A stretch of 64,000 nt of DNA from Candidatus Dormiibacterota bacterium (GTDB taxonomy: Bacteria; Chloroflexota; Dormibacteria; CF-121), in contig DASZZN010000051.1 of NCBI GenBank assembly GCA_035544955.1, positions 62,001 through 126,000 on the forward strand. The letters run 5' to 3'. Positions within the stretch are counted from its first letter, which is position 1. Each line of letters opens with the position of its first letter. This document shows positions 1-64,000 of this stretch, in pieces. Both the position numbers and the translations under genes were made by a program. The notes beneath the pieces were generated by a model that worked only from the letters and a program-made list of their open reading frames with translations, ran no database searches and was not told the origin of the DNA.

Positions 1-20
1 TTTAGGGGGTCGTCAAGCTG

Positions 21-812
21 CTAGGTAACCTCCACCTCTCGATCCAGCCGCTCGATCGCCTCCGCCTTGCCCGAAAGGGCATCGATCCGGACCAGGACCG
101 AGTTGAACTGGACCGGTCCTTCGGCCACTTTGAAGCGGTAGGGGACCCCCGTCAGGAAGCGCTGGAGACTGGCTTCCTTGTCCATCCCGATCACCGAATC
201 CCGGGGGCCGACCATGCCCAGGTCGCTGACGAAGGCGGTGCCGCCCGGAAAGATCTTGGTATCCGCGGTGGGAACATGCGTGTGGGTCCCGAAAACAAAG
301 CTGGCGCGGCCGTCGAGGTACCAGCCCATGGCGATCTTCTCCGAGGTCGCCTCCGCATGGATGTCCATCAAGCGGAGCTTGGTCCCGGGCCCCTGGTGCA
401 GCACCTCGTCGGCCGCCTTGAAGGCCGAATCGATGGGCGGCATGAAGAGCTGGCCCTGCACGTTCCCGATCAAGACCTGGCCCTTCTCCCCCAGGTCGTG
501 ACAGAACCAGCCCCGTCCTGGCGCCCCGGACGGATAGTTGTGCGGGCGGAGAATCGGTCGATGGTCATCGAAGCCGGTCATCATCTCGCGCTGGTCCCAG
601 ATGTGATTGCCGGAGGTGAGCACATCGATCCCCAGGCTGAACAGGTCATCGGCGATCTTGGGCGTCAGGCCGAAGCCGCCGGCCGCGTTCTCGCCATTGG
701 CCACCACCAGGTCGATGGAAAACTCTCGGCGTAGCTGCGGCACCAATTTGGCTACCGCCTCGCGTCCGGGCCGGCCGATGATGTCGCCGATCGCCAGTAC
801 GGTCACAGTCAT
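21..812 (-). CDS. ymdB: YmdB-type metallophosphoesterase (2',3'-cAMP phosphodiesterase family)
   Basis: Cytosolic calcineurin-like phosphoesterase of the TIGR00282/YmdB family, which hydrolyses cyclic nucleotides and affects RNA turnover through RNase Y. Metal-ligand motifs are visible in order: GDIIGRPGR near the N-terminus, VANGENAAGG, TSGNHIWD, DIHAEATSEK and GTHTHVPTAD. The ATG at 812 gives 263 residues, the usual length; an upstream in-frame start would add 12 unconserved residues. The gene lies about 2.3 kb from rny, and ymdB is commonly linked to rny in other bacteria. The ATG directly abuts the divergent TTG start of the UDG-like gene, so the two share a very short control region. Family call is secure; substrate is known only from the family. 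Confidence 0.93.
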   Translation of the reverse strand: MTVTVLAIGDIIGRPGREAVAKLVPQLRREFSIDLVVANGENAAGGFGLTPKIADDLFSLGIDVLTSGNHIWDQREMMTGFDDHRPILRPHNYPSGAPGRGWFCHDLGEKGQVLIGNVQGQLFMPPIDSAFKAADEVLHQGPGTKLRLMDIHAEATSEKIAMGWYLDGRASFVFGTHTHVPTADTKIFPGGTAFVSDLGMVGPRDSVIGMDKEASLQRFLTGVPYRFKVAEGPVQFNSVLVRIDALSGKAEAIERLDREVEVT

Positions 813-1483
813 TGGCCGATCGTAACAAGGCGACCGCGATCGAGGCATTGCTCTCTGACCTGCCGACGGTGACGATTGGCGCCACCTTCAACCAGTTCCG
901 CGAAGCGAGCGACCAGGACCTGCCCGGGGCGCCAGCGATCCGGCTCGCCAACCTGCGGCGTTACCTCGACGAGCGGCACGAAGCCGACGTCATCGCCGTC
1001 GGGGAAGCGGCCGGCTACCAGGGGATGCGCTGGTCCGGCATCGCTTTCACCAGCGAGTTCGATCTGTCGCGCTGGGGCGACCCTTACCGGCGGTCGTGCC
1101 GCCGCCCACGACCGTGGAAAGAGCCCTCCGGAACGATCGTCCACGGCGTCCTCGATGAGTTCGGCTCTGAGCGACGCGTGATCCTGTGGAATACCGTCCC
1201 GACGCATCCGCATCTGCCGGGCAAGCCTCTGTCCAACCGCCGGCCGACACGCGAGGAGGTCGCCGCGGGCCGGGTCTTCGTCGAGCGTCTGGTCGACATC
1301 GTGCGCCCTCGTGTCCTGATTGGCGTTGGCCGCATCGCGTCCGCGGCGCTCCCAGCAGCGCTCTACGTCCGCCATCCCGCGCAATCGGGCGCGACCGCGT
1401 TCCGAAGTGGGATCCGCGAAATCCTCGGTCGTTCACCCGGCGGTCCGTTTAGGGAGCGTCTGGAAGAGCCTGGTACACGGTAG
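812..1483 (+). CDS. Uracil-DNA glycosylase superfamily protein
   Basis: Predicted DNA-repair glycosylase of the UDG-like superfamily. Visible features are the motif-1 region GEAAGYQGMRWSGIAF (about residues 65-80), a central LWN segment followed by HPHLPGKPLSNRRPTR, and a C-terminal RHPAQSG that matches the family HPAxxG motif-2 loop. It lacks the GEAPGxxE and cysteine pattern of the Fe-S family-4 enzyme encoded at 19876. Start is uncertain: TTG at 812 overlaps the ymdB start, and TTG at 848 is an alternative. The 3' end overlaps the convergent membrane protein gene by 35 nt. Activity on uracil is not shown by sequence alone. Confidence 0.8.
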   Translation: MADRNKATAIEALLSDLPTVTIGATFNQFREASDQDLPGAPAIRLANLRRYLDERHEADVIAVGEAAGYQGMRWSGIAFTSEFDLSRWGDPYRRSCRRPRPWKEPSGTIVHGVLDEFGSERRVILWNTVPTHPHLPGKPLSNRRPTREEVAAGRVFVERLVDIVRPRVLIGVGRIASAALPAALYVRHPAQSGATAFRSGIREILGRSPGGPFRERLEEPGTR

Positions 1484-2006
1484 CCCCATCACGTGAATAG
1501 GGGGATACCGTCAACTCCCCGCGGCAGGCGGGAGCCCGGGTGAAACGGAACGTGTACACCGGGGCCGGATTGTCCGGAGCGACCGTCGCGTTGGGACCTG
1601 CGACAAAGGTCCAAACCCGCTGGTAAGCGCCGCGCGCATAGTAGCTCGCCACCTGGGACGGGAGTTGGTTCACGAACCAGGCATTCTGCACCGGCGGCGA
1701 GATGCGGTAATTGTCCGACCCCGGATAGACCGGAAAGTCAGCAAACGAGCACTGTGGCGAGCCATCCGTAGCAGGCGTTGGCTTCGGCTCCGGTTGCGCG
1801 GGCGTCGCACTGGCATTAGCGTTCGCCCGGTCGGCCACCGGTCTGTGCTGCGTGTATCCGACGGCATAGCCCCCCAGGAACCCGGCGCCGATCAACGCAA
1901 CGCTTACGGCGACGGCCAGCACGATAAGTGGCGCCCAGTCCCGGCCCTGCGGCCTCACCAGCATGAAACGGCGTGCGATCCGACGGGCTTGCGGACCCCC
2001 TCTCAC
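1449..2006 (-). CDS. Hypothetical single-pass membrane protein
   Basis: I do not recognise this protein. It has a basic N-terminus, one hydrophobic segment (about residues 26-50, ending GGYAVGY), a low-complexity Ala/Pro/Thr linker, and a C-terminal domain of about 100 residues containing FPVYPGSDNY and four aromatic-rich strands. This fits an anchored protein with an external domain. Start at GTG 2006 follows a GGTGAAG-like ribosome site; an ATG at 1964 is the alternative. It is divergent from the esterase, leaving about 80 bp of shared upstream DNA. Confidence 0.6.
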   Translation of the reverse strand: MRGGPQARRIARRFMLVRPQGRDWAPLIVLAVAVSVALIGAGFLGGYAVGYTQHRPVADRANANASATPAQPEPKPTPATDGSPQCSFADFPVYPGSDNYRISPPVQNAWFVNQLPSQVASYYARGAYQRVWTFVAGPNATVAPDNPAPVYTFRFTRAPACRGELTVSPYSRDGATVYQALPDAP

Positions 2007-2084
2007 CGAATCTTCACCGTTTTCTCAGATTTTCATCAGCAGAAACCACGCAGGATGGGAGTTGGTGTGGCTGTGGGAGCTCCA

Positions 2085-3089
2085 ATGGCGTCTTCCATGA
2101 GGCGTGCTCTGCCGGCAGCGTTCGCAGGGCTACTCGCCATCGGCCTGGTCTTCGCGCGCGGACCGGTGTTCGGTCATGCCCGTACCCCCGCGCGCACCGT
2201 CGCCCGGGTCGCGGCCGCAGCGCCGCACGGCAGCGCGGCGGTCGCGTCGACTCCGCCCGCCGCACCGGTCGCGGCGCCTGCAGTCCAGCCCGCGGTGAGC
2301 CGGATCGTTTCGGGGACCTTCTACAGCCAGGCGATGCTCACGCAGCGCCCCTTCGAGATCTATCTCCCCCCGTCGTATGCGCAGGCGCCCGACCGAACCT
2401 ATCCGGTTCTGTATCTGCTGCACGGCGACGGCGGTCGCGCCAGCGATTGGGCGGCCTTTAGCTTGCGGGCGACGATGGACCAGGCAATCGCCGCCGGCGC
2501 GCCGGAAATGATCGTGGTGATGCCCGACGGCTCTAGTCGCTCCGGCGATACGGACTGGGCCAACCGGTGGGACGGCACCGAGCTAGTCGAGGACCAGGTC
2601 ATCGACCTGGTCAGTTTCATCGACCAGAATTACCGGACGATGCCCGACCGCTCCACGCGGTTCGTCGGCGGGGCGTCGTCTGGCGGGTTCGGCGCCCTCA
2701 ACCTCGCGCTGCATCATCAAGAGCTCTTCAGTACCGCCATGAGCTTCAGCGGATTCATCGCCGCCAACGATCCCGAGGCCGATCCCGGGGTCTTCGGTGA
2801 AGACCCTGGCTTTATCGAGCGCAACAGCCCGGCGTCGCTCGTCAACTCGCAGTCGGGCGCTGGCGACATCTATTACGTCCTGAGCGGTGGTCGGAACGAT
2901 CCCTATTTCCAGAACCGGATGGCCGAGTTCAGCGCCGAACTCGATCGCCTCGGCATCGCGCACGAATTTGATGTCGTGCCGGGCGGCCACGACATGATTG
3001 CCTGGAACGCTGGCCTCGATCTCGGCCTGGCCCACCTGGCCGTCCAACTTCGCACCCTGAGCGACCCGCCGGCTCGCGCCAGCGAGTAA
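2085..3089 (+). CDS. Secreted esterase of the EstD/Fes (PF00756) alpha/beta-hydrolase family
   Basis: Putative exported carboxylesterase, 334 residues. A signal peptide or anchor (about residues 5-25) and an Ala/Pro-rich linker precede the esterase domain: YPVLYLLHGDGG (oxyanion region), GGASSGGFGA with the nucleophilic Ser in a GxSxGG elbow, and a C-terminal GGHDMIAWN carrying the catalytic His. ATG 2085 is preceded by GGGAG five nt upstream, which is better than ATG 2055; the open frame upstream to 1665 is antisense to the neighbouring gene and unlikely to be used. The substrate cannot be inferred. It converges on rny with a bidirectional terminator between them. Confidence 0.85.
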   Translation: MASSMRRALPAAFAGLLAIGLVFARGPVFGHARTPARTVARVAAAAPHGSAAVASTPPAAPVAAPAVQPAVSRIVSGTFYSQAMLTQRPFEIYLPPSYAQAPDRTYPVLYLLHGDGGRASDWAAFSLRATMDQAIAAGAPEMIVVMPDGSSRSGDTDWANRWDGTELVEDQVIDLVSFIDQNYRTMPDRSTRFVGGASSGGFGALNLALHHQELFSTAMSFSGFIAANDPEADPGVFGEDPGFIERNSPASLVNSQSGAGDIYYVLSGGRNDPYFQNRMAEFSAELDRLGIAHEFDVVPGGHDMIAWNAGLDLGLAHLAVQLRTLSDPPARASE

Positions 3090-3102
3090 GGGGCAACAAA
3101 TA

Positions 3103-3134
3103 AAGAGAGGCAACCCCTGCGGGTCGCCTCTCTT
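3103..3134 (-). terminator. Intrinsic terminator of rny (bidirectional hairpin)
   Basis: A 14-position stem with one mismatch (arms at 3103-3116 and 3121-3134) and a CTGC loop. Read on the minus strand it begins 3 nt after the rny stop and is followed by a T-rich TTATTTGTT. On the plus strand it follows the esterase gene but lacks a good T-run. Confidence 0.85.
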
Positions 3135-3136
3135 GC

Positions 3137-4669
3137 TTACTTGGCGAATTCGATGATGCGGGTTTCGCGGATGACGGTTACTTTGATCTGGCCCGGATAG
3201 CTGAGCTCGCCTTCGATGCGCTTCGCGATATCGCGGGCGAGGATCTGGGCCCGACTGTCGTCGATGGTGTCGGGCTTGACGATGATGCGGATCTCGCGCC
3301 CGGCCTGGATCGCGAACGATTTCTCGACGCCTTCGAACGAGTTGGCGATGCTTTCCAGCTTCTCGAGCCGCTTGATGTAGGTGGTCAGCGTCTCCCGGCG
3401 AGCGCCGGGACGGGCTGCCGAGACGGCGTCGCAAGCGACCGTCAGGATGGCCTCCAGGCTGGTTGGCTCGACGTCCATATGGTGGGCGGCGACGGCGTTG
3501 ACCAGCGTTTCCGGCCGGCCGAGCCGCTTGAGGAGCTCTCCGCCGATGATGGCGTGCGACCCCTCGACCTCATGGTCGATCGCCTTGCCGATGTCGTGCA
3601 GCAGGCCGGCTTCGCGGGCGAGCGCCACGTCGGCGCCGATCTCAGCCGCCGCCATCGCGCAGAGGAAGGAGACCTCCTTGCTGTGGGTCAGGACGTTCTG
3701 GCCATAGCTGGTCCGAAACGCAAGCGTGCCCAGCAGTTTGACCAGCTCCGGATGCAGGCCCGTCACACCGGTCTCGAACATCGCCTGCTCGCCTTCTTCC
3801 CGAATCCGGTTCTGGACATCGTTGCGAGCCTTGGTGACCATCTCTTCGATTCGGGCCGGATGGATCCGGCCGTCGACGAGCAGATGGTTGAGGGCCACCC
3901 GCGCCACCTCGCGGCGGACCGGGTCGAAGCCACTCAGGATGACCGCCTCCGGCGTGTCGTCGATGATCAGGTCGACGCCGGTCGCGTGTTCGAGGGCTCG
4001 AATGTTGCGGCCCTCCCGACCGATGATGCGGCCCTTCATCTCGTCGCTCGGAATGGCCACCACCGATACCGACGTCTCCGCGGTCTGCTCGGCGGCAACC
4101 CGCTGCATGGCGGTTACCAGGATGTTGCGCGCGCGCTTTTCGCTCTCCTCTTTGACGATCTCCTCGCCTTCGCGAATCTTCTGCGCGATCTCCTGGTTGA
4201 GTTCCTTTTCAAGGTTGGTGAGGATCGTCGTCCTCGCTTCGGCCCGCGTCATTCCCGAAATCCGCTCGAGCTCTTTGACTTGCTCGGCGAGAGCGTCATT
4301 GACGCGTTCCCTGGTCCTCCCGATCTCCAACTCTTTCGCGGTGATTCCCTGTTCCTTCCGGTCGAGATCTTCGAGCTTCCGATCGATCGATTCCTCTTTT
4401 TGCTGAACCCGGCGCTCCGAACGCTGGAGCTCAGCACGTGCGTCGCGTACCTCCTGTTCCAGGCTCAGGCGGATGCGGTGGGCTTCCTCTTTGGCCTCGA
4501 GGACCATCTCCTTCATCTGGGTCTCGGCATCCGACAGCAGCTTTTCCCGTTCCGCGTTGGAGACGAGATCGCGCTGCCGGTTCTGATTGCCAACCCAGAG
4601 GTAGGCGACGAGGGCTCCCACAAGCGCACCCACCACGACCCCAATGACCAGGAGTAATGGAGTGGGCAT
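3137..4669 (-). CDS. rny: Ribonuclease Y
   Basis: Membrane-anchored endoribonuclease that initiates mRNA decay. The 510-residue protein is full length: an N-terminal membrane helix (about 4-25), a long charged coiled coil (about 30-180), a KH domain around [15 protein letters not shown], and an HD domain with [16 protein letters not shown] supplying the metal-binding His-Asp pair. The ATG follows GAGGTG at good spacing. The window also encodes RNase J and PNPase, so a Gram-positive-style RNA-decay set is present without any RNase E. Confidence 0.97.
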
Positions 4670-4763
4670 AGTTACACCTCGCTTATGGACTTGTGAAGGT
4701 TCTTCGCACCGCGCGTGAACGCGGCGGGACTAGTCGTTACAGAGCGACAGAATCTTGACCATT

Positions 4764-5303
4764 TTAGTCGCGTTTCTGGGGACTGTCAAACCGGCCGGAG
4801 GCCTCCCACTCATCGCTCAGGAGGCGGCAGACCCGATACACCAGGCCGCTGCTGAAGCCGCGCCGGCTGAGGCGGGGGCCAATATAAGCCGCCAGCGCCT
4901 GGGCGTCCGCCAGTCGTCGGGTGGCCAGCACGCTCCGCCCGAGGGTGAGCGCCTGCCCGGCCTCGGCCTCAGCGTCGACGGTCGCCAGGGCCGGTCCGGC
5001 CGCCGATTCGTCGATTCCCTTGGCGCGGAGCTCCTGGGCGATCAGGGCATGGCCGCGACCCTTGGTCCGGCGTCGCACCAGCGAGGCGGCGTACTCGCGG
5101 TCGTTGAGGTAGCCGTCCCCCTCGGCCCGGTCGAGCGCGGCGTCCACGGCCGCCTCGACATAGCCCAACCGGAGCAGGCGCTGGCGCAGCGCCGCTCGTG
5201 ATTGTGGCTGGCGGGCCAGGCGTTTGACCGCCTCGGTGTAGGCGACCTGGGTGCTCTCCGGCTCGCGCGCGGTCGGCGTCGCGCGCCGGCCGCCGGATCT
5301 CAT
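4764..5303 (-). CDS. recX: Regulatory protein RecX
   Basis: RecX family modulator that binds RecA filaments and limits their activity. Residues 20-179 are made of the three-helix repeats typical of the family, with [19 protein letters not shown] the most recognisable part and [15 protein letters not shown] at the first repeat. Its ATG overlaps the recA stop as ATGA, so translation is probably coupled to recA. Length is normal. Confidence 0.93.
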
Positions 5304-6304
5304 GCCGGCTGGAGGATCTTCTCCGCGGCCTTCCCCTTCAACTGCGCGATCAGCTCTTCGCCCAACTTCGGATTGGCCTTGAGGAAGCCAACCGTCTGCT
5401 CACGCCCCTGGCCGAGGCGCTGGCCGTTGCAGGAGAACCAGGAGCCGGCCTTTTCCACGAGAGTGGCGTCGACCGCCGCGTCGAGCACGCTCCCCCAGTA
5501 CGAGATCCCCTCGTTATAGAGGATGTCGAATTCGGCCGACCTGAAGGGCGGGGCGACCTTGTTTTTGACCACCTTGACCTTCACCCGGTTGCCGGTGACG
5601 TCCAGCCCGTTCTTGATCGAGTCGACCTTGCGGATGTCGAGCCGGACCGACGCGTAGAACTTCAGCGCCCGGCCGCCGGTGGTCACCTCGGGATTGCCGA
5701 ACATGATGCCGACCTTCTCCCGCAACTGGTTGATGAAGATCACCGAGGTGCTGGACTTGGAGATGGCGCCGGTCAGCTTGCGAAGGGCCTGCGACATCAA
5801 GCGCGCCTGCAGGGCCACGTGGCTGTCCCCCATCTCGCCGTCGATCTCCGCCTTCGGCACGAGTGCCGCCACCGAGTCGACGACGATCACGTCCACCGCG
5901 CCGGAGCGCACCAGGACGTCGACGATCTCGAGCGCCTGCTCGCCGGTGTCTGGTTGAGAGATCAGCAGGTCCTCGGTCTTGACGCCGATGTGCCCGGCGT
6001 AAACCGGGTCGAGGGCGTGTTCGGCGTCGATGAAGGCGGCGACGCCTCCGAGCTTCTGGGATTGTGCGATGACGTGCAGCGCCAGCGTCGTCTTGCCCGA
6101 CGACTCCGGGCCATAGATCTCCACCACTCTCCCGCGCGGGATCCCGCCGACGCCGAGCGCCATGTCGAGGGTGAGCGATCCGGTCGGGATCACGTCGATG
6201 TTGCGCTGGGCCGCCGCCTCCCCCAACTTCATGATCGCGCCCTTCCCATAGCTGCGCTCGATCTGGCTGAGCGCCGCTGTTAATGCCCGGTCTTTTTCTG
6301 ACAT
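5300..6304 (-). CDS. recA: Recombinase RecA
   Basis: DNA-dependent ATPase for strand exchange and SOS induction. The 334-residue protein shows the Walker [10 protein letters not shown] (about residue 66), Walker [11 protein letters not shown], the [11 protein letters not shown] segment and loop-2 region [20 protein letters not shown]. The C-terminal acidic tail is short. ATG 6304 follows AAGGGGA. A plausible sigma-70 promoter lies just after cinA, so recA-recX can be transcribed on its own. I found no confident LexA operator. Confidence 0.98.
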
Positions 6305-6347
6305 CTAGATTCCCCTTGCTTCGTGGTCGGCCTGGCCCGTCCGCTCC

Positions 6348-6376
6348 ACTGTAATACGGATTTGTGTAACTGTCAA
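6348..6376 (-). promoter_or_regulatory. Putative recA promoter
   Basis: On the minus strand, TTGACA (6376-6371) is followed after 17 nt by TACAGT (6353-6348). The -35 is perfect and the -10 matches four of six positions. It lies between the cinA stop and recA. Confidence 0.6.
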
Positions 6377-6378
6377 CG

Positions 6379-6864
6379 CTAAAGCTCCGGAGCCCGGACC
6401 AGCAGCTCCAAGGCGGCGATCACCGAGCGACGCCGGTTGTCCCAGCGGTCGCCGGCCCATTGAAAACGCTTCGTCGTGGCGACCGCGGCGGCGATCCCGA
6501 TAAAGGTCAGACCGACCGGCTTGGCACCCTCCGCATCTGGCCCCGCCACCCCGGTGATCGAGACGCCGATGTCGGCCTGCAGCCGCTGCCGAACGCCGCT
6601 CGCCATGGCCGCGGCCGTCTCCTCGCTGACGGCGCCGTACCGGCGCAACATCGCGTCGGACACGCCTAGTTGTTCCCGCTTCACCTGGTCGGCGTAGCTG
6701 ATCACCCCACCCCGGAAGTACGCGGAGCTGCCCGGCACGTCCGTCAAGGCCGCGCCCAGCAGGCCGCCAGTGCAGGACTCCGCCACCGCAATCGACTTGC
6801 GGAGCTGGCGAAGCCTCTCCCCTACTTGTTGTGCCAGCGCGAAGACCTCGGGATCGGGCGGCAC
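6379..6864 (-). CDS. cinA: CinA C-terminal-domain protein (nicotinamide-nucleotide amidohydrolase, PncC-like)
   Basis: A 161-residue stand-alone CinA C-terminal domain, the family that deamidates NMN to nicotinate mononucleotide. The signature SCTGGLLGAALTDVPGSS and the following YFRGGVISY are clear, as is SITGVAGPDAEGAKPVG. The N-terminal molybdopterin-like domain of full CinA is absent, as in PncC. GTG start at 6864, 3 nt after the yajQ stop. Linkage of cinA with recA is common in bacteria. Confidence 0.9.
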   Translation of the reverse strand: MPPDPEVFALAQQVGERLRQLRKSIAVAESCTGGLLGAALTDVPGSSAYFRGGVISYADQVKREQLGVSDAMLRRYGAVSEETAAAMASGVRQRLQADIGVSITGVAGPDAEGAKPVGLTFIGIAAAVATTKRFQWAGDRWDNRRRSVIAALELLVRAPEL

Positions 6865-6867
6865 GGG

Positions 6868-7359
6868 TCACCGGTAATTGATGAATTGCAGCGGGACCTG
6901 CGTCTCGCTCGCTTTGAGGGCCGCGATCACCTGTTGCAGCAGGTCCTTCTCGCGGCTCGACACCCGGATGGTGTCGCCCTGGATGCGCGGCTGCACCTTG
7001 GGTGAGACCTGCTTGATCTGCTTGACCAGGCTGCGCGCCAGCTCATCGTCGATGCCCTGCTGCAGCTCGAGCGTCTGACGCACGTTACCTTTGGCGGCCG
7101 TCTCGATCGGGCCGGCCTTGAGGATCTTCAGTGAGAGCTGACGCTTGACCAGCTTGCTCTGCAGCACATCGATCATAGCCTTCAGCTTGAATTCGCTGGG
7201 GCCATTCAGCGTGATCTCGTTCTCGCCCAGGTCGATCGACGCGCCGGTGTCCTTGAAGTCGTAGCGGGTCACGATCTCACGCTGCGCCTGGTTTACCGCG
7301 TTGACCAGCTCCTGCCGGTCGAACTGCGAGACCACGTCGAACGAAAAGTCCTGAGCCAT
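6868..7359 (-). CDS. YajQ family nucleotide-binding protein
   Basis: UPF0234/YajQ protein of 163 residues, with two ferredoxin-like halves. The diagnostic N-terminus DFSFDVVSQFDRQELVNAV, the TRYDFK motif and the C-terminal FINYR are present. Family members bind nucleotides, including cyclic-di-GMP in some species; the role here is unknown. ATG start, directly upstream of cinA in the same transcript. Confidence 0.93.
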   Translation of the reverse strand: MAQDFSFDVVSQFDRQELVNAVNQAQREIVTRYDFKDTGASIDLGENEITLNGPSEFKLKAMIDVLQSKLVKRQLSLKILKAGPIETAAKGNVRQTLELQQGIDDELARSLVKQIKQVSPKVQPRIQGDTIRVSSREKDLLQQVIAALKASETQVPLQFINYR

Positions 7360-7414
7360 TACTTGGGGCCTATGCTAACCCGGCCATTTGACAGCTGTCT
7401 GTCGCAAACTTTTT

Positions 7415-7449
7415 CCTCCCTCGCTTGCGGGGGAGGGCAGGGTGGGGGC
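7415..7449. repeat. Dispersed palindromic G-rich repeat, copy A
   Basis: A CCTCCC...GGGAGG hairpin followed on the plus strand by GGGCAGGGTGGGGG. It starts 5 nt after the ftsK stop. It closely resembles copies at 31398-31434 and 35373-35405, in the same orientation. The G-tracts fit the G3+N1-7 G-quadruplex pattern. Confidence 0.8.
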
Positions 7450-7454
7450 CGTCG

Positions 7455-9761
7455 TCACGAGTTGGCATCGTCGAGGTCCTTGACCAGCTCATCTACTTCG
7501 AGCAGGTTCATCAGCACCTCGCGTGACTTGCTTCCCTCATAGGGACCGATCACCCGCTGGTCGGCCAGCTGGTCGACGATGCGGGCTGCCCGCGTGTATC
7601 CGACATTCAGCTTGCGCTGAAGCAGGGATACCGAGGCGCGGCCTTCGGTGGCGACTACGTGCGCCCCCTTGGCGAAGAGCGGATCACGCTTCATGCCTTC
7701 CTTCACCCAGGAGACGGTCGCCTCGACGTTGAAGATCTCCTCCTGGTACTGCGGTTTTCCCTGGGCCTTCCAGAAGTCGATGATCGCCTTCATCTCCCGG
7801 TCCGAGACGAAGACGCCCTGTAAGCGGGTGGCCCGGCCCGCCTCGACCGGCAGGTAGAGCATGTCGCCACGGCCGAGCAGCTTCTCGGCGCCGGTCTCGT
7901 CAAGAATGACGCGCGAGTCGATACTGGAGCTCACCGCGAAGGCGATCCGCGAGGGGATGTTGGCCTTGATCAAGCCGGTGATGATGTCGGCGGAGGGTCG
8001 CTGCGTCGCGACCAGCAGGTGGATACCGACGGCACGCGCCAGCTGGGCGATGCGGCAGATCAACTCCTCGATCTCGCCCGCGGCCACCATCATCAGGTCG
8101 GCCAGTTCATCGATGACGATCACGATGTAGGGCAATGGATTGAGGCCCATTTCCGGCGCCCGGCCGTTGAAGTCGGCGATGTTGCGGACGGTGTGGCTGG
8201 CGAACAGCTTGTAGCGCGTCTCCATCTCGGCGACCGCCCAGCGCAAGGCTGAGGTCGCGTGATCCGATTCCGTGACGACTGGCACGAGCAGGTGGGGCAT
8301 GTCCTGGAACATGGAGAACTCGACGCGTTTTGGGTCGATCAGGATGTACTTCAGCTCCTCGGGTGTCGCCTGGAACAACATGCCGGCGATCAATGCGTTG
8401 ATGCAGACGCTCTTGCCCGAGCCGGTCGCACCGGCGATCAGGAGGTGGGGCATGCGGGTCAGGTCGCCGACCACGGTGTTGCCGGAGACATCCGTTCCGA
8501 TCGCGAGCGACAACAATGTCTGGTCGTTCTGGAAGGTCGGGGTCTGGATGATCTCCCGGAGCGTGACCAGGCTGGTGGCCTTGTTGGGAACCTCGATACC
8601 CAGCGCCGGCTTACCCGGGATCGGCGCCTGGATGCGGATCGCGGCGGAGAGCGCGAGCGCCAGGTCGTTCTGCAGCGCGGTGATCTTCCGGACGGGGACG
8701 CCGTGGCCCGGCTGCAGCTCGTACTGCGTAACGGAGGGACCGGAGTTGACCCCGATGACCGTCGCCTCGACGTCGAAGCTCGCGAGGGTCGACTCGATCA
8801 GCTTGATATTCGCCTTGATCTCGTCGTGCAGCCGTTCCTTGCGGACGGTGACGGTATCCAGCAAGGTCAGATCGGGCTTCATCCAGACTCGCTGGATCTC
8901 ATCTTCCACCAGGGTCGACGCCGCCTCGTCCCCGCCAGGAACGACCGTCAACACGGGCTCGGCGGCAGCGGCCGTCTTTCGGCGAGTAGTGGGCGCTGGC
9001 TCTTCTTCGATTGGCTCTTGCAGGGCCGCCACGGCGGATTCAAGGTCGGGAGATGGAGATGGGGCGGGCGCGGCAGGGGGCCTGGTGGGCGAGGCCACAC
9101 CATTGATCGGGACGAGCACGGGTTCAGCGGTCTCTGTGCGAACCACCTGGTTGCGTGCATTCCAGACCTCGGCCAGCTTCTTCCCTTTCAGCACCGGCTT
9201 GGGCTCGGGCCGGTTCGCGAGGTAGTGCTCGCGCAGGGCCCCGATCGTTTCGCGGAACGAGATGTCGAAGGCGAGGACCAGCCCACCGAGGAAGACCGCG
9301 GCCAGGATCAGGATGCTACCCGCGGTTCCGGCGAGACTCCGCAGCGCCTCTCCCTCGGCACGGCCAACCGATCCCCCGGAACCGCCGGCTGATAAGTGAA
9401 GGAGACCGAGAGACGCGACAAGGAGCAGGGCGATGCCGAGGCCGCGGCCCCAGGTCATCGTCTCGATCCAGGGCATGAGCAGCTCAGCCGCCGCGACCAG
9501 GGCCGCCAGGATCACGAAGACCACCCCCCACCCGAAAAGGCCCACCAGCCCTCCGCGGAGCAGATGCATTGCCGAGCCGCTGGCCTGCAGCGCGACCGCC
9601 AGCACCAGCAGGCCGGCGAGGAGCAGGAAACCAATCCCGGCTAGCTCGCGCTGCTGGGATTCAGGAACCTTGAGCTTCGGCAGGCGAGGTGCCTTAATAC
9701 GAAAACGCTGCCGCGAGGCGGAGCGCTTCGGGCGCGCGATGCGCTTTCGCCGGGTTCTCAC
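7455..9761 (-). CDS. ftsK: DNA translocase FtsK/SpoIIIE
   Basis: Septal DNA pump that clears and segregates chromosome termini. The 768-residue protein has a basic N-terminus, four predicted membrane helices (about 40-165), a Pro/Ala-rich linker, the alpha/beta motor with Walker A GATGSGKS (about residue 442) and Walker B IVIVIDELADLM, and a C-terminal gamma winged helix (LLQRKLNVGYTRAARIVDQL) that reads KOPS-like sites. GTG start. A dispersed repeat lies immediately after its stop codon. Confidence 0.97.
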   Translation of the reverse strand: MRTRRKRIARPKRSASRQRFRIKAPRLPKLKVPESQQRELAGIGFLLLAGLLVLAVALQASGSAMHLLRGGLVGLFGWGVVFVILAALVAAAELLMPWIETMTWGRGLGIALLLVASLGLLHLSAGGSGGSVGRAEGEALRSLAGTAGSILILAAVFLGGLVLAFDISFRETIGALREHYLANRPEPKPVLKGKKLAEVWNARNQVVRTETAEPVLVPINGVASPTRPPAAPAPSPSPDLESAVAALQEPIEEEPAPTTRRKTAAAAEPVLTVVPGGDEAASTLVEDEIQRVWMKPDLTLLDTVTVRKERLHDEIKANIKLIESTLASFDVEATVIGVNSGPSVTQYELQPGHGVPVRKITALQNDLALALSAAIRIQAPIPGKPALGIEVPNKATSLVTLREIIQTPTFQNDQTLLSLAIGTDVSGNTVVGDLTRMPHLLIAGATGSGKSVCINALIAGMLFQATPEELKYILIDPKRVEFSMFQDMPHLLVPVVTESDHATSALRWAVAEMETRYKLFASHTVRNIADFNGRAPEMGLNPLPYIVIVIDELADLMMVAAGEIEELICRIAQLARAVGIHLLVATQRPSADIITGLIKANIPSRIAFAVSSSIDSRVILDETGAEKLLGRGDMLYLPVEAGRATRLQGVFVSDREMKAIIDFWKAQGKPQYQEEIFNVEATVSWVKEGMKRDPLFAKGAHVVATEGRASVSLLQRKLNVGYTRAARIVDQLADQRVIGPYEGSKSREVLMNLLEVDELVKDLDDANS

Positions 9762-9847
9762 ACTGGCTGGGTGGCTGCGACGTCTGCTATGACGAATGGC
9801 TGCATTCTAGCCTGCCCGGACGGGCAAGAAAAGGCCCAGTCGCTCGG

Positions 9848-10242
9848 CTAGTTCGGAATCCAGAACAGACCTGTCACCACAAGAATCGCTGCGCTGATCA
9901 GACTGAGTGCGATAAAAATGATCGCTTCGTGTTTCGGCGGTAGTCCGAGGATGCGGGGCGCTGTCGCTCCTTGGCCATCGAGCTCGGGTGGAGCGTACCC
10001 GCCCGTTTCATGCCGATCCGCCAGAGCACGAGAGCGGCGCCGAGCAAAGGAAAAGCCAGGACGAAGCAGATGATCAGCGGGATGACGAGATGCCCATCGC
10101 GGTTCACGACAATCAACAACAGGAAGAGCGACGCAGCTACCTGGCTGGCGAGCGATGCGACGACGAACGCGGCCCCTCCCCATCCGTAGGGACCGGGCAC
10201 CGGCGGGAAGCGTCGGACCCGAGCCTCGCCCGTTGGAGTCAA
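9848..10242 (-). pseudogene. Small three-helix membrane protein gene split by an apparent frameshift
   Basis: Two overlapping frames together look like one protein. The upstream frame (TTG 10242) encodes about 80 residues with two hydrophobic helices (GGAAFVVASLASQVAASLF and LVIPLIICFVLAFPLLGAAL), then runs on to a stop at 9898. The downstream frame supplies a third helix (IIFIALSLISAAILVVTG) and stops at 9848. A one-base slip near the four-G run at 9955-9958 (plus strand) would join them. It could be a decayed gene, a sequence error or programmed frameshifting. The function is not recognised. Confidence 0.5.
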
Positions 10243-10286
10243 TCTAAGATTTCATGGCTGCCTCACGCCAGGGGTATAACTGTCTT

Positions 10287-10775
10287 ATGGCACAGCAGGA
10301 TCAAGACCCCAACGACGACCTCGATACGCAGGGCATCCCCGATCTCGACGCGGCACCCGGTCCACGGGGCCGTGCACGTACCGCGGACCTATCCGAAGAC
10401 GAAGACCTCGATTCCGAGGGTCAACCCGACTTGATAGGCGCGCTGCACCAGAAGGAGATCACCGGCGACGCCCAGGAAGGCGAGGTTCCGCCGCGCGATT
10501 ACAAGCAGGCGCCGGACGACTATTTTCACCAGGACACGTTGGATGAGCGGCTACGGGAAGAAGTTCCCGATCGCATTCGTCCGGACGCGCAAGAGGTTCG
10601 GCTCATCGACGACGAGTCGGAAGACGATGGCGGTGAACTGCGGTCCGAATTGGGTGACGAAGGCGGTTATCCCAGCGCCGAGGACGCGGCCATGCACGTG
10701 GTCGACGAGGCTCCGGGCGCAGTCAATCGCAAGATCGACAGCTACACCGGCGACCCGGTCGAAGAGCTCGAGTAG
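10287..10775 (+). CDS. DUF5709-like acidic protein
   Basis: A strongly acidic, probably disordered cytoplasmic protein of 162 residues. The stretch around DDYFHQDTLDERLREE and the C-terminal SAEDAAMHVVDEAPG resemble DUF5709 proteins of actinobacteria and relatives, whose function is unknown. The ATG at 10287 is preferred over 10254 because the acidic conserved part starts there and GGGG lies upstream. Neighbours give no functional hint. Confidence 0.6.
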   Translation: MAQQDQDPNDDLDTQGIPDLDAAPGPRGRARTADLSEDEDLDSEGQPDLIGALHQKEITGDAQEGEVPPRDYKQAPDDYFHQDTLDERLREEVPDRIRPDAQEVRLIDDESEDDGGELRSELGDEGGYPSAEDAAMHVVDEAPGAVNRKIDSYTGDPVEELE

Positions 10776-10779
10776 CCCA

Positions 10780-11868
10780 TTACGCCATCGGTAACGTCTC
10801 GGCGTCCGCGAGCCGAGGCATAGCGGGATGGACCGCAAGGTAACTGAGCAGGACGCCAATTGCTCCTGACACGGCGATCGATCCGAGCCAGAGCGTGATC
10901 GGCCAGCTCACTCCGCGCGTGAGCTCCAGGAAAAGAAGGTAGAGCGAGCTCACGCCGACTGGGCCAAGGAATGAAGCAATCCGAAGAGCGGTAACCCGCT
11001 GAGGTCCCGGCCTGAGCCACATCATCACCAGGTCAGCCAGCAGTCCGCCTATGATCGCGACCGGGATGAGGTCGAAGTGCTGCTCCAGCGATCCCAACAG
11101 GGCGCCGTTCAACCCGACAAGGAGCGTGATGCTGCCAAACGGCAGCGTGAATCGACTAAGCAAGTAGAGCACGACGCCGGTCAGCAGGGCCGTCTGCACC
11201 ATGATCCCCAGGACGCCAAGTTCCTGTAGGTAACGAGTCGTGGTGGGGATCGCAGCCTGGGCGACCGCCCAGGTGTTGACCAGCGGTTGGTCGAACTGGT
11301 CGAAAAAAGTGAACATCGACAGCAGGAGGCTGGCCGAGATCACCGCCGTCAAGGGAGCTTGGGTCCCCGGCCGCCGCCAGGCCGCGCGCAATGGTCCGGT
11401 GACGATCAGCCCAAGCGCCAGCATCAGGAGAAGGTGTGGTGGGCTGATGAGGGCCGCGAGACTGACCTCGATGCCGAACTTGAGATGCCAGAACATGTCA
11501 ATCACGCCGCCGATGCCAAACAGGACGCAGCCCAGCAGCGAGAGGCCGTAGCCCGCCGGCAGCACCTGACCAGGGCGATGTTCGCGGGCCTGGTTTCGGA
11601 GCGCGCTCAGGGCGAGGAAGATCAGGATGGCGAACATCCCTGAATACAGCACAGCGTGCCAGGGCGTAAAGAAGGTCTCGAGCCTCGCCAGGTGCCGATG
11701 AGCCCAGGAGTCAAGGTAGGCGCCCCCCATCAACCAGGTACAGAGGCCGACCATCATCCATTCGAACCGCCGCGTAGCCGGAATTGATCCCCGGTCTCGG
11801 ATCAGCTCCCTTGCCGCCGCCATCTCCGTCCTTGCCAGCTCGCGAGCTCGCACCACCACCACCACCAC
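10780..11868 (-). CDS. Multi-spanning membrane protein of unknown function
   Basis: About nine hydrophobic segments over 362 residues make this an integral membrane protein. Notable conserved-looking polar spots are YLDSWAH, FFTPWHAVLYSG, DMFWHLKFGIE and SPPHLLLML, which put several histidines near membrane faces. I cannot assign a family. It begins in a run of six GTG triplets after GAAGAGG, so the exact start is ambiguous. It lies 15 nt downstream of the LuxR-type regulator and is probably co-transcribed with it. Confidence 0.7.
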   Translation of the reverse strand: MVVVVVRARELARTEMAAARELIRDRGSIPATRRFEWMMVGLCTWLMGGAYLDSWAHRHLARLETFFTPWHAVLYSGMFAILIFLALSALRNQAREHRPGQVLPAGYGLSLLGCVLFGIGGVIDMFWHLKFGIEVSLAALISPPHLLLMLALGLIVTGPLRAAWRRPGTQAPLTAVISASLLLSMFTFFDQFDQPLVNTWAVAQAAIPTTTRYLQELGVLGIMVQTALLTGVVLYLLSRFTLPFGSITLLVGLNGALLGSLEQHFDLIPVAIIGGLLADLVMMWLRPGPQRVTALRIASFLGPVGVSSLYLLFLELTRGVSWPITLWLGSIAVSGAIGVLLSYLAVHPAMPRLADAETLPMA

Positions 11869-11883
11869 CCTCTTCGATGGGAT

Positions 11884-14736
11884 CTACCGTCTCGCCTGTG
11901 CATGTCTCGGTAACGGAGGGGCCGCCGAAGACGTAACGGCCGTGGCGCTTCCGTTCTGAGGTGGCGACGCGTCTCGCTGGCGCGCCAGCGCGATCAGCTC
12001 TCGCTGTGAGTTGATCCCGAGCTTGCGATAAATGTGCTGAAGGTGAGTCTCGATCGTGTTGAGGCTGACCACGAGCTGCTCGGCAATCCGTTGCGGTTTG
12101 ACTCCTCGCTCGGCGAGGTTACAGACCCGAAGCTCCGCGGGCGTCAGCGCATCGGGATCGACCACTCGATGCTTCAAGCGGCCATGAGCCAGCTTCAGCT
12201 CGTCGCCCGCCTTCTTCGCCAGCGCCTCAGCCCCGCATCCCTCAGCCAATTCGTAGGCCCGTTTCAATAGCGGTCGGGCCGCCCGATCCTGCCCTGACTT
12301 TCGCAATAGAGCACCGAGCCGGTGCCGAATTCTAGCCTCGAGTAGCAGCATCCCACTTCCCGTCGCGAGCACGATTGACTCGTCGAGCAGGTGTTTCGTA
12401 GCCTCAAGGTCACCATCGATTTGCGCCAACGCGGCCCGGGCCCCAAGCGCAACGATTCGCGGGAATCGGCACGGCAGGCGTTCGGCCATCGAGTCGAGTG
12501 ACGCCAGAATGGTCTGGGCATCTTCGATCCGCCCGCCATAGAGGTATGCGGTGATAGCGTCGCCGGACCAGGGAACGACGCATGGCTCCAGGATTTGTAA
12601 CTGAGTGGCCAGGGCTCGCAGGCGGTCGAACAGGGCGCAGGCGTCCGCCGTCCGCCTGGCGTGCATGGCCAGCACCGCCACCATGTGCAGGAGCCACACG
12701 CGACCCGCCGAGTACTCGTTCGGGTCGGCAAGCGAAGCCGCCCGTCGACACCATTCCGCACACTCCTCCATCTGGCCCATCTCGTTCAGTGTGTAGGCGT
12801 GGATGATGGCCGCCCAGAAGGCCCGCTCCGGCGCGAGGTCCGAGAGCAGCGTTGCCCGGTCGGCGAGTAGAAGCGCCTCCCGGAGCTTGCCCATTCGAAG
12901 GCACGTGTCGCCATGCATGACGGCCACGGTCGCGATTGCCACCGGGAGGCCGATGCGCTCGGCGGCGCCCATCCCGATCTCGTACGCGCGGGTCGCCTCG
13001 CCGAACCGTTCCGTCCACTTCGCCAGGTTTCCGTAGGTTCCCAGCGTTCCCCAACTCCAGGCGAAGTCGGTCGTGTCGGCCTCAGGATTGGCCAATGCTT
13101 CGGCAACAGCGCTGTCGATGACTGCGATCCCGGTTGGGTCACCGCCGACAAATGTGCTGAAGGCCCAGGCGGTGTCGGCACGAAATCGGAGCCTCGGCGA
13201 GCTACCGATCGCAAGCTCGCGAGCCTGTTCCAGCAAGGGCGTGGCCATAGCGGGACCTCCGCTGGGCCATGAGATAAACGCCTCGTCGAGCAGTGCCCGA
13301 ACGGCTTCCGATTTGTCTGACGGCAGCGCGCCGGCGACCGCCGTTCGGAAGGCTTCGCCAGCTTCCTGGACGGCGCCCCGGATGAACAGGGCGCGTCCGA
13401 GCATGCGCTGGGCGGCGCTGCGTAGTTGGTCAGTCAGGTCGGGAACAGCGAGGACACGCCGAAACGTCACGATGGCGCCTCGCCCGTCGCCGCTGTCGAG
13501 TTGGACCTCGCCGAGATCCATCAACAGGTCGGCAGCGGCTCGGGTACCCGCCACCTCGACGGCCGCCGACAACCGTTGTCTGGCGCGGGCGATCGCACCC
13601 TCGCGCATGGCGCTTCGACCTGCCTGCGCCAGGACCGCCACGCCGTCAGGGTCACCGATTAGACCCGCACGGGCCGCGTGTTCGGCCGCCTCCGACGGCT
13701 CGGCTCCCGCCGCTAGAAGCAGGCGGAAGGCACGGGCATGCCATCGCCCTCGCATCGGTGGCGGGATCTCGTCGTACACGACTTGCCGGAGCATGGGATG
13801 CGCGAACTGGGCCCAGCCGGGCGCATCGGCTTTGAACAGCCCTCCGCGATAGAGCCCTTCGAGCGCCAGATCGCCCTCGCCGGGCAGGAGCTCCGCCATC
13901 GCCGTCGCGATCGTGGGGCGGAACCGGCTTCCCAGAACGCCCGCCGCCTGCGCGTAGCGCTTTTCCCCGGCCGACACCCCCGTGAACCGCGCGCGCAGGA
14001 GCCCGCTTTTTATGGTCGCAACGTGGCCATCGGATCCAGCGAGGTTCTCACCGCGCCGGACACTCATGACCACCTGCTCGAGTAGAAGCGGGTTTCCCCC
14101 CGCCAGTCTGGCGGCGCGCCGGGCCGAGGATCGCGAGATCCTGCCGCGAGCCCGATCTGCCAACATTTCCACTGCGCCGGCGTCGCTCAGCGGCAACAAG
14201 CGTTCCATGATCGCGTCACCGTCGTTGGCAAGCGGCCGGACCGTATCGAGAGCCGTCTCAGGCCACGGTCGAAGGGTTCCAATGAGAGCGATTGGCAGAT
14301 TGCCGATCCTGTGGCAGAGATAAGAGAGCAGTGCCAGCGAGTCATCGTCCGCCCAGTGGAGGTCATCAAGGAGCATCAGCGTTGGTGAGGGAAGTCCCTC
14401 GAGGAACTGGAGGGCGGCGTACAGCCGCGCCGCACGAGCTTGAAGCGCAGATCGTCGGGCGCTGGTGGTGTCATCAGGATTGCGAAACCCGAGTCCCCGG
14501 AGTGCCTGGTCGATGATGCCGAACGGGAGGCTCGATTCGGCCGCGTCGCCGCGTCCGATGCTGACCTGGAACTGACCTCGAGCGACCGTCTGGGCTCGGT
14601 CGATCATCGTGGTCTTTCCAAGGCCCGCTTCTCCGACGATAAAGAGGCTCCGTCCTCGTCCCTCGCGGGCCTCGGACAGCAGTCGCTCGATCGCCCCAAG
14701 TGTCCCGTCGCGCTCCCAGATTTGTGCCTGGGGCAT
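11884..14736 (-). CDS. LuxR-family ATP-binding transcriptional regulator (LAL/MalT type)
   Basis: A 950-residue STAND-class regulator. The N-terminal AAA-like domain has Walker A GEAGLGKTT (about 37-45) and Walker B LMLLDDLHWADDDS (about 120-133). A long helical repeat region, TPR-like, spans roughly 300-860. A C-terminal LuxR helix-turn-helix contains LTPAELRVCNLAERGVKPQRI and ETHLQHIYRKLGI. Proteins of this class activate transcription on binding a small molecule and ATP. ATG start after GGGAGGG. The divergent intergenic region carries a perfect inverted repeat that may be its operator. The ligand is unknown. Confidence 0.92.
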   Translation of the reverse strand: MPQAQIWERDGTLGAIERLLSEAREGRGRSLFIVGEAGLGKTTMIDRAQTVARGQFQVSIGRGDAAESSLPFGIIDQALRGLGFRNPDDTTSARRSALQARAARLYAALQFLEGLPSPTLMLLDDLHWADDDSLALLSYLCHRIGNLPIALIGTLRPWPETALDTVRPLANDGDAIMERLLPLSDAGAVEMLADRARGRISRSSARRAARLAGGNPLLLEQVVMSVRRGENLAGSDGHVATIKSGLLRARFTGVSAGEKRYAQAAGVLGSRFRPTIATAMAELLPGEGDLALEGLYRGGLFKADAPGWAQFAHPMLRQVVYDEIPPPMRGRWHARAFRLLLAAGAEPSEAAEHAARAGLIGDPDGVAVLAQAGRSAMREGAIARARQRLSAAVEVAGTRAAADLLMDLGEVQLDSGDGRGAIVTFRRVLAVPDLTDQLRSAAQRMLGRALFIRGAVQEAGEAFRTAVAGALPSDKSEAVRALLDEAFISWPSGGPAMATPLLEQARELAIGSSPRLRFRADTAWAFSTFVGGDPTGIAVIDSAVAEALANPEADTTDFAWSWGTLGTYGNLAKWTERFGEATRAYEIGMGAAERIGLPVAIATVAVMHGDTCLRMGKLREALLLADRATLLSDLAPERAFWAAIIHAYTLNEMGQMEECAEWCRRAASLADPNEYSAGRVWLLHMVAVLAMHARRTADACALFDRLRALATQLQILEPCVVPWSGDAITAYLYGGRIEDAQTILASLDSMAERLPCRFPRIVALGARAALAQIDGDLEATKHLLDESIVLATGSGMLLLEARIRHRLGALLRKSGQDRAARPLLKRAYELAEGCGAEALAKKAGDELKLAHGRLKHRVVDPDALTPAELRVCNLAERGVKPQRIAEQLVVSLNTIETHLQHIYRKLGINSQRELIALARQRDASPPQNGSATAVTSSAAPPLPRHAQARR

Positions 14737-14762
14737 GCCCTCCCTCCCCCAGCAATCCTAAA

Positions 14763-14814
14763 CCCTCAGTAACTTTCCCGCTGGGGCGCTTAACCGTCAG
14801 TAGTTCTACTGACG
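14763..14814. promoter_or_regulatory. Inverted-repeat operator candidate between divergent genes
   Basis: A perfect 20-bp inverted repeat with 9-bp arms and a TT centre (CGTCAGTAG / CTACTGACG) lies at 14795-14814. A related half-site, CCTCAGTAACT, lies 31 bp upstream (14764-14774), about three helical turns away on the same face. It sits between the LAL regulator and the membrane protein gene at 14881, as expected for a shared operator. No T-run follows, so a terminator is unlikely. Confidence 0.55.
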
Positions 14815-14880
14815 ACGCCGAGAGAAAGGGTCCGTAGTGTGGACCCGTTGCTGGCAGGTCTTTTTCAAGGAGGTAGAGCA

Positions 14881-15591
14881 ATGGCGATCGACACGGAAAT
14901 TGAAGAAGTCGCGGGACTACGACCCGAACCGAATGGCGCCGGCGCCTCGCCGCCCGAGGCTGTTCAGGTGGTGACGCCAGCCGTGGCGCCAGAGGGCGCC
15001 GCTGATCACGCGGTTTCCGAGAAACCGCTTCGCGCGCAACGTCGCCGCGGCTGGGTTCCGCCCGTCGCCATCGGAGTGGCCGCCCTGATCGTCTCCGGCA
15101 CGCTCACCGGATTCCTGTGGTCGACGATTGGTCAGCGTGACACCGCCCAGCATCAACTCGCTGTGACTCAGGCGACGCTGACGACCACCCGCGACCAGCT
15201 CACCGCCGCGCATGCAGATGCCGCGAGGCAGAAGATGACGTCTGACTACATCACGTTCGTCGCCGTCAACAACGGACGGGCTTTGACCAATTACCAAACC
15301 ATGGCAGCCTGCGCCTCGTTCGGACCCTGCCGAACTGCAGCCCAGCAAACTCTGACCGACCTACAGGCGTTCCAAACCCAGCGTGCCGCTGCAAACGTGC
15401 CGCCAGCGCTGTCAAACGCCGATGGCGAGCTGCGCGACGGGCTCAGCGCAGCAATCGCAGCGCTCCAGGAATTCATCACCGGGGCGGACAACGACGACGT
15501 CAACAAAGTTAAAGACGGCGCTCATAAGCTGGACGCGGCCTTCCTCACGATCGGCAAGGCCGAGGCCGATCTCGGGACCGCTTCGAGCTAG
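14881..15591 (+). CDS. Hypothetical single-pass membrane protein
   Basis: A 236-residue protein not matching a family I know. It has an acidic/Pro-rich cytoplasmic N-terminus of about 60 residues, one membrane helix (about 63-83, VAIGVAALIVSGTLTGFLW), a short coiled segment (QHQLAVTQATLTTTRDQL) and a helical external domain with two cysteines in MAACASFGPC that could form a disulphide. An AAGGAGG six nt before ATG 14881 fixes the start. The protease gene follows within 10 nt, suggesting one operon divergent from the LAL regulator. Confidence 0.75.
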   Translation: MAIDTEIEEVAGLRPEPNGAGASPPEAVQVVTPAVAPEGAADHAVSEKPLRAQRRRGWVPPVAIGVAALIVSGTLTGFLWSTIGQRDTAQHQLAVTQATLTTTRDQLTAAHADAARQKMTSDYITFVAVNNGRALTNYQTMAACASFGPCRTAAQQTLTDLQAFQTQRAAANVPPALSNADGELRDGLSAAIAALQEFITGADNDDVNKVKDGAHKLDAAFLTIGKAEADLGTASS

Positions 15592-15597
15592 TCGCAC

Positions 15598-16434
15598 GTG
15601 CAGGACTCGATTCGGAATCAGGCGCACAGAGCAAGCATCCGGGTGACACGCGTGCTCCACCCGGATGCTCACGGCTCGGCGCCATGCCGCTTGAGGAGGC
15701 TTTTCCTTGTGAGCCTGGGGGGCCTGCTGCTCCTTTGTGCGCCCCTGACGAGCCTTGGCTTAGCCGTCCAAGAACAACACGTCGAAGCTGGCAGATCATC
15801 CGCCGACCGTCGCTCGATCTTCGAGCTACAAGCCCGGGTCCGATCCCTGGAGGCGCAGATGCGCACACAAGCCGATTGGGGCGCGATCGCGCGCGCTGTT
15901 CAGCCGTCGATCTTCACGGTAGCGACTGACCACGGGCTGGGCTCGGGATGGGTGGCTCGGTCAGGTGTGGGGGGATCGGATGTTGTGACCAACTTCCACG
16001 TCGTCGCCGAAGCCTTCAACGCCGGCGACGCCGCTGTCCACTTGCGGCAGGGTGACCTGACGATCGACGGCAGCATCACGCAGGTGCGGCCAGGCGATGA
16101 CCTTGCCATCATCCATATTGCCGAACGGTTTCCAGCCCTTCAGGTCGCGATTGGGAGGCCACAGCTCGGCGACACCGTGATGGCCGTCGGCTCGCCCCTC
16201 GGCCTGGGCGGCAGTGTCTCGCTTGGGGTAGTTTCTGGATTTCGCAGCCTGGACGGTGCCGACTACATTCAGTTCTCCGCCGCGATAAGCCCCGGCAACA
16301 GCGGGGGTCCGCTTCTGGACAGCCATGGCTCGGTCGTAGCGGTTTCGGCAGCCAAGCTCCTCGGGACGGGTGTCGAAGCCCTATCTCTAGCCATCCCGGT
16401 ACAAACCGTTTGCACCGTGGTCGGGTGCAAGTAG
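15598..16434 (+). CDS. HtrA-like trypsin-family serine protease, no PDZ domain
   Basis: Membrane-anchored or secreted S1C-type protease, 278 residues. A hydrophobic signal or anchor (about 35-57, LFLVSLGGLLLLCAPL) and a short coiled coil precede the protease domain. The catalytic triad is visible: His in VTNFHVV, Asp in GDDLAII and Ser in SPGNSGGPLL. The C-terminus ends with the protease fold, so the regulatory PDZ domains of DegP/HtrA are absent. GTG 15598 is the likely start. It is co-directional with the upstream membrane protein and may act with it in envelope stress. Confidence 0.85.
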   Translation: MQDSIRNQAHRASIRVTRVLHPDAHGSAPCRLRRLFLVSLGGLLLLCAPLTSLGLAVQEQHVEAGRSSADRRSIFELQARVRSLEAQMRTQADWGAIARAVQPSIFTVATDHGLGSGWVARSGVGGSDVVTNFHVVAEAFNAGDAAVHLRQGDLTIDGSITQVRPGDDLAIIHIAERFPALQVAIGRPQLGDTVMAVGSPLGLGGSVSLGVVSGFRSLDGADYIQFSAAISPGNSGGPLLDSHGSVVAVSAAKLLGTGVEALSLAIPVQTVCTVVGCK

Positions 16435-16545
16435 TCCACCGCTAGTAGCGCCCGTATTCGTCCTTGAGCTGGGAACTAGATCCTTCCCCCAACCTCCCAC
16501 AAGGCGCGGATAACGACGCCGCGGCGGAACTCGCTCCTCGCGTGA

Positions 16546-16698
16546 TCAATAACCGCCAGGCGAGCTGGCGTTGGGCGACGAGCTAGTGCCCGACCCGGAG
16601 TTGCTCGATCCGCAACCCGCGGACACGAGGCCAACTACCGTGGCCACGACGACGATCGCCAGCTTCCAAAAAACGGTTCTCGGACGCCGATGTGCCAT
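16546..16698 (-). CDS. Small putative lipoprotein
   Basis: A 50-residue ORF: basic start MAHRRPRT, hydrophobic segment, lipobox VSAGC at about residues 27-31, then a Gly/Ser/Asn tail. ATG 16698 lies 7 nt after the methyltransferase stop, so the two are likely one operon. Function unknown; the upstream in-frame extension overlapping the methyltransferase is not believable. Confidence 0.5.
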   Translation of the reverse strand: MAHRRPRTVFWKLAIVVVATVVGLVSAGCGSSNSGSGTSSSPNASSPGGY

Positions 16699-16705
16699 CA
16701 GATGG

Positions 16706-17815
16706 CTACTGTAGCAAGCGGTAGAAGCGCCAGAAATCGTGCTTGATGGGCAAGATCTCGACGCCGGAGAACCCCGCGTCTGCGGCGTAGCGACGCAGCG
16801 TCTCGGGACGCATGACCGTGCCGGTTCCGAGCGCTGGCGGATCAACTCTGCCGACGGGCAGGCAATGTAAAACGCTCCACCCATACATGAAGCGCTCGAG
16901 CTCGTCCCCAGGGGCGGTGAACGCCTCGGCCACGCGCTCGTCGGCTACCAGCACCGCGCCGCCAGGCGCGACCAACGCGCGCATCGCCCGCAGAGCGGCG
17001 ACAGGGTTCGACATGTCGTGGATGGTCTCGAAGGCCGTGACGAGGTCGTATGAGGCCGCCCTGCCGGGGGCGGCTGCATCGCGGAGCTCGAACCTTACGC
17101 GGTCGTCGACCACTGCGTTCATCGCATTCTCCCGAGCAGCAGTGATCGATGGCTCGTCGAGATCGAAGCCATCGACCCGGACCTTTGGGTAGGCTTTCGC
17201 GATCGCGATGCTGGACCAACCGGTTCCGCAACCGACGTCAGCCACTTTTGCCGGCGGCTCCGCGCGCAAGCGGCGATCCACATCAGGCATGGCAGGCAGC
17301 CAGTCGGCACCGAGCTGATTCAAGAACATCGGCCGGTTCAGCGAGGCGATGGAGTTGCGGAATTCTGGCCCATAGTCGATGTAGGGGACCCCACCGCCTC
17401 CGCGGTAGGCCGTCAGCAGGGCAGGCAGCGTGCCGACCACTCCGGGAATTGCCCAGGCGATGGGCAGCAGGTAGTTGAGGCTGTCGGGATTCAACAGCAC
17501 CTCGCTGTGGCCGGGAGCCAGGCCGTACTCGCGTTTGGCGCCGTCGGTGTTGTCCGTCGTGACCGCGATCAGCCCAGCAACTGCCTGCTGCTCGAGCCAC
17601 TCCCGCGCATACCTTTCATGAATGCCCGCTGACCGTGCCAGCTCGCCTGCCGTCGACGGACCGTCCTTCGCGATGGCCCGGTACAATCCAAGCCGGTCGC
17701 CAATGTAGATGCTGAGCATCTCCAGCACGGCGATGCCCCCGTGAAACAGGCGCTCGACCAGTGCGCCGCGTTGCGCCTCATCCTGCTTATTGAGCGCCGA
17801 TGCGGTGATACTCAA
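16706..17815 (-). CDS. SAM-dependent methyltransferase with N-terminal winged helix
   Basis: A 369-residue class I methyltransferase resembling the mycobacterial Rv2258c type. The N-terminal helical/winged-helix part (about 15-90) contains SAGIHERYAREWLEQQ. The Rossmann domain has motif I VADVGCGTGWSS (about residue 190), an acidic DGFDLDEPS after beta-2, and YDLVTAFETIHDMSNP as motif IV. TTG start at 17815 after a GGAGGGTGAGGG purine tract. The substrate is unknown; natural-product or small-molecule O-methylation is only a guess. Confidence 0.85.
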   Translation of the reverse strand: MSITASALNKQDEAQRGALVERLFHGGIAVLEMLSIYIGDRLGLYRAIAKDGPSTAGELARSAGIHERYAREWLEQQAVAGLIAVTTDNTDGAKREYGLAPGHSEVLLNPDSLNYLLPIAWAIPGVVGTLPALLTAYRGGGGVPYIDYGPEFRNSIASLNRPMFLNQLGADWLPAMPDVDRRLRAEPPAKVADVGCGTGWSSIAIAKAYPKVRVDGFDLDEPSITAARENAMNAVVDDRVRFELRDAAAPGRAASYDLVTAFETIHDMSNPVAALRAMRALVAPGGAVLVADERVAEAFTAPGDELERFMYGWSVLHCLPVGRVDPPALGTGTVMRPETLRRYAADAGFSGVEILPIKHDFWRFYRLLQ

Positions 17816-17880
17816 GCCCTCACCCTCCCCCGGAAATGGCTCTCACGGGTTGTCCCCTCTCCCGGCATCGATCATCTGAC

Positions 17881-18081
17881 CTAGGGCGACTTCGACGGTG
17901 ACGCCGGCACCGATGCCGCTACCGATGGCGATGCCGTCGTCTGCGTCGTGCCGCTCCCCGTGCTGAAAAAGCCGAACGGATGGACGAGGAACAGAAACCC
18001 CAGCACCAACACGATTACGACGATCGCAAAGATGGCGACCACCGCGGTGTTCGATCCGCCATCGCCTTGTGTATTAGCCAT
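17881..18081 (-). CDS. Small single-pass membrane protein
   Basis: A 66-residue protein with a short hydrophilic N-terminus, one strong membrane helix (about 13-35, rich in Val/Ile/Leu) and a Ser/Thr/Pro tail outside. GAGGAGGT six nt upstream of ATG 18081 supports translation. No family recognised. Confidence 0.6.
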   Translation of the reverse strand: MANTQGDGGSNTAVVAIFAIVVIVLVLGFLFLVHPFGFFSTGSGTTQTTASPSVAASVPASPSKSP

Positions 18082-18221
18082 ACGTTTACCTCCTCGAATG
18101 CAATAAGGCTCTCAAGCTCCCATTAATGACACAGCTGCCGATCGTCCAACCGACGGTAGGGCACTCACATATTGAAACACGGGGCGCTTTGCCTTGGAAG
18201 GCGGCTGAGCTCGAGCTCGAC

Positions 18222-19883
18222 TTAGACTTCGACGACGATCGGGATGATCATCGGCCGCCGCCGCATCTGCTCGTAGAGGAACTTGCTCAACGAGTCCCGG
18301 ATCGAGTTTTTGATGACCTGCCATTCCGGGTTGCCGCGCCCCGGCTTATTGATGGTGGCGAGCACCTGCTGCCGGGCCGACTCGAGCAGGGCATCCGAGG
18401 TCTGTTGATGGACGAAGCCGCGCGAGATGAGATCGGGACCGGAGACCACCTGGCCGGTGTCCTTGTCGACGGTCACGATCACGATGAAAATGCCATCCTG
18501 CGACAGAATGTGCCGGTCGCGTAGGACTACAGAACCGACATCGCCAACCCCCAACCCGTCGACGAAAACGTAGCCCGCCGGGACCTTGTTGCCGAAATGC
18601 GGGAGGCTGTCGCTCAGCTCGACGGTGTTCCCGTCGTCCGTCACGATCACATGGTCCTTGCTGATGCCGACTTCCTGGGCGATCTCCGAATGCAGCGCCA
18701 GGTGGCGGAACTCTCCGTGCACCGGCATGAAGAACTTGGGCCGCACCAGGTTCAGCATCAGCTTGAGCTCCTCGCGGCTCGCATGCCCCGAGGCATGGAC
18801 GCGGTTGCGGGCGGAGTAAAAGACCCGCGCCCCGTGCTTGTAGCAGTTGTTGATCGTGCGCGAGACCAGTTCCTCGTTACCCGGGATCGGCGTCGCCGAG
18901 AGGATGACGGTGTCACCCGATTTCAGCTTCACCTGCGGATGCTCCTGGGCCGCGATCCGAGTCAGGGCGGAAAGGGGCTCACCCTGGCTACCGCTCGACA
19001 GGATGACGAGCCGATCATCAGGCTCCTTGTTGATGTCCTGAACCTTGATCAGGATGTCGCCGGGCATCTGGATGTAGCCAAGCTCCTGAGCGATCGTCAG
19101 GTTGTTCACCATGGAGCGGCCGATCACCGCCACCTTGCGCTTGTAGCGGGCCGCGGTGTTGAGCGCTTGCTGGATGCGGTAGATGTTGGACGCGAAGGTC
19201 GAGATGATGATCCGGCCGGGACACTGCCCGAACAGCTCCTGGAAGGCCTCCCCGATGGTGCGCTCGGAGGGGGTGAAGCCGTCGCGTTCGGCGTTGGTGC
19301 TGTCCGACATCAGCAGCATCACGCCGTGGTTCCCGAAGTGCGACAGACGCGCCATGTCTGTCGGCTTGCCGTCGACCGGCGTCTGGTCCATCTTGAAGTC
19401 GGCCGTATGGATCACCATGCCGACCGGCGTCTGGATGGCGAGCGCGGTGGTGTCCGGGATACTGTGCGCGACATGGATGAACTCGACCTTGAAGGGGCCG
19501 AGCTCGACGACGTCGCCGGCCTTGATCTCGCGTAGATCGACCTGCTCGACAAGCTTGTGCTCGCGCAGCCTGTTCTTGATGAAGCCCAGCGTGAGGCGGC
19601 TGCCGTAAATCGGTGCCGAAACCTTGGGCAGGATGTAGGGCAGCGACCCGACATGGTCCTCGTGGCCGTGGGTCAGCAGGAACGCGAGCACTTTGTCCTT
19701 CCGCTCCTGCAGGTAGGTGACATCCGGCAGCACCAGGTCGACGCCGAGCATCTCCTCCTCGGGGAACATGAGGCCGGCGTCGATGACGACGATGTTCTCG
19801 TCGTACTCGAGTGCCATCATGTTGCGACCGATCTCGCCCAAACCCCCGAGGGGAATGGCGCGCAACCTGGGCTGCTTAGCCAA
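18222..19883 (-). CDS. rnj: Ribonuclease J
   Basis: Metallo-beta-lactamase/beta-CASP nuclease with 5'-exo and endo activity in RNA maturation and decay. Motifs over 553 residues: GGLGEIGRNM at the N-terminus, the zinc site LTHGHEDHVGSLPY, beta-CASP SDSTNAERDGFTPSE, GSQGEPLSAL and the C-terminal HASGHAS and PVHGEFRHL. TTG at 19883 overlaps the end of the udg gene by 8 nt. This forms an RNA-turnover set with pnp just upstream and rny 14 kb away. Confidence 0.96.
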   Translation of the reverse strand: MAKQPRLRAIPLGGLGEIGRNMMALEYDENIVVIDAGLMFPEEEMLGVDLVLPDVTYLQERKDKVLAFLLTHGHEDHVGSLPYILPKVSAPIYGSRLTLGFIKNRLREHKLVEQVDLREIKAGDVVELGPFKVEFIHVAHSIPDTTALAIQTPVGMVIHTADFKMDQTPVDGKPTDMARLSHFGNHGVMLLMSDSTNAERDGFTPSERTIGEAFQELFGQCPGRIIISTFASNIYRIQQALNTAARYKRKVAVIGRSMVNNLTIAQELGYIQMPGDILIKVQDINKEPDDRLVILSSGSQGEPLSALTRIAAQEHPQVKLKSGDTVILSATPIPGNEELVSRTINNCYKHGARVFYSARNRVHASGHASREELKLMLNLVRPKFFMPVHGEFRHLALHSEIAQEVGISKDHVIVTDDGNTVELSDSLPHFGNKVPAGYVFVDGLGVGDVGSVVLRDRHILSQDGIFIVIVTVDKDTGQVVSGPDLISRGFVHQQTSDALLESARQQVLATINKPGRGNPEWQVIKNSIRDSLSKFLYEQMRRRPMIIPIVVEV

Positions 19884-20547
19884 AAAGGGTGAGCTGCTCC
19901 TCCGGCTTGGGGATCGGCGTCGCCGCCACGGCGAGCGCCTGCCGCCGCTCTTCCGCCTGGTCGAGATGCGCCCTCACGGCCTTGAAGTCCTGCTCCAGCG
20001 GGCCCATCAGGAAGCTGTTGTAGAGAGCCGCCGCGGGGTGGTAGACCGGGATGTAGGTCACCGCGTCCCTGGTGACCACTTTCCCATGAAGGCGCGAGAT
20101 CGACTCATATCCCGGCAAGAGGCGCGCCAGCGCGTGCCGGCCGAGCACCAGGACGACTTCGGGCTTGATCAGCCGGAGCTGCTGCTCGAGATAGGGCGAG
20201 CAGGCCTCCGCTTCGGCGGGCTGCGGATCCCGGTTTCCCGGCGGCCGGCACTTGAGGATGTTCGTGATGAAGACGTCGCCGCGCGAGAGGCCGATACCGC
20301 GAAGCAACTGGTCGAGCAGCTTGCCCGCCGCCCCGACGAACGGCTCGCCCTGCAGGTCCTCGTTCTGGCCGGGCGCCTCGCCGACGATCACGATCCGCGC
20401 CTTGGCCGGGCCAACCCCGGGCACCGCCTTGGTTCGCGAATGACCTAACGGGCAACGCCGGCAATTGTGGACCGCCGCGCTCAGGCTCGGCAGGTCGACG
20501 AAATCCAAACCGGGGCTCATTGTATGCCGGGACGGGAGCCCCGGCAT
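19876..20547 (-). CDS. Type-4 (Fe-S) uracil-DNA glycosylase
   Basis: Removes uracil from DNA, starting base-excision repair. The family-4 pattern is clear: CRRCPL at about 30, motif 1 VGEAPGQNEDLQGEPFVGAAG, NILKCRPPGNRDP with another cluster cysteine, a C-terminal-side cysteine in AEACSPYL and motif 2 VYHPAAAL. Start is either ATG 20547, whose codon lies inside a hairpin, or ATG 20520 immediately after it. It sits between pnp and rnj on the same strand. Confidence 0.92.
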   Translation of the reverse strand: MPGLPSRHTMSPGLDFVDLPSLSAAVHNCRRCPLGHSRTKAVPGVGPAKARIVIVGEAPGQNEDLQGEPFVGAAGKLLDQLLRGIGLSRGDVFITNILKCRPPGNRDPQPAEAEACSPYLEQQLRLIKPEVVLVLGRHALARLLPGYESISRLHGKVVTRDAVTYIPVYHPAAALYNSFLMGPLEQDFKAVRAHLDQAEERRQALAVAATPIPKPEEQLTLFG

Positions 20548-20550
20548 ACA
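20521..20550. promoter_or_regulatory. Perfect 11-bp hairpin at the udg start
   Basis: Arms TGTATGCCGGG (20521-20531) and CCCGGCATACA (20540-20550) with an 8-nt loop. On the plus strand it is followed by GTTTTT and looks like an intrinsic terminator. On the minus strand, the coding direction, it covers one udg start codon and ends right before the other, so it could limit udg translation. Confidence 0.6.
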
Positions 20551-20571
20551 GTTTTTCCACAGGCCTAATGC

Positions 20572-22809
20572 CTAATTGCGGTTGTCTCGTCCACGGCCGC
20601 CGGCGCGGTCGAAGTCCCGGCGCGGGCCACGATCGCCGCCACCCGGGCGATAGCCACCGCCGCCGCCTTCGCGACGCGGGCCGCCCCGATCACGATCGGT
20701 CACGACCCAGTCCCCGTTCGTGATGCCCTTGGCCTCTTGCAGCACGGCCTTGCGCGAAAGGTTCACGCGACCCTGGCGATCGACCTCGGTCACCTTGACG
20801 TCGATCTCGTCGCCGACGTTGACCGCATCCTCGACCCGCTCGACGCGCTCCTCAGCCAGCTGGCTGATGTGGACCAGACCGTCCTGGTTCGGCATGATCT
20901 GGACGAAGGCACCGAAGGGCATGATGCGAACTACCTTGCCGCGGTAGTTCTTTCCCACCTCGACCTCGCCGGTCAGGTCGCGGATCAACTGTTCGGCTTT
21001 GGCGGCCGAGTCGCCGTTAACCGAGCCGATCACGACCCGGCCATCGTCCTCGATGTCGATGCTGGTGACCCCCGAGTCTTCGATGATCTTGCGAATCATC
21101 TTGCCTCCGGGGCCGATCACTTCGCGGATCTTGTCGGGATGGATCTGGACGGTGACCATTCGCGGCGCGTACTGCGACATGGCGTCCCGCGGCTGGCTCA
21201 GCGCCGCGTCCATCTTGTCCATGATGAAGAGGCGGCCTTCCTTGGCCTGCTGAATCGCGCCGGCCATGGTGTCGATGCTGATGCCTTTGATCTTCATGTC
21301 CATCTGCATGGCGGTGACACCCTGCCGGGTACCGGCCACTTTGAAGTCCATGTCGCCCAGAGCATCCTCGACACCCTGGATATCGCTGAGAACGGCGACC
21401 TTCCCATCACCGGTGATCAAGCCCATCGCGATCCCGGCCACCTGGCCCTTGGTCGGGACGCCGGCGTCCATCATCGCCAGGCTGGAGCCGCATACGCTCG
21501 CCATCGAGGTCGAGCCATTGGACGAGAGGATCTCGGTGACGAGCCGGATCGTGTAAGGGAACTCCTCTTCGGTCGGCACGACCGGCAGAAGCGCCCGCTC
21601 GGCAAGCGCACCGTGGCCGATCTCCCGCCGCCCCGGCGAGCGGAGCGGCCGAGCCTCGCCCACGCTGAAGGGCGGGAAGTTGTAGTGATGCATGAAGCGC
21701 TTGAACTCCTCGAGGCCGAGCCCATCGAGCTTCTGCTTGTCACCGATCGAGCCGAGGGTGACGATGCTGAGCGCCTGGGTCTGACCCCGCGTGAACAGCG
21801 CCGAGCCGTGGGTGCGGGGCAGGATGCCCACCTCACACGTGATCGGCCGGATCTCGGTCGTTTTGCGCCCGTCCGGACGTACGCCCTCGGCGAGGATCTT
21901 GCCGCGCACGCGCTGCTTGACCTTAGCCTCGAAGCTCTTCGATAGGTACGGCAGCCGGTCCGCGAACTGCGGGCCAAGCTCGGTGACGGTCTCCTTCTTC
22001 AGATCGTCGAGTGCGGACTCGCGCAGCGCCTTGTTGGGATTGAAGAGCGCCTGGTCCAGCCGCTCGGCGAGGAAGCGGTCGACCGCCTCGTCGACCTCGG
22101 GGTCCTTGGGGCTTTCCGGAACGGTGACTTTTGGCTTGCCGACTTCGCGGGCGAAAGCGTCCTGCATCTCGCAGATCCGAACGATCTCGCGATGCGCCAG
22201 TCGCAGTGCCTCGACGATGGTTTCCTCGGGCACTTCCTTGGCCCCGGCTTCCACCATGATGATGGCTTCCCGGGTGCCGGCCACGACCAGGTCGAGCTTG
22301 CTTTCGGCCAGGCGGTTGATCGGCGGACCGACGACCAGCTGGTCGTCGAGCAAGCCGATGCGGACGGCGCCGATCGGGCCCTGGAAGGGGATCGGCGAGA
22401 TCGACAGCGCCAGCGAGGCGCCGTTGATGGCCATGGTTGCCGGGTCGGCGTCCTGGTCCACGGAGAGCACGGTTGCCACGATCTGGACGTCGTTTCGGAA
22501 GTCCTTGGGGAACAGCGGGCGGATCGGTCGGTCGATCAAGCGGCTGTTGAGGATCGCCTGCTCGCTGGGGCGTCCCTCGCGGCGGATGAACCCGCCCGGG
22601 ATCTTGCCGGCCGCGTAGAGCTTCTCTTCGTAGTCGCAGGTGAGCGGGAAGAAGTCGATCCCTTCCCGCGGCGTCGAGGCCATCACGGCCGTGACGAGCA
22701 GCATGGTGTCGCCCATCCGCACGGTGACCGCGCCGGATGCTTGCTGGGCGACGTGACCGGTCTCGACCGTCAGCGTCCGCCCACCAATTTCGAGTTGTGT
22801 TGTATTCAC
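20572..22809 (-). CDS. pnp: Polyribonucleotide nucleotidyltransferase (PNPase)
   Basis: Phosphorolytic 3'-to-5' exoribonuclease, 745 residues. Two RNase PH-like domains flank an all-helical domain; [20 protein letters not shown] and the active-site region around [15 protein letters not shown] are present. KH ([17 protein letters not shown]) and S1 ([19 protein letters not shown]) domains follow, then an Arg/Gly-rich tail of about 35 residues. The GTG at 22809 follows AGGAGG; the 41 residues open upstream of it are unconserved leader. It is the classical rpsO-pnp pair. Confidence 0.97.
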
Positions 22810-22989
22810 GAATCCTCCTGGGGCCGCGGAAATCGCGGCACAAAAAATAGTTGGCAATCGGCCCAGGCGGTTCCTGTATTGCGGGTTAGGGGTTGGGGTT
22901 CGAAGAAAAGGAACCCTTTCTCCGCACACCAATCTCTAACCCTCTGCGAGGTGGCCCCGCCCGGGCAAGGGGTCTATGGCTCTAGGCCA
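22810..22989 (-). promoter_or_regulatory. rpsO-pnp intergenic leader
   Basis: A 180-nt region with no gene. It contains a six-bp stem with a 9-nt loop (22896-22916, GGGTTC/GAACCC) and a run of C-rich tracts. In other bacteria the pnp leader hairpin is cut by RNase III for autoregulation; whether this one serves that role is inference. Confidence 0.35.
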
Positions 22990-23253
22990 TCACCTCCGTA
23001 GCCCGAGCTTCGCGACGACAGCCCGGTAGCGCTCGATGTCGGTGCGCTGCAGGTAGTTCAGCAGCCGGCGGCGTTTGCCGACCAGCTGGAGCAGCCCGCG
23101 CCGCGAATTGTGGTCGTGGGCGTGCGTCTTGAGGTGGTCGGTGAGGTGGTTGATCCGTTCGCTGAAGATGGCGATCTGGACTTCGGACGATCCGGTGTCC
23201 TTGTCATTGAGGCGGTTCGCCTCGATGACGCCCGCTTTGATGCTCGTTGCCAG
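22990..23253 (-). CDS. rpsO: Small-subunit ribosomal protein uS15, apparent CTG start
   Basis: Primary 16S rRNA-binding protein of the 30S platform. The reading frame encodes the full S15 fold: [30 protein letters not shown] and [12 protein letters not shown] at the end. Between the upstream in-frame stop and this conserved region there is no ATG, GTG or TTG. The CTG at 23253-23251 lies 8 nt after a perfect AGGAGG and gives 87 residues, very close to the 89 of E. coli. Gene identity is certain; the CTG start is the best-supported reading. Upstream is the lipid kinase, downstream pnp. Confidence 0.92.
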
Positions 23254-23292
23254 TCGGTGTACCTCCTAAGTTGCTCGCCCGAGTGCCGTTGG

Positions 23293-24210
23293 CTAGTCGG
23301 ACATTCGCGCTGAGTCACCCGAGAGTATACCCGAAGGTCGCCAATCAATAACCTGGAGGGCGCCGGGGACGATCTCGAAGACTGCAGGGGTCATGCCGGC
23401 GAGCTCGCCGTCCGCCTCCACCCCGATCGGCTGCTCGCTCTCGATCTCGACCCGCCGAGCCCGCCCGAATTCGACCTGGGACAACTGTCCGTGCGTTCCC
23501 CGATAGAGCATCGGCAGGCTGCGAATCCCCAGCCAGCGGCCGACATCGCCAATCGTCACGACGTCGAACCAGCCGTCGTCCGGTTGGGCCTGGGGGGCGA
23601 TCCGCATCGCGCCGCCGAGGTAGGCCCCGTTGGCGACGGCGATGGTGCGCACCCGACGCTGCAGCACCGGGCCCTCGTCCAGCCGAAGACGAACGGGTGC
23701 ATTCTGATGCCGCGCGAGGCTGATGACCGCGGCTCCCAGGAAATTCACGGTGCCTCCCAGGGCTGCGGGCCCGCGCGCAGCCCGCCGCACAACCTCGGCC
23801 CCGATCCCCGCGTCCGCGACATTGATGAAGTAGCGCCGCCCCGTCGAGGTGGAGAGGCGACCGGCATCGAGCGGGCGCCAGCGATCAGTGGTCAGCCACG
23901 CGGCAACGTCCTCGGGCCGGCGCGGGCTGGGGATACTGCGGCGCAGGTCGGCGCCTGTGCCGCGCTGCAGGAACCCGACCCGCGGTGGCCGGGCCGCCGG
24001 GCGTCGGAGCAGGCCGTTGACCACCTCATGAGCGGTCCCATCGCCACCCACCGCGACTACCAGTCGATCGCCGGCCGCCGCCGCGTAGTCGGCAGCATCG
24101 CCGCGCCGAGCGGTCTCGACCACATCGAAAGCCATACCGGCGCACGCGGTCGCGCAGCGGCGCCAGAAGCCGCGGGCTCGTCCGCCACCCGCCGAGGGGT
24201 TGACGATCAC
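23293..24210 (-). CDS. Diacylglycerol kinase-family (YegS/BmrU-like) lipid kinase
   Basis: Predicted ATP-dependent lipid kinase. MIVNPSAGGGRA and AVGGDGTAHEVVNGLL (the GGDGT nucleotide loop) mark the catalytic domain, and RGTGADLRRS replaces the usual GTGNDLAR. The C-terminal half has PDDGWFDVVTIG and a final VEADGE motif as in YegS-type enzymes. 305 residues, GTG start 20 nt after the ribF stop. The lipid substrate is not predictable. Confidence 0.88.
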   Translation of the reverse strand: MIVNPSAGGGRARGFWRRCATACAGMAFDVVETARRGDAADYAAAAGDRLVVAVGGDGTAHEVVNGLLRRPAARPPRVGFLQRGTGADLRRSIPSPRRPEDVAAWLTTDRWRPLDAGRLSTSTGRRYFINVADAGIGAEVVRRAARGPAALGGTVNFLGAAVISLARHQNAPVRLRLDEGPVLQRRVRTIAVANGAYLGGAMRIAPQAQPDDGWFDVVTIGDVGRWLGIRSLPMLYRGTHGQLSQVEFGRARRVEIESEQPIGVEADGELAGMTPAVFEIVPGALQVIDWRPSGILSGDSARMSD

Positions 24211-24230
24211 GAGCGGCGGCTTCTGCGCGG

Positions 24231-25175
24231 TCAGGTGCGGCGTCTCCCAGACGGGACCGCGAGGATACGCCTGGCGTTCTCGACGTCGCGGGCCATCTGC
24301 TGCTGCAGCGCTGGGACCGTGGCAAACCGTTTCTCCGCGCGGAGCCGCTGCAGGAACCAGACCGTGATCAGCTTGTCGTACAGATTACCCTCGAAGTCGA
24401 CGACGAAGACCTCGACCGTGAGGGTGTTCCCGCCGAACGTCGGGCGGACGCCGACGCTAGTTGCGCCCCCATACGTTTGGCCGGCGATATCGACCCGAGA
24501 CGCGTAGATGGCATTCGGGGGGATCAGCTTATTGGGTTCGATGCGCATGTTGGCAGTGGGAAACCCGAGCTGGCGGCCGCGCTTGACGCCGTGCTCCACG
24601 CTAGAGCGTATGAAGTAGCCCCGACCGAGCAATTGGGCGGCGGCCCGAAGCTGGCCGAGCAGGACCAGGCGCCGGATCCGCGAGCTGCTGATGGGCTCCC
24701 GTCCGCGCAGCACCGTGGGGGCGATGTCGACGGTGAAGCCGTGCCTCGCTCCCAGCCGGCGTAAGAACGCGGGATCGCCACGCTGGCCATGCCCAAACCG
24801 GTGATTCTGGCCGACCACCATGCGGCGGAGTTCGATGCCCCGCAGGAGCCGCTCCATGAACGTCGCGGCACTCAGGGCGGCGATCTTTAGCGTGAAGGGG
24901 ATTACGACCACGTGATCGAGGCCGAGCTGATCCAGCAGCCAGGTCTTCTCTTCGAGGGTCGTGAGGAGCGGCGGGCAATGATCCGGGTCGATCACGCACC
25001 GCGGATGGGGATCGAACGTGACCAGCACGCTGGCGGCACCGGCCGCGCGCGCGCCGGCGATGAGCGGCTTCAAGAGGGCCTGGTGGCCGCGGTGGATACC
25101 GTCGAAGCTGCCGATCGTCGCATGGCTCGGCCCGAGCATGCCGGGGGCGGGAAAGCCGAAGGTGACCGCCGTCAT
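24231..25175 (-). CDS. ribF: Bifunctional riboflavin kinase/FAD synthetase
   Basis: Makes FMN and then FAD. The N-terminal adenylyltransferase domain shows IGSFDGIHRGHQ (HxGH-like) and ISSSRIRRLV; the C-terminal kinase domain has GRQLGFPTANM and VEVFVVDFEGNLY. ATG 25175 overlaps the truB stop as ATGA, giving 314 residues. Adjacent truB-ribF is typical across bacteria. Confidence 0.95.
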   Translation of the reverse strand: MTAVTFGFPAPGMLGPSHATIGSFDGIHRGHQALLKPLIAGARAAGAASVLVTFDPHPRCVIDPDHCPPLLTTLEEKTWLLDQLGLDHVVVIPFTLKIAALSAATFMERLLRGIELRRMVVGQNHRFGHGQRGDPAFLRRLGARHGFTVDIAPTVLRGREPISSSRIRRLVLLGQLRAAAQLLGRGYFIRSSVEHGVKRGRQLGFPTANMRIEPNKLIPPNAIYASRVDIAGQTYGGATSVGVRPTFGGNTLTVEVFVVDFEGNLYDKLITVWFLQRLRAEKRFATVPALQQQMARDVENARRILAVPSGRRRT

Positions 25176-26050
25176 CCCATGAAGACCGCGCGCGGCTGGA
25201 TTCGCCGGGTGGCGTCTGCCTCGCCCCAGGCGAGCAGCTCGCCGTCGGGGCCGAGGAGTCGATAGCGGCCGGCTGTCGTGTCCGGGGCGGGAACCGCCTG
25301 CCCCCGACGAACCGCTGCGGCGCCTGCGGCGTCCAGCGCCACCGCCGGCCAGTCGTGCAGCGGCAGGTCCATGGGAAGGAGCCAGCGGGTCCACCCCTCC
25401 CCCGCAGCAGCCAGCGTCGCCATCGGAACAGCGTCGGTCACCAACAGAGGGCCAACCGCGGTTCGCGTGAGGCCCGAGAGGTAGGCGCCGCACCCCAACG
25501 CCTGGCCCAGGTCCTGGGCAAGGCTGCGTACGTACATCCCACGGCCCGAGTTGATTTCCAGACGGCCGACCGAGGCCGCCGAGTCGTAGTCAAGCAAACG
25601 GATGGAAAAAATCTCCACCGGCCGCGCGCGCCGCTCGGGCACCTCGCCTCGCCGGGCTTTGCGATAGAGCGGCTCCCCACCCTGCTTGAGCGCCGAATAC
25701 ATGGGTGGCACTTGGTCGATCCGGCCGGCGAACGCCGGCAACTCCGCCTCGATCCGTTCGCGGCTGATGGCAGCTGGATCGCCAACCGGGGTGATCGTGC
25801 CCTCACGGTCGCCCGTGTCGGAGGTGAAGCCGAAGGTCACGGTTGCCATGTAGCTCTTGGGCCACTCGTGCACGAAGTCCGCCAACCGAGTGGCGTGGTT
25901 GATCAGGATCGGCAGGACCCCATCCGCCGCCGGATCGAGCGTGCCCCCGTGGCCGGCCTTCCGCACGCCTGGCAGCCGGCGCAGCATGCGGACGACGGCG
26001 AACGACGACGGTCCGGCCGGCTTGTTGACGTTCAGGATGCCCGATGTCAC
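25172..26050 (-). CDS. truB: tRNA pseudouridine(55) synthase TruB
   Basis: Modifies U55 in the tRNA T-loop. GILNVNKPAGPSS at the start and the catalytic GHGGTLDPAADGVLP (Asp nucleophile) are diagnostic; FVHEWPKSYMATVTFG and GRGMYVRSLAQDLG also match. 292 residues including a C-terminal PUA-like part. Its ATG overlaps the nrnA stop as ATGA. Confidence 0.95.
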   Translation of the reverse strand: MTSGILNVNKPAGPSSFAVVRMLRRLPGVRKAGHGGTLDPAADGVLPILINHATRLADFVHEWPKSYMATVTFGFTSDTGDREGTITPVGDPAAISRERIEAELPAFAGRIDQVPPMYSALKQGGEPLYRKARRGEVPERRARPVEIFSIRLLDYDSAASVGRLEINSGRGMYVRSLAQDLGQALGCGAYLSGLTRTAVGPLLVTDAVPMATLAAAGEGWTRWLLPMDLPLHDWPAVALDAAGAAAVRRGQAVPAPDTTAGRYRLLGPDGELLAWGEADATRRIQPRAVFMG

Positions 26051-27075
26051 CCGAGGTCGTTCATGCGCGCACGGACTTCGGCGAGCACCTTGGCCTCCGC
26101 TTCCTTGAGCGGCAATGGCAGCTCGATCCCCGCGGCCCGTCGGTGGCCGCCACCGCCGAACCGGGCAGCGAGCTCGGCCGCGTCGACCTGGTCGCGACTC
26201 CGGATGCTGACCTTCGTCAGACGCGGGCCTGCCTCTTTGAAAAGGATCGCGAGCTCCTGGCCGCGGACGGTGTTGAGCTGGTCGATGGCGCTGTCGGCCT
26301 GGTCCGTCGTCGCGCCACTATCCCGTAGCCCGGCCTGGCTGATCGATCCCCAGACAAGGCGATCGCCGAACTCGTAATGCAGGCCCTGGAGGATCCGCCC
26401 CTGCATCCGTAGCGACGAGGCCGGCCGGCTCTTGAAGAGCCCGCGGGCGATCGCGACCGGATCTGCGCCGAACTGCACCAGCTCGGCCGCGGCGCGCAGT
26501 GCCTGCGCCGAGGTGTTGTCGTGTCGGAAGCCGCCGGTGTCAGAAAGGATCGTGGCGTACAGGCAGGACGCGGCACCCGGCGGAATGTCGATCTTCCAGG
26601 CCTTGAGCAGGTCGTAGACGAGCTCGCCCGTGGAGGCGGCGTCGGTGAGCACCAGGTTGATGGTGCCGAAGCGCGTGTTCGAGACATGGTGATCGACGTT
26701 GACCACCACCCGCGCCTGCGTCACCACCGGCTCGTAGCTGCCGGCACGCGACGCATCGCTCGCATCGAAGATGAAGACAGGGGTGCCAGCCGGCGGCGCC
26801 TGCTGGTTGACGCGCTCGATGCCGGGGAGGAACCACCAGGCACCCGGCACGGGCGGCGAGGAGAGCACGGGCACGGCCTTCCCGATCGGCTCCAGCGCGA
26901 GAGCGAGAGCCAGGGCCGAGCCGAGCGTGTCGCCGTCCGCATCTTTATGCGTGACCGCCGTCACGACTGGAACGTCGTCGATCACCTGCCAGATCCGAGG
27001 CGCCAGCTCGGCCACCTCGGGGCGCGGTGGAGCGAGCTCAGCTGCCGGCGTTTGGTTCCCCTTGCTGAACTTCAC
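26047..27075 (-). CDS. nrnA: DHH-family phosphoesterase (NrnA-like oligoribonuclease/pAp phosphatase)
   Basis: Degrades nanoRNA and 3'-phosphoadenosine 5'-phosphate in the family. DHH motifs are visible: THKDADGDTLGS (in place of HxNPDGD), VFIFDASD, VNVDHHVSN and SDTGGFRH; the DHHA1 domain ends with GGGGHRRAAG. GTG 27075 lies inside rbfA and lacks a ribosome site, whereas an in-frame ACG at 27051 follows AAGGGGA at good spacing, so the true start is unsettled. The nusA-infB-rbfA-nrnA-truB-ribF order is the classical cluster. Confidence 0.92.
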   Translation of the reverse strand: MKFSKGNQTPAAELAPPRPEVAELAPRIWQVIDDVPVVTAVTHKDADGDTLGSALALALALEPIGKAVPVLSSPPVPGAWWFLPGIERVNQQAPPAGTPVFIFDASDASRAGSYEPVVTQARVVVNVDHHVSNTRFGTINLVLTDAASTGELVYDLLKAWKIDIPPGAASCLYATILSDTGGFRHDNTSAQALRAAAELVQFGADPVAIARGLFKSRPASSLRMQGRILQGLHYEFGDRLVWGSISQAGLRDSGATTDQADSAIDQLNTVRGQELAILFKEAGPRLTKVSIRSRDQVDAAELAARFGGGGHRRAAGIELPLPLKEAEAKVLAEVRARMNDLG

Positions 27076-27403
27076 GCAAAAGCTGGCTCATTCGGACGCT
27101 ATAGGCGACGCCCTCATCGAGCTGGAAATGCAGGTCGGGGGCGAACCGCAGGTTCGAGAGACGGGAGCCCAGCTCCCGCCGGATGAAACCTTTCGCGTGA
27201 TCCAACCCGTCGATCGCAGCCTGGCGCGCATCGTCCTCGCCGACGACGCTCACCTTGACCGTCGCATTGCGAAGGTCAGGACTGAGCTTCACCTCACTGA
27301 TCGTCGCCATCCCGATCCGGGGATCCTTGAGGTCGCGGATGATGATCTGACTGATTTCTTCGCGTAGTTGTGCGGCGACGCGTTCAACTCTATGAGTGCC
27401 CAT
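27038..27403 (-). CDS. rbfA: Ribosome-binding factor A
   Basis: KH-fold 30S maturation and cold-response factor. RVERVAAQLREEISQII, KDPRIGMATISEVKLSPDL and the C-terminal RFAPDLHFQLDEGV are characteristic. 121 residues from ATG 27403. The 3' end overlaps the nrnA start region. In most relatives it directly follows infB; here two accessory genes intervene. Confidence 0.95.
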   Translation of the reverse strand: MGTHRVERVAAQLREEISQIIIRDLKDPRIGMATISEVKLSPDLRNATVKVSVVGEDDARQAAIDGLDHAKGFIRRELGSRLSNLRFAPDLHFQLDEGVAYSVRMSQLLREVQQGEPNAGS

Positions 27404-27461
27404 ATGTTCATTGTATGAACCGCGAATCGCTCTCCCTTCCGCGCCGGCGACGGTCCCTCAA

Positions 27462-28145
27462 TCAGCCTCCCCCTCTGGGCAGGGTACCGGTAGGGGCTTT
27501 TTTCGCCAAAAGCAGGGTATGCCCACCCGTTCCTTCGGGAATGAACCGCGTCCAGAGAACCTCGAACCCGGCGTCCTTGACCCAGGCGAGGTAGGTCTCC
27601 CGGTCGGCATGGCTCCAGTACATGGGCGCGCCGTGCCAGTTCTCCTCGGTTCCCGTCCAGGCACCGCTCCCCACTGTCGCTAGCAGGTAGCCACCCGATC
27701 TGAGCCAGCGACTCAGCTTCCGAAAGATTCCGGGCTGCTCTTCTACAGGGACGTGAATGATCGCGAAGAACGACACGATTGCTCTAAAGTTCTCGGCCGG
27801 GAACGCAACCTCAGACATGTCCTGGCAGAGGAACTGAGCCGCGGGTACCAACCGACGAGCCCGCTCGACCTGGACCGGCGAGATATCGACGCCGGTCACC
27901 AAGAATCTTTCCGCCAATATCGCGGTTGCTGGGACTCCACAACCGCAGCCGAGGTCGAGGACCGGATCGCCGTCTTTGAGAAGCGGTGTGACTTCGGCTA
28001 GCCACATTTCATACCCAGGCCGCGACGCCCGCTCGCCCAGGTTGTCCTGTGATGGTCCCCGGCCCAAGTCGTCGCGATATTCGTACGAGATCCGGTCATA
28101 GCCCTCGCGAACGATCCTCTTCGGATCGATCTCAGGTTCTGGCGT
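27462..28145 (-). CDS. SAM-dependent methyltransferase, start codon non-canonical
   Basis: Class I methyltransferase: motif I VLDLGCGCGVPAT, VTGVDISPVQVERAR and FRAIVSFFAIIHVP. The frame continues upstream of the first TTG (28067) through KRIVREGYDRISYEYRDD, a stretch methyltransferases of this type normally have, yet holds no ATG, GTG or TTG before an in-frame stop at 28167. ACG at 28145 follows GGAGAGG and gives 227 residues; ATC 28130 is another option. It overlaps the end of the oxidoreductase gene by 14 nt. The C-terminal PTGTLPRGGG may derive from the dispersed repeat. Substrate unknown. Confidence 0.78.
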   Translation of the reverse strand, partial: TPEPEIDPKRIVREGYDRISYEYRDDLGRGPSQDNLGERASRPGYEMWLAEVTPLLKDGDPVLDLGCGCGVPATAILAERFLVTGVDISPVQVERARRLVPAAQFLCQDMSEVAFPAENFRAIVSFFAIIHVPVEEQPGIFRKLSRWLRSGGYLLATVGSGAWTGTEENWHGAPMYWSHADRETYLAWVKDAGFEVLWTRFIPEGTGGHTLLLAKKAPTGTLPRGGG

Positions 28146-29046
28146 CGAGCCTCTCCAACACCGGAGCTAGGGCTTCGATCGACGCTTCGGTGATCGGATC
28201 GATGACCAGCTGCACGTGGCCGATTCCTTCGCGCGCGTAGGCAAGCAGGGCGTCCGCAAGATCGTCAGCGCTCCCTTCGAGCGGTGTCACGTGCTCCGAG
28301 GCATCAGCCTCGCGAGGCTGGTCGGCCGCGCCGGGCAACCGAACCAGAACGGCGACCGTACGTTCTACGTCACTCGGCGTACGTCCGGCCACTGTGCAGG
28401 CGGCGTCGACCTTCGCCCTCAGCGGTGCGACGCCATCGGGTCGATTGCCGGTCCAGCTGTACCACGCATTCCAGCTGTCGACGTACGGTACCGTGAGCTC
28501 CAGCATCCGCTCGCCAATAGACCCCACCATCAGCGGTGGTCCGCCTGGACGCGGCCGCGGCAGGAGCTCGCAGTCTCGAGCCGAATAGAACTCTCCCGCG
28601 AAGTCGACGCGGCCTTCGCGCAGCAGGGAGCGAATGATGGTGAAGGCTTCGGCGAATCGCGCGACACGCCGGTCAAAGGGAAAGCCGAACGCCCGATATT
28701 CCGTCTCGTTCCATCCCGCACCCAACCCGAGGATGAGACGTCCACCGCTGATCTCGTCGACGGTCGCGGCCAGCTTGGCCAGCATCGCCGGATTGTGAAA
28801 GCTGGTGCAGGCGACCAACGGCCCAATCGCGATCCGGCTCGTCGCGGCGGCGATGCCGGCCAGCGTCGTCCAGGCCTCCCACGGACCCCTGGCTCCGTGG
28901 ATCTCGTCACGATAGAGCAGGTGATCGCCCACCCACACCGAATCGAAGCCCAGCTGCTCGCCGAGTCGGGTCATGGCGACGATTTCCGGCCAGCGGACTT
29001 CGCGCTCCACCTCGGGCAGCTGGAAGCCGACCTTAAGCGGGCGCGT
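28132..29046 (-). CDS. LLM-class flavin/F420-dependent oxidoreductase, start codon non-canonical
   Basis: Luciferase-like TIM-barrel oxidoreductase. Conserved stretches are KVGFQLPEVEREVRWPE, GFDSVWVGDHLLYR, GPLVACTSFHNPAMLAK and LGLGAGWNETEYRAFGFPF. Homology starts right after the infB stop, but no ATG, GTG or TTG lies there; the frame upstream is antisense-like noise inside infB. ACG at 29046, 4 nt after the infB stop, would give 304 residues, a normal length. An internal ATG would remove the first beta strand. Cofactor F420 is likely from the subfamily but not proven. Confidence 0.85.
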   Translation of the reverse strand, partial: TRPLKVGFQLPEVEREVRWPEIVAMTRLGEQLGFDSVWVGDHLLYRDEIHGARGPWEAWTTLAGIAAATSRIAIGPLVACTSFHNPAMLAKLAATVDEISGGRLILGLGAGWNETEYRAFGFPFDRRVARFAEAFTIIRSLLREGRVDFAGEFYSARDCELLPRPRPGGPPLMVGSIGERMLELTVPYVDSWNAWYSWTGNRPDGVAPLRAKVDAACTVAGRTPSDVERTVAVLVRLPGAADQPREADASEHVTPLEGSADDLADALLAYAREGIGHVQLVIDPITEASIEALAPVLERLDART

Positions 29047-29050
29047 CGGA

Positions 29051-31048
29051 TTACGCCTGTTTGACCTGGTAGGACTCGATGACGTCGCCCTGCTGGAAGT
29101 CCTGGTAGCCGTCGACCCGGATGCCGCACTCCAGTCCGGACAGCACCTCGTGGACGTCGTCCTTGAAGCGCTTGAGGCCCGCGATCTGGCCTTCGTGGAT
29201 CGGCTTGTTGTCCCGCAGGATCTTGGCGAGAGACCCGCTCGTGATCTTGCCGTCCAGCACCCGCGAGCCGGCGATGATGCCCAGCTTCGGGATTTTGATC
29301 GGCGTGAGCACCTCGGCGCGGCCTTCCCAGACCTGGACGAAGGTGGGCTCGTACAGCCCCTTGATGGCGCGTTCGATGTCGTTGGTGACGTTGTAGACGA
29401 CGTCGTAACTGCGAATGTCGACCTTCTCCCGCTCGGCCGCTTTCTGGGCGAGCGCGTCGGACTTGACATTGAAAGCGATGACGAGCGCGTTGGAGACCGC
29501 CGCCAGCAGGATGTCCGACTCCGTCACGGTGCCGACACCCTCGAAGACGATCTTGATCTGCACCTGGGGGTCCTGGATCTTGAGCAACGAGCCCTTGAGC
29601 GCCTCCACCGAGCCATTGCTGTCGCCCTTGATGACAAGGTTCAGGTCCTTGACGGCGCCCTTCCCGATCTGCGCCGACAGGTCGGCCAGCGTGACCCGGC
29701 GCGTCTGCGCCAGGGTCGCGACACGGTACTGCTCCGCTCGCTGGCCCGCAATGGTCCGCGCGACCTTCTCGCTGGAGACCACCTGGAAGATATCGCCCGC
29801 GGTGGGCACATCGGGCAGGCCGGTGACAACGGCCGGCGTCGCCGGCCCGGCTTCCTTCATCTTCTTGCCTCGATCATCGAGCAGCGCGCGCACCTTGCCG
29901 AAGATGTGCCCGACCACGAGGTTGTCGCCGATCCGAAGCGTGCCACTCTGCACGAGCACGGTCGCGACCGGGCCGCGGCCCTTCTCCAGGTGGGCGTCGA
30001 TCACGGTGCCGGCGGCCAGTTTGGCCGGGTTGGCCTTGAGGTCCTGAAGGTCGGCAACGAGAAGGATCATCTCGAGCAGCTCAGAGAGCCCAGTCTTCTG
30101 CTTGGCGGAGACGGGCACCATGACGGTTTGCCCACCCCACTCTTCGGGCACGAGACCCTGCTCGGAGAGGGCCTGCTTGACCCGATCGGGGTTGGCGCCC
30201 TCCTTGTCGATCTTGTTGATCGCCACCACGATCGGCACCTGGGCCGCCTTGATATGCGAGATCGCCTCGACCGTCTGCGGCATGACGCCGTCATCGGCAG
30301 CAACCACGAGCACGGCAACGTCCGTGACCTGCGCGCCGCGGGCGCGCATGGCGGTGAACGCTTCGTGACCGGGGGTGTCGAGGAAGACGATGCGCCGCCC
30401 TTTCTCCTCGACAACGTAGGCGCCGATGCTCTGGGTGATCCCACCGGCTTCGCCGGCGGCCACCTTGGTCTCGCGCACGGCGTCGAGCAGCGAGGTCTTG
30501 CCATGGTCAACATGACCCATGACGGTGACCACTGGCGGCCGGACTTTCAGGTTCTCGGCCGCTTCGCCATCGGTGCTGAAGAGCTCCGAACGCGTGGTCA
30601 GCTTGACCTGGGTGGCCTCACCTTCGCCGACGACTTCCTCGGCGATCGCCGAATCCATGGCCATCGGGCTGGCCTGGACCCCGAAGCTGTCGGCGACGAT
30701 GGCAGCCGTCTCGAAATCGATCTGCTGGTTGATGTTCGCCATGACACCGTTCTTCATCAGCTCTTTGATGATGTCGACCGTCTTGACGTCCAGGTATTCC
30801 GCCAGCTCTTTGACGGAGAGCGTCGGGGGCAGTTGAACCTTGCCTTCGGCGACCGCCTTCTTCGCCTCAGCGGCCTGGCCGGCCGCGAACTGGGTGCGCA
30901 CGGACGACTCCTGTTCCGGCGTCAGCACCGCCATGGCGTGGCGTGGTGCGTGGCGGGTCGGGCGCAGGAAATCGAGGATATCCCGGGCCTCGACGCCGAG
31001 GTCGCGGGCGAGCTGCTGAACCTTGATACCGCGAGTTGTTGTAGCTAT
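29051..31048 (-). CDS. infB: Translation initiation factor IF-2, apparent ATA start
   Basis: GTPase that brings initiator tRNA to the 30S subunit. Two N-terminal IF2_N modules are seen: [20 protein letters not shown], upstream of the first ATG, and [17 protein letters not shown]. The G domain has GHVDHGKTS (about residue 178), DTPGHEAF and NKID; domains II-IV follow to ESYQVKQA. The first module shows translation begins before ATG 30934, which also lacks a ribosome site. No ATG/GTG/TTG precedes it in frame; ATA 31048 follows AAGGATAGG and reads [12 protein letters not shown], giving 665 residues. ATT 31069 is a weaker option. Confidence 0.95.
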
Positions 31049-31086
31049 GAGTGACCTATCCTTTGCAATTCAACTGGCAATAATAG

Positions 31087-31118
31087 CCTGAGTCCCCCTG
31101 CCAGGCGGTGGACTCAGG
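31087..31118 (-). promoter_or_regulatory. Stem-loop between ylxR and infB
   Basis: Nine-bp perfect arms CCTGAGTCC/GGACTCAGG enclosing a 14-nt loop that can itself pair (CCTGCCAGG). It overlaps the ylxR stop and is followed on the minus strand by CTATTATT, too weak for a sure terminator. It lies about 40 nt upstream of the ATA start of infB and might tune readthrough into infB. Confidence 0.45.
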
Positions 31119-31395
31119 TCATTATTCCCTGCCGAAGCCGCTCCCAATCTTGCGCCGTGACCGTGGAGCCGAGTGCCCGGTCGAGCGCCCGTCGCTTCTG
31201 CGCCGCCTCCCAGCAGGCCCCCTCGCGGCAAAGGTAGGCGCTCCGGCCGGCAACCCGACGCGGATCGACCACGAGCGTCCCATCCACCATCGCCAGCCGA
31301 TGCAGGGCCGACCGGGGCTTGACCTGGCGGCAGCCGACGCAGCTGCGAAGCGGCTCAGGACGCGCCGCCGTTAGCCTCCATCGTCCCTGGGACAT
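31114..31395 (-). CDS. ylxR: YlxR (RnpM-like) RNA-binding protein
   Basis: Small nucleic-acid-binding protein always found between nusA and infB; in some Firmicutes it modulates RNase P. The signature LRSCVGCRQVKPRSAL and GRSAYLCREGACWEAAQKR is clear. ATG 31395 gives 93 residues and overlaps the nusA end by 41 nt. Its purine-rich ribosome site (GGGGGAGGG) is contributed by the dispersed repeat; the 16 in-frame residues upstream are translated repeat and probably not used. Confidence 0.9.
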   Translation of the reverse strand: MSQGRWRLTAARPEPLRSCVGCRQVKPRSALHRLAMVDGTLVVDPRRVAGRSAYLCREGACWEAAQKRRALDRALGSTVTAQDWERLRQGIMT

Positions 31396-32482
31396 TTCCC
31401 TCCCCCGCTTGCGGGGGAGGGTCAGGGTGGGGGCCTGCCCCACCTTCCACCGTCGGCTTGATGTCGATCCTCCACCCGGTCAGCTTGGCCGCCAGCCGGG
31501 CGTTTTGGCCATCCTTGCCGATCGCCAGGGAGAGCTGGTTCTCCGGCACGTGGGCGGTGGCGGTTCGCGAGTCCCGGTCGATGTCCACGTTTAGGACCTG
31601 GGCCGGACTGAGCGCGTTCGCCACCAGCTGGCCAGGGTCGTCCGCCCAGGGGATGATGTCGACGCGCTCCGACCCCAGTTCGCCAACCACGCTTCGGATG
31701 CGCACGCCACGCGGGCCGACGCAGGCGCCCACCGGATCGATGCCATCCTGGTTGGCGGAGACCGCGACCTTGGTTCGGACGCCGGGCTCACGCGCCAGGG
31801 CGCGGATGACGACCGCACCCGACGTCAGCTCCGGAATCTCGAACTCCAGCAGGCGCCGAACCAACGCCTTATGCGCCCGCGACACCAGGACCTGCGCCCC
31901 GCGGCTTCGCTTGCGTTCCTCCAGCAACAGGACCTTTAGGTGCTGGCCGACCCGAATCGTTTCGTCGGGAATCTGCTCTTCAGGTGGCAGCACGGCCTCT
32001 GCCTTTCCCAACTCGATATAAATCGTGCGCCCGTCGGGTCGTTCCACGACCCGCTCGACGATGCCGCTCACCATTTCGCCCTTGTGCTCGAGAACATCCT
32101 TGAGCACCTGGTCCTTCTCCGCGTCCCGCAAACGCTGGAAGACCACCTGCTTGCTGATTTGCGCCGCCAGGCGTGCGAAATCCTCGGTCGGCAGCGGGAC
32201 GTCGATCAGGTCGCCGAGCGAGGCCGGGCCCAGCTTGATCGCGTCCTCGAGGCTGATCTCCGTTGCGGGATCGGTCGCCATCTCGACCACCCGGCGCCGG
32301 CCAAAGATGGCGATCTGGGCCGTATCCGGATCGACATGCACGCGAATGTTCTCCGGCGGATTGAAGGCGCGCCGGTAGGCGGTGGCCAGCGCGGTTTCCA
32401 TCAGACTCAGGAGTGATTGCTTGGAGATCCCCTTCTCCTCCTGAACCTGGTCGAGCGCCTTGAGGAAGTCTGATTTCAGCAT
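31355..32482 (-). CDS. nusA: Transcription termination/antitermination factor NusA
   Basis: RNA-polymerase-associated factor for pausing, termination and antitermination. The 375-residue protein has an N-terminal domain (FLKALDQVQEEKGIS), an S1 domain (GEMVSGIVERVVERPDG), and two KH domains (VGACVGPRGVRIRSVV and LSLAIGKDGQNARLAAKLTGW). It normally would end soon after WRIDIKP; here about 27 extra residues (GPHPDPPPQAGEG...) come from a dispersed repeat in the frame. ATG overlaps the rimP stop by one base. Confidence 0.97.
   Translation of the reverse strand: MLKSDFLKALDQVQEEKGISKQSLLSLMETALATAYRRAFNPPENIRVHVDPDTAQIAIFGRRRVVEMATDPATEISLEDAIKLGPASLGDLIDVPLPTEDFARLAAQISKQVVFQRLRDAEKDQVLKDVLEHKGEMVSGIVERVVERPDGRTIYIELGKAEAVLPPEEQIPDETIRVGQHLKVLLLEERKRSRGAQVLVSRAHKALVRRLLEFEIPELTSGAVVIRALAREPGVRTKVAVSANQDGIDPVGACVGPRGVRIRSVVGELGSERVDIIPWADDPGQLVANALSPAQVLNVDIDRDSRTATAHVPENQLSLAIGKDGQNARLAAKLTGWRIDIKPTVEGGAGPHPDPPPQAGEGNVPGTMEANGGAS
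31398..31434. repeat. Dispersed palindromic G-rich repeat, copy B, inside nusA/ylxR
   Basis: A perfect hairpin CCCTCCCCCGC-TT-GCGGGGGAGGG followed by TCAGGGTGGGGGC on the plus strand, same orientation as copies A and C. It is translated as PHPDPPPQAGEG at the NusA C-terminus and forms the ylxR Shine-Dalgarno region. Four G-tracts make a G-quadruplex motif on the plus strand. Confidence 0.85.
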
Positions 32483-32967
32483 CAGCGCCGCGACAAGTCG
32501 ATCGCCAACCGGGCGGAGACGATATCCACCAGCGGGATTGCGACCGTCCTCAGATGCTTGCCCTCCCCCAGTTGCAGCTCGATCATGTCGTCAGACACGG
32601 CGGTGAGCCGTCCTTCGGCAACCTGCTCGCTGTCGCCCAGGCGGTAACGGACATTCGCGCGCCGGCCGATGAAGCGTCGGTACTCGTCGAGGTTGCGCAA
32701 CGGACGCTCGGCGCCCGGCGAGGACACTTCGAGCTCGTAGCGGGTGGGGAATGGATCGGCCTGGTCGAGCAAGGCGCTGACCGACTTGCTCACCCGCTCG
32801 CAATCGGCGAGCGTCACGCCTTCGGATCGGTCGATGCGCACTCGCAGGGTCGTGGAGGCGCCGCTGCCGGCGACGGCGAGGTCGTACAGCTCGTAGCCGA
32901 GGAAGCTGAGGGTCGGCATGATCAATTCCCGGATCTGATCGAGCTGATTCGTTGTTGGCGGGGTCAC
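32482..32967 (-). CDS. rimP: Ribosome maturation factor RimP
   Basis: 30S assembly factor, 161 residues. SFLGYELYDLAVAG, LRVRIDRSEGVTLADCERVSKSVSALLD and LEVSSPGAERPL are family hallmarks. GTG 32967 is the likely start but follows directly on the T-tract of an intrinsic terminator and has no obvious ribosome site. It heads the rimP-nusA-ylxR-infB operon. Confidence 0.93.
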   Translation of the reverse strand: MTPPTTNQLDQIRELIMPTLSFLGYELYDLAVAGSGASTTLRVRIDRSEGVTLADCERVSKSVSALLDQADPFPTRYELEVSSPGAERPLRNLDEYRRFIGRRANVRYRLGDSEQVAEGRLTAVSDDMIELQLGEGKHLRTVAIPLVDIVSARLAIDLSRR

Positions 32968-32971
32968 CAGG

Positions 32972-32996
32972 AAAAGAAAAAGGGCCGACGGCCCCG
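32972..32996 (-). terminator. Intrinsic terminator/attenuator before rimP
   Basis: GC-rich hairpin (GGGCC-GAC-GGCCC, 32982-32994) followed on the minus strand by TTTTTCTTTTC (32981-32971). It lies between secF and rimP, with a candidate -10 upstream, so it can both end secDF transcripts and attenuate rimP-nusA. Confidence 0.8.
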
Positions 32997-33026
32997 CTTT
33001 GCACAGTTCGTATTCACTTGCTCCTG

Positions 33027-33032
33027 AGTATA
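33027..33032 (-). promoter_or_regulatory. Putative -10 element for the rimP-nusA operon
   Basis: TATACT on the minus strand just past the secF stop, five of six matches to TATAAT; no convincing -35. Transcription would start near 33020, giving a leader of about 50 nt containing the terminator. The same TATACT hexamer precedes infC and tyrS. Confidence 0.45.
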
Positions 33033-33040
33033 GGACTCCG

Positions 33041-33910
33041 TTACCGTGGGTCGAGCCGCCTCCAGACCACGAGCAGGGGACTCGCGTTGAAGATCGATGA
33101 GTAGGTGCCGCTGACGATGCCGATCAGTAGCGCCAACGTGAAGCCCTTGATGTTTTGCGGCGAGATCAGGAACAGCGCGACCAGGACGAAGACGACCGTC
33201 ATCGAGGTGTTCAGCGATCGGGCGAGCGACTGGATGATGCTCAGGTTGACGTTCTGCTCGAAGGTCAGGCGGCTCGCCTGCCGCAGGTTCTCGCGGATCC
33301 GGTCGAAGATGACGATCGTGTCATGGACCGAGAAACCGATCACCGTGAGCACGGCCGTGACGAACAGCGTATTGATTTCGCCGAGCGGCAAGTTGAAGAC
33401 CTTGCCGAGGATCGAGTAGATGCCCGTCAAGAGGAAGACGTCATGCAGCAGCGCGAGGATGGCGCAGACGGCGAACTTGTAGTTGAAGCGAAAGCTCAGG
33501 TAGATGACGATCAGGATGGAGGCGATCGCGATCAGGCCACCCGATCCCACGACCAGCTCCCTGGCGATCGTCGGACCGACCTGCGCGTAGCTCGACTTGG
33601 ATGGGTCCAGCGGGAATTTCTGGGCGAGGTCGGCCCGGATGGTCGTCTCCTGCGCGGAGGAGAGCGGTTTGGTCGTGATCAGGACGCCGTTGGGCCCGGC
33701 CTGCTGCACCGTCGCCTCGACATTGAACGTGTCCATCTCTTTCTGGACGACCGAGGCCTGAACCGGCCGGGTGAAGGCCAGGTTGTACTGGTCGCCGCCG
33801 GCGAAGTCGATCCCCAACCGGAAGCCGAAGAGTGCCATCGAGATGATCCCGGGCAGGATGATCGCCAGCGACAGGAGGAAGTACCAGTTGCGCCGGCCGA
33901 CGATGTCCAT
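33041..33910 (-). CDS. secF: Protein translocase subunit SecF
   Basis: RND-type membrane subunit that supports Sec export using the proton gradient. 289 residues with six membrane helices; GIDFAGGDQYNLAF near the first periplasmic loop, GFSVHDTIVIFDRIREN and the preceding IGEINTL-type segment (LPLGEINTLFVTAVLTVIG) are typical. ATG start 15 nt after secD. Confidence 0.95.
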   Translation of the reverse strand: MDIVGRRNWYFLLSLAIILPGIISMALFGFRLGIDFAGGDQYNLAFTRPVQASVVQKEMDTFNVEATVQQAGPNGVLITTKPLSSAQETTIRADLAQKFPLDPSKSSYAQVGPTIARELVVGSGGLIAIASILIVIYLSFRFNYKFAVCAILALLHDVFLLTGIYSILGKVFNLPLGEINTLFVTAVLTVIGFSVHDTIVIFDRIRENLRQASRLTFEQNVNLSIIQSLARSLNTSMTVVFVLVALFLISPQNIKGFTLALLIGIVSGTYSSIFNASPLLVVWRRLDPR

Positions 33911-33924
33911 CTAGCGGATCCCCC

Positions 33925-35328
33925 TCAGGCGGCCTTGGGCGCCGAGACGCCGTAGAAGGCCAGCCGTCGAGCCGGCCGCAGTCCGGCGAGGATCTGCAGG
34001 AACTGCTGGGTAGTGACAACAGCGGAGAACATGCTGACCGCGACGCCGATCGCCAGCGTGATAGCAAATCCCTTGATGAGGGGAGCACCGAAGAAATAGA
34101 GCACGAAGCAGGTGATCAGCGTCGAAATGTTGGAGTCGCGGATCGCTGGCCAGGCCCGATGCACGCCGGCCTCCATCGCGGCACCCAGTGTCCGGCCCGC
34201 CCGTAACTCTTCCTTGACGCGTTCGAAGATCAGGACGTTGGCATCGACCGCCATTCCGACCGAGAGGATGAACCCGGTCAGGCCGGCGAGCGTCAGCGTG
34301 ACGCCGAACAGCTTGAAGATGGCGAGCGCGATCGCCGCGTAAAGCAGCAGCGCGATGCTCGCCACCACGCCCGGGAGCCGGTAATAGAGAAGCATGAAGA
34401 GGATGACGATGGTGAGCCCGAAGGCGCCCGCCAGCAAGCTCAGCTTGACGGTCGAGGCGCCGAGGGTGGCGCCGACCTCGGTTGCCGAGGCGAGCGAGAC
34501 GGTGCCGGGCAAGGCTCCAGAGTTGAGCTGGATGGCCAGGGCCTGCGCACTGGCGGCGGTGAAGCCGCCGGTGATGATGGCGCTGCCGCCGCAGATCTCG
34601 CTGATGACGTTCGCGTCTTCCACCAGGTTCTTGTCGATGAAGATCGCGAGCTTGTTCTGCGGGTCACCCTGCGGATGCGTGACGCGGTCGCGCGTAAAGG
34701 CGCAGAACATGTCGCTGCCTGGTCCATTGAACGAGATCGTGACGTCGGGGAGGTTGGTGTTGGGATCCGTCGAGCGGCTGGCGTTGGTGATCATGCTGCC
34801 GTCGATGCCCGTGTACACGGGCTTGTACCCGGAGTACTTCTGAGCATCAGTCGGATTCAGCTGCTGCAGGGTCGCGGCATCGGGCGTCCCGGGCTCCCAT
34901 TTCCAGATTGTCAGGTAGGAGGTCTTGCCCAGGATCTGTTTGGCCTGCTCCAGGTCCACGCCCGGCAACTCGACGATGATCCGGTTCTGACCCTCCGGCC
35001 GTACGACCGATTCCGCATACCCGCTGCTGTTGACGCGGCGCTCGATGATCGAGACCGCAATGTCGCGGGCCGCCTGCTGGGTGATCCCGGAACGCACATT
35101 GGTGATCTCGAGCTCGAGATGCGTGCCGCCCTGAAGGTCGAGGCCCTTGTGGACGAAGATCTGCTGGTCGAAGCCCAGGAATGGGATGGACAGCGTCGGA
35201 ATGCCGCGGATCGGCCCGGTCAGGGGCTGGTTGGTGGCCAGCCGGTAGACGTAGGCGAACCCGTCGATGAAGATGGCAATCACGGCAACGACGGCAATCA
35301 GTGCCAGGAGTCGACGATCGACGCGCAT
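33925..35328 (-). CDS. secD: Protein translocase subunit SecD
   Basis: Partner of SecF. 467 residues: an N-terminal helix, a periplasmic region with GLDLQGGTHLELEI and RPEGQNRIIVELPGV, and five C-terminal helices with LTGFILSVGMAVDANVLIF and the ERVKEELRAGR loop. ATG start. Repeat copy C lies between it and the tgt stop upstream. Confidence 0.95.
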   Translation of the reverse strand: MRVDRRLLALIAVVAVIAIFIDGFAYVYRLATNQPLTGPIRGIPTLSIPFLGFDQQIFVHKGLDLQGGTHLELEITNVRSGITQQAARDIAVSIIERRVNSSGYAESVVRPEGQNRIIVELPGVDLEQAKQILGKTSYLTIWKWEPGTPDAATLQQLNPTDAQKYSGYKPVYTGIDGSMITNASRSTDPNTNLPDVTISFNGPGSDMFCAFTRDRVTHPQGDPQNKLAIFIDKNLVEDANVISEICGGSAIITGGFTAASAQALAIQLNSGALPGTVSLASATEVGATLGASTVKLSLLAGAFGLTIVILFMLLYYRLPGVVASIALLLYAAIALAIFKLFGVTLTLAGLTGFILSVGMAVDANVLIFERVKEELRAGRTLGAAMEAGVHRAWPAIRDSNISTLITCFVLYFFGAPLIKGFAITLAIGVAVSMFSAVVTTQQFLQILAGLRPARRLAFYGVSAPKAA

Positions 35329-35372
35329 GCGAGGGAAAGTATAGGTGAGGCCCGATGAGAAACCGTTAGATT

Positions 35373-35405
35373 CCCTCCCCGTCTGGGGGAGGGCAGGGTG
35401 GGGGT
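35373..35405. repeat. Dispersed palindromic G-rich repeat, copy C
   Basis: CCCTCCCC-GTCT-GGGGGAGGG hairpin followed by CAGGGTGGGGGT on the plus strand. It begins 2 nt past the tgt stop codon, mirroring copy A after ftsK. The bases between stop and repeat are also shared (TGACGAC). Confidence 0.8.
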
Positions 35406-35407
35406 CG

Positions 35408-37536
<2,129 letters not shown>

Positions 37537-37549
37537 CCCGGGACTGAGA

Positions 37550-38568
<1,019 letters not shown>

Positions 38569-38572
<4 letters not shown>

Positions 38573-39171
38573 CCGCGATCCAGTCCTTTGAGGGCAACGG
38601 TCACGAGCTGCTCGACCGAGTGGCTGCCGCCGTTGCCGGCGGTCGCCTGCCGGACCGCTTCCTTTGCCTCAGCGGGCGTGTAGCCCAGGCCGGTCAGCAC
38701 CTCGAGGGCCTTGGCGACGGCATCGCCACCGGACCCGGCCGGTACCCGCGCCTCCTCGCCATACAACTCATCCTTGAGTTTCCCCTTGAGCTCGAGGACG
38801 ACCCGGGCGGCGGTCTTCGGGCCGATGCCTGGCACCGTGGCAAGCAGGGCCGCATCCTCCTGCAGCACCGCCCGCTTGAGCACGCGCAGCTCGGCCCGGC
38901 TGAGGATCCCGAGCCCCGCCTTCGGGCCGATTCCCTTGACCGAGAGCAGCAGTTTGAAGAACGTCAGCTCGTCCTGGGTGAGAAAGCCGAAGAGGCCGAG
39001 CGCGTCTTCACGCACATACGTATAGGTGTGCAGACGGACACGCTCACCAGCGCGCGGCAACTCGGCAAGGGTGCGGGTGCCCACGGTCACCAGGTAGCCG
39101 ACGCCGTGGACGTCGACGATCACCGAGTCGGAACCTCGCTGGGCCAGGACGCCCTCGAGGGTTGCGATCAA
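38569..39171 (-). CDS. ruvA: Holliday junction DNA helicase subunit RuvA
   Basis: Tetrameric junction-binding partner of RuvB. OB-fold N-terminus MIATLEGVL...[10 protein letters not shown], helix-hairpin-helix motifs [13 protein letters not shown] and [17 protein letters not shown], and a flexible C-terminal domain III. 200 residues from TTG 39171, which overlaps the ruvC stop. Confidence 0.96.
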
Positions 39172-39701
39172 ACGCGGACCCCAGCGGGAGCACGGCTGGT
39201 GATCATCCGAAGGCGGCCGCTGTGATGGTGGCAGATCGCGACCGCCAGGGCATCGATTGCATCGTCCGAACGGGGAAGCTCGCGAGTGGCAAGCAGCGAC
39301 TGGACCATCTTCAGCATCTGGCCCTTGGTGGCGCCCCCGTAGCCGGTGACCGAGAGCTTGACCTGGTTGGGCGTGTACTCATGAACATCCGCGCCGGCCT
39401 CCACGGCGGAGAGGAGCGCGACGCCGCGCGCCTGGCCGACCGCCATGGCGGTGCGGATGTTCTTGCTGAAAAAGAGTTCTTCGAAGGCCGCGGCCCGGGG
39501 GCGCAATTCCGCCATCAGTGCGCGAAGCTGCTCGGCGAGAATGCCCAGCCGCTTCGGTTCCGAGATGTTCGCGGGCGTCTTGACAGTCCCGCAGGTAATG
39601 AGGAAAAGGCGTCCGTTCTGCCGGCGGACCGCGCCGTAGCCGGTGTCCGCCAGGCCCGGGTCGATGCCCAGGACCACGAGTCCGTCGCTGGTGGTTACCA
39701 C
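39168..39701 (-). CDS. ruvC: Crossover junction endodeoxyribonuclease RuvC
   Basis: Resolves Holliday junctions. Catalytic acidic residues appear in LGIDPGLADTGYG, FEELFFSKN and the C-terminal SDDAIDALAVAICH; YTPNQVKLSVTGYGGATKGQ is the conserved linker. GTG start directly after the yebC stop. Confidence 0.96.
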   Translation of the reverse strand: MVTTSDGLVVLGIDPGLADTGYGAVRRQNGRLFLITCGTVKTPANISEPKRLGILAEQLRALMAELRPRAAAFEELFFSKNIRTAMAVGQARGVALLSAVEAGADVHEYTPNQVKLSVTGYGGATKGQMLKMVQSLLATRELPRSDDAIDALAVAICHHHSGRLRMITSRAPAGVRV

Positions 39702-40457
39702 CTAGACACGTTCGCTGATGCGTTCCAGGACGTCCGCCGGAACATCCATGTTCGAGTACACCGACTGCACATCATCGTGCTCTTCGAGCGCGTCCAGGAG
39801 CTTGAGGATGGAGGGAGCCGTCGCCTCATTCAGCAAAACCAGTTGCGAGGCGTTCATGGTGACTTCCGCCGAGTCGATCTTGTAGCCCTTCTTCTTCAGG
39901 CCCTGCTGGACCGGCTCGAGCTTGGCCGGATCGGTGACGACGTCGACCGCCTTGCCGTCGACGCGCGCGTCGCTGGCGCCCATATCGATCGCCTCCAGAC
40001 CGATCTCGTCCGGGTCGCGACCGTTGGCGTCGATGACGATCTGGCCCTGCCGTGTGAACATCCAGGCCACGCTACCGGTGGCGCCCAGATTGCCGCCAGC
40101 CCGGCTGAAGAGGTTCCGGATTTCACCGCTGGTGCGGTTGCGGTTGTCGGTCAGCGTATCGACCATGATCGCCACGCCATGCGGGCCATAGCCCTCGAAG
40201 CGAAGTTCCTCGAGCGTGGCGCCGCCCAGCTCACCCGTGCCACGTTTGATGGCGCGCACGACGTTGTCCTGCGGCATGTTGACGTCGCGGGCCTTCTCCA
40301 TCGCCAGGCGGAGGCGATAGTTGCCGTCGGGGTTGCCCCCGCCCTCGCGGGCGGCGAGGCTGATCTCTCGCGCCATCTTGGTGAACTGCTGGCCCTTCTT
40401 GGCGTCGGTGAGGGCCTTCTTGTGCTTGATCGACGACCACTTTGAATGTCCTGACAT
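39702..40457 (-). CDS. yebC: YebC/PmpR family protein
   Basis: 251-residue YebC-family protein, usually upstream of ruvC; members act as transcriptional regulators or help ribosomes through proline stretches. MSGHSKWSSIKHKKA, REGGGNPDGNYRLR, FEGYGPHGVAIMVD and FSRAGGNLGATGSVAWMF are diagnostic. ATG start. Confidence 0.95.
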   Translation of the reverse strand: MSGHSKWSSIKHKKALTDAKKGQQFTKMAREISLAAREGGGNPDGNYRLRLAMEKARDVNMPQDNVVRAIKRGTGELGGATLEELRFEGYGPHGVAIMVDTLTDNRNRTSGEIRNLFSRAGGNLGATGSVAWMFTRQGQIVIDANGRDPDEIGLEAIDMGASDARVDGKAVDVVTDPAKLEPVQQGLKKKGYKIDSAEVTMNASQLVLLNEATAPSILKLLDALEEHDDVQSVYSNMDVPADVLERISERV

Positions 40458-40475
40458 CTTCTCCCCGCCGAGAGT

Positions 40476-41666
40476 CTACCGCAGCTTCAGCCGCACCACT
40501 CGGTGCGAGCCGCGCCGCAAGACCCAGCCGTCCTGGGGTGTGACTTTCTCTTCCGCCGAGGCCACCGGCTGATCGTTCATGGTGAGACCGTGCTGGCCCA
40601 CGAGCCGGCGGGCTTCGCCCTTACTGCTGGCAAGTCCAGCGTCGACGAACAGTTGCGCGATGGTCCGCTCACCCGGCACCACGGACACCTCCTCGGGCTG
40701 TGCGTTGCGAAACGCGCCGCCCTCCTGGCGGTAGGTATCTGGCGACGCATCCGGGTGGAACTGGTGGACGAGGCGCTCGGCCCAGCGCTGCTTGACATCG
40801 CGCGGATTCTCGCCCTCGCGAAGGGCGCGGGCTTCATTCGCGATCTCGGCCGGGGTCGCATTGGTTGTCAGTTGCAGGTAACGCACGATGAGATTGTCAG
40901 GCACGGCCATCGCCTTGCGATACATGATGTCCGGGGGTTCGTCGATCCCGATGTAGTTATCCAGACTCTTGCTCATCTTCTGCACACCGTCGAGCCCTTC
41001 GAGGAGCGGCATCGTCTGGATGTCCTGCGAAGGCTGGCCATAGGCCTCCTGGATGTCCCGACCGACCAGCAGGTTGAACGTCTGATCGGTGCCACCCAGT
41101 TCGAGGTCCGATTTGACCGCCACCGAGTCGTAAGCCTGCAGCAGCGGATATAGCAACTCGTGCATGCCGACCGGCCGGCCCTCCTTGGTGCGCTTGGCGA
41201 AATCATCCCGCGCCAGCATGCGGGCGACGGTGTATCGGCTCGTCAATTGGACGACGTCTTCGAGCCGCATCTTGTCGAACCACTCCGATTGATAGCGGAC
41301 CTCCGTCTCGCCCTTGTCGAGGATCTTCCAGGCCTGGTCGAGGTAGGTCCTCGCGGCCGCCGTGACCTCTTCTTTCGTCAACTGAGGCCGCGTCACGTTC
41401 TGGCCGGACGGGTCACCAATCCGAGCCGTCCAGTCGCCGATGATCAAGACCGCCTTGTGGCCGTGCTCCTGGTAGCGGCGTAGCGCCCGGAGGACGACGG
41501 TGTGGCCGAGGTGGATGTCGGGCCGGGTCGGATCGAGTCCGAGCTTTACCCGCAAGCGGTCGCCGCGCTCGATGCGGTTCTTCAAATGCGCGCGGTCGAT
41601 GAGGTCGACGGCGCCCGCGCTGACCGCGTCATAGGCCCCGTGATCAGGGTTTTGTCGCATCTTCAT
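40476..41666 (-). CDS. tyrS: Tyrosyl-tRNA synthetase (TyrZ type)
   Basis: Class I synthetase charging tRNA-Tyr. HIGH-like HLGHTVVLRAL, the Tyr pocket region ELGGTDQTFNLLVGRD, and KMSKS as QKMSKSLDNYIG place it in the TyrZ-like subgroup. A C-terminal S4 RNA-binding domain ends with QDGWVLRRGSHRVVRL. ATG 41666 (396 residues) lies about 20 nt after a predicted transcription start; the 25 residues open upstream would include the promoter. Confidence 0.95.
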   Translation of the reverse strand: MKMRQNPDHGAYDAVSAGAVDLIDRAHLKNRIERGDRLRVKLGLDPTRPDIHLGHTVVLRALRRYQEHGHKAVLIIGDWTARIGDPSGQNVTRPQLTKEEVTAAARTYLDQAWKILDKGETEVRYQSEWFDKMRLEDVVQLTSRYTVARMLARDDFAKRTKEGRPVGMHELLYPLLQAYDSVAVKSDLELGGTDQTFNLLVGRDIQEAYGQPSQDIQTMPLLEGLDGVQKMSKSLDNYIGIDEPPDIMYRKAMAVPDNLIVRYLQLTTNATPAEIANEARALREGENPRDVKQRWAERLVHQFHPDASPDTYRQEGGAFRNAQPEEVSVVPGERTIAQLFVDAGLASSKGEARRLVGQHGLTMNDQPVASAEEKVTPQDGWVLRRGSHRVVRLKLR

Positions 41667-41692
41667 CGTTTCGTCACGCGTTCTAGACGCCG

Positions 41693-41698
41693 AGTATA
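41693..41698 (-). promoter_or_regulatory. Putative -10 element of tyrS
   Basis: TATACT on the minus strand, no clear -35. The short leader leaves no room for a T-box. It lies in the 90-bp region divergent to the penicillin-binding protein gene. Confidence 0.45.
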
Positions 41699-41755
41699 TA
41701 CGCGGATGACGGAATTGCCTGTGCTTTTTTAACGATCTCAACCGTTGTACACGCG

Positions 41756-44248
41756 GTGTCGCCAGAGAAGCACCGGTTTGCCCGGCTCGCCGCTATCCGT
41801 GTGCTCACCATCAGCCGGATCAAGCGGCGGCGGCGCGGCCATGGGCCCAAGATTCTCATCGTGGCGGTCACGCTCCTGGGCCTGCTCAGCCTCGGTGGCG
41901 GTGCCGAGGCGGTCGACAAGTACCAGACCTATACCCGCGACCTGCCGAACCCCAGCTCACTCAACCCGAAGGAACTCGCGCAGGCGACCAATATCTACGA
42001 CCGTAACGGCGTGCTGCTCTATGTCAAGCACACCGACGGCGTGATCCGAACGGTGATCCCGCTGTCCGCGATCTCCCCACACCTGATCGACGCCACCATT
42101 GCGCTGGAAGACCGGCAGTTCTATACCCATCAAGGGATCGACTTTCCCCGCATCGTCGCGGCGGCGATCGCCGACCTCACCCATCAGCGCGTGGAACAGG
42201 GCGCCAGCACGATCACCCAGCAGCTCGTCAAGCGCATGTTCGTGGGGAGCGCGAACTCCATCGAGCGCAAGGTCCGCGAAGCGACCCTAGCCCTCGAGAT
42301 CGAGCGTCGCTTCACCAAGAACGAGATCCTGACCCTCTACCTCAACCAGATCTTCTACGGGCACGAGGCCTACGGCATCGAGGCCGCGGCCCAGACCTAC
42401 TTCGCCAAGCCGGCAAAAGATCTGGACATCGCCCAGGCCGCCATGCTTGCCGGTATTCCGAACGCGCCCTCGAGTTTCGACCCATACAATCCAGCGACCG
42501 CCGCCCAGGCAATGAGTCGCCAGGATGTGGCGTTGCGCGCCATGCTCCGCGACCACTACATCAGCCAGCCAGAGTACGACAAGGCGGTCAAAGAGACGCT
42601 CACGTTTCAGGACGGGAGTATCCAGCGCGACCTGAAGGCGCCCTGGTTCGTCGACTATGTGCTGCGCCAGCTGAGTCAGAAATATGGGGACGCCGTCGTC
42701 GCGGGCGGCGGTCTGCGGGTCACGACCACGCTCGACTACAACCTGCAGCGGATCGCCGAGCAGGCGGTCTCCAACAATGTGAACCGCCCTGACCTGAAGG
42801 CGCGCAACGTCAACAACGGGGCAGCCGAGGTGATCGATCCCAACACCGGCCAGGTGCTCGCCATGGTCGGCAGCGCCAACTATTACGACCAGGCGATCGG
42901 CGGTCAGTACAACGTCATCACGGACGGGCAGGGGCGGCAACCAGGCTCCTCCTTCAAGATCTACGTTTACGCGACAGCCCTGGCCAACGGCTATGCGCCA
43001 TCGACCCTGATCCTTGACAAGCAGGGCAAGATCAACGGCCACCCCTTCGTCGACTGGGACCATCGGGACGAGGGCGTCATCACGATCCGGCGCGCGCTGG
43101 TGGAGTCGCGCAACATCCCGGCGATCGAGCTACTGAACCAGCTGGGTTACGACCGTGTCTTCCAGACGGCGCGCATGATGGGCCTAACGAACTCGAACCT
43201 GACGCCGGAACGCGGCCTCGCGCAGGCGATCGGCGCCACCGAGGTCGTGCCGATGCAGCACTTCAACGCCTATGGCGTGCTGGCGTCGGGCGGCATCTAC
43301 CACGATCCGACCGTCATCCTCAAGGTGGTCGACAGCCAGGGCCAGGTGCTGCAGGAGTGGAAGCCGGACGCGGGCGTTCGCGTGCTCCCGGCGCAGGTCG
43401 CCTACATGATCAGCGACATCCTGCGTCCGGTCGGCGCGGCGCTGAACATCAAGCGGCCGTTCGCCTCCAAGACCGGCACCACCGAAAACTGGCGCGACTC
43501 GTGGTTGATCGGGTATAGCCCGGACGTCGTCGTCGGCGCCTGGATGGGCCACACCTGTGCCGGTGGCTGCCCGGCCAATGTCAACTCCAACCTCAACGTG
43601 GTCTGGGGCGTGCAGGGCGCCGGGCTGATCTTCAAGGACATCTTCAACGCGTATGAAGCGAACAAACCGGTCAGGGACTTCGCAGTGCCGGACGGGCTCA
43701 AGCGCGTCAACATCTGCCTGCCCAGCGGGTTGCTGGCCACCGTGAGCTGCCCCACGACCCTCGCCGACTGGTTCATTGCCGGCACCTCGCCCACCCGCTA
43801 CGACGACTGGTGGCAGCCGCTGCGGGTCTGCACCACGGACGGCCTGCTCGCCACCGCCGACATTCCGACCAACCTCACGACGGTAAAGAGCTTCATCGTC
43901 TATCCGCCTGGATACCCGGAGGAGATGAAGGACAAGAACCTCCCGCAGGCGCCCACGCAGAACTGCCAGCTCTTTACGGAGACCACGTCGCCGACGCTGA
44001 CGCTGGCACAGGCGCCGCTGTCCGACGGCGGCGTGCTGGTCACCGCCACCGCGACCGATGACGAAGCGGTCAAGGAAGTCGACTTCTTCCTCGATGGGGC
44101 CAGCAAACCGATCCGGTTGACGCAGGCCCCCTACACCTTCGCGATCAGGGGCTCCTCGGGCAGCACGCACACGCTGAGCGTGCAGGCCTACGACTACAAC
44201 CCCGCCAACGCCCCGGCGGTGCAGACGCTCACCGTGACGCTCCCTTAG
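41756..44248 (+). CDS. Bifunctional class A penicillin-binding protein
   Basis: Peptidoglycan glycosyltransferase/transpeptidase, 830 residues. One N-terminal membrane helix (about 34-52); GT51 domain with catalytic Glu in ALEDRQFYTHQGID (about residue 117) and GASTITQQLVKRMF; transpeptidase with SxxK as GSSFKIY (about 398), SRN in VESRNIPAIE and KTGTTENWRDSW (about 570). A Ser/Thr-rich C-terminal part with an Ig-like fold follows. GTG start; ribosome site weak. It is the only plus-strand gene between 17 and 64 kb. Confidence 0.95.
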   Translation: MSPEKHRFARLAAIRVLTISRIKRRRRGHGPKILIVAVTLLGLLSLGGGAEAVDKYQTYTRDLPNPSSLNPKELAQATNIYDRNGVLLYVKHTDGVIRTVIPLSAISPHLIDATIALEDRQFYTHQGIDFPRIVAAAIADLTHQRVEQGASTITQQLVKRMFVGSANSIERKVREATLALEIERRFTKNEILTLYLNQIFYGHEAYGIEAAAQTYFAKPAKDLDIAQAAMLAGIPNAPSSFDPYNPATAAQAMSRQDVALRAMLRDHYISQPEYDKAVKETLTFQDGSIQRDLKAPWFVDYVLRQLSQKYGDAVVAGGGLRVTTTLDYNLQRIAEQAVSNNVNRPDLKARNVNNGAAEVIDPNTGQVLAMVGSANYYDQAIGGQYNVITDGQGRQPGSSFKIYVYATALANGYAPSTLILDKQGKINGHPFVDWDHRDEGVITIRRALVESRNIPAIELLNQLGYDRVFQTARMMGLTNSNLTPERGLAQAIGATEVVPMQHFNAYGVLASGGIYHDPTVILKVVDSQGQVLQEWKPDAGVRVLPAQVAYMISDILRPVGAALNIKRPFASKTGTTENWRDSWLIGYSPDVVVGAWMGHTCAGGCPANVNSNLNVVWGVQGAGLIFKDIFNAYEANKPVRDFAVPDGLKRVNICLPSGLLATVSCPTTLADWFIAGTSPTRYDDWWQPLRVCTTDGLLATADIPTNLTTVKSFIVYPPGYPEEMKDKNLPQAPTQNCQLFTETTSPTLTLAQAPLSDGGVLVTATATDDEAVKEVDFFLDGASKPIRLTQAPYTFAIRGSSGSTHTLSVQAYDYNPANAPAVQTLTVTLP

Positions 44249-44834
44249 GGCCCGACACCGAGCGGCTGCCGAGCACCGCGAAACGATAGGGCAGATCGAT
44301 GGCTCGCGAAATGCCGATCCGCCGTGATCGGGCCACGTCCCGATCGGGCACGGGCGAACCGGCAGCGAGTCCTAGTGGCCCGCGGGTGAAGTCGCGGCCA
44401 TCGTCCGTAAGGGTCAGGCCGAAGGCGCGGCCGATCTTTCCGGGGCCGCTCAGCAGCCGCGCTTCCGGCCCCCGATCGCCGCGGGCTCGCATGATCTCGA
44501 CTCCGGCAAGGGGCTCCAGGGCCCGAAGGAGCACGGCGCCAGCGGTGCCGGGAAGCTCCGCCGTGACGTTGAGGCAGTAGTGCATCCCGTATGTGAAGTA
44601 GACGTAGGCATAGCCGGCCGGGCCGAACATCACCGCATTACGAGGGGTGCGACCGCGGAACGCGTGCGATGCGGCGTCGGCGTCGCCCGTGTACGCCTCG
44701 GTCTCGACGATGCGGCCGGCCAGCAACCCCTCCGGCGTCTTGTAGAACAACACGCGCCCGAGCAAGTCCCGAGCCAGCACCACCGGGTCGCGGGCAAAGA
44801 ACCGGCGCGGCAGGCGCGGGGTCGTCAGGGCCAC
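44229..44834 (-). CDS. mpg: 3-methyladenine DNA glycosylase (AAG/MPG family)
   Basis: Excises alkylated purines. 201 residues with LARDLLGRVLFYK, GRIVETEAYTGDADAASHAF, the intercalating-residue region GYAYVYFTYGMHYCLNV, and GPGKIGRAFGLT. GTG start. The 3' end overlaps the convergent PBP gene by 20 nt. It follows cvpA on the same strand. Confidence 0.93.
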   Translation of the reverse strand: MALTTPRLPRRFFARDPVVLARDLLGRVLFYKTPEGLLAGRIVETEAYTGDADAASHAFRGRTPRNAVMFGPAGYAYVYFTYGMHYCLNVTAELPGTAGAVLLRALEPLAGVEIMRARGDRGPEARLLSGPGKIGRAFGLTLTDDGRDFTRGPLGLAAGSPVPDRDVARSRRIGISRAIDLPYRFAVLGSRSVSGPKGASR

Positions 44835-44879
44835 GTTGGCTTAATTAGCAGATTGGCCAGGCCGCCGGTTGCGTCGGCG

Positions 44880-45440
44880 CTAGTGGCTCAGAAGCTGGGT
44901 GAAGTAGCTGCTGATGCTGCTGGGCAGCACGAGCGAGAAGATCGTCCGCGTCAGTGGCTCGAAGGCGTAGAAGTGCGGAGCCAGCAGTGAACCGTTGAAC
45001 CAGTCCTGGGCCGTCAGGAACGCCGGCGGGTAAGCGTAGCCGCCCGGCAGCTTCGCGTTGACCAGGCCAATCCCGACGATCAGCATGACGGTCACCTCGA
45101 ACGCGCCCACGACCGCGCCCGCCAGCAGCCCGGTGACCCGGTCGAATGCCGGTGCGATCATGGCATCGAGGTAGCGCTGATAGACCGCGCCGAGCACCTC
45201 GAAGAGGACGATCGCGAGGGTCACGATCACGGTGTAGGTGATGACGTGGGCCCAGAGGGCCGAGGTGATGCCGAACGTGGTGGCGATGTAGGTGGACGTG
45301 TTCGCGCTCGTCAGGGTGGCTGCGCCCACGCCGGCGAAGAGTCCGGCAAAGGCGACGATCCGCCGCACCAGCCCGAACGCCCAGCCGAGCGAGATGTTCA
45401 GAAACAGGATGCAGACGATGATCAGGTCCAGGAAGTCCAT
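44880..45440 (-). CDS. CvpA-family membrane protein
   Basis: 186 residues, four membrane helices and the CvpA-type beginning DFLDLIIVCILFLNISLGWAFG. The family includes proteins needed for colicin V production and envelope homeostasis; the exact role is unclear. ATG overlaps the pheT stop by one base. Confidence 0.8.
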   Translation of the reverse strand: MDFLDLIIVCILFLNISLGWAFGLVRRIVAFAGLFAGVGAATLTSANTSTYIATTFGITSALWAHVITYTVIVTLAIVLFEVLGAVYQRYLDAMIAPAFDRVTGLLAGAVVGAFEVTVMLIVGIGLVNAKLPGGYAYPPAFLTAQDWFNGSLLAPHFYAFEPLTRTIFSLVLPSSISSYFTQLLSH

Positions 45441-47827
45441 CAGGACCGCACCTCGGCCCCCAAGCGCGATCTGAGGCCGTCGATGATGCGCTGCTGAACC
45501 GCGGCGACCTCCTCGTTTAAGAGGGTCCGGTCGTCGGCCTGGTAATGCAGGCGGAATGACAGGCTGCGGGCACCAGCCTCCAGCTGGGGCCCCTGGTATT
45601 CGCTCACCATAGAGATGTCCCGCAACGTGTAACCGCCCAGCTCCCGGATAACTTGCAGCACCGCGCTGGCCGCGATCTTGCCCCGAATCACGACCGTAAG
45701 GTCCCGCCGGACCCCCGGAAAACGCGGCAACGGCCGGGCTTGCGGCGTCTGTCGCCCACCCGCCGAAAAGCGGTCGAAGAGAACCTCCGCCACCACCACC
45801 CGGCCGGGAAGGCCAAGCCGGGCCAGGACCTGCGGGTGGACCTCCCCCACGACCCCGATGGGCTCGCTGTCCTCGACGACCTCACCGGTGCGTCCCTGGT
45901 GGAAACCGGCAAACCTCCCCCGATCCGAGTCGGCGAACTCGGCTTGTTTGAAGTCGGTCGATGGCATTGCGAAACGGTCTCGCAGGGTCGCGAGCGTCGC
46001 CTGCATGGCGCGTAGTTCGGCGACCGCGGCGTCGGCGCCCCCGGCCGGAACATGGGCCGCGAGGGCCAACACCATCGACTCGTCGACTGCAGTCGACGTG
46101 TTTTTCCAGAAGACGGAGCCGAGCTCGAAGAGGCGTGCGCCTCCCTGGTCCTGGCGAGCGTTGAAGGCCAGCGCCTCGAGGAGGCCGGGCAGCAGGCTGC
46201 GACGCAGCGCGTCGCGGTTCTCGGCCATCGGGTTCTTGACCTTCACCAGGGCTGGAGCTGCCACGGGCATCGCGATCTCGAGCGTCCCCTCCGCGCTGAC
46301 CATGCTGCTGGTCACGGCCTCATCGAGCTCGCGACCGGCAAGCACCTCGCGCGCGGTCTCGTCGGCGTCCCCTCGCCCGTACAGGTCGCGGACGGGGATG
46401 CGAGCTCCGGGTAGGGTGCTCGGGACCCGGTCGTAGCCGTAAATGCGGCCAATCTCTTCGACCAGGTCCTCGGGAATCGCGCAGTCGAGGCGGAACTCTG
46501 GCGGCTGTGCGCGCAACACGCGGTTGGTGTTCTCCACCTTGAAGCGAAGGCGCTGCAGGATACTGGCAGCCTCCCCGAGTTCGACACTCACGCCGAGGAC
46601 ACGCTCGATGCGCTCGGCGCCCACCTCGATCGTGATCGGCTTGAGCGGGTGGGGATAGACGTCGGTCGATGTCGTCGGCGTTCCACCCGCCAGTTCCGTG
46701 ACCAGGGTCGCCGCCCGCTCGACCGCGGGGAGGCTGAGCGCCGGGCTCAACCCCTTTTCGAAGCGCGACGAGGCTTCGGTGCGCAGGCCTAGCACGCGTG
46801 CCGTCCGCCGAATCGACCGCGGCTCCCAGTTGGCGGCCTCGAGGAAGATGTCGGTCGTCCCCGGCTGGACGGCGCTGGGGGCGCCACCGATGATGCCGGC
46901 GATCCCCTGCGCCCGCTCGGTATCGGCCACGACCATGTCGCCGGACGTCAGCCGCCGCGTCTTCCCATCGAGGCCGGCCAGTTCCTCACCGTCGCGAGCC
47001 CGCCGGACCACGATCCGCCCATCCTTGAGACGCCGGTAATCGAAGGCATGCATCGGCTGGCCGGTTTCGAGCATCACGTAATTCGTGATGTCGACGACGT
47101 TGCTGATCGGCCGGACGCCGGCGGCCCGGAGCCGCGCCTGCATCCAGGGGGGCGAGGGCGCGACCGTCACTCCGGTGATCAGTCGGCCGACGAACCGGCG
47201 GCAACCGTCGGCGGCGTCGATGCGGACCAGCTCTGGCGCCCCGTTGGTGCGCGCCTTTACGATCTTCGGCTCGCGCACCGGGAGATTGAAGATGGCACCA
47301 ACCTCTCTCGCGATGCCCAGATGGCAGAGCAGGTCGGGGCGGTTCGACTTGATCTCGAGCTCGAGAATGGTGTCGCGCGGGTAGAGCTCGTGGAGATCTT
47401 GGCCGGGCACAGCCCCGGGGTCGAGGACCATGATCCCCGCGGCGTCCTCACCCAGGCCGAGCTCGATCGCGGAGCAGAGCATGCCGGCCGACGGGAAGCC
47501 GAGAAAGGTCTTGGTTTCGATGCGGCGGTCGCCAAGGCGCGACCCAAGCGTCGCATACGGCACCCGGTCGCCGACGGCGATATTCCACGCGCCGGAGACC
47601 ACCTCCACCACCGCGGCGCCAGTGGTCACGCCTACGATCTGGTTCTTCGTCGATCCAGGAAGCGGCCGCAGGCGCTTGACCTCGGCGACGATGACGCCAT
47701 CGAAGTCGACCTCTTGCTGAGCGATCCCCGCGACCTCATTTCCGGCGAGGGTCAGTCGCTCGGCTAACGTCTCGACATCGACCGAGATGTCCACGAATTC
47801 CTTGAGCCAGTTGAGTGAAATCAGCAT
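45440..47827 (-). CDS. pheT: Phenylalanyl-tRNA synthetase beta subunit
   Basis: Large subunit of the PheRS heterotetramer, 795 residues. Starts with ISLNWLKEFVDI; tRNA-binding (EMAP-like) domain with AGMLCSAIELGLG; B3/B4 editing region; SNRPDLLCHLGIAREV; B5 domain and a C-terminal FDX-anticodon-binding domain around PRFPGVRRDLTVVI. Abuts pheS (one-base overlap). Confidence 0.96.
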   Translation of the reverse strand: MLISLNWLKEFVDISVDVETLAERLTLAGNEVAGIAQQEVDFDGVIVAEVKRLRPLPGSTKNQIVGVTTGAAVVEVVSGAWNIAVGDRVPYATLGSRLGDRRIETKTFLGFPSAGMLCSAIELGLGEDAAGIMVLDPGAVPGQDLHELYPRDTILELEIKSNRPDLLCHLGIAREVGAIFNLPVREPKIVKARTNGAPELVRIDAADGCRRFVGRLITGVTVAPSPPWMQARLRAAGVRPISNVVDITNYVMLETGQPMHAFDYRRLKDGRIVVRRARDGEELAGLDGKTRRLTSGDMVVADTERAQGIAGIIGGAPSAVQPGTTDIFLEAANWEPRSIRRTARVLGLRTEASSRFEKGLSPALSLPAVERAATLVTELAGGTPTTSTDVYPHPLKPITIEVGAERIERVLGVSVELGEAASILQRLRFKVENTNRVLRAQPPEFRLDCAIPEDLVEEIGRIYGYDRVPSTLPGARIPVRDLYGRGDADETAREVLAGRELDEAVTSSMVSAEGTLEIAMPVAAPALVKVKNPMAENRDALRRSLLPGLLEALAFNARQDQGGARLFELGSVFWKNTSTAVDESMVLALAAHVPAGGADAAVAELRAMQATLATLRDRFAMPSTDFKQAEFADSDRGRFAGFHQGRTGEVVEDSEPIGVVGEVHPQVLARLGLPGRVVVAEVLFDRFSAGGRQTPQARPLPRFPGVRRDLTVVIRGKIAASAVLQVIRELGGYTLRDISMVSEYQGPQLEAGARSLSFRLHYQADDRTLLNEEVAAVQQRIIDGLRSRLGAEVRS

Positions 47828-48858
47828 CAGAATTGCCGCAGAAAACGCACGTCGTTCTCGAGGAACAGGCGAAGGTCGGTCACGTTGTACTTGAGCATCG
47901 CCAGCCGGTCCAACCCGGCGCCAAAGGCGAAGCCGGAGTAATGCTCCGGGTCGATGCCACCGTTGCGAAGCACCTGGGGATGTACCATCCCGGCGCCCAG
48001 GATCTCCAGCCAGCCGCCCTTACAGCTGCGACAGCCCGTGCCACCGCAGATTCCGCAGGAAACGGCCGCTCCGATGCTCGGCTCGGTGAAGGGGAAGTGA
48101 TCACCCACGATTCGAATGCGCCGGTCGGGACCGAAGAGCGAGCGTGCGAAATACTCGATCGTCCCCTTCAGGTCGGAGAGCCGGATATCGTGATCCACGA
48201 CGAGACCCTCGAATTGATAGAACTGCGCGCCGTGCGAGGGATCCGTCGCGTCACGGCGGTAGACGGCGCCGGGGGCGATGATCCGGATCGGCGGCTTGTG
48301 GCTCTGCATGTAGCGGATCTGCACCGGTGACGTGTGCGTACGGAGCAGCAGCTTGTCGGCCTCGACGTAGAAGCTATCCATCGTGTCGCGCGCGGGATGT
48401 TCCTCGGGAATGTTGAGTGCCTCGAAGTTGTGAAACTCATCCTCCACCTGGGGGCCCAGCGCGACCTCGTAGCCGAGCCGGGAAAAGATCGCCTTCACCT
48501 CGCGCAGGATCAGCGTCAGGGGATGCAGGTGACCGCGGCGCACCGGGTTCGGCACAAACGACAGGTCGACCCACTCGGTATCGCCCAGAGCGGTGTGGCG
48601 TTTCGCCTCGAGCCCGCCCATCCGCTGGTTGATCCACTGAAAGATGTCTGCCTTGAGCTGATTCGCCTCCGACCCGGCGGCGGCCCGGTCGGCAGCCGGT
48701 AGGCTTCCGAGCCGCCTGAGGATCGCGGTCAGCTCACCCTTCTTCCCGAGCAAGCCGACGCGAAGGTCTTCGAGCGCCCTGTAGTCGGTCGCGGCCTCGA
48801 TGCGGTCGCGCGCGCTCGCCCTGAGCTGCTGGAGTTCGCCCGCAACACCCTGCGTCAA
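47827..48858 (-). CDS. pheS: Phenylalanyl-tRNA synthetase alpha subunit
   Basis: Catalytic class II subunit, 343 residues. N-terminal coiled coil, motif 2 around TSPVQIRYM and GAVYRRDATDPSHGAQFYQ, motif 3 GFAFGAGLDRLAMLKY. TTG start. It follows rplT by about 40 nt, continuing the infC-rpmI-rplT-pheST arrangement common in bacteria. Confidence 0.95.
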   Translation of the reverse strand: MTQGVAGELQQLRASARDRIEAATDYRALEDLRVGLLGKKGELTAILRRLGSLPAADRAAAGSEANQLKADIFQWINQRMGGLEAKRHTALGDTEWVDLSFVPNPVRRGHLHPLTLILREVKAIFSRLGYEVALGPQVEDEFHNFEALNIPEEHPARDTMDSFYVEADKLLLRTHTSPVQIRYMQSHKPPIRIIAPGAVYRRDATDPSHGAQFYQFEGLVVDHDIRLSDLKGTIEYFARSLFGPDRRIRIVGDHFPFTEPSIGAAVSCGICGGTGCRSCKGGWLEILGAGMVHPQVLRNGGIDPEHYSGFAFGAGLDRLAMLKYNVTDLRLFLENDVRFLRQF

Positions 48859-48900
48859 TTCAACCGAGCGCTGGGGGCGTTCACCTGAATGGGCGCTAGT

Positions 48901-49260
48901 TCACGCCTTCGGGCCGCCACGGGCGACGGAAACCAGTTCGCTAAAGGACGCCGTATCGCGAACCGCCAGATCCGCCAGCATCTTGCGATTGATGTTGACG
49001 CCGGCGAGTTTTAGGCCGTGCATGAACTGGTTGTATGGCATCCCCTGGCTGCGCGACGCCGCGTTGATCCTGGCAATCCAGAGCTTGCGCATGTCGCGCT
49101 TCCGCGCGCGGCGGTCGCGATAGGCGTACTCGAGCGCATGGAGCACCGCCTCGTTGGCCGGCCGGAAGAGCGTGCGGTGCGTCATGCGGAAGCCCTTGGC
49201 GAGGCTGAGGATCTTCTTGTGACGCCGGCGGGCGGGAACGCTTCGCTTTACGCGAGGCAT
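48901..49260 (-). CDS. rplT: Large-subunit ribosomal protein bL20
   Basis: rRNA-binding assembly protein, 119 residues. Basic N-terminal tail [17 protein letters not shown] followed by the globular domain with [20 protein letters not shown] and [16 protein letters not shown] start 1 nt after rpmI. In several bacteria L20 represses the infC operon by binding its leader. Confidence 0.97.
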
Positions 49261-49261
49261 C

Positions 49262-49471
49262 TCAGGTCTGGTCCTTCATGTAGGGGGCCGCGCGGCGCAG
49301 GCGCCGAGCATCCTTGCCGGTCAACACCAGCAGCTTGCTGTACTGCCGCTTCCGGCGCGGGCTCTTGTGACCGAGCAGGTGGCTCTTTTGGGCATGCGGC
49401 CGCACGATCTTGCCGGTCTTGGTCATGCGAAACCGCTTGGCCGACGCGCGATGAGTGCGAAGTTTAGGCAT
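49262..49471 (-). CDS. rpmI: Large-subunit ribosomal protein bL35
   Basis: 69-residue basic protein with [20 protein letters not shown] and [14 protein letters not shown], normal for L35. ATG start; lies between infC and rplT. Confidence 0.96.
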
Positions 49472-49482
49472 CGATCGCTCCT

Positions 49483-50049
49483 TTAATTCGTCCGTGCCTG
49501 GGCTTGAGGCGGGGGCGGCGCTTGAGCGGCCGCCGCTGCGCCAGCCGGAGCCAGGATCATGATCATGTTTCGCCCTTCGAGCAACGGCATCCGCTCGACC
49601 GTGCTGATGGTCTTCAGTTCGAGCGCCATCCGGTCGAGCAGCTTCTTGCCGATGTCCTGGTGCACCATCTCGCGGCCGCGGAACATGATCGTCAACTTGA
49701 CCTTGTCCCCCTCTTCGAGGAAGGACTTGACAGCATGGAACTTCGTCTGAAAGTCATGCTCGCCGATCTTGGGACGGAGTTTCATTTCTTTGACCTTGAT
49801 GACGTTGTGCTTGCGGCGCCCATCTTTCTCTTTCTTGATGCTCTCGAATTTGAATTTGCCGTAATCCATGATCCGAGCCACCGGTGGCTGTGCCTGCGGA
49901 GCGACCTCCACCAGGTCCATCTCCCGCTCGATGGCCAGCGCTTTGGCGCGGTCGATCGGCAGGACACCCAATTGTTCGTTCCGATCGTCGATGACGCGGA
50001 CTTCGGCGGCGCGGATCTGGTCGTTGATCCGAAGTTCCCTAAATGCCGT
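49483..50049 (-). CDS. infC: Translation initiation factor IF-3, apparent ACG start
   Basis: Proofreads start codons and keeps subunits apart. N-terminal domain RINDQIRAAEVRVID...EQLGVLP and RIMDYGKFKFESIKKEK, C-terminal domain with LRPKIGEHDFQTK and GREMVHQDIG; an Ala/Pro/Gln tail ends the protein. The conserved N-terminus begins upstream of the first TTG (49971), and no ATG/GTG/TTG exists before the in-frame stop at 50053-50055. ACG 50049 lies 8 nt after AAGGAGG and gives 188 residues starting AFRELRIND. Rare start codons in infC, used for IF3 autoregulation, are established in E. coli (AUU). Confidence 0.95.
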   Translation of the reverse strand, partial: TAFRELRINDQIRAAEVRVIDDRNEQLGVLPIDRAKALAIEREMDLVEVAPQAQPPVARIMDYGKFKFESIKKEKDGRRKHNVIKVKEMKLRPKIGEHDFQTKFHAVKSFLEEGDKVKLTIMFRGREMVHQDIGKKLLDRMALELKTISTVERMPLLEGRNMIMILAPAGAAAAAQAPPPPQAQARTN

Positions 50050-50071
50050 GGATCAAGCCTCCTTCGAAAAC

Positions 50072-50097
50072 AAAAAAGATAGCCCTGAGGCTATCTT
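50072..50097 (-). terminator. Intrinsic terminator/attenuator in the infC leader
   Basis: Nine-bp stem AAGATAGCC-TCAG-GGCTATCTT on the minus strand with a six-T tail (50077-50072). It ends only about 8 nt before the infC ribosome site, so no promoter fits between; transcripts must read through it. This matches an attenuated leader as known for infC operons. Confidence 0.85.
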
Positions 50098-50164
50098 CGT
50101 CCGCTTGACCTCTTCGGCACCGGCCTGGAGGTGAGAGTTCGGACAGCCTCTCTTGGCAGGCGCG

Positions 50165-50173
50165 AGTATATCA
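50165..50173 (-). promoter_or_regulatory. Extended -10 promoter candidate for the infC operon
   Basis: TGATATACT on the minus strand fits the extended -10 pattern TGnTATAAT with one mismatch; its TGA is also the thrS stop codon. Start near 50157 gives a leader of about 108 nt containing the terminator. Confidence 0.5.
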
Positions 50174-51907
50174 CTCCAGCGGAAGCTGCGCTTCCCGCTC
50201 GAGCCGCGCCAGGAAGTCGTCGGTCCCGACCGACTCCTGCTCGCCGCCCTCACGCCGCCGGATGTTGAGGGCGCCCGCTTCCAGCTCCTTGTCGCCGACG
50301 ACGGCCATGTAAGGAGTCTTCTGCAGCTGCGCGTCGCGGATCTTTGCTTGCATGCGTTCGCTCCGCCCGTCCACCTCGACTCGCAGGTCGCGCTGCCGAA
50401 ACCGATCGGCGAGCTTGCCGACGGCCTCCAGGTGCCGGTCGGCGATCGGGATGAAGACGAGCTGCACCGGAGCCAGCCAGACGGGGAAGGCGCCGGCGTA
50501 CGTCTCGATCAGGTAGGCCATGAAGCGCTCCATCGAGCCGATCGGGGCTCGGTGGATCATCACCGGTCGCGCCATGGATTGCTCGGAGGTCACATACTCC
50601 AGGCCGAAGCGCTCCGGCATCAGGAAGTCGATCTGATTGGTCGAGAGCGAGAATTCGCGACCTATCGCGTCCTTGATCTGGACGTCCAGCTTCGGTCCGT
50701 AGAAGGCGGCCTCCCCTGGCGCTTCGACGAACGGATGGCCGGAGGCGCGCAGGGCCTCGCGGGCGGCGTCCTGGGCGCGCTCCCATACGGCGGGGTCCCC
50801 CATCCACTTGTTGCTGACGTCATCGCGAAGGGAGAGCCGGAAATGAAAGTCCTTGATGCCGAACGCCCGGTACACCTGCAGGATCAGCTCGATCACCCGC
50901 TCGAACTCCTCGTTGAGCTGATCGGGACGGCAGAAGATGTGGGCGTCGTTGATGGTGAAGGCGCGGACCCGGATCAGGCCGGAGACCTCACCAGACTTCT
51001 CATAGCGGTACACCGTCCCCAGCTCGGCAAGGCGCACCGGCAGGTCCCGGAAGCTGTAGGCCTTCCGCTGGAACACGCGGATGTGATGGGGACAGTTCAT
51101 CGGCCGGAGCTGCCACTCCTCGTCCTCCATCTCGGACGGGGCGTACATCGACTCCCGGTAGCGTTCGAAGTGCCCGCTGATCTTGTAGATCTCGAGACGG
51201 GCGATGTCCGGTGTCTTGACGTGCTGGTAACCCTGGCGTCGTTCCAGCCGCAGAATGAATTCCTCCATCTGGCGGCGGACGGCCGTGCCCCTGGGGGTCA
51301 ACAGGGGCAGCCCACGACCGACCATTTCGTCGACCAGGAACAGGTCGAGGTCCTTGCCCAGCTTGCGGTGGTCGCGCTTGGCGGCTTCCTCGAGCATCTT
51401 CAGGTGCTTCTCGAGCTCCGCCTCGGTCGGCAACGCGGTGCCGTAGATGCGGGTGAGCTGTTGGTTCTTCTCACTCCCCTTCCAGTACGCGCCGGCGATG
51501 GAGAGCAGACGGAAGGCGCCCAACTGGCCGGCGTTCGCGACGTGCGGACCCAGACAGAGGTCGACGAAGTCGCCGGTCCGATAGACGCGCGCCGTCGCCT
51601 CGGTGACCTTGTCGGCGATCAGCTCGACCTTGAGCGGCTGGTGCAGCCGCTGGAAGAGCGCGACCGCCTCCGCTCGCGGGATCTCCTCCTTCACGAAGGG
51701 CGGAGCCTGCTTGATGATCTCGCGCATCCTTGCCTCGATCCGTGGCAGAGCCTCGGGGAGGAGCCGATCCTTGAAGGCGAAGTCGTAGTAGAAACCCTCG
51801 TCGGTGGCCGGACCGATACCGATTTCGGTGCCGGGAAAGAGGTCCAGGACGGCGGCCGCCATCACGTGCGCGGTCGAATGGCGCAGGGTTTCCAGATCTT
51901 GACTCAT
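50171..51907 (-). CDS. thrS: Threonyl-tRNA synthetase lacking the TGS domain
   Basis: Class II synthetase, 578 residues. It starts directly at the second editing domain (LETLRHSTAHVMAAAV), so the N-terminal TGS domain of about 60 residues is absent. The catalytic core has zinc ligands in MNCPHHIRVF, motif 2 ELGTVYRYEKSGEVSGLIRVR, motif 3 around MIHRAPIGSMERF, and a C-terminal anticodon-binding domain. ATG 51907 follows GAGGGGTGAG 20 nt after a TATAAT. TGS-less enzymes occur in some lineages, so this need not be a truncation. Confidence 0.94.
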   Translation of the reverse strand: MSQDLETLRHSTAHVMAAAVLDLFPGTEIGIGPATDEGFYYDFAFKDRLLPEALPRIEARMREIIKQAPPFVKEEIPRAEAVALFQRLHQPLKVELIADKVTEATARVYRTGDFVDLCLGPHVANAGQLGAFRLLSIAGAYWKGSEKNQQLTRIYGTALPTEAELEKHLKMLEEAAKRDHRKLGKDLDLFLVDEMVGRGLPLLTPRGTAVRRQMEEFILRLERRQGYQHVKTPDIARLEIYKISGHFERYRESMYAPSEMEDEEWQLRPMNCPHHIRVFQRKAYSFRDLPVRLAELGTVYRYEKSGEVSGLIRVRAFTINDAHIFCRPDQLNEEFERVIELILQVYRAFGIKDFHFRLSLRDDVSNKWMGDPAVWERAQDAAREALRASGHPFVEAPGEAAFYGPKLDVQIKDAIGREFSLSTNQIDFLMPERFGLEYVTSEQSMARPVMIHRAPIGSMERFMAYLIETYAGAFPVWLAPVQLVFIPIADRHLEAVGKLADRFRQRDLRVEVDGRSERMQAKIRDAQLQKTPYMAVVGDKELEAGALNIRRREGGEQESVGTDDFLARLEREAQLPLE

Positions 51908-51932
51908 GGCTCACCCCTCACAGGTGCAGCCG

Positions 51933-51965
51933 ATTATACGGAGCGAGTCGGAACGGACCGGTCCG
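51933..51965 (-). promoter_or_regulatory. thrS promoter -10 with upstream palindrome
   Basis: Perfect TATAAT (51938-51933) without a good -35. A perfect 12-bp palindrome CGGACCGGTCCG (51954-51965) lies where the -35 would be, so a regulator could bind there. The leader is too short for a T-box. Confidence 0.5.
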
Positions 51966-51967
51966 GC

Positions 51968-52261
51968 TTAAACGGCGCGGAGTCGCTGCAGACCGGCCGG
52001 GATGTCTTCCCGGCCGAAGGTCCGGTCATCGAGCGACGCCTCGATGTCCCGATGGACCTGGAACATGAGAGGGAGCTGATGCGCCAGGGGAATGATCGGC
52101 GCGCGACGGGCCTGGCGTCGAAGGCGCTCTTGCCGGCTCGGGTCCATGGCACAGCACCGAATGCTGCAGTACTTGGCTGTTGCCTTCTTGACGGAGGCCT
52201 CGCATCCCGGACGAGCGCAGATCTTGAGCGAAGCGGTTTGCTTCAAACCGTGAGCGATCAA
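51968..52261 (-). CDS. Small Cys-rich (zinc-finger-like) protein
   Basis: 97-residue hypothetical protein. CARPGCEASVKKATAKYCSIRCCAMDP has a C-x4-C-x11-C-x3-C spacing that could bind zinc, followed by a basic RQERLRRQARR. TTG 52261 follows GGAGGG at 5-nt spacing. A good promoter lies about 90 nt upstream, and the leader holds a tandem repeat. Function unknown; nucleic-acid binding is plausible. Confidence 0.6.
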   Translation of the reverse strand: MIAHGLKQTASLKICARPGCEASVKKATAKYCSIRCCAMDPSRQERLRRQARRAPIIPLAHQLPLMFQVHRDIEASLDDRTFGREDIPAGLQRLRAV

Positions 52262-52275
52262 ACGTTTCCCTCCAA

Positions 52276-52326
52276 CTTCTTGCGTTCCCCGCCGAGACCA
52301 CCCTTCTTGCGGTCCCTGCCGAGACC
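52276..52326. repeat. 27-bp tandem repeat in the leader of the Cys-rich gene
   Basis: Two copies of a 24-bp block (52276-52299 and 52303-52326) with 22 of 24 identical bases, period 27 bp. On the minus strand they translate in one frame as GLGRDRKKG-GLGGERKKL and end at a TGA overlapping the TTG start of the Cys-rich gene. A palindrome GAGACCGGTCTC (52321-52332) overlaps copy two. Confidence 0.7.
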
Positions 52327-52348
52327 GGTCTCCCCTGACGCGTTATTG

Positions 52349-52376
52349 ATTATGCGCGCCCGTTCTTGTGTGTCAA
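52349..52376 (-). promoter_or_regulatory. Sigma-70 promoter upstream of the Cys-rich gene
   Basis: TTGACA (52376-52371), 16-nt spacer, CATAAT (52354-52349) on the minus strand: eleven of twelve consensus bases. Transcription would begin near 52342 and read through the tandem repeat. Confidence 0.75.
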
Positions 52377-52389
52377 GTGTCGGCCGCGA

Positions 52390-52432
52390 TTATCCACATC
52401 GCAACACCGGGCAGAGGAATAGCTGGGGATAA
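52390..52432. other. Pair of DnaA-box sequences
   Basis: TTATCCACA (52390-52398), a perfect DnaA box, and the inverted near-match TGGGGATAA (52424-52432) lie just upstream of the promoter of the Cys-rich gene. No dnaA, dnaN or rpmH is nearby, so this is more likely a regulatory or titration site than an origin. Confidence 0.5.
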
Positions 52433-52511
52433 GGTCGGCGGCGGGTCAACGGACGACGAAGAGGTGTAAAGAAAACGTTTGGCTCTCTTTGGCGCTGGCT
52501 AGTGCGGGTGA

Positions 52512-52943
52512 TTACAACGGCGTTGAGGGCGCTCGCGGCTTGAGCTTTCCCTCGCGGCGCTGCTGGAGCAGGTCACCCGCGAGCCGGGGGAGCGACGCCG
52601 CATCGTCGACGCCGCGGACCCAGATGCCGTCGGCACCGAACTTCTTGGCACGCCGCACCTGGTGAGGAAGAATGCAGAGCGCGATGATCAGCGGGCGCTC
52701 GAAACCCTGTGCTCCAGTGAGCACGCCGAATACGTACGCCGTGTCGGCTTCCCAGATGGCCATGTCTACCAGGACGGTCACGGGCTTGACGCGTTCGCAC
52801 AACTGCTGCACGTCCTGGTCGGGCAGCGCGGCCTGGGCCTGGAAGCCGCTATCGGCAAACAACTCTTGATAGGCGATCGCCTGGCGCGGATCGTTCTCGA
52901 AGATGAGGAGGCCGGCCGTGCTCGAGTCCGGGGCGATGCTCAT
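52512..52943 (-). CDS. Stand-alone response-regulator receiver-like protein
   Basis: 143 residues, CheY-like fold only: FENDP (acidic pocket), VLVDMAIWEAD with the likely phospho-acceptor Asp, and KKFGADGIWVRG with the conserved Lys. No output domain. The acidic pocket has N-D rather than D-D, so phosphorylation may be altered. ATG start; an extended -10 (TGCAATAAT) lies just upstream. No kinase gene is adjacent. Confidence 0.75.
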   Translation of the reverse strand: MSIAPDSSTAGLLIFENDPRQAIAYQELFADSGFQAQAALPDQDVQQLCERVKPVTVLVDMAIWEADTAYVFGVLTGAQGFERPLIIALCILPHQVRRAKKFGADGIWVRGVDDAASLPRLAGDLLQQRREGKLKPRAPSTPL

Positions 52944-52954
52944 CGTCGACCGAA

Positions 52955-52963
52955 ATTATTGCA
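52955..52963 (-). promoter_or_regulatory. Extended -10 candidate for the receiver gene
   Basis: TGCAATAAT on the minus strand, matching TGnTATAAT with one mismatch, about 12 nt before ATG 52943. The transcript would have an almost absent leader. Confidence 0.35.
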
Positions 52964-53025
52964 TGCGCCATGCCCGTAAGAGATTGGTCCCGGTTGCGTT
53001 AAGACAGTCAAACCGCCCTTCGCTC

Positions 53026-53056
53026 AAAATCCCCGGGTACAGCGCCCGGGGATTTT
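53026..53056. terminator. Bidirectional intrinsic terminator
   Basis: A perfect 12-bp stem AAAATCCCCGGG/CCCGGGGATTTT with a 7-nt loop. It follows the threonine dehydratase gene on the minus strand (stop at 53058) with a short T4 tail, and has T6 on the plus strand. Confidence 0.88.
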
Positions 53057-53057
53057 T

Positions 53058-54008
53058 TCATGTCGCGAGCCAGGCGCTGAGTCGCGGGCCGTCGAGGTTG
53101 CCACCGCTCAGGATGATGACAACCGGCCGCTGGATCGGGCGGTCGGCTAGCAACGCCGCCATCGCGGCTGCCCCGGCGGGCTCCACGACCAGCTTGGCGC
53201 CGAGGGCGATGAGCTTGAGCGCCTCGATGATCGCCGCGTCGCTAACGGTGCGCACCTCGTCGACGTAGCGCTGAATCAGCGCCAGGGTAAATGGTCGAGT
53301 GTAGGGCGCCGCCAGGCCATCGGCGACGGTGTCCAGCCGCGATGGCACGACCGGGTGACCAGCGGCGAGGCTCTCGCTCACGCAGGGGGCCTGCTCGGGC
53401 TCGACGCCGATGATGCGGGTCGCCGGGCGCTGCTGCTTGACGGCGACGGCGATGCCCGAGATCAAGCCACCGCCGCCGATCGGGACGACCACCGTGCGAA
53501 CGTCGGGGACCGCCGCCAGGAACTCGAGGCCGACGGTGCCTTGCCCGGCTACGACGGCCGGGTCGTCGAACGGGTGGACGAGGTGAAGATCACGGGCGCG
53601 CTGTTCGGCCTCCAGGCGTTCCTGCCATTGCGCGAGCGGTGTGAAAACGATCTCTGCGCCGTAGCGGCGGATTGCCTCGAGCTTGGTGATCGGCGCGTCT
53701 TCCCGGACAACGACGACGCACCGGGTCCCGACCACCTGCGCCGCGTAGGCCAGCGCCAGACCGTGGTTTCCGGCGGACAGCGTGATGACGCCACGGTCAC
53801 GCTGCTCGGGACTCAGCTGCAGGACGGCATTGACGGCACCCCTCACCTTGAAGGAGCCGGTCCGCTGCAAGTTCTCGGCCTTCAGCCAAACGCCCGCACC
53901 CGCAAGCGCCTCGCCGGACAGGGTCGGCGTCTTCACGACATGGGGCTGAATCCGATCGGCGGCGGCGCGGATGTCCGCCAGGGAGAGCAGCTCGGCTTCG
54001 ACTGCCAT
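53058..54008 (-). CDS. Threonine/serine dehydratase-like PLP enzyme
   Basis: Fold-type II PLP enzyme, 316 residues. The lysine that binds PLP lies in TGSFKVRGA, the phosphate-binding loop is PIGGGGLISG, and SAGNHGLALAYAA is conserved. There is no C-terminal ACT domain, so it is not feedback-regulated IlvA; catabolic threonine dehydratase or serine racemase are the best options. ATG start, terminator directly after the stop. Confidence 0.88.
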   Translation of the reverse strand: MAVEAELLSLADIRAAADRIQPHVVKTPTLSGEALAGAGVWLKAENLQRTGSFKVRGAVNAVLQLSPEQRDRGVITLSAGNHGLALAYAAQVVGTRCVVVVREDAPITKLEAIRRYGAEIVFTPLAQWQERLEAEQRARDLHLVHPFDDPAVVAGQGTVGLEFLAAVPDVRTVVVPIGGGGLISGIAVAVKQQRPATRIIGVEPEQAPCVSESLAAGHPVVPSRLDTVADGLAAPYTRPFTLALIQRYVDEVRTVSDAAIIEALKLIALGAKLVVEPAGAAAMAALLADRPIQRPVVIILSGGNLDGPRLSAWLAT

Positions 54009-54174
54009 GCGCTAGACGGTAGCGGGTTTACGGCAGCCTGGGGCCGTGCAACAGAACGTAGTCGAGCAGCTGCGCCAGCCACTGCCGAAGGCGAGTCGCC
54101 CGGGATGCCATACGTGTACAACGCAGAACTCCCCACGAATTGGCACATCACCAGGGCAGCTCGTTGGCAGGGGC

Positions 54175-54251
54175 TGGTGGGCGCAACAGGAGTCGAACCT
54201 GTGACCTCTTCCTTGTCATGGAAGCGCTCGTACCAACTGAGCTATGCGCCC
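54175..54251 (-). tRNA. tRNA-Val (GAC)
   Basis: Full cloverleaf on the minus strand: acceptor GGGCGCA/TGCGCCC, D-arm TAGCTCAGTTGG, anticodon stem CTTCC/GGAAG with loop ATGACAA giving anticodon GAC, and T-loop GGTTCGACTCC. Discriminator A and an encoded CCA (54177-54175). Confidence 0.96.
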
Positions 54252-54311
54252 TTGCGCGCGAGTTTACCGTACTGGCCCCGAATACGGACTGTCTCGTCGA
54301 ATCGCGCGTGA

Positions 54312-54767
54312 TCAAAACACGGCTATTTCGAAACTCTCGAGGACCACCTTCTGACACAGGAGTACCACAACTCCGATTGGGACTGCGAACACGAGGACGG
54401 CGAGCCCGATTAACGTGACCTGATGGTCAGTTGCTAGCAGGGTCCCCAGGAGGAATGCCCCAAAGACTGCAACCTGGGGTAATTGCAACGTGAAGGCAAG
54501 GTACCAAGCCACACTCCACCCGCGCCAAACGCCGACCCCGCTCGCAATGGTCAGCGCAACCCAGCTTGCCAAGCCGAGCCGAACCCAGGGGATGAATGAA
54601 TCGTACATGTGGCTTACCGACGATCCCCAGCTCATGCCGGGGGGGACCGGATGCGGAGAAGGAGGTTCTGGCGCGATCGTTATCGCCCAACTTGCATAAC
54701 CTACGGCTTCAATCGCCACAAGCGTCAGCAGCACAATGAGCAGCCGATATGACGGTCGCGGCCTCAT
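54312..54767 (-). CDS. Hypothetical four-helix membrane protein
   Basis: 151 residues with four hydrophobic helices (LLIVLLTLVAIEAVGYASW, then three between about 65 and 145). A Pro-rich loop follows helix one. I do not recognise it. It lies between the MFS transporter and tRNA-Val. Confidence 0.65.
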   Translation of the reverse strand: MRPRPSYRLLIVLLTLVAIEAVGYASWAITIAPEPPSPHPVPPGMSWGSSVSHMYDSFIPWVRLGLASWVALTIASGVGVWRGWSVAWYLAFTLQLPQVAVFGAFLLGTLLATDHQVTLIGLAVLVFAVPIGVVVLLCQKVVLESFEIAVF

Positions 54768-54780
54768 CTTGCTGTAACGG

Positions 54781-56157
54781 CTAGAGCCGGGCTGTTCCGT
54801 CCTTGGAGAGGGTCGGCGGCACCAGCGGACTGCGACGGCCGGCCAACGCCGAGATCAGACCGCTCCCGACCAGCAGGCAGCCCATGCCGAAGATGACCCA
54901 GGTGACGCCGAAGAGGTCGGCGAGGCCGCCAGCCAGCAGGATGGGGACGGCGACGGCGGCGTTGACCACCGTGAACATCGCGCCGAAGATGCGGCCGCGC
55001 AGTTCCGCTTCCGTCTTTTCCTGCAAGACCGTGAAGGCCGGGATGAAGAGCATGCCGAATTCCAGGCCGCCGATGAACCCGAAGACCACCGGGAAGGAAA
55101 CCAGCAGCCACTTGACGCCGAGCTGCTCCAATAGGTATGGGACTGAAGCCATCAGCATCAGCGTGGCGCCGGCGGAGAGTAACCCGCCGATCAGGAGGCG
55201 GCTGCGCCGGAAGTGGCGCCCATACTGGCCCAGGTAGAACGCGGCCGCCAGCATCCCGATCACGGCCGGGGCCAGGAAGAGGTAGACGTCGGTGACCTGC
55301 AGGTGGAGCACCGTGCTCATATAGCTGGGCGCCAGCACGAAGATCGAGAAGATCACCGCGATCGTCAGGCTCAACTGCAGCACCGCGAAACGCACCAGGG
55401 GACGCGCCGCGATGTAGGCGATGCCCTCCCGGAGCTCATAAAGGATATCGGTCTTCACCTCTGGTGTCTCGTGGCTGCGAGCGCGCAGGTCACTCTTGAC
55501 CAGGTAGATGAGCCAGGCCGCCAGCAGGAAGAGGGCGGCGGCGATCCAATAGGGCGAGTTGGTACCGAGAAAGCGCACGGCGAGGGTTGAGAGCGGCACG
55601 GCGATCAGCAGGGTGACGATCACCGTGCTGGTGAACATCGAGGTGGCGGTCATCAGCTCCTCGGTCCCGACGATGAAGGGGATGGATGCCGCTTCCGCCG
55701 GCGCGAAGATCTGGCCGACCGCGGCAAACAGAAAGATGATGACGAAGAGGTGCCAGGTGACGTGCTCGAAGTAGGGGGTGACCTGGCTGAGTGGGATGAG
55801 CAGAATCAAGCCGCCTCGGATCGCGTTGGTGAAGAACATCAAGCGCTTCTTGTCGTGGCGGTCGGCGTACACGCCGGCCAGCGGGCTGAGAAAGACCGAC
55901 GGAAAGGTGTACGCGAGGAAGAGCGCTGCGCCGTGAGTGCTCGCCCGGCTGATGCTGTAGGTCAGGATGAGCAGGGCGAACATCAAGAACTTGTCGGCCA
56001 GTTGCGAGGCGACCTGCGCCGACCAGATCAGCCGGAAGTCGCGATTGGCAAGCACTGTCCGAAAGCCCGGCTGAGGAAGGATGATGTCGCGCGGGTCCCG
56101 ACCCGCGCCGACCTCGTCTGGCTCCTTCAAGGCGCCTAAATCGTAGCTACTTGTCAC
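54781..56157 (-). CDS. Major facilitator superfamily transporter (MFS_3/enterobactin-exporter-like)
   Basis: 458 residues with twelve predicted membrane helices in two halves. Typical MFS loop GVYADRHDKKRLMF between helices 2 and 3, and FRLIWSAQVASQLADKFL at the start. The central loop is charged (KSDLRARSHETPEVKTD). Efflux of a small molecule is likely; substrate unknown. GTG start overlaps the rsmA stop (GTGA), an unusual partner for rsmA. Confidence 0.88.
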   Translation of the reverse strand: MTSSYDLGALKEPDEVGAGRDPRDIILPQPGFRTVLANRDFRLIWSAQVASQLADKFLMFALLILTYSISRASTHGAALFLAYTFPSVFLSPLAGVYADRHDKKRLMFFTNAIRGGLILLIPLSQVTPYFEHVTWHLFVIIFLFAAVGQIFAPAEAASIPFIVGTEELMTATSMFTSTVIVTLLIAVPLSTLAVRFLGTNSPYWIAAALFLLAAWLIYLVKSDLRARSHETPEVKTDILYELREGIAYIAARPLVRFAVLQLSLTIAVIFSIFVLAPSYMSTVLHLQVTDVYLFLAPAVIGMLAAAFYLGQYGRHFRRSRLLIGGLLSAGATLMLMASVPYLLEQLGVKWLLVSFPVVFGFIGGLEFGMLFIPAFTVLQEKTEAELRGRIFGAMFTVVNAAVAVPILLAGGLADLFGVTWVIFGMGCLLVGSGLISALAGRRSPLVPPTLSKDGTARL

Positions 56158-56966
56158 CGATCGCGCTCATTCTCGAAAAGTCGCCTCCATTCCTCGAGCG
56201 TCAAGGTCTCGGCGCGGCGCGCCGGGTCGATGCCTATAACGCTCAGCCGGGCACGAGCCTCCGTACCGCTGGTGCCCCGCCTTCGACCCAGCACAAACGT
56301 CAGCTGCTTGCGACGAGCCTGGAAGAAGGGTGTGACGAATTGGAAGAAGCTGGCCAGGTCGGCGCGTGGGACCGCAGGCTCGGCCTCGGGGATGATGCGC
56401 ACCAGGGCCGAATCAACCCGCGGGAGCGGCAGGAAGGCACTACGCGGGACGCGGAGGGTTAGCTCAGGCCGACCGTAGACGCGAACACCCAGCGTGGCGA
56501 GGCTCCAGTCGCCCGCTGGGGCCACCAGGCGCTCCGCCACCTCCTTCTGCACCAGCAGGTCGATACGAGCCGGTGGCAGTGGTTGCTCCAACAGGTGGAC
56601 GAAGAGCGCACCTGTGAGGTTGTAGGGAATATTGCCCGCAACCCGGTAGGGCGAGGGCAGCAGCTCGCTGACCGCCGTGCGCAGGATGTCGGCCTCGATG
56701 ATCCGGACATTTGACCGATCCCGCAGCGCCAGGCCCAACGCCTTGACGCAGGCGGGATCGATCTCGACTCCCGCCACGGCTCGTGCCCGGCTCGCCAGTT
56801 CGACCGTGAGCGCGCCCAGACCGGGACCGACCTCGACCATCCGGTCCGTGGGCGCGATCTCGAGCGCTTCGACGATCCGGTCGAGTTGCGACCGGTCGGC
56901 AAGAAAGTTCTGTCCCCAACGCCGCAGGTAGCGAACTCCGAAGCGGCGGGCCACGCCCCGGATCAC
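56154..56966 (-). CDS. rsmA: 16S rRNA dimethyladenosine transferase (KsgA)
   Basis: Dimethylates A1518/A1519 of 16S rRNA. 270 residues with LRRWGQNFLADRSQLDRIV, motif I MVEVGPGLGALTVEL, motif IV VAGNIPYNLTGALF and PLPRVDSALVRI. GTG 56966 has no ribosome site; the frame stays open upstream with a plausible extension (RPLDLADPS), so the start may lie a few codons earlier. The metG-tatD-rsmA order is classical. Confidence 0.94.
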   Translation of the reverse strand: MIRGVARRFGVRYLRRWGQNFLADRSQLDRIVEALEIAPTDRMVEVGPGLGALTVELASRARAVAGVEIDPACVKALGLALRDRSNVRIIEADILRTAVSELLPSPYRVAGNIPYNLTGALFVHLLEQPLPPARIDLLVQKEVAERLVAPAGDWSLATLGVRVYGRPELTLRVPRSAFLPLPRVDSALVRIIPEAEPAVPRADLASFFQFVTPFFQARRKQLTFVLGRRRGTSGTEARARLSVIGIDPARRAETLTLEEWRRLFENERDR

Positions 56967-56997
56967 CGAGGGATCGGCAAGATCGAGCGGGCGTTTG

Positions 56998-57777
56998 CTA
57001 GCCGGCGTGGGGCAACCGAAAAAGGTCGATGGCGTTCTGGCTAGTCGCCTGGCCGATCTCCGCCGGCGTCGTGCCGCGGAGCTTCGCGATCCGCTCGACG
57101 GTCTCCACGATGTAGCGCGGGGCGTTGGGCTGCCCGCGCCGGCTCTGCGGCGGAAGAAAGGGCGAGTCGGTTTCCACCAGCATGTGGTCCAGCGGGATGA
57201 TACTGGCGGCGCCGATCACCCCGTGGGCGGTCGGATAGGTCACAGTCCCGGCGAATGAGAGGTAAAAGCCACGCGCCAGCGCTTCTGCGGCGAACGCCGA
57301 ATTGCCGCTGAAGCAGTGAAAGACGCCGTTCAGTCCGGGAAACTCGTCGAGGATGGCCAGCAAGTCCGGGAAGGCATCGCGAGTGTGGAGCACCACCGGC
57401 TTCTCCAGCTCCTGGGCCAGGCCGAGCATCTGGCGAAAGACCTGTTGTTGACCGCGCGCCGGAACGCGATGGTAGTCCGTGAAGTGGTAATCGAGACCGA
57501 TCTCGCCGACTGCGACCACACTCGGATGGCTGGCCAGCTGCCGCAGCTCTCGCCGCTCTGCCGAATCGATCGGATCACCGGCCGAGTGTGGGTGCCGGCC
57601 GATGGTCGTTTTCAAGCCCGGGATACGCTCGGCCAGTTCGACGCCCGGGCGGTTGTCCGAGGCATCATCGCCGATGTTCAGCACGGCCGCCACCCCCGCC
57701 GTCCTCGCCTCCTCCAGCGCCTGCTCCGGCGTGAGTGGCTGGCGCAGGTGCAGAAGATGGGCGTGCGAATCGATCAG
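56998..57777 (-). CDS. tatD: TatD-family deoxyribonuclease, apparent CTG start
   Basis: Metal-dependent nuclease of the amidohydrolase fold. IDSHAHL (HxH ligands), GEIGLDYH, VLHTRDAF, FHCFSGN and ETDSPFLPP are all present. The HxH motif must start the protein, yet the codon before IDSHAHL is CTG (57777-57775), overlapping the metG TGA as CTGA and lying 8 nt after GGAG. It yields 259 residues, a normal length. The nearest upstream canonical start is a GTG deep in metG that would add an unrelated extension. Confidence 0.93.
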   Translation of the reverse strand: MIDSHAHLLHLRQPLTPEQALEEARTAGVAAVLNIGDDASDNRPGVELAERIPGLKTTIGRHPHSAGDPIDSAERRELRQLASHPSVVAVGEIGLDYHFTDYHRVPARGQQQVFRQMLGLAQELEKPVVLHTRDAFPDLLAILDEFPGLNGVFHCFSGNSAFAAEALARGFYLSFAGTVTYPTAHGVIGAASIIPLDHMLVETDSPFLPPQSRRGQPNAPRYIVETVERIAKLRGTTPAEIGQATSQNAIDLFRLPHAG

Positions 57778-59315
57778 GCGACCGGCTCCGGCTTCTCGAT
57801 GCGGGGAAAGAGGACACCGCCGAGCGCCGTCTGGGTGCGCGGCGCCAGTCTCCCCCACTCCCTGGCGGTCGCCCACGGGGCCTTCAAGTCCGCCTTGATC
57901 TGCGCCGCGACCTTGGTGGCCGTCTCCGGCAGGAAGGGCGAGATAAGGTAACTCGTGAGCCGGATCGCCTCGACCAGGTTGTACATGACGGTCTGCAGCC
58001 GCTTGCGTTGATCCGACTGTTTGGCTAGCACCCAGGGCGCGCTTTCCTCGATGTACTTGTTCCCGCGGTTGACCGCTTCCCAGATGAGATCGAGGGCGCC
58101 CGTGAAGTCCAGCACCTTCATGTGCTTGTCCTGCCCGCGCACAGCCTTCTCGAAGGCTGTCTGGAGGTGTTTGTCGAGCGCCATCGCGTCGCCATCGGGG
58201 GCCGGCACCTTGCCGTCGAAATACCGCTGCAGCATGGAGAGCGTTCGGTAGACAAAGTTCCCCAGGTCGTTGGCCAGATCGGCATTGAATCGATCCGTCA
58301 TCGTTTCCCAGCTGATCTCTCCGTCACGATCGAACGGCAGCTCACGCAACAGGAGATAGCGGACCGCTTCGGCGCCGAAGCGCTCGGCGGCTTCCAGCGG
58401 ATCGATGTAGTTTCCCGCGCTCTTGCTCATCTTCTCGCCCCGGACAGTGAGGAACCCGTGCGCGTATACCCGCTTCGGCACTGCCACTCCCGCGGACATC
58501 AACATTGCCGGCCAGTAGAGGCAATGGAAGCGCGTGATGTCCTTCCCGATCACGTGGAGGTCGGCCGGCCACCAGCGCTTGAACATCGCCTCATCGGTCC
58601 CGTACCCAACACCGGTGGCGTAGTTGACCAGGGCGTCTCCCCAGACATAGACGACGTGCTTGTCATCACCCGGGAAGGGAATGCCCCACTTGATGGTCGA
58701 ACGCGAGATGCTGAAGTCTTGCAGGCCGGCCCGTAGCCACCCGAGGACTTCGTTGCGGCGGGACTCCGGCTGGATGAACTCGGGGTGCTTGTCGATGTGC
58801 TGCTGCAGTCGGTCCTGGTAAGCGGACAGCTTGAAGAAGTAGTTCTCCTCCTTCAGCCACTGGGCCTTGAGCGTGGGGTGGATCAGACAGTACCCATCCT
58901 TGAGGTCGGCGTCTTGCTTGAACGCCTCGCAGGAGACGCAATACCAACCCTCGTAGGAGCCCTTAAAGATGTCCCCCTTCGCCTGCATCTTCGCGATGAA
59001 CGCTTGCACACCCAGGACATGGTCGGGATCCTCGGTCCGGATGAAGCGGTCATAGGAGATCCCAAACCGAGCTTCGATGTCCCGGTAGAGCTGCGCCATT
59101 CGAGCGGTAAAGTCCGCGGTCGACACGCCTTCTTCCTCCGCCTTGCGTCGCACGTTTTGTGAGTGCTCGTCGGTACCGGTAAGAAAGAAGGTGTCGTCCC
59201 CGATCAGGCGGTGGTAGCGTGCCAGGGCGTCGGTGCCCACCAGTTCATAGATGAAGCCAAGGTGGGGCGCGGCGTTGGGATACACGATCGCGGTGGTGAC
59301 GTAGAACTTACTCAT
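57774..59315 (-). CDS. metG: Methionyl-tRNA synthetase
   Basis: 513 residues; class I synthetase. HIGH as PHLGFIY, zinc-domain cysteines in YCVSCEAF, the Trp-containing FPGDDKHVVYVWGDALVNY, and KMSKS in GEKMSKSAGNY (about residue 292). No C-terminal tRNA-binding domain. ATG start. Confidence 0.96.
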   Translation of the reverse strand: MSKFYVTTAIVYPNAAPHLGFIYELVGTDALARYHRLIGDDTFFLTGTDEHSQNVRRKAEEEGVSTADFTARMAQLYRDIEARFGISYDRFIRTEDPDHVLGVQAFIAKMQAKGDIFKGSYEGWYCVSCEAFKQDADLKDGYCLIHPTLKAQWLKEENYFFKLSAYQDRLQQHIDKHPEFIQPESRRNEVLGWLRAGLQDFSISRSTIKWGIPFPGDDKHVVYVWGDALVNYATGVGYGTDEAMFKRWWPADLHVIGKDITRFHCLYWPAMLMSAGVAVPKRVYAHGFLTVRGEKMSKSAGNYIDPLEAAERFGAEAVRYLLLRELPFDRDGEISWETMTDRFNADLANDLGNFVYRTLSMLQRYFDGKVPAPDGDAMALDKHLQTAFEKAVRGQDKHMKVLDFTGALDLIWEAVNRGNKYIEESAPWVLAKQSDQRKRLQTVMYNLVEAIRLTSYLISPFLPETATKVAAQIKADLKAPWATAREWGRLAPRTQTALGGVLFPRIEKPEPVA

Positions 59316-59994
59316 TTGGGGCCTTCCAATCGCTGCCGGCTACCACGACCGTCAGCTCGCCTCGGGGTGGAGATTTCGCGAAATGCTCCAGGAGTGTCGC
59401 CGGCGTTCCACGTAAGAACTCTTCGTGGAGCTTGGTGATCTCCCGCGCCACCACCAGCGAGCGGGGGCCGAGGGCGGACGCCATTATATCCAATGTCCGC
59501 TGGATCCGATGCGGGGATTCGAAGAAGACGAAGCTTCGCTTGGCGAGCGCGGTCTCGCGGATCAGCCGCTCCAGCTCGCCCCGTTTGCGCGGCAAGAAGC
59601 CGAGAAAGGTGAACTGGTTGGTCGGAAGGCCGGAGCTCACGAGGGCGGCCAGCACCGCAGACGGCCCGGGGATCGGCACCACCGGGTAGCCGGCGGCGAC
59701 GGCGGCGCTCACCAGCCGCACGCCTGGGTCGGAGAGCGCCGGCGTGCCCGCGTCGGAGACCAGGGCGATGTCGTGCTGCGCGAGACGGGCGAGGATCGAT
59801 TGCAGCTGGCGCGCCTCGTTCTTCGCGTGCAGGCTGACCAGTGGCCGGCGCAGGCCGAAATGGGTGAGCAGTTTCATGGTGTGCCGCGTGTCCTCGGCGG
59901 CAATCAGCGGCACCGACTCGAGGACCTGCAGGGCCCGAAGGGTGATGTCGTCGAGGTTGCCGATGGGAGTGGCGACCAGGTACAGCGTCCCCAA
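59308..59994 (-). CDS. rsmI: 16S rRNA 2'-O-methyltransferase RsmI
   Basis: Methylates C1402 of 16S rRNA. 228 residues with LYLVATPIGNLDDITLRAL, AEDTRHTMKLLTHF, SDAGTPALSDPG and PGPSAVLAALVSSGLP. TTG start. The 3' end overlaps the metG start by 8 nt. Confidence 0.95.
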   Translation of the reverse strand: MGTLYLVATPIGNLDDITLRALQVLESVPLIAAEDTRHTMKLLTHFGLRRPLVSLHAKNEARQLQSILARLAQHDIALVSDAGTPALSDPGVRLVSAAVAAGYPVVPIPGPSAVLAALVSSGLPTNQFTFLGFLPRKRGELERLIRETALAKRSFVFFESPHRIQRTLDIMASALGPRSLVVAREITKLHEEFLRGTPATLLEHFAKSPPRGELTVVVAGSDWKAPNE

Positions 59995-60012
59995 TTCAGG
60001 CGCCGGCCGACA

Positions 60013-60867
60013 TCAGTGTCCCCAATCGCGCGGGTAGCGGAAGTCGCGGTCGATCGTCCGTGAGGATAGCTTGGCGATGACGGGCAGGCGGCGTTTGTAC
60101 TGGTTCTCGCGGACGCGGCGGACGATCTCCTCGACAAACGCCGGATCGAAGCCCAGCTTCTTTACCTCTTCCACCGAATAGCGCCGTTCCACCAGGTAGT
60201 AGAGCAGCTGGTCGATCATCCGGTACTGGAAGCCTAGCTCGGTCTCGTCCGCCTGCCCCGCCCAGAGATCGGCGGAGGGCGCCTTCTGCACGATCCCCGT
60301 GGGCACACCGAGAGCGTCGGCCAACTGCCAGATCTGGGTTTTGTAGAGGTCGCCGATCGGATTGATTGCGCTCGCCATGTCGCCGTAGATCGTGCCATAG
60401 CCAAGCAGCAGCTCGGTCTTGTTGCTGGTCCCGATGACGAGCGCGCGCCACGCCCACGACTGGTCATAGAGGATCGACATTCGCTCGCGCGCCATCTTGT
60501 TCCCCCGTTGCTTTTGGTCGGCCTCGGGAAAATTCTCGAAGTAGGCATCGATCTGCGGGCTGATCTCGATCTCCAGGTGATGGATGCCCAGCTGCTGCAC
60601 GACCTGCAACGCGTCGCTCTTACTCTTGGGGTCGCTCGTCGTGTAGGGCATGATGAAAGCCACCACGTTCTTCGGCCCGAGCGCCTCGGTGGCGAGCGTT
60701 GCCACCAGGCTCGAATCGACCCCGCCGCTCAGGCCAAGGACGACCCGTTCGAAACCGACCTTGCGCACCTCGTTGCGGATGAAGCCGACGAGAATCCCGC
60801 GGACGAGTTCGGGATTGATCCGCAGTGGCGGAAAGACGGGTTCAGAAAGGCTTGCGGGTGCGCTCAT
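60013..60867 (-). CDS. nadE: NAD+ synthetase, ammonia-type catalytic subunit
   Basis: Last step of NAD synthesis. 284 residues; PP-loop [27 protein letters not shown] and [18 protein letters not shown]. There is no N-terminal glutaminase domain; the adjacent nitrilase gene probably supplies ammonia. ATG 60867 lies inside the end of that gene (26-nt overlap). Confidence 0.94.
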
Positions 60868-61714
60868 GCCAGACCCGTCGCAGCTCGTTGACGGTGAGTT
60901 CGAGCCGCTCATCACGCAGGAGTGGATTGGCGAGCCGCTCACGACGGACGTCACCAAGGTCGATTGTGGCGAGAACGAGCGCCTCGTCGGCGTCCTCCTG
61001 CTGCGCGATGATGTCGCCGTTCGGGCCGATCACCATGGAGCCGCCCCAGAAGTTCGCGCCATCCTCATACCCCACCCGGTTGCAGTAGAGGAAGAAGGTC
61101 GTCAGGAACTGGGCATAGGTGCGGCAGAGGAGACCGTACGATTCCGAGGTTCCGAGCCGCTCGTCGGTCGTGATCCCACGCCCCGGGCTGGCGGATGGGC
61201 AGATGATCATGTCGACGCCTTCGAGACTGAGAACGTAGGCGCTGGAGAGGTGCCAGATGTCTTCGCAGACCAGGATCCCGGCCCGGCCGAATCCCGTCTT
61301 GAAACTGCGGAACCGGTCACCGGCCGCGAAATAGCGATGCTCATCGAACATGCCATAGGTCGGGAGGTACACCTTGCGGTGGACGTGGACGAGTTCACCG
61401 CGACTGAAGTAGAGACTGGCGTTGAAGTAGCGATGATCAGGCTCTTCGACAACCGCTCCGAGCACGACGTCCAGGCTGGCGGACAGGCCGCCTAGTTCAT
61501 CCATCACGGCGCCTTCCAGCGGGATCGCGCTGTCCGGGACCAGGTCTTTGAGGAAATAGCCGGTAAGACTGAGCTCGGGGAAAACCAGCAGTTCGACGCC
61601 GGCCTCGCCCGCTTGCCGCACCCACTGGCGATGCCGCTCGAGGTTACGAGCACGGTCGCCGAGCGCCGGGTCCATCTGAACCAGCCCGACCGCGAGCCGG
61701 CCGTTCGGGCTCAC
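60842..61714 (-). CDS. Nitrilase-superfamily amidohydrolase, likely glutaminase partner of NadE
   Basis: 290 residues with the Glu-Lys-Cys triad: [23 protein letters not shown] and ILVCEDIWH. The CEDIWH context matches glutaminase domains of glutamine-dependent NAD synthetases, normally fused N-terminal to NadE. Here it is a separate upstream gene overlapping nadE, which implies a two-subunit enzyme. GTG start overlaps the dinG stop (GTGA). Confidence 0.88.
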
Positions 61715-64000
61715 GTCCCGACCCGGCTGGAGCGGTCAGGATTGCGGGGCCGCGTGACCTCTCGGCCGCGGGCCAGCCACTGGGCAATGGCTTGCGCCAT
61801 CTCATCGCAGTGCCCGAGGTGTACCGCGGCGCGAGGGAGGGCATCCAGAAACGCCGTCCCGTACGTCCGGTTCGCGATCCGGTGATCCATGAGCACGACC
61901 GCGCCACGATCGCTTTGACGCCGGATCAGGCGACCAAAGCCCTGTTTGAGGCGAAGCACGGCCTCCGGCAGCGCCAGCTGCCCGAAAGGATCGGCGAGCG
62001 TCGCGCTTCGGGCCAGCTGCAGCGGATCACTGGGAACTCTGAAGGGCAGCCGGACGATCACCACGCAGGAGAGCGCATCGCCGGGGACGTCGATCCCTTC
62101 CCAAAAGCTGCTACTCCCTAACAGGATGCTGCGCGGATCTTCCTGGAATTGCGCCAGCAACTGGCGGCGGGTGCCGTCCAGGTTCTGCGCCAGCACCGTC
62201 AGATCGCCGCGCGAGGTGCGAACCCGCAGCCGATCGGCGACATCCCGCAGCTGTTGATGGGACGTGAACAACACCAGAGTTCGGCCACCGATCGCTTGGG
62301 CGATATCGCCCACGACGCCGCTTACCTGGTCAAGGAAGGCAACGTCGCTGAGATCCTTGAGGTCGGTGGGCAGACAGAGCAGCGCTTGCGATAGGTAATC
62401 GAAGGGTGAGGCCAGCACCATCTCGTGCGTGCTCAGTGCTTCGAGCCCGACACCGCGCTTGAAGTACTCGAAGGAATCGGCCACCGCCAGCGTGGCGGAG
62501 GTGAAGACCACGGTGTCCTTGCCGGCGAAGGCTCGTGACTGCAGTTCCCGGCCGGCCATCGTGGGGGCCGCCTGCACCAGCGGACGGCCCGAGCGGCGTT
62601 CGCTGCGGATCCAGTAGAGGCGGTCGGGCTTTGGCTGGAGCAGGGCCTGGCGGATCAGGTCCACTCGCCCCTGGAGCTGGGTCACAAAGAGGTCCAGTTC
62701 CCGCTGGGCGTGCGGATTGCTCTCCAGCGGCAACTGGTTGGCGGCATCATCCAGGGCGCGACGAAGCCGCATCGCCTGGTCGGCGAGCCTGGCAGCCAGC
62801 CCGGAGAGTGGCACGATCTCCGACGATGTCCGCAGCGCCGTGTCGAGAACGACGGGCTCTTCGCGTGAGGGTCGCGGCGGGACGTCCGGCTGTCGCTGCC
62901 TGATGATGGCCCGGACCTCCTGGAAGAAATCGGTAACGCCCTGCTTCGCCTCGGCAGCCGACGTGCGGACGGCGTCGCCAGGCTGGCCTACCGCGGCGCG
63001 GAACCAGGTGAGCGCCCCGTCGATGCTTTCCAGTATCTCCTCCTCCCCCACGCGCTGGGTGAGCGCGTCGACCGCGGTTTCTTCCAACTGGTGCGCCTCG
63101 TCCACCACGAGGTGCGTGTGAGGCGGGAGGACGGAGCCGCCGTTGAGCGCGTCGGCCAGCAGGAGCGCGTGGTTGGTCACGATCAGGTCGGCGTCCTGTG
63201 CCCCCCGGCGGCTATTCCAATAGAAGCAGCGCTGGGTCTTGTAGTTTTCGCAATGGGCGGCGAGACAATCGTCGGCGGTCGACGCCGCGCGCAGCCAGAA
63301 CAGCTCGTCGAATCCGTTGAGCTTGATCTCGGAGCGATCACCATGACGCGTCTGCGCCAGCCAGACCAGCATCCGCAGCTTGAACTTCACCTCGTCGTGG
63401 AACCAGCTGCCATCGGCGCGCCGGCTGGGCGCATTGAGGTAGCGGTTCCAGCGCCGCAAGCTGACGTAGTTGGCGCGACCCTTTAGGAGTGCGGCTTTGA
63501 AGTCGAATGGCAGCCAGCTGCGCATGAACGGAATGTCCTTCGAGAAGAGCTGCTCCTGCAGGGTGATCGTGTTGGTCGCCACCACGACGCGCTCACCGCT
63601 GGCGACCGCATGGTGAACAGCGGGCACGAGGTACGCGAGTGACTTGCCGGTACCCGGGCCGGCTTCGACGAGGAGGCGACCGCCCCGGGCGTACAGCTGG
63701 GCGATGGCGAGCGTCATCTGCAGTTGTGATTCGCGGAGCTCGTAGTCGTCGAGCAGCCCCGCCATCGGGCCATCAGGGCCGAGCAGGGCTCGGATCGCCT
63801 GTGGATCGGTCGAGGGCGTGTCGGGGCGGACGACACTGACGGGTGACGTAGCGGCAAGTGGCAGGCTCTCGACCCCGTTGGAACCGGCGCCCCGCGCCTC
63901 CTTCAGGAAATAGTGGATCGGATGCGGCCAGCCGTCGGCGAGCTCCACCATCCGGTCCAGCAGGTCGTCCGGGAAGCCACGCGCAAACTGCCAGAGGTAG
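61711..64000 (-). CDS. dinG: DinG-family ATP-dependent helicase, partial at the window edge
   Basis: Superfamily-2 XPD-like DNA helicase. Walker A GPGTGKSLAY, DEAH box VVDEAHQLEETA, and C-terminal motifs LGSSSFWEGIDVPGDAL and QGFGRLIRRQSD. Possible Fe-S cysteines appear in DDCLAAHCENYKTQRC. The reading frame is open to base 64000 (YLWQFARGFPDDLLDR before the ATG at 63951), so the gene continues beyond the window, perhaps with the N-terminal exonuclease domain seen in Gram-positive DinG. Confidence 0.92.
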   Translation of the reverse strand, partial: YLWQFARGFPDDLLDRMVELADGWPHPIHYFLKEARGAGSNGVESLPLAATSPVSVVRPDTPSTDPQAIRALLGPDGPMAGLLDDYELRESQLQMTLAIAQLYARGGRLLVEAGPGTGKSLAYLVPAVHHAVASGERVVVATNTITLQEQLFSKDIPFMRSWLPFDFKAALLKGRANYVSLRRWNRYLNAPSRRADGSWFHDEVKFKLRMLVWLAQTRHGDRSEIKLNGFDELFWLRAASTADDCLAAHCENYKTQRCFYWNSRRGAQDADLIVTNHALLLADALNGGSVLPPHTHLVVDEAHQLEETAVDALTQRVGEEEILESIDGALTWFRAAVGQPGDAVRTSAAEAKQGVTDFFQEVRAIIRQRQPDVPPRPSREEPVVLDTALRTSSEIVPLSGLAARLADQAMRLRRALDDAANQLPLESNPHAQRELDLFVTQLQGRVDLIRQALLQPKPDRLYWIRSERRSGRPLVQAAPTMAGRELQSRAFAGKDTVVFTSATLAVADSFEYFKRGVGLEALSTHEMVLASPFDYLSQALLCLPTDLKDLSDVAFLDQVSGVVGDIAQAIGGRTLVLFTSHQQLRDVADRLRVRTSRGDLTVLAQNLDGTRRQLLAQFQEDPRSILLGSSSFWEGIDVPGDALSCVVIVRLPFRVPSDPLQLARSATLADPFGQLALPEAVLRLKQGFGRLIRRQSDRGAVVLMDHRIANRTYGTAFLDALPRAAVHLGHCDEMAQAIAQWLARGREVTRPRNPDRSSRVGT

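Follow-up and report, generated by a model that had tools for sequence, protein, structure and literature searches.

An LLM-class (luciferase-like) oxidoreductase gene that lies between infB and rbfA in one genus of uncultured soil Chloroflexota appears to be translated from an ACG codon, in some species together with a methyltransferase gene. With infC and infB it would form a set of non-canonically started genes repressed by initiation factor 3 (IF3), a reading to which we give a probability of roughly two in three on the sequence evidence. The comparative evidence for the start-codon pattern itself is strong.

The window, meaning the whole stretch of DNA analysed, comprises 64,000 nt from a Candidatus Dormiibacterota bacterium (GCA_035544955.1, contig DASZZN010000051.1, positions 62,001-126,000 of the forward strand). 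The host lineage is one family of uncultured soil Chloroflexota, and the named relatives closest to it are soil Chloroflexi MAGs, such as isolates CF_57, CF_136 and CF_106. The order on the minus strand is nusA (named from reading its translation), ylxR, infB, LLM gene, methyltransferase gene, rbfA, a gene for a DHH-type protein and truB. The features around the infB-rbfA gap are:

31059-31064, minus strand: AAAGGA, Shine-Dalgarno-like by sequence, 10 nt before the infB start
29051-31048, minus strand: infB (IF2), start ATA at 31048-31046
28132-29046, minus strand: LLM-class oxidoreductase gene, 304 aa, PF00296, start ACG at 29046-29044
28150-28156, minus strand: GGAGAGG, Shine-Dalgarno-like by sequence, before the methyltransferase ACG
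27462-28145, minus strand: class I SAM methyltransferase gene, 227 aa, probable start ACG at 28145-28143, overlapping the 3' end of the LLM gene
27038-27403, minus strand: rbfA, ordinary ATG start

The initial annotation placed an LLM and a methyltransferase open reading frame at 27462-29046, and both are present on the minus strand between the end of infB at 29051 and the start of rbfA at 27403. It regarded them as inserted genes, and the synteny survey of relatives agrees, with strong support for the LLM gene and moderate support for the methyltransferase. In the sister family f3, infB and rbfA are about 40 nt apart at three of four loci and about 240 nt apart at the fourth, which marks the gap as a site of insertion in the host family. 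Twelve contigs, from 11 genomes of the genus, have the LLM gene behind infB, and most genus members carry it in the gap; the methyltransferase is found only in G000, G010, G009, G013 and G008. The LLM gene would thus have entered the gap in the host lineage, and the methyltransferase would have joined it in some species.

Other cargo is found in the same gap, with names given from reading the translations. There are YCII-like and sigma-factor-like genes on the opposite strand between LLM and rbfA in G014 (L074 8600-10500), a kinase-like gene in G002 (L073 6280-7041) and, in place of LLM, a homoserine-dehydrogenase-like gene with a possible GTG start in G004 (L157 6760-7780). The suggestion that the LLM protein and the methyltransferase share a task finds little support, since several genus members have LLM but lack the methyltransferase, and the gap also holds these other genes.

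The LLM protein matches PF00296 with 181.9 bits (gathering cut-off 27.9). Its best NCBIfam match is TIGR03560 (F420_Rv1855c) with 189.5 bits, which is below the curated cut-off of 231.4 and places it in a neighbouring subfamily. An F420 ligase is encoded in the genome, which makes F420 a plausible cofactor, and the enzyme is probably F420-dependent judging from these sequences. The methyltransferase matches PF13649 with 71.4 bits, above the gathering cut-off of 27.

As had been described, the LLM gene has no ATG, GTG or TTG from the infB stop to its conserved N-terminus TRPLKVGFQLPEVER, and the ACG at 29046-29044 is suitably placed 4 nt past the infB TAA. This codon is ACG in 12 of 12 contigs (11 genomes), and the N-terminus reads ACG CGN CCN CTN AAR, where the codons after ACG vary synonymously. 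Only 3 of 113 conserved columns of four- or sixfold degenerate codons in the gene are codon-invariant, so the identity of the ACG is more than chance. Two partial LLM copies in G007, on contigs C221 (L076) and C168 (L081), are 77% and 88% identical to that in the window and both have ACG; they possibly represent two strains or a partial overlap.

In MAGs of other Chloroflexota and of Actinomycetota, the LLM orthologs lie away from infB. They begin with ATG, GTG or TTG, mostly no more than a few codons from this position; one example is ATG ACC CGC CCC TTG AAG. The nearest ortholog outside the genus, in G015, has TTG exactly at the place of ACG and GTG three codons upstream. One more distant ortholog is labelled Candidatus Limnocylindrales. 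It had been proposed that relatives with the genes elsewhere and ATG at internal positions would speak against the ACG start, and the canonical starts of the LLM relatives are instead found near the same N-terminus.

The only canonical codons nearby in the LLM frame are GTG at residue 13 and ATG at residue 25, apart from an ATG far upstream within infB. It could be argued from this that translation begins at one of the two internal codons and that the conservation upstream is incidental, but this is very improbable. GTG13 is replaced by GTC in G009 and G015, coding conservation extends 5' of both codons, residues 2-12 vary almost only synonymously, and G7, Q9, L10, P11 and E12 are invariant across 27 orthologs. 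Strand beta1 comprises residues 5-9 in the AlphaFold model (pLDDT 91, pTM 0.90), so a start at either codon would remove the first strand of the barrel. That the LLM protein is instead made as a fusion with IF2 by frameshift or readthrough could be imagined because in many genomes the open LLM frame extends back into infB. We give this almost no credence and reject a frameshift fusion: nine contigs have 4 nt between the infB stop and the ACG and the other three have 5 nt, the relative frame of the two genes therefore differs among species, the stop is TAA or TAG, and the 12 contigs have no conserved slippery site. The same difference in spacing indicates that LLM is initiated on its own.

The junction of 4-5 nt in all 12 contigs is as short as in gene pairs coupled by termination-reinitiation, and there is no clear Shine-Dalgarno sequence for the LLM ACG in the spacer. 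Coupling to infB, which had been suggested for both genes, has strong support for LLM and moderate support for the methyltransferase as far as sequence can indicate it.

The methyltransferase likewise has no canonical codon before TTG 28067, which is already inside the conserved N-terminus YDRIS.EYRDD, and its ACG stands behind GGAGAGG as described, although this motif is not conserved as such in G010 and G009. The start is ACG in three genomes (G000, G010 and G009), with ATG one codon off in G013, and relatives elsewhere have ATG or GTG nearby by reading of the alignment. Since this ACG shares nucleotides with the Leu-Asp codons of LLM, its conservation is not independent evidence. ACG is the most likely start of the methyltransferase as well and would probably be used.

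The initial annotation was right about the insertion, the ACG starts and the possible coupling, if not about the shared task, but it missed three further genes without canonical starts: infB, infC and rpsO. The odd starts are thus a translation-factor pattern and not a property of the two inserted genes. The additional features are:

50058-50064, minus strand: AAGGAGG, perfect Shine-Dalgarno sequence of infC
49483-50049, minus strand: infC (IF3), PF00707 match, start ACG at 50049-50047
22990-23253, minus strand: rpsO (S15), start CTG at 23253-23251 behind AGGAGG at 23267-23262

In infB, a conserved stretch of 19 residues is preceded by ATA in every one of the 11 genus genomes that include the 5' end. 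The codon is also ATA in G017 from another genus, ATC in G015 and G016 from two genera, and ATG at the homologous place in the sister family f3. Elsewhere in the infB alignment ATA is used for 1 of 468 Ile codons. A TAG directly before the ATA in G005 excludes an earlier start, and relatives have a purine-rich GGAGG or AAAGGA at the same place as the AAAGGA in the window.

The 5' end of infC is constant in the family, with ACG GCA TTT AGG GAA CTT behind AAGGAGG and an in-frame TGA two codons upstream. Of 18 family genomes, 17 show this pattern, and in the 18th the contig is cut; among 92 further genomes of the class none does, and at the infC start the ones inspected carry ATC or ATA. A search of 400 phylum genomes with one form of the pattern, which would miss other Shine-Dalgarno or sequence forms, found it in the host family and in one further genome, G112, where the match (TGFSEL after the Shine-Dalgarno sequence) is probably due to chance. 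Two marks of an infC gene under IF3 autocontrol are present, namely a conserved start other than AUG, GUG or UUG and a normal IF3 product (PF00707, with the motifs KEMKLRPK and TIMFRGREMVHQ intact). In rpsO, the whole open frame lacks ATG, GTG and TTG, and all genomes shown, comprising the genus and G016, have the same CTG behind AGGAGG.

Start usage was sampled from the 64-kb window and the ribosomal-protein operon. In the ribosomal-protein region about 25 genes, fusA, tuf and an infA-like gene among them, begin at ordinary codons. The same holds for the remaining conserved genes of the window, as far as profiles of synonymous and non-synonymous change show. Because the ribosomal-protein operon is ordinary, generally relaxed starts can be rejected and the non-canonical starts are selective. 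A special initiator tRNA is rejected too, since one normal GGGCTCATAACCC (CAU) site was found per genome searched and the motif search found no CGU version in the host's own genome. A few relatives have CGU-like motif matches, which are candidates only. A loose variant of IF3 was rejected because the family IF3 is as conserved as that of relatives in the alignment.

The codons ACG, AUA and AUC are almost never used as bacterial starts. In Escherichia coli, IF3 rejects mismatched pairs of initiator tRNA and codon and represses its own AUU-started gene. It demands Watson-Crick pairs at the first two codon bases, and mismatches at the second position give almost no product in a reconstituted E. 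coli system (PMC10158994). The use of ACG must therefore be compensated by a Shine-Dalgarno sequence or by reinitiation, and ACG, mismatched at position 2, should be even more sensitive to IF3. When IF3 is in excess, non-canonical starts and reinitiation are both inhibited (PMC2268962). Autocontrol of infC through AUU is classical according to work cited in PMC9845219, and in Staphylococcus aureus the infC start is AUA, where tested AUU and AUA sites gave about 10% of AUG (PMC13009471).

With IF3 conserved and the initiator tRNA normal, our analysis points to repression of the set by free IF3 as the most likely mechanism. Free IF3 would repress infC through ACG and infB through AUA or AUC, and the LLM gene and the methyltransferase through ACG combined with reinitiation. 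The strong Shine-Dalgarno sequence of infC may compensate for its ACG. For LLM, ribosomes that reinitiate after finishing infB would make up for the ACG, and translation of LLM from this codon, 4-5 nt behind the infB stop, would probably proceed by such termination-reinitiation. A low output of an F420-type enzyme would in this way be tied to the balance of initiation factors. A wider reading is tentative and falls short of an even chance: an IF3 regulon of near-cognate starts that includes infC (ACG), infB (AUA or AUC), perhaps rpsO (CUG) and, in one genus, LLM and the methyltransferase (ACG), where ACG is a selected regulatory start signal.

The ACG starts may also be real and yet serve only for weak constitutive expression through translational coupling, independently of IF3. 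Weak starts generally lower output (PMC13009471) and the LLM ACG sits just behind the infB stop, but infC and infB, whose products set start-codon selection, share the odd codons and regulation fits this better; we regard the constitutive alternative as rather unlikely. Editing of ACG to AUG in the mRNA is extremely improbable. C-to-U editing of mRNA that creates a start codon is not known to us from bacteria, and editing would leave the infB AUA or AUC and the rpsO CTG unexplained, even if edited starts in chloroplasts are typically ACG (PMC9845219).

Searches of open-licence papers brought up neither a native bacterial ACG start nor any paper on ACG-started infC or AUA-started infB. Non-canonical starts on initiation-factor genes are already known; what is new is ACG and the extension to an inserted metabolic gene. 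Conserved across four genera, the ACG-started infC is a natural experiment on the limits of start-codon discrimination and on IF3 feedback when the mismatch is at the second position. Gene finders that allow only ATG, GTG and TTG must misplace or miss the starts of the essential genes infB, infC and rpsO in the host family.

Among known systems, infC autocontrol in E. coli (AUU) and S. aureus (AUA) resembles the present case in that the IF3 gene has a non-canonical start that is conserved and stands behind a good Shine-Dalgarno sequence. The mismatch there is at codon position 3 but here at position 2, infB is here also involved with AUA or AUC, and the control by IF3 is a prediction extrapolated from E. 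coli. In translationally coupled pairs the downstream start follows or overlaps the preceding gene, as LLM follows infB and the methyltransferase overlaps LLM, but here the downstream start is ACG and not ATG, GTG or TTG. The LLM protein resembles the F420-dependent oxidoreductases of the TIGR03560/Rv1855c type in its best match and in the F420 ligase of its genome, and differs by its score below the curated cut-off. Chloroplast genes resemble the present ones in that ACG opens conserved genes; there it is commonly edited to AUG, whereas here no editing is indicated.

Follow-up and report, generated by a model that had tools for sequence, protein, structure and literature searches.

A CTG codon overlapping the metG stop as the probable start of tatD in a family of Dormibacteria

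At which codon does the translation of tatD begin when its reading frame passes straight through the stop codon of the upstream gene and no canonical start lies close to the conserved N-terminus? This question is raised by the metG-tatD junction in the window, i.e. the stretch of 64,000 nucleotides from the genome of a soil bacterium (Candidatus Dormiibacterota) that was analyzed here. The first-pass annotation had placed the start at a CTG that overlaps the metG stop as CTGA, with a GGAG 8 nt before it, and both elements were found at these places (Table 1). It had also put the HxH motif right after the CTG; the motif is present, but it sits four codons later, at codons 5 and 7. In the tatD frame the nearest canonical starts upstream are the two GTG codons at -27 and -33, and the first one downstream is a GTG at +28 codons, which already lies past the HxH motif.

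Table 1 Features of the metG-tatD junction and of two further genes with rare starts (positions in the window).
Feature	Positions	Strand	Evidence or remark
tatD coding region read from CTG	56998..57777	-	259 codons + TAG; TIGR00010, PF01026
CTG, proposed tatD start codon	57775..57777	-	invariant in 17/17 usable family N-termini; coding score
metG TGA stop, shares CTGA with the tatD CTG	57774..57776	-	reading of sequence
GGAG, Shine-Dalgarno-like (SD), 8 nt before CTG	57786..57789	-	spacer comparison in 17 relatives
metG, methionine--tRNA ligase, upstream coupled gene	57774..59315	-	NF008900, 645.6 bits (cut-off 598)
GTG at -27, rejected tatD start	57856..57858	-	by-product of metG Glu-Trp-Gly codons
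GTG at -33, opens longest canonical tatD ORF, rejected	57874..57876	-	in only 3/17 relatives
infC from probable ACG start (50049-50047)	49483..50049	-	SD AAGGAGG 8 nt upstream; relatives
rsmA from probable ACG start (57008-57006), inside tatD tail	56154..57008	-	relatives

Translated literally from the CTG codon, tatD yields a product of 259 residues beginning LIDSHAHLL. Profile searches aligned position 1 of TIGR00010 with the CTG codon (234.2 bits, cut-off 206) and matched PF01026 over its full length (1-253/253). The conserved His/Glu/Asp motifs of the TatD family are present, with HAH at 5, GEIGLD at 91, LHTRD at 130, HCFSG at 154 and VETDSP at 201; the protein is a complete member with intact motifs and is unusual in its start codon only. 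The CTG codon is aligned with a Met of the TatD-like chain 1j6o, whose structure is solved, and the 12 residues preceding this Met are presumably an expression tag. Furthermore, the coding score turns on at the CTG, amounting to +18.1 downstream and -12.9 upstream of it.

The comparison of the junction in relatives, which had been proposed as a check on the start, was carried out in the home family, where TatD was found in 17 of 18 genomes from four genera (a second, partial match in L016 was dropped). The CTG overlapping the metG TGA is kept in all 17 usable N-termini; even in the three other genera, whose metG tail differs, CTGA is still retained. GGAG is present in 16 of these relatives, with a spacer of 8 nt in 15 of them and of 11 nt in L019, and is missing in L017 (one genus). 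An assembly error as the origin of the CTG was rejected, the bases being identical in 17 separate genomes.

A start at one of the two upstream GTG codons (57858 or 57876) would give TatD an extension of 27 to 33 residues overlapping MetG. The codon at -33 opens the longest canonical reading frame, and 15/17 relatives have some canonical start between -27 and -33. However, L003 and L015 contain no in-frame ATG, GTG or TTG at all between the upstream stop and the CTG. Within the genus the -27 codon arises where metG encodes Glu-Trp-Gly, a stretch that yields GTG when read in the tatD frame. Precisely these two genomes, whose metG has Asp-Trp, lack it; the GTG thus follows from what MetG encodes. 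As the first-pass annotation had anticipated, the tail that such a start would add is conserved as MetG and not as TatD: among 14 genus members the mean pairwise identity of the 27 codons before the CTG is 93% in the metG frame and 59% in the tatD frame, vs 81% for the first 27 TatD codons. Together with the negative coding score before the CTG, these results make the upstream starts, which were rejected, very improbable.

With respect to the metG frame, the C of the tatD CTG is the wobble base of an Ala, Gly or Pro codon, at which any change would create a canonical start. Fourfold third positions of metG are mostly free to change, 67 of 73 columns being variable and six invariant. The C belongs to the invariant ones, and these are concentrated at the junction, since three of the four fourfold columns within the last five metG codons are invariant as compared to 3/69 elsewhere (Fisher P 0.0012). 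For comparison, G is the third base in 41% of the Ala codons of a genome sample, and at the tatD site it would make GTG.

The codon directly after the CTG, ATC, is likewise invariant in the 17 family members and is a start codon of translation table 11. Initiation at this ATC (57774-57772) would overlap the metG stop by 1 nt (TGATC) and give a product M-D-S-H-A-H. ATC is also used at tatD in the sister family f4, but the codon concerned is aligned farther upstream. Yet its invariance in the home family says little, because a constant Ile is often encoded by ATC throughout (3/5 columns). Furthermore, the Shine-Dalgarno spacing would be 11 nt, vs 8 nt to the CTG, position 1 of TIGR00010 corresponds to the CTG codon, and the C of the CTG would be a free metG wobble base that nevertheless never varies. 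The ATC is consequently disfavored, above all by the invariant C and the spacing, and we regard it as an unlikely start. The points that speak against the CTG, in turn, are the upstream canonical start in 15/17 relatives, the invariant ATC and the lack of GGAG in L017, as well as the ordinary initiator tRNA and the low efficiency of CUG in E. coli, both taken up below.

Beyond the home family, TatD was found in 104 of 110 genomes of the class. In families f2 and f3 an ATG, GTG or TTG lies at most 15 codons upstream in 46/46 usable rows (row G032, whose match begins late, is left out). Of the 40 genomes of f4, 24 lack a canonical start all the way back to the next stop upstream, four have a remote one only and 12 a nearby one. 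An ATC precedes the conserved Phe/Tyr-Val-Asp in 22/40 of them, in each case with GGAG, GAGG or AGGA upstream (22/22), and the ATC of G069 and G077 is immediately preceded by an in-frame metG stop. At the same codon position G082 carries GTG and G084, from the same genus, ATG; CTGA recurs in G091, and G094 displays no clear start of either kind. For tatD at L134 (G100, f4) no usual or near-usual start codon was evident within about ten codons upstream. Outside the class 57 loci from a genome collection and 18 from the phylum were inspected, a few of which are in fact from the class and duplicate rows of the counts above; all readable ones have a canonical start within 25 codons, one locus running off the contig edge and one lying too near an edge to be read. 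Internal tatD stops in two genomes of another class (L179, L194) turned out to be normal gene ends only.

The survey also bears on a fusion of MetG and TatD through frameshifting or stop readthrough. In its favor, the two frames overlap or lie close in the home family and in most of f4. The frame relation, however, is not kept: counted from the aligned codon, metG stops at +1 in f1, and in f4 the distance is +4, -6, -9, -10 or -11, so that all three frames occur. The fusion was therefore rejected and its probability is practically negligible.

The chance level of CTGA was estimated from 405 kb, or about 11%, of the home genome (the window and some 342 kb from elsewhere), in which a home-made gene caller recognized 365 genes; the per-gene counts are rough, because at least one call (60013-60957) looks wrong-frame. 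At 68 junctions the next ORF lies in the -1 frame at a TGA, comprising 20 ATGA, 21 GTGA, 9 TTGA and 18 CTGA. CTGA alone is weak evidence, because at most CTGA junctions a canonical start is found within a few codons (often as CTGATG); it is absent in 5/18, namely at tatD and at genes that we call hisN-like, RibD-like, ECF sigma-like and SIS-domain-like from the appearance of their sequences rather than from a family search. The SIS-domain-like gene lies at L207 12614-13636 (minus strand), the hisN-like gene at L205 6335-7105 (plus strand). For tatD, by comparison, the alignments of relatives provide strong evidence of a CTG start.

The same lineage contains further rare starts. At a single NTGA site of the hisN-like gene, 13 home-family loci carry CTG (seven), GTG (four) or ATG (two), not counting L228 at a contig edge and weak paralogues. 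Of all the observations, this interchange points most clearly to CTG serving as a start codon in the lineage. At the RibD-like gene all 13 genus loci show CTGA, and two other genera have a nearby ATG or TTG. The ECF sigma-like gene has it in 3/3 close orthologues, the own copy included, two of which possess a canonical start 24 codons upstream. These three genes lend the tatD CTG independent support. A census of the window covered 30 genes, each with four relatives or more; for three of them, tatD, rsmA and infC, no canonical start was kept consistently within the genus, and a fourth gave a mixed picture. This fourth gene (44229-44834, minus strand), presumably resembling a 3-methyladenine DNA glycosylase, has GTG in the window, whereas several relatives lack a canonical start nearby and show CTG or CTA instead.

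The infC gene is preceded by AAGGAGG and an in-frame TGA, and no ATG, GTG, TTG or ATN follows until inside the conserved domain. An ACG occurs in every row that was framed, other genera included (L262 could not be framed), and the framed rows of f4 (L292 was not framed) show ATA, ATC or ATT in this column, so that ACG seems to be the probable start. In most genus members rsmA likewise has an in-frame TGA just upstream and no canonical start before the conserved LDLADP. Its ACG lies within the tatD tail and is invariant, even though a switch to CAT, the other His codon, would have turned it into ATG; rsmA probably starts at this ACG. Non-canonical infC starts are established, with ATT in E. coli and ATC in Streptomyces, according to the available part of PMC5472188. 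An ACG start of infC was not found in the literature searched, which most subscription papers lay outside of.

The initiation machinery looked ordinary in the two components that were inspected. The initiator tRNA was searched for the M1-type change of the anticodon stem, a known alteration of this tRNA, which was absent; the stem is normal (GGG-CTCATAA-CCC) and therefore explains nothing of the tolerance of CTG. IF3 displayed nothing out of the ordinary in an overall comparison with solved IF3 sequences.

Based on the anatomy of the junction, its conservation and the lack of conserved alternative starts, all of which were observed directly, we propose with a probability of roughly 85% that tatD is translated from the CTG by ribosomes that terminate on metG. 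Ribosomes ending metG at the overlapping TGA would be held by the GGAG and resume one base further back, at the CTG, which the initiator tRNA would read as formyl-methionine, so that TatD would begin M-I-D-S-H-A-H. Because CTG is a poor start, the output of TatD relative to MetG would be low and fixed, and the site may be sensitive to IF3, as is the case for sigR with its GTC. The first-pass annotation is hence confirmed in its observation and supported in its interpretation by the comparison of relatives.

The papers cited in the following were available in part. An NTGA overlap with a Shine-Dalgarno sequence inside the upstream gene is the classic setting of termination-reinitiation (PMC6728339, PMC12548453), and tatD shares with such systems the -4 spacing, the two bases common to start and stop and the SD in the upstream gene; the overlaps in PMC6728339 are ATGA and TGATG, whereas at tatD N is C. 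Initiation at CUG in E. coli employs the initiator tRNA, as proposed here, yet it is rare and weak, with an efficiency of 0.86% of AUG and a share of 0.024% of bacterial starts (PMC11497404), whereas the tatD CTG is fixed at one gene in a whole family. For infC and Streptomyces sigR (GTC), repression of non-canonical starts by IF3 was shown experimentally (PMC5472188). As at tatD, a codon other than ATG, GTG or TTG is conserved across a taxon, an SD is present and annotation is drawn to an upstream canonical codon; sigR moreover lies in a translationally coupled operon (PMC5472188). The tatD codon differs from both in being a CTG at a 4-nt overlap. Reinitiation at non-canonical codons has been reported, but in a eukaryotic system (PMC4648390), and CUG is very rare among reconstructed start-codon switches (PMC5622118). 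The available parts of PMC2669436, PMC11445065, PMC9581028 and PMC5622118 hold no case like the tatD CTG, and a search that most subscription papers were beyond yielded no paper joining tatD, metG and the start codon.

Rare start codons and NTGA coupling are thus already known, and tatD is a strongly conserved example of them; notable are the family-fixed CTG, the ATC in the sister family f4 and the further rare starts nearby. Assuming that tatD does start at the CTG, its weakness could be a product of drift, the coupling making the identity of the start unimportant, so that CTG and ATC are tolerated and not selected. Several junctions of the lineage have rare starts and the hisN-like gene changes freely between CTG, ATG and GTG, as this explanation would predict; the tatD C, however, stays the same throughout the 17 genomes, even though a silent substitution in the Ala, Gly or Pro codon would produce a canonical start there, and most fourfold metG columns do vary. 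The unchanged C favors selection and the hisN-like exchange favors tolerance; drift as the whole account appears conceivable but somewhat doubtful.

As a tentative picture, which could quite possibly hold, this class of Chloroflexi would have a relaxed choice of start codons, with fixed CTG, ACG and ATC/ATA in the housekeeping genes tatD, hisN-like, RibD-like, rsmA and infC, on the order of 1% of genes or more, and a weak metG-tatD start that was kept or reinvented in two families and holds TatD far below MetG. Most gene finders consider ATG, GTG and TTG only, and because of this the N-termini of tatD, infC, rsmA and others are probably misannotated or truncated in the lineage. The family-wide CTG, the ATC of f4 and the hisN-like exchange make it testable whether rare starts at coupled junctions are tolerated or kept for the sake of protein ratios, and the lineage provides natural test cases for the way in which start codons are judged by IF3 and the ribosome.
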